A DNA stretch of 7,176 nt, taken from NCBI GenBank assembly GCA_018970625.1, contig JAGWVZ010000184.1, positions 1-7,176 on the forward strand, read 5' to 3'. This DNA is from Myxococcales bacterium. Lineage in GTDB: Bacteria; Myxococcota; Bradymonadia; REDH01. Below are positions 1 through 7,176 of this stretch, piece after piece. Numbering within the stretch: position 1 is the first letter of the stretch; each line of letters opens with the position of its first letter. Position numbers and translations under genes: made by a program. Below the pieces are notes generated by a model. The model was not told where the DNA came from. It worked only from the letters and a program-made list of their open reading frames with translations, and searched no databases.

Positions 1-53
1 CATGACCTGCGAAAGACCGGCAATATCTGACATGATAACAATCGGGAGTTGAG

Positions 54-136
54 TACCGGAGGAGGGATTCGAACCCTCACGTCCTCACAGACAACGGATT
101 TTGAGTCCGCCGCGTCTACCATTCCGCCACTCCGGC
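54..136 (-). tRNA. tRNA-Leu (anticodon CAA)
   Basis: Read on the minus strand, the sequence folds as a class II tRNA of 83 nt. The acceptor arm is GCCGGAG paired with CTCCGGT, so the first pair is a G-U wobble. The D arm contains GGCGGAATGGTAGACGC. The anticodon stem is GCGGA/TCCGT, enclosing the loop CTCAAAA with anticodon CAA. The long variable arm contains a GTC/GAC stem, as expected for leucine tRNA. The T arm is GAGGG-TTCGAAT-CCCTC. The discriminator base is A and is followed by CTC, so CCA is not encoded and must be added by the CCA-adding enzyme. It would decode UUG codons. The G1-U72 pair is slightly unusual; otherwise the gene looks intact and functional. Confidence 0.95.
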
Positions 137-213
137 GAGGGGGAGCGCGCCTGATACCGACGTGCCGCCTGACTGTCAAGCTGCCGTTACGCCGCGCAGC
201 GATGGGCAACCAC

Positions 214-375
214 AACACCCTATTTTCAATATCAAATCCCGAAACAGCACGTGGTCGACCACCGCGCCGGTCACCGTTTCAACGCAACATATTGATTTCA
301 TGAACAAATTCCAAATCAGCACGTAGTGGCCGACCACTGTGTCGGCCACCGTTTCAACGCAACACCCTGATTTTG
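214..375 (+). repeat. tandem 72-75 bp repeat with hairpin, about 2.2 copies
   Basis: Copy 1 spans 214-285 and copy 2 spans 286-360; a third begins at 361 and fades after about 15 bases. Each unit runs from AACA, through an AT-rich spacer, then CAGCACGT, a hairpin, and CACCGTTTCAACGCAACA. The last 18-base block is identical in both copies. The hairpin of copy 2 is perfect: 326-334 (GTGGCCGAC) pairs with 341-349 (GTCGGCCAC). The copy 1 hairpin is 251-259 with 266-274. The two units differ by a 3-base indel and scattered substitutions. The organisation resembles REP/BIME-type extragenic repeats. I do not recognise the family. Confidence 0.8.
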
Positions 376-440
376 CCTCTCCCAGCGCCCCGCTGCACCC
401 GCCCACAAATGCACGCAAACCGCCGAAATCACGGCGCAAT

Positions 441-462
441 GGGCCGACACGGTGGTCAGCCC
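441..462 (-). repeat. inverted copy of the repeat hairpin
   Basis: On the minus strand this reads GGGCTGAC-CACCGT-GTCGGCCC. Its 20-base core (442-461) matches the hairpin core of copy 2 (328-347) at 18 of 20 positions when read on the opposite strand. It can form an 8-bp stem with one G-U pair and a 6-base loop. It lies about 100 bases downstream of the operon's last stop codon and could act as a transcript-end structure for it, although no T-run follows. Opposite orientation relative to the copies at 214-375 is typical of BIME-like clusters. Confidence 0.65.
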
Positions 463-564
463 CAACGGCGGGACAACGTCGACTGGCAAATGCGAACCAC
501 CCCTTCTTCGCCTACAGATGGCACCACACCGTTCTCCGCCTGCGCATGACACCACCGCGCCCGC

Positions 565-1911
565 TCAGCGCACCAACATGGGCACGTGCACCGCCCTGCC
601 AAAAGGAACAGGGACTGGAAGGGTCAACAGCCAGAGCACGGGCCAGTCAGGCGGCTCGTCGGGGAACACCCCCATGCCGTCTGTCACAAAGAGCAACACG
701 TCGGGGCTTGAGTCCTGTAACGCGTTGAATACAGGTCGGAAATCAGTACCGCCGCCACCGTTCACCTCCCAGCTCTCAGGTAAAGGGTCGCACTCCGACA
801 GCATCACATCCGCTTCAATGCTCTGATCGCAGGCGATCAGCCGCACATCGTACGCGTCAAATCGACTCAGCACCTGCCGCACCAGCGTCACCACCTCGCG
901 CAGCGACTCCCACATGGAGCCCGACACATCCACCGCAATGCACGCCGTCAGCCGCTGCCCCCGAACGCTGGGCAAATACAGACCTCGGTGAATATGGCGG
1001 CGCGACGGTCGATTCCAGTCCGCCCTGCCCGATCGGGTGGGCTCCAGAAACTCCTGCAGCAGCTGGTCCCACGGCAGCAGCGGCACGTCGCCGGCCTCGC
1101 CCTCCTGCCAGGAGTGCGTCACCAGCCTGGTCATGGAAGACTCCAGCGACTCGGCGAGTGTCGTCGCCGTGGAAACGGCATCCGGATCAGGTTCCAACAT
1201 CACGTCTGGATCGCGCAACCCCTGAATATCGCGGAGCCAGGCCGGCTGTCGTCGCGCACTCGACCTTGTCGGCACGTCCATATCCTCGTCCGCAGAGTCC
1301 TCATCCGGGCCCCCGGGCTCGGGCTTGTCCCAGATGTGGCCACCGCGACGTCGGTCGATGAGCGGACGTTCGCGGATCGCCCGGCTCAGCTCGCCGTAAC
1401 CCTTCCCCAGCTCCTGGTACCAGCGCTCTGCCGCACGATGCACCGGCGGCTTCAAAAACCAGCCCCCCGCCACAGGGGTCATGCCGTGCGTCATCAGGAT
1501 ATGGTTCACCTCGAGGTCGCAGGCGATATTCCAGCGGCGCACCTCTCGGTCGGCGGCGCGAAAGCCGTGCAACAAAAGGTTATGCCAGACCTCGTGCGCA
1601 TACAGAAACGCGCATTCATCGTCGCTCAAACTTTGTAAAAACAAAGGGTTGAAGTACATTGCCACGCCGTTTGTACATGCCGTGGGCACTCGTTCGTCCA
1701 GCACTGCAAATGAGGGGTATTGCAGCAGGGCGGCAGCACACCCTGGCAACATCATCATGCACTGCGACCGCGCATGCTGAAGACGCCGGACTCCCTCTTC
1801 GAGCACCTGCATCCGTTGCAGCTCGGTCATCGGCACCGGAGCCGTTTTCGGCGCACGCTCACGGCGATCCCTCGCTACCGCGGTAGTTTTCCCGGCCTGT
1901 TTCGTGCTCAT
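565..1911 (-). CDS. VWA-domain protein with metallopeptidase-like N-terminal domain (DUF2201 family)
   Basis: This is a 448-residue, probably cytoplasmic protein; I see no signal peptide or membrane segment. The N-terminal domain (about 30-160) carries the HExxH-type motif HEVWH at 106-110, followed by H115 and the stretch WNIACDLEVN at 127-136. This is the pattern of the putative zinc metallopeptidase domain found in DUF2201 proteins. A low-complexity acidic linker follows (about 197-214). The C-terminal VWA domain (about 320-435) has an intact MIDAS: DVSGSM at 328-333, the GGGGTD threonine T389, and D411 in VTDG. In this family the domain pair acts with a MoxR ATPase, which is encoded immediately upstream. 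I chose ATG at 1911 because AAGGAGG lies 6 bases before it; a GTG at 1914 would add one residue but sits too close to that site. The start overlaps the upstream stop by one base (TGATG), implying coupling. Substrate and reaction are unknown, and catalysis is inferred from the motif alone. Confidence 0.93.
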   Translation of the reverse strand: MSTKQAGKTTAVARDRRERAPKTAPVPMTELQRMQVLEEGVRRLQHARSQCMMMLPGCAAALLQYPSFAVLDERVPTACTNGVAMYFNPLFLQSLSDDECAFLYAHEVWHNLLLHGFRAADREVRRWNIACDLEVNHILMTHGMTPVAGGWFLKPPVHRAAERWYQELGKGYGELSRAIRERPLIDRRRGGHIWDKPEPGGPDEDSADEDMDVPTRSSARRQPAWLRDIQGLRDPDVMLEPDPDAVSTATTLAESLESSMTRLVTHSWQEGEAGDVPLLPWDQLLQEFLEPTRSGRADWNRPSRRHIHRGLYLPSVRGQRLTACIAVDVSGSMWESLREVVTLVRQVLSRFDAYDVRLIACDQSIEADVMLSECDPLPESWEVNGGGGTDFRPVFNALQDSSPDVLLFVTDGMGVFPDEPPDWPVLWLLTLPVPVPFGRAVHVPMLVR

Positions 1912-3173
1912 CACCGCCCTCCTTCGACTTGCGAGCGCTGCTTCAGCCTCGCCAGTGCCTGCCGGGTTGCCGGGGAGGCCTGCGTTGCAGGAGCAGTAGA
2001 CGTCGGCTGGGCGCTGCCCTGTACGGCCGATTGCTCACCGTCGATGGTCGGAAGCTCAGGCAGCGGCTGCATGGCCCCTGACTGCGACTGAAACAACGAC
2101 GCAAACCGCGCCAGCCACTCCTGATAACCCGACAGCCGGGACATGCGATACACGAGCTTTGGTTGCCATGTGCGCAGCGCCAGCATCATGCCATACACGG
2201 CGTGATCCTCGGTCATATTCAAGAGCAGTTTCAGGAAGTTGGCCAATGCATCCGGCACGCTGCCCAACACCTGGGGTACCGTCTTCACCAGCGACGTCAG
2301 CAGCTGATGCATCTGGTCTGCCTCTTGCGGCCAGTCGTCGTAACTTCCCGTCGTGAGCAGCTCGACGATGGGAAATCGCCGAATCCGACGTCGCTCCCAC
2401 GCCCGAAAGGTCGCCGCAATGCCCGGACCGATCAGGCCGGCATACACAAGCTCGTGCATGTCCTCGTGCAGCTGCGGCAATACATGCTGCCGCATGACCG
2501 CCAGACGCTCCCACGAGCGAGGCGAGGGCCAACCGCGCTGTGCGCTGGCAGGCATGCCAAACAGGTGCTGCGGGTATTCCTCAATAAAATCGCAAACATC
2601 CTCGTCCAGCTCAACGCTGCGCGCCCACGTCACCCACGACGGCGCGTGCGCCTTCATCTCGATATGAAGGAACCGGTTGGCCAGCGCGGCCGACATCGTT
2701 GTCACCACCGACGCGTCGCTCGCCCGGTTGCCGGCACCGCACAGATACCAACCGTCTGGCACCTGATAGGTGTCGCCGAGCCGCCGATCCAGCAGCAGCT
2801 CGTACGCGGCCACCTGCACCGCACGATCTGCCGACGACAGCTCGTCGAACAGAATGATGCCGCGGCTCTGCGGGTCACGCGGCCACTCGGACGATACCAG
2901 CCAACGCACCTGGTCGCCGTCGGGCACCGGAATGCCGCGCAGGTCAACCGGTTCACGCTGCGCCAGCCGCACATCCACCAGCGGTACACCCAGCTCGTCG
3001 CACACCGACCGAAACAGCGCCGACTTGCCAATGCCGGGCGGACCCCACAGCATCAGCGGCGGCAACTGCCGCGCCAGCTCGGGTCGGGCCCACAACAGCT
3101 GCACCTGCTGCAACAGCAACGCACGAAGATCGGTCCATGTAGCCGAAGCGACATTCATTTCCTGTACTTTCAT
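1911..3173 (-). CDS. MoxR-type AAA+ ATPase
   Basis: This is a 420-residue AAA+ ATPase. Walker A is GPPGIGKS at 44-51. Walker B is IILFDEL at 106-112. Sensor 1 lies in GAGNR (N149). An arginine-finger-type ANRF sits at 165-168, and a sensor 2-like segment GWPSPRSW at 214-221 carries R219. Order and spacing fit the MoxR group, hexameric chaperone-like ATPases that work with VWA-domain partners. Residues about 230-360 form the helical lid and extension. A Gln/Ser/Ala/Thr/Pro-rich linker (about 362-400) leads to a basic tail ending KQRSQVEGGR, which might be a partner-docking segment (inference). ATG at 3173 is supported by GGGGAG 7 bases upstream. A 73-base gap separates it from the preceding operon gene, and its stop overlaps the next start. 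It could remodel a substrate or activate the VWA-metallopeptidase; the substrate is unknown. Confidence 0.95.
   Translation of the reverse strand: MKVQEMNVASATWTDLRALLLQQVQLLWARPELARQLPPLMLWGPPGIGKSALFRSVCDELGVPLVDVRLAQREPVDLRGIPVPDGDQVRWLVSSEWPRDPQSRGIILFDELSSADRAVQVAAYELLLDRRLGDTYQVPDGWYLCGAGNRASDASVVTTMSAALANRFLHIEMKAHAPSWVTWARSVELDEDVCDFIEEYPQHLFGMPASAQRGWPSPRSWERLAVMRQHVLPQLHEDMHELVYAGLIGPGIAATFRAWERRRIRRFPIVELLTTGSYDDWPQEADQMHQLLTSLVKTVPQVLGSVPDALANFLKLLLNMTEDHAVYGMMLALRTWQPKLVYRMSRLSGYQEWLARFASLFQSQSGAMQPLPELPTIDGEQSAVQGSAQPTSTAPATQASPATRQALARLKQRSQVEGGR
1918..1924 (-). promoter_or_regulatory. strong ribosome binding site inside the end of the MoxR gene
   Basis: AAGGAGG on the minus strand lies 6 bases before ATG at 1911. 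It is near-consensus and sits within the last codons of the upstream ATPase gene. It decides the start of the VWA-metallopeptidase (ATG 1911 over GTG 1914). Together with the TGATG stop/start overlap it predicts coupled production of the two partners. Confidence 0.8.
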
Positions 3174-3180
3174 AGGAACA

Positions 3181-3186
3181 CTCCCC
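3181..3186 (-). promoter_or_regulatory. ribosome binding site of the MoxR ATPase gene
   Basis: GGGGAG on the minus strand lies 7 bases before ATG 3173, an optimal spacing that supports the chosen start. Confidence 0.7.
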
Positions 3187-3195
3187 AGGGCAAAC

Positions 3196-3209
3196 CCACG
3201 ATTTCGTGG
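3196..3209. repeat. 14-bp palindrome in the operon's internal gap
   Basis: CCACGA-TT-TCGTGG is a perfect inverted repeat lying 10 bases upstream of the ribosome binding site of the ATPase gene, in the 73-base gap after the first operon gene. In RNA it would make a small tight hairpin, with 5 bp and a 4-base loop as the realistic form. It might be an mRNA processing or attenuation point or a protein site. There is no T-run, so it does not look like a Rho-independent terminator. A palindrome this short can arise by chance. Confidence 0.3.
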
Positions 3210-3246
3210 AACACAATCCAGCCACCCGCTCTCTTCACACCGCGAC

Positions 3247-5121
3247 TCAGAACAACGCGCCCACTTCCGTGTTGCTGACTGTTTCGTCGGCGAGCTGCCC
3301 GGTAGTCAGCCCAGGATCGTCAGACCCGGCATAGCTGAAACAAGGCTGTTGCGGCTTCTGCGCCAGCATCAGCACCACCGTCTGAATCAACGCTGCGCCC
3401 TGCGCAGGCTCGCCTTCCACCGGCCGCATACGAGTCAGCTCGGTCAGACACTCCGCCGCCCGACGACATCCATGGCGGTGCATGGCACCCAGGACGGTCG
3501 CTGCTGACATGCGCCACAGCGTCACTTTCACCACTTCGGCCAGCAGATCGGCCAATTCAGCCGCTTGTTGTCGTTCCGGGTGCCGCAACAACAGCGAAAC
3601 AACGAGCATCAATGCTTCGCGACCCCCCGCTTCGATGTCGCCGCGCGCCTTGCGATGACTCACCCCAAAGCCCCTGTGCCGAATCGCCGCGTGACATTGC
3701 TGCACAAAGAGCTCACGCACCAGCTGCTGCTCATCGACAGACAGACCGGCGTCCAGCATGACCAGACACAACGCGGCGAGCGACGACGGCGTGACCGACT
3801 CGCACATCGCATCCATCGCCTGCAGAGGCGCCTCGACGCCCTGCGACACGCACCGCAGCCACAGGCGAACATCGTCCGACCAGCCGCGCAAGGCCAGGTC
3901 AGCCGGAAAATCCCACCACCACGCCTGCGGGTGACCACCATGATGCAGCGCGCGCAGCGAATCCCGACGCTGCCACAGCTCGTCGCCATGCATACCCAGC
4001 TCGGCGGCGATACACATCGTGCGCAGCGCAATCCACAGGGTGGAGCGATTGCGAGTGCTGCAGGCCCAGTCGAGCACAGCGGCTGCAGTGGGCGCATGAC
4101 CCGACTCCAACAGCTGCCGAGCTTCCTCGGGTGTGCGGGGTGACAACAACAGCCGTGCGTCACCCGACATATTCGGAACCGGGCCGCCCACCACGTTCAG
4201 GTCTGTGCTGCCCAGCTGTCCGTGCAGCGACTTCAGCTCGCTGCACCCGTGCAGACCAAGCTGCACGGGGCTGCCCACATAGAGGAAGCGCACCGGGCAG
4301 TTTCGCATCGAAATCCGGTGCCAGTGACCTCGCGCCACCAGATCTTCGGCGCACAGCCCCTGAATGCGCAGGTGGCGACCGTATAGCTCGATCAGGCGTA
4401 ACTGTGGATTGTCCACGATGTGCAAGCGCTGCACGGACTCACCGACGAGCTTCGTGAACGAACAGCCCACGAACGACACGGAGGGCATCGCCTTGCGCAG
4501 CTCGACGTACGACGGGTACGTGACTCCATAGGCGGCCAATCGTCGTGCCAACGCCTTCTTTTTCAGCACGTTGGTCGTTCCGGCCCACGTTCCACCAGCG
4601 TACACCACAAGCTCCGGTGTTTCGTCGGCATAGAAGGCGGTCGCGTGGGTAATGCGAGCGTCGTCCCAGGGTGCCTCGCCAATGCGAAGGCACTCACGAA
4701 TCTCCAGCCGCGTGTCACTCTCTTCGGTGGGTAAACAGGCATCCAGCTCCTGCACCAGTCCGCTGATGTACAGTTGTCCTACCTGCGTATCCGACCACAC
4801 ACGAACCACCGCTCCCGGTCCCTCGGGCGGCACCACAAGGCGATACAGACCACCACGCTCCACCAGCCGCACGTGCAAGCCAGGCGCACACCCCGACACA
4901 TTCAGCTGCTTCACCGACGCAGGCAACAGAATGTCCACCGCCCGCAGCTCCGGCGCGAGCAGCTGCACCTCATCAACGTCTGCAGGCAGCTGCATCAGGT
5001 CCAGCCCTGTGCCTCCGTCCACCAGATCGCCCAGCTCCGCGTCTGTCAGCACCAGCCGGCGCGATCTGATCCGTTCGCCCATTCGGACGTCTTCGATTCG
5101 ATGCATTTGAGGGATTCGCAC
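3247..5121 (-). CDS. unrecognised LRR-like / helical protein, first gene of the MoxR-VWA operon
   Basis: This protein of about 624 residues belongs to no family I recognise. No signal peptide or membrane segment is evident, so it is probably cytoplasmic. The N-terminal half (about 20-320) is beta-rich, with irregular leucine-rich or solenoid-like turns. Examples are VKQLNVSGCAPGLHVRL near 70-86 and the run from VQRLHIVDNPQLRLIEL (230 onward) to LHGCSELKSL and LNVVGG (ending near 313), where short Leu/Val/Ile strands recur about every 20-22 residues. The C-terminal half (about 330-600) is rich in Ala, Leu, Arg and Trp, appears all-helical and could be a HEAT/TPR-like scaffold. A polar tail follows. 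GTG at 5121 is favoured because GGAG lies 7 bases upstream. GTG at 5154 (635 residues) has GGAG only 2 bases away, and ATG at 5106 has no clear site. Gene order suggests it is the substrate-recognition or regulatory partner of the MoxR/VWA pair; that is inference. Confidence 0.85.
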   Translation of the reverse strand: MRIPQMHRIEDVRMGERIRSRRLVLTDAELGDLVDGGTGLDLMQLPADVDEVQLLAPELRAVDILLPASVKQLNVSGCAPGLHVRLVERGGLYRLVVPPEGPGAVVRVWSDTQVGQLYISGLVQELDACLPTEESDTRLEIRECLRIGEAPWDDARITHATAFYADETPELVVYAGGTWAGTTNVLKKKALARRLAAYGVTYPSYVELRKAMPSVSFVGCSFTKLVGESVQRLHIVDNPQLRLIELYGRHLRIQGLCAEDLVARGHWHRISMRNCPVRFLYVGSPVQLGLHGCSELKSLHGQLGSTDLNVVGGPVPNMSGDARLLLSPRTPEEARQLLESGHAPTAAAVLDWACSTRNRSTLWIALRTMCIAAELGMHGDELWQRRDSLRALHHGGHPQAWWWDFPADLALRGWSDDVRLWLRCVSQGVEAPLQAMDAMCESVTPSSLAALCLVMLDAGLSVDEQQLVRELFVQQCHAAIRHRGFGVSHRKARGDIEAGGREALMLVVSLLLRHPERQQAAELADLLAEVVKVTLWRMSAATVLGAMHRHGCRRAAECLTELTRMRPVEGEPAQGAALIQTVVLMLAQKPQQPCFSYAGSDDPGLTTGQLADETVSNTEVGALF

Positions 5122-5128
5122 GACATGA

Positions 5129-5132
5129 CTCC
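5129..5132 (-). promoter_or_regulatory. ribosome binding site supporting GTG 5121
   Basis: GGAG on the minus strand is spaced 7 bases from GTG 5121. It is the best-placed Shine-Dalgarno site among the candidate starts (5154, 5121 and 5106) of the first operon gene. Confidence 0.45.
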
Positions 5133-5224
5133 AGGCAGGGAGAGCGACACTCACAACTCCATGAACACCTGAGAGACACCGCTGCTGACCAATCTTACGA
5201 GATCTTCTGCATATTTCCGTGCCC

Positions 5225-5243
5225 TTGGCACATGGCTTGCCAA
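5225..5243. promoter_or_regulatory. inverted repeat, possible operator of the operon
   Basis: TTGGCA-N7-TGCCAA is a perfect two-arm inverted repeat about 100 bases upstream of the first operon gene. Its geometry (6-bp arms, centre-to-centre 13 bp) suits a dimeric helix-turn-helix repressor or activator. The minus-strand TTGGCA arm also resembles a sigma-70 -35 hexamer, but I find no good -10 hexamer at the right distance, so the promoter itself is not located. Confidence 0.3.
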
Positions 5244-5387
5244 TTCATACCGATTCGTCCAGTTTCGCGGCCCTTTGTGCCCGCCCCCCTCACTGCCAGG
5301 ATCAGACCTACAATGACTCGTTGGACTACCGCCACTGCGGCACTCGTGCGAAGCTCGCCTCTCTGAAAGGCGGCCGAGGCAAACTTC

Positions 5388-5537
5388 ATGTTCGAGCGCA
5401 CCCGCACACTCACTCTCATGCGTCACGCCCCGACCGACGCCGTACGCACCCGCCTCACCGAAGTCGCGGACAACGAAGCCGAAGCCGACGTAGCACGACG
5501 CGCGGCGCACAAGAGTCTGGGACCAATTGAGGAGTAG
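5388..5537 (+). CDS. possible small protein of 49 residues, or 3' remnant of a gene
   Basis: ATG at 5388 opens a frame to TAG at 5535. The translation begins MFERTRTLTLMRHAPTDAV and ends RRAAHKSLGPIEE. It looks protein-like: charged and Ala-rich, a probable helix, with codons mostly ending in G or C. The same frame is coding-like upstream from ATG 5313 (MTRWTTATAALVRSSPL), but a TGA at 5364 separates the two parts. This may therefore be one 74-codon gene broken by a nonsense change, or only the downstream short ORF may be real. No clear ribosome site precedes 5388. I recognise no family. It is transcribed away from the MoxR/VWA operon, so it is not part of that operon. Confidence 0.3.
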   Translation: MFERTRTLTLMRHAPTDAVRTRLTEVADNEAEADVARRAAHKSLGPIEE

Positions 5538-5896
5538 GGGTATTTAGGGAGTTATGTGTTCGGGCGATTGATTCCGACGGCGAGGCTGTCGCGAATAGCG
5601 TTCTCGACTGTGATCGCCGTGAATGGACCTCATCGCATGACCTCATGCCGAAGTCGGCTGTTGCATCACACCAGGGTTCGCGCATAGCACTACACAAGCA
5701 GTTTTTGCGTGACAACCCTGAGCACGGCGTATTTTTGGAGACGCGGCCTGCCGCGACTATTGGAAATAGCGTGACGAAAGGGTTACATTCATACTTGCAA
5801 TTGAAAAAATTTTGTTACTTTCGGGAAAACGAAAAACCCAGCATTGACAGCCGCGTACCGGCTTTCTCCAACTCAGCAATCAACCGCGAGAGGTGA
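5531..5896 (+). other. open but start-less frame, possible gene remnant
   Basis: One plus-strand frame is open from the TGA at 5528 to the TGA at 5894. Its first ATG comes only at 5645, which would give 83 residues. The stretch before that ATG reads protein-like (CVRAIDSDGEAVANSVLDCD) but has no start codon. Its codons are less GC-biased than those of the operon genes, and I see no ribosome binding site at 5645. It could be a decayed gene or chance. It nearly fills the gap before the protease gene. Confidence 0.2.
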
Positions 5897-5920
5897 TTAG
5901 TTGAGCCATTGAGGTGCAGT
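5538..5920. other. intergenic region upstream of the protease gene
   Basis: This stretch of about 380 bases contains the doubtful open frame described above and a locally AT-rich patch around 5790-5840, unlike the GC-rich surroundings. A consensus -35 hexamer TTGACA lies at 5844-5849, but the sequence 17 bases downstream (TCCAAC) is a poor -10 match, so a promoter for the protease gene here is only possible. I see no RNA gene or repeat. Confidence 0.4.
5911..5914 (+). promoter_or_regulatory. ribosome binding site of the protease gene
   Basis: GAGG lies 6 bases before ATG 5921, which supports that start. Confidence 0.5.
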
Positions 5921-7033
5921 ATGTGGACAGGAGTGTGGAGCGTAGCTCTGGCGTTATGTCTGTGTGTTGTGACGGGCTGCAGCGAGGAGGCGACAGAAAC
6001 CGATGACTCTGCCGTCGTTTCTGAGGCTGTGAGTACTCACGCGGCCGTGGAAGGTTCCGAATTGCTGTTGATGGAGCCTATAGAACGACTGCACGAGGTA
6101 GGCCGCACGGCAGTTTTTCGTTGCTTAGAGGGCGCCTGCGAAAGCGCAGAAGAGTACATTTTCTCAAATGGCCCAGTCGACGCTGCCTCTGCGCACTACT
6201 ATCCTGACTGGGCCTTTGCCAATGATGTGAACGACCCGGAGGCGGCTGAGCACATCCTGGGGCAAACGCGTCGTTGGCTCGAAACGCAACCGCCCGATGC
6301 CCTTGTTGAAGTCACCGTGCAGTTACGAGAGCAGCCGTTCGACTTCAGTCAGTTCGGCGGTGGTCTGTCGGACCGGGAGCGGGCAACGGTGTTTGAGCTA
6401 CGACAATCGCAGATTCGGCCGGCGCAGGATGAATTCATCGCGGCATTAGAGCGGATTGACGCCGAGGTCGTGGGTCGGGGCATGATCCTGAGTATCGTTG
6501 ATGTTCGGCTGCCTGCATCGGCGGTAATGGGATTGATGGAACTGCCACACACTCTTTATGTCGTCGGTGTTCACGAGGTCCGTAGCGACCAATTGGATGG
6601 AAGCGAACGCGAGACAGCAATGGGTGCTCAAAATAGTGTGCCTCAGGGAGAGTCCGGCGGTTTGAATGGAGGGCCGATTCGTGTTGCCGTTATTGAGGTG
6701 GACAACGACACGATCTCTCCTGTGAACACGCTCAATTCCAGCCACGTGGGCTGGCTGGACTATCCTGGGGGGCCAAGCCGCATTCGCGAAACGGATTTCT
6801 GCTCCTACAATGCTTTCGGTAACGTCGTTTGCAATAATACGGCCTCCGGTACGGCGAGTACCCATGGTACTTCGGTTGCGTCGATCCTGATGGGGAGCAT
6901 CGAACAGGGGCAGGATAGTCTATACCCAGGAGCCAACACTGCCGCGCAAAATGCTCGAAGCGGTTTGGCTCGGGAGGCCGAATTGCACTACTACCGCTGT
7001 GAGGACAATTCCAATCGGGTCCGAGTTGCTCTG
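5921..7033 (+). pseudogene. lipoprotein subtilisin-like (S8) serine protease, interrupted by an insertion sequence
   Basis: The ATG frame is open to the window edge; about 371 residues appear to belong to the protease. Residues 1-20 form a lipoprotein signal with a hydrophobic core and lipobox VTGC (Cys20), followed by an acidic stretch (SEEATETDD). The n-region lacks a positive charge, which is unusual. Residues about 125-225 resemble a protease propeptide of the inhibitor I9 type (LVEVTVQLREQPFD to LYVVGVHEV). The S8 domain begins with IRVAVIEVDND at 255-263, the position of the catalytic Asp block, although Glu259 stands where Asp is usual. The His block is HGTSVASILMG with H315, and AREAELHYYR matches the segment that follows in the family. 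The Ser block (GTSMAxP) is absent, because from about 7034 the sequence becomes the end of an insertion sequence. As cut, the enzyme cannot be active. It would act outside the cytoplasmic membrane. ATG 5921 has GAGG 6 bases upstream. Confidence 0.75.
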
Positions 7034-7176
7034 CAGGGCAATCGAGTTCTACGTGGCCTCCACCGGGACGCCAGACAGCACACGCAGCAGATAGTCGCGG
7101 TTCCGCCCCGCCTTCTTCCTCTTGTTGGCGACCCCAAGCTTGCACGTGGTCTCGATCTTCAACAGATTGGTGGCCA
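7034..7176 (-). mobile_element. end of an ISAs1-like insertion sequence, continuing beyond the window
   Basis: The transposase reading frame enters from the right edge and stops at 7049. A probable element tip starts with CAGGGCAATCG at 7034, only 15 bases past the stop. The boundary is placed where protease similarity ends and is not proven, because the other inverted repeat and the target duplication lie outside the window. If the tip is at 7034, the 8-10 bases ending at 7033 (TTGCTCTG and one or two before) would be the target duplication. Confidence 0.6.
7049..7176 (-). CDS. ISAs1-family transposase, C-terminal fragment
   Basis: Only the last 41 codons are in the window; the gene runs off the right edge. 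The frame reads ATNLLKIETTCKLGVANKRK followed by KAGRNRDYLLRVLSGVPVEAT and a TAG stop. From memory of the family, ISAs1/H-repeat transposases end in the same pattern: an (A/I)xN(I/L)L helix, then KxG, a basic KRKKA-like patch, and (N/D)R(D/N)YLxxVLxG near the C-terminus. Codons are strongly G/C-ending and gene-like, unlike the opposite strand. Transposases of this family catalyse DDE-type transposition, but the catalytic core is outside the window. Its orientation is opposite to the protease gene it appears to disrupt. Confidence 0.75.
   Translation of the reverse strand, partial: ATNLLKIETTCKLGVANKRKKAGRNRDYLLRVLSGVPVEAT

What the first reader, a model, noticed from the sequence alone, without database searches (positions are those of the whole stretch)
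565..5121. Three-gene MoxR / VWA-metallopeptidase / LRR-like operon: candidate ternary system
Seen: three consecutive minus-strand genes, the last two overlapping by one base with a strong ribosome site, the first 73 bases upstream. Known: MoxR ATPases pair with VWA proteins, and VWA-MoxR-associated (VMAP) ternary systems have been proposed as conflict systems. Inferred: the promoter-proximal 624-residue protein is the third component (recognition or regulation), the ATPase the engine, and the VWA/HEVWH protein the adaptor and possible protease effector. I know of no named system with this exact composition.
Basis: partly seen in the sequence, partly recalled or inferred. Interest (0 to 1): 0.7.

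Follow-up and report, generated by a model that had tools for sequence, protein, structure and literature searches.

The report
Three-gene ATP-driven protease system in bacteria
Three neighbouring genes encode a repeat-rich probable sensor, an ATP-burning motor and a probable zinc protease; the same trio recurs in distant bacteria, in several of them next to phage-defence or ADP-ribose-removing genes, so it looks like a new type of three-part bacterial defence machine, though nobody has tested it here.

Summary
The window holds a ~611-624 aa protein without Pfam match, a MoxR-type AAA+ ATPase, and a protein joining an HExxH metallopeptidase domain to a vWA domain (DUF2201_N + DUF2201). A good AlphaFold model shows the first as an LRR-like beta-solenoid plus alpha-solenoid. 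Its homologue stands before MoxR in 24 of 41 MoxR-selected loci (vWA behind in 21; three loci end inside MoxR), from Burkholderiales to planctomycete MAGs. In 201 genomes of one family all 8 intact copies co-occur with a full-length DUF2201 protein, 7 beside it; intact unlinked copies exist too. Distances of the three proteins correlate. The trio is sparse; some loci lie by BREX, type I restriction or integrase genes. Among 23 lineages, 12 have a WYL-like regulator near, 9 a double-AAA ATPase, 6 an ADP-ribosyl hydrolase (ARG or MavL); 20 control regions have none. It works like the published MoxR-vWA ternary conflict systems but does not fit the VMAP, iSTAND or beta-propeller type (FtsH type not excluded). 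New variant of a known kind; defence and proteolysis are inferred, not shown.

The parts
3247..5082 (-). third component, probable 611-aa form (624 aa if read from 5121)
   Evidence: relatives start at Met14; homologous in 24 of 41 MoxR-selected loci
4138..5025 (-). N-terminal LRR-like beta-solenoid, residues ~20-315 of the 611-aa form
3358..4131 (-). C-terminal alpha-solenoid, residues ~318-575, holding the best conserved W.WDFP.DL..RGW.D.RLW motif
1911..3173 (-). MoxR-type AAA+ ATPase, 420 aa
   Evidence: Pfam AAA_5 2.8e-7; best solved-structure profile match midasin 1.5e-9; relative annotated MoxR family ATPase
3021..3044 (-). Walker A GPPGIGKS (residues 44-51)
   Evidence: pattern kept in 23 of 24 aligned loci
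2838..2855 (-). Walker B region ILFDEL (residues 107-112)
   Evidence: pattern kept in 24 of 24
565..1914 (-). metallopeptidase + vWA protein, 449 aa from GTG (ATG one codon later)
   Evidence: Pfam DUF2201_N 6.4e-27, DUF2201 2.2e-17; AF2 model pLDDT 79.2, pTM 0.61
1582..1596 (-). HEVWH zinc-peptidase motif, followed by H116
   Evidence: HExxH in 24 of 24; profile match to an M48 peptidase 6e-4 and to MJ1213 (selecase) 0.007; selecase fold match rmsd 2.5 over 74 columns, Foldseek E 0.068
916..930 (-). MIDAS motif D-x-S-x-S of the vWA domain
1918..1923 (-). AGGAGG ribosome-binding site before the vWA gene
3181..3186 (-). GGGGAG, possible ribosome-binding site before the MoxR gene

Best explanation
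A further kind of MoxR-vWA-centred ternary conflict system. Shown: a conserved three-gene module made of an LRR-like/alpha-solenoid protein, a MoxR AAA+ ATPase and a zincin-vWA protein; sparse; in some hosts beside defence, integrase or transposase genes; with WYL-like regulators, double-AAA ATPases and ADP-ribosyl hydrolases recurrently close by. Inferred: the LRR-like protein binds a target, such as a phage protein or a host protein altered by phage (for instance ADP-ribosylated on arginine); the MoxR ring, coupled to the vWA domain through its metal-ion site, pulls or remodels the bound protein; the HExxH domain on the same chain as the vWA then cuts it. In loci with ADP-ribosyl hydrolases the machine would work beside enzymes that take the mark off, as proposed for the vWA chaperones of ARG-centred systems.
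For: Third gene before MoxR, same strand, in 24 of 41 MoxR-selected loci, vWA behind in 21, the other three ending inside MoxR, and at Azospirillum and Sphaerotilus plasmid loci. In 201 genomes of one family 8 of 8 intact third proteins occur in genomes with a full-length DUF2201 protein, which only 11 of 201 have; 7 of 8 lie beside it (Fisher 2.9e-12). Distance correlation 0.68-0.73 over 24 loci, 0 of 2000 permutations. HExxH and MIDAS 24 of 24, Walker A 23 of 24. LRR-like plus alpha-solenoid model. BREX, DUF262 and Sir2 neighbours, type I RM in L080, integrases. WYL-like in 12, double AAA in 9, ARG or MavL in 6 of 23 lineages; 0 of 20 control regions for each. DUF4804/MavL-class enzymes tested so far and DraG/ARH1 remove arginine-linked ADP-ribose (PMC10951314, passages). 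ARG-centred anti-ADP-ribosylation systems with WYL, phosphatase and vWA genes were predicted before (PMC9503650 section 3.8).
Against: No experiment. The window's 7.2 kb holds none of the defence or ADP-ribose genes among its main ORFs. 17 of 23 lineages have no ARG or MavL gene in the flanks held, and in 4 of the 8 ARG-bearing genomes searched the ARG lies over 30 kb away or on another contig. Pfam's own WYL model, run on 13 genomes, was met within about 12 kb of the trio only in G001, G002 and G004 (and by the pair in G009); in G006, G802, G860, G890 and G910 the genes I call WYL-like were not among its matches. 15 of 41 MoxR-selected loci lack the third gene at that place (2 more could not be judged). 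Intact third genes lie about 20 kb (G009) and probably about 30 kb (G1115) from the MoxR-vWA pair. Neighbour families were picked after seeing them, and defence islands gather unrelated systems. N6-methylase genes are common in G860 (7 matches). PADLOC tallies give no enrichment figure, and one control set held a CRISPR locus. Tree correlation also follows from shared ancestry of hosts.
Confidence: 0.5

Rival explanations
1. A dedicated chaperone for maturing one enzyme or complex (as NorQD or CoxDE insert metal), with the LRR-like protein as adaptor and the HExxH domain a maturation peptidase. Not defence.
For: Foldseek's best match for the vWA protein is a NorQD chain; the characterised MoxR-vWA pairs that I recall act mostly as assembly chaperones. 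The cut could mature a client.
Against: No respiratory or metal enzyme ranks among the top recurrent neighbours: after the core the clustering ranks WYL-like, double AAA, one cluster with frames antisense to the core, and ARG. Patchy: 1 clear hit in each of 398, 349 and 199 sampled genomes, each the centre genome itself (only 3 or 6 candidates per genome were scored, so lower bounds). Truncated copies, some with transposase-like genes.
Confidence: 0.2
2. A chaperone/protease arm of the published ARG-centred systems that undo phage ADP-ribosylation: the trio binds and clears ADP-ribosylated, misfolded host proteins rather than sensing phage.
For: ARG near the trio in L001, L008, L010, L014, L029 and MavL in the Sphaerotilus group; calcineurin-like or other phosphatase genes beside some; one ARPP-1 domain among 95 flank genes. 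In 13 genomes ARG has 0-3 matches each; in 4 (G001, G003, G004, G009) all copies lie within about 12 kb of the trio or of the MoxR-vWA pair. PMC9503650 predicts vWA chaperones there.
Against: 17 of 23 lineages lack ARG/MavL within the flanks; in G006, G802, G890 and G910 ARG lies over 30 kb away or on another contig. A Sir2 gene sits in the Sphaerotilus plasmid island, whereas the published systems were defined by absence of a coupled ART or sirtuin.
Confidence: 0.22
3. A MoxR-DUF2201 pair of general use; the first protein is a passenger.
For: DUF2201-MoxR pairs occur without it beside them (for example L003, L005, L006/L007, L026/L028); intact unlinked copies exist (G009, G1115); the C-terminal domain occurs alone beside an ARG gene (L006/L007).
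Against: 8 of 8 co-occurrence, fixed order and strand, and distance correlation. Where unlinked (G009, G1115) the pair is present in the same genome.
Confidence: 0.05

Closest known systems
VMAP (vWA-MoxR-associated protein) ternary systems, eLife 2020 (PMC7159879; passages read)
   Same: three core genes in the same order, third component first, then MoxR, then vWA; third component proposed to sense
   Different: no VMAP-C match; third protein is LRR-like plus alpha-solenoid; the two VMAP-type MoxR N-terminal motifs, as I wrote them in code, are in 0 of 24 MoxR sequences; peptidase is N-terminal to the vWA with its motif kept, not a variable C-terminal effector
MoxR-vWA-iSTAND ternary systems (PMC7159879 and PMC12839542; passages read)
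   Same: vWA component joined to peptidases, third component proposed as sensor
   Different: no NTPase-like domain in the model of the third protein; peptidase is a zincin at the N-terminus
ARG-centred systems against viral ADP-ribosylation (PMC9503650; section 3.8 read, other passages seen)
   Same: ADP-ribosylglycohydrolase, WYL regulator, phosphatases, vWA protein and defence-type nucleases in one neighbourhood
   Different: that section names no MoxR, LRR-like third component or metallopeptidase-vWA; here ARG/MavL is near 6 of 23 lineages only
NorQD and RavA-ViaA MoxR-vWA pairs (papers seen in search listing only; NorQD also as structure titles)
   Same: MoxR AAA+ plus vWA partner; NorQD is the top fold match
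   Different: no LRR-like third component and no metallopeptidase domain as far as I recall; assembly or metal insertion rather than conflict

Membership tests
MoxR-vWA-centred ternary conflict system (broad kind) | MoxR AAA+ and vWA genes coupled | tested here: met
   vWA profile hit in 37 of the 41 MoxR-selected loci
MoxR-vWA-centred ternary conflict system (broad kind) | conserved third component, fixed order, congruent evolution | tested here: met
   24 of 41 MoxR-selected loci, same order and strand; distance correlation 0.68-0.73
MoxR-vWA-centred ternary conflict system (broad kind) | acts in conflict with invaders | not testable with these tools
   only context:
VMAP system | VMAP-C domain in the third protein | tested here: not met
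   no Pfam hit at E<=1 for the window protein; model is LRR-like plus alpha-solenoid. That Pfam holds VMAP-C is recalled
VMAP system | MoxR N-terminal motifs named in PMC7159879 | tested here: not met
   0 of 24 for both motifs before Walker A (my own pattern of the printed motif)
iSTAND system | inactive STAND NTPase as third component | tested here: not met
   secondary structure of the model is a beta-solenoid then helices, no alternating alpha/beta NTPase pattern; no Pfam hit
beta-propeller MoxR-vWA system | beta-propeller fused to vWA; bpMoxR | tested here: not met
   bpMoxR E 0.13, 11.8 bits under cut-off 27; vWA protein is DUF2201_N+DUF2201
FtsH MoxR-vWA system | FtsH-type AAA+ gene coupled | tested here: inconclusive
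   none seen in the window; a double-AAA gene is near 9 of 23 lineages but was not compared with FtsH
ARG-centred anti-ADP-ribosylation system | ARG enzyme in the neighbourhood | tested here: inconclusive
   none among the window's main ORFs; ARG in 5 and MavL in 1 of 23 lineages
Zinc metallopeptidase (gluzincin-like) | HExxH and zincin fold | tested here: met
   HExxH 24 of 24; M48 profile match 6e-4; selecase fold match, weak E. Activity not tested
LRR-like protein | LRR-type solenoid fold | tested here: inconclusive
PADLOC-listed defence system | match to a curated system model | tested here: not met
   third and vWA proteins: none at E<=1; MoxR only IetA (best 1e-4) and BrxF (0.04) matches

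The most novel reading that the evidence does not exclude
A new class of bacterial immune machine in which a split NLR-like set-up, with the LRR-like sensor on one chain and the AAA+ motor on another, feeds marked proteins (arginine-ADP-ribosylated by phage enzymes) to a zinc protease built onto a vWA domain, with the hydrolases that erase the mark and a WYL-like regulator that senses its products encoded alongside.
Probability: 0.22. Interest if true: 0.88.

Novelty: new variant of a known kind. Interest (0 to 1): 0.7.

Why it matters
MoxR-vWA ternary systems were predicted in 2020, and how their third component chooses a target is, as far as I know, open. A compact three-gene version with a sensor that folds well in prediction and its own conserved peptidase motif is a much easier test case than the large VMAP systems. 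Its ADP-ribosyl hydrolase neighbours, of two unrelated families with arginine-specific known members, also give a direct way to test the prediction that bacteria carry dedicated answers to phage ADP-ribosylation.

Tried and rejected
Led nowhere: the protein search with the 624-aa protein found only itself and two relatives, and the alignment search found the same three although the alignment held two further homologues; only the 7994 candidates sharing most words were scored. Scans of genome contigs and viral contigs with the first alignment found none; the MoxR alignment found none in viral contigs. Foldseek gave no match at E<=0.001 for the third protein. Promoter/terminator scan at shuffle level. 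The profile search of solved structures with the third protein also gave a non-LRR match at 0.018.

Considered and rejected: VMAP, iSTAND and beta-propeller membership; passenger third gene. PADLOC enrichment as proof: the test tallies (182 of 184 flank genes) and control tallies (a random 182 of 286) list families, not proteins, and show at most the first 25; the controls hold one type I-E CRISPR locus and housekeeping proteins seem to match some models; I use only named neighbours. The two flank genes left out (L009 9491-11776 and L025 7907-11074, both antisense to the core) were dropped by me. In the mirror-tree test I dropped L020, L019, L013 (near copies), L073, L078, L030, L034 (unlinked, second copy, partial, weak) before the count of 24; L016, L045 and L046 fell out for lack of a vWA sequence. 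The 23-lineage counts were read by me and typed into; L030, L046 and the window were left out for lack of flank; WYL-like stretches in L080-L082 are short (103-184 aa), in four of the 12 WYL-like lineages (L038, L074, L080, L081/L082) Pfam's WYL model had no match at that place, and the AAA hits in L011, L012 and L038 are partial or split. MoxR itself is split into two frames in L038. The 20 control regions were chosen by me at round coordinates in 11 genomes with a third-protein match; they do not cover the other test lineages and are not matched for contig length. In some searches three, in 55 and 56 six candidates per genome at most were scored, so absence there is weak. A family or fold not listed by VIA-align is not excluded. 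My intact/truncated split of the third proteins (at least 560 aa, against at most 523 aa with the C-terminus missing in G876) was made after seeing them.
Full report
WHAT IS THERE. The window seems to be a whole 7176-base contig (one search gives that as the longest contig of the window protein). On the minus strand it holds three genes in a row: 3247-5121, 1911-3173 and 565-1914. The last is DUF2201_N (6.4e-27) plus DUF2201 (2.2e-17), a predicted metallopeptidase joined to a vWA domain; the middle is an AAA+ ATPase (AAA_5 2.8e-7); the first has no Pfam match at E<=1, and in PADLOC only the ATPase matches, weakly. The MoxR stop overlaps the vWA start (GTGATG) after AGGAGG and 73 bases separate the first two genes. 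A tRNA-Leu(CAA) lies downstream and a divergent partial gene with weak S8 similarity upstream. No genome is held for the window.

THE THIRD COMPONENT IS A REAL FAMILY. A search of 5.8 billion proteins found only two relatives (74% and 25% identity), but tblastn of plasmids found a weak match in Azospirillum brasilense (E 2e-6). There a 563-aa homologue stands before a MoxR gene and a DUF2201 gene. The Azospirillum protein in turn found a Sphaerotilus sulfidivorans plasmid with the same three genes, close or overlapping, annotated hypothetical, MoxR and VWA-like. These two plasmids are also the top two of 109 plasmid records for the MoxR protein, at 48-49% identity against 27-41% for the other 38 listed.

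TEST FROM THE MoxR SIDE. I scanned one genome per species for 84,980 species with the MoxR alignment, blind to the third gene: 41 loci. A profile of the third protein then found it ahead of MoxR, on the same strand, in 24 of the 41; in 21 of the 24 the vWA gene follows, and the other three (L016, L045, L046) end inside MoxR. In L036 a WYL-like gene lies between; in L034, a MAG labelled Euryarchaeota, the match is weak (8e-7, then 1e-10 with the wider profile). Fifteen loci lack it there (L006, L007, L017, L023, L024, L026, L028, L031, L032, L039-L044) and two have too little upstream sequence (L015, L027). Some of the 24 are near copies (L018/L019/L020/L045; L013/L016). Of 12 genomes of no-third loci searched, 2 have a match elsewhere: fragments in G779 and a full-length copy in G1115 with no MoxR or vWA gene within about 8 kb, probably some 30 kb from the pair, the contig having the length of the pair's contig. 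In Marinospirillum minutulum (G009) an intact copy lies about 20 kb from the pair.

TEST FROM THE OTHER SIDE. In 201 genomes of one family, 12 have a match to the third protein and 43 have DUF2201_N, but only 11 have a match over most of the domain; the rest match about 80-130 of 271 positions in open frames of 211-339 aa. Eight of the 12 third proteins are intact by length (G001, G006, G009, G802, G852, G860, G890, G910); all eight genomes are among the 11, and in seven the MoxR and vWA genes lie beside it, with one inserted opposite-strand gene in G910. Fisher 2.9e-12. The other four are truncated or fragments (G779, G790, G876, G912), in G876 and G912 with transposase-like genes by eye. Three of the 11 (G750, G779, G870) have no intact third-protein match. 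Pairwise tree distances of the three proteins over 24 loci correlate at 0.677, 0.732 and 0.705, reached by 0 of 2000 permutations each; host relatedness contributes to this. The family is sparse: 1 clear hit in 398 genomes of one phylum, 1 in 349 of one order, 1 in 199 of another phylum, each the centre genome itself, plus one weak match in each of the first two; few candidates per genome were scored, so these are lower bounds.

NEIGHBOURHOOD. A clustering of called flank genes, controls included, ranks after the three core families: WYL-like regulators (17 lineage groups, all loci), a double-AAA ATPase (10), a cluster of 7 groups whose longest members are antisense to core genes, and ADP-ribosylglycohydrolase (6); each in 0 of 20 control regions from 11 genomes with a third-protein match. 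Among 23 lineages with the trio and some flank: WYL-like 12, double AAA 9, ARG or MavL 6 (one-sided Fisher 9e-5, 1.4e-3, 0.017; families chosen after seeing them, so these are optimistic). The WYL label rests on annotation (L002), PADLOC (L008, L010, L074), Pfam (near the trio in G001, G002, G004) and, for the rest, on homology to these; in G006, G802, G860, G890 and G910 Pfam's WYL model did not match there. ARG was checked by Pfam in L006, L008, L010 and L014 and in G004, the genome of L029, and by phmmer in L001. In 13 genomes ARG has 14 matches in all, 0-3 per genome, in 8 genomes: in G001 and G009 both copies, and in G003 and G004 the only copy, lie within about 12 kb of the trio or, for G009, of the MoxR-vWA pair; in G006, G802, G890 and G910 they lie over 30 kb away or on another contig. 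The Sphaerotilus group has MavL (PF24754) instead, and G002 has no ARG match. According to PMC10951314 (passages) tested DUF4804/MavL enzymes act on arginine-linked ADP-ribose, as do DraG and ARH1 of the unrelated ARH family. Defence and mobility genes: BREX-2 pglZ and brxD, Sir2 and DUF262; type I RM in L080 (N6_Mtase match at that place; the genome has 7 such matches); integrases (L010; 3 of 87 flank genes). PADLOC tallies are told under Tried and rejected as not decisive.

READING. Closest in print are the MoxR-vWA ternary systems (PMC7159879, passages), with third gene, MoxR, vWA in the same order for VMAP, and the ARG-centred systems (PMC9503650, section 3.8 read), which list WYL, phosphatases and vWA as peptide-binding chaperones. 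In what I read neither names this composition; DUF2201 is absent from the main text of the first and MoxR from that of the second. Searches for DUF2201 with MoxR gave 0 papers, DUF2201 alone 4, unrelated by title, and the listings (20 of 121 shown) showed no description; the library lacks most subscription papers and bioRxiv. The FtsH type was not excluded by comparing the double-AAA genes. My mechanism is recognition by the LRR-like protein, ATP-driven remodelling by MoxR through the vWA, and cutting by the zincin, in answer to phage, in some hosts joined to removal of arginine ADP-ribose. Composition, linkage and motifs are shown; recognition, complex, cleavage and defence are inferred.

Noticed in passing
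L010 12413-14611, L018 2605-5181, L002 6800-8959, L014 15173-17380, L016 5689-7848, L035 4810-8190, L079 12369-14735: A ~720-1130 aa protein, with two AAA (PF00004) stretches in the three checked by Pfam, recurs near the trio in 9 of 23 lineages and in some MoxR-DUF2201 loci without the third gene (L017, L023, L039); 0 of 20 controls.
   Followed up: partly
L006 17137-17880 and L007 17137-17856: A stand-alone protein of 239-247 aa matching only the C-terminal domain of the third component lies directly behind an ADP-ribosylglycohydrolase gene, about 5 kb from a MoxR-DUF2201 pair.
   Followed up: partly
L014 17616-19469: Methylonatrum kenyense has a second third-component gene about 5 kb behind the trio's vWA gene, with no further MoxR-vWA pair found beside it.
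   Followed up: partly
L031, L032, L039 upstream of MoxR: In a Victivallaceae MAG (L031, L032) and an uncultured bacterium (L039) MoxR-DUF2201 genes are preceded by another large gene; the L032 fragment reads like a superfamily-1 helicase by eye (motif recalled).
   Followed up: no
L026 3584-4213 and L028 3054-3683; short matches: Short proteins with part of the DUF2201_N domain only occur in many genomes of the Halomonas-type family searched; in L026/L028 beside a WYL-like gene.
   Followed up: no
L008 14597-15847, L011 3015-7711, L029 13603-17836: SbcC/SbcD-like pairs near the trio in three lineages (SbcD_C Pfam match in L011 and L029).
   Followed up: partly
L003 (Thermus oshimai plasmid) and L005 (Synechocystis plasmid pSYSA): MoxR-DUF2201 pairs on plasmids without the third component; the first near a UvrD-type helicase gene, the second with DUF262, DUF433 and PIN-like genes within about 6 kb.
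   Followed up: no
window 5909-7174 (+): Partial gene with weak S8 protease similarity to residues 310-373 only (E 0.03); sequence after that looks unlike a subtilase and may be out of frame.
   Followed up: no
window 53-136 (-): tRNA-Leu (CAA) just downstream of the operon; tRNA genes often border islands but no repeat or integrase was sought here.
   Followed up: no
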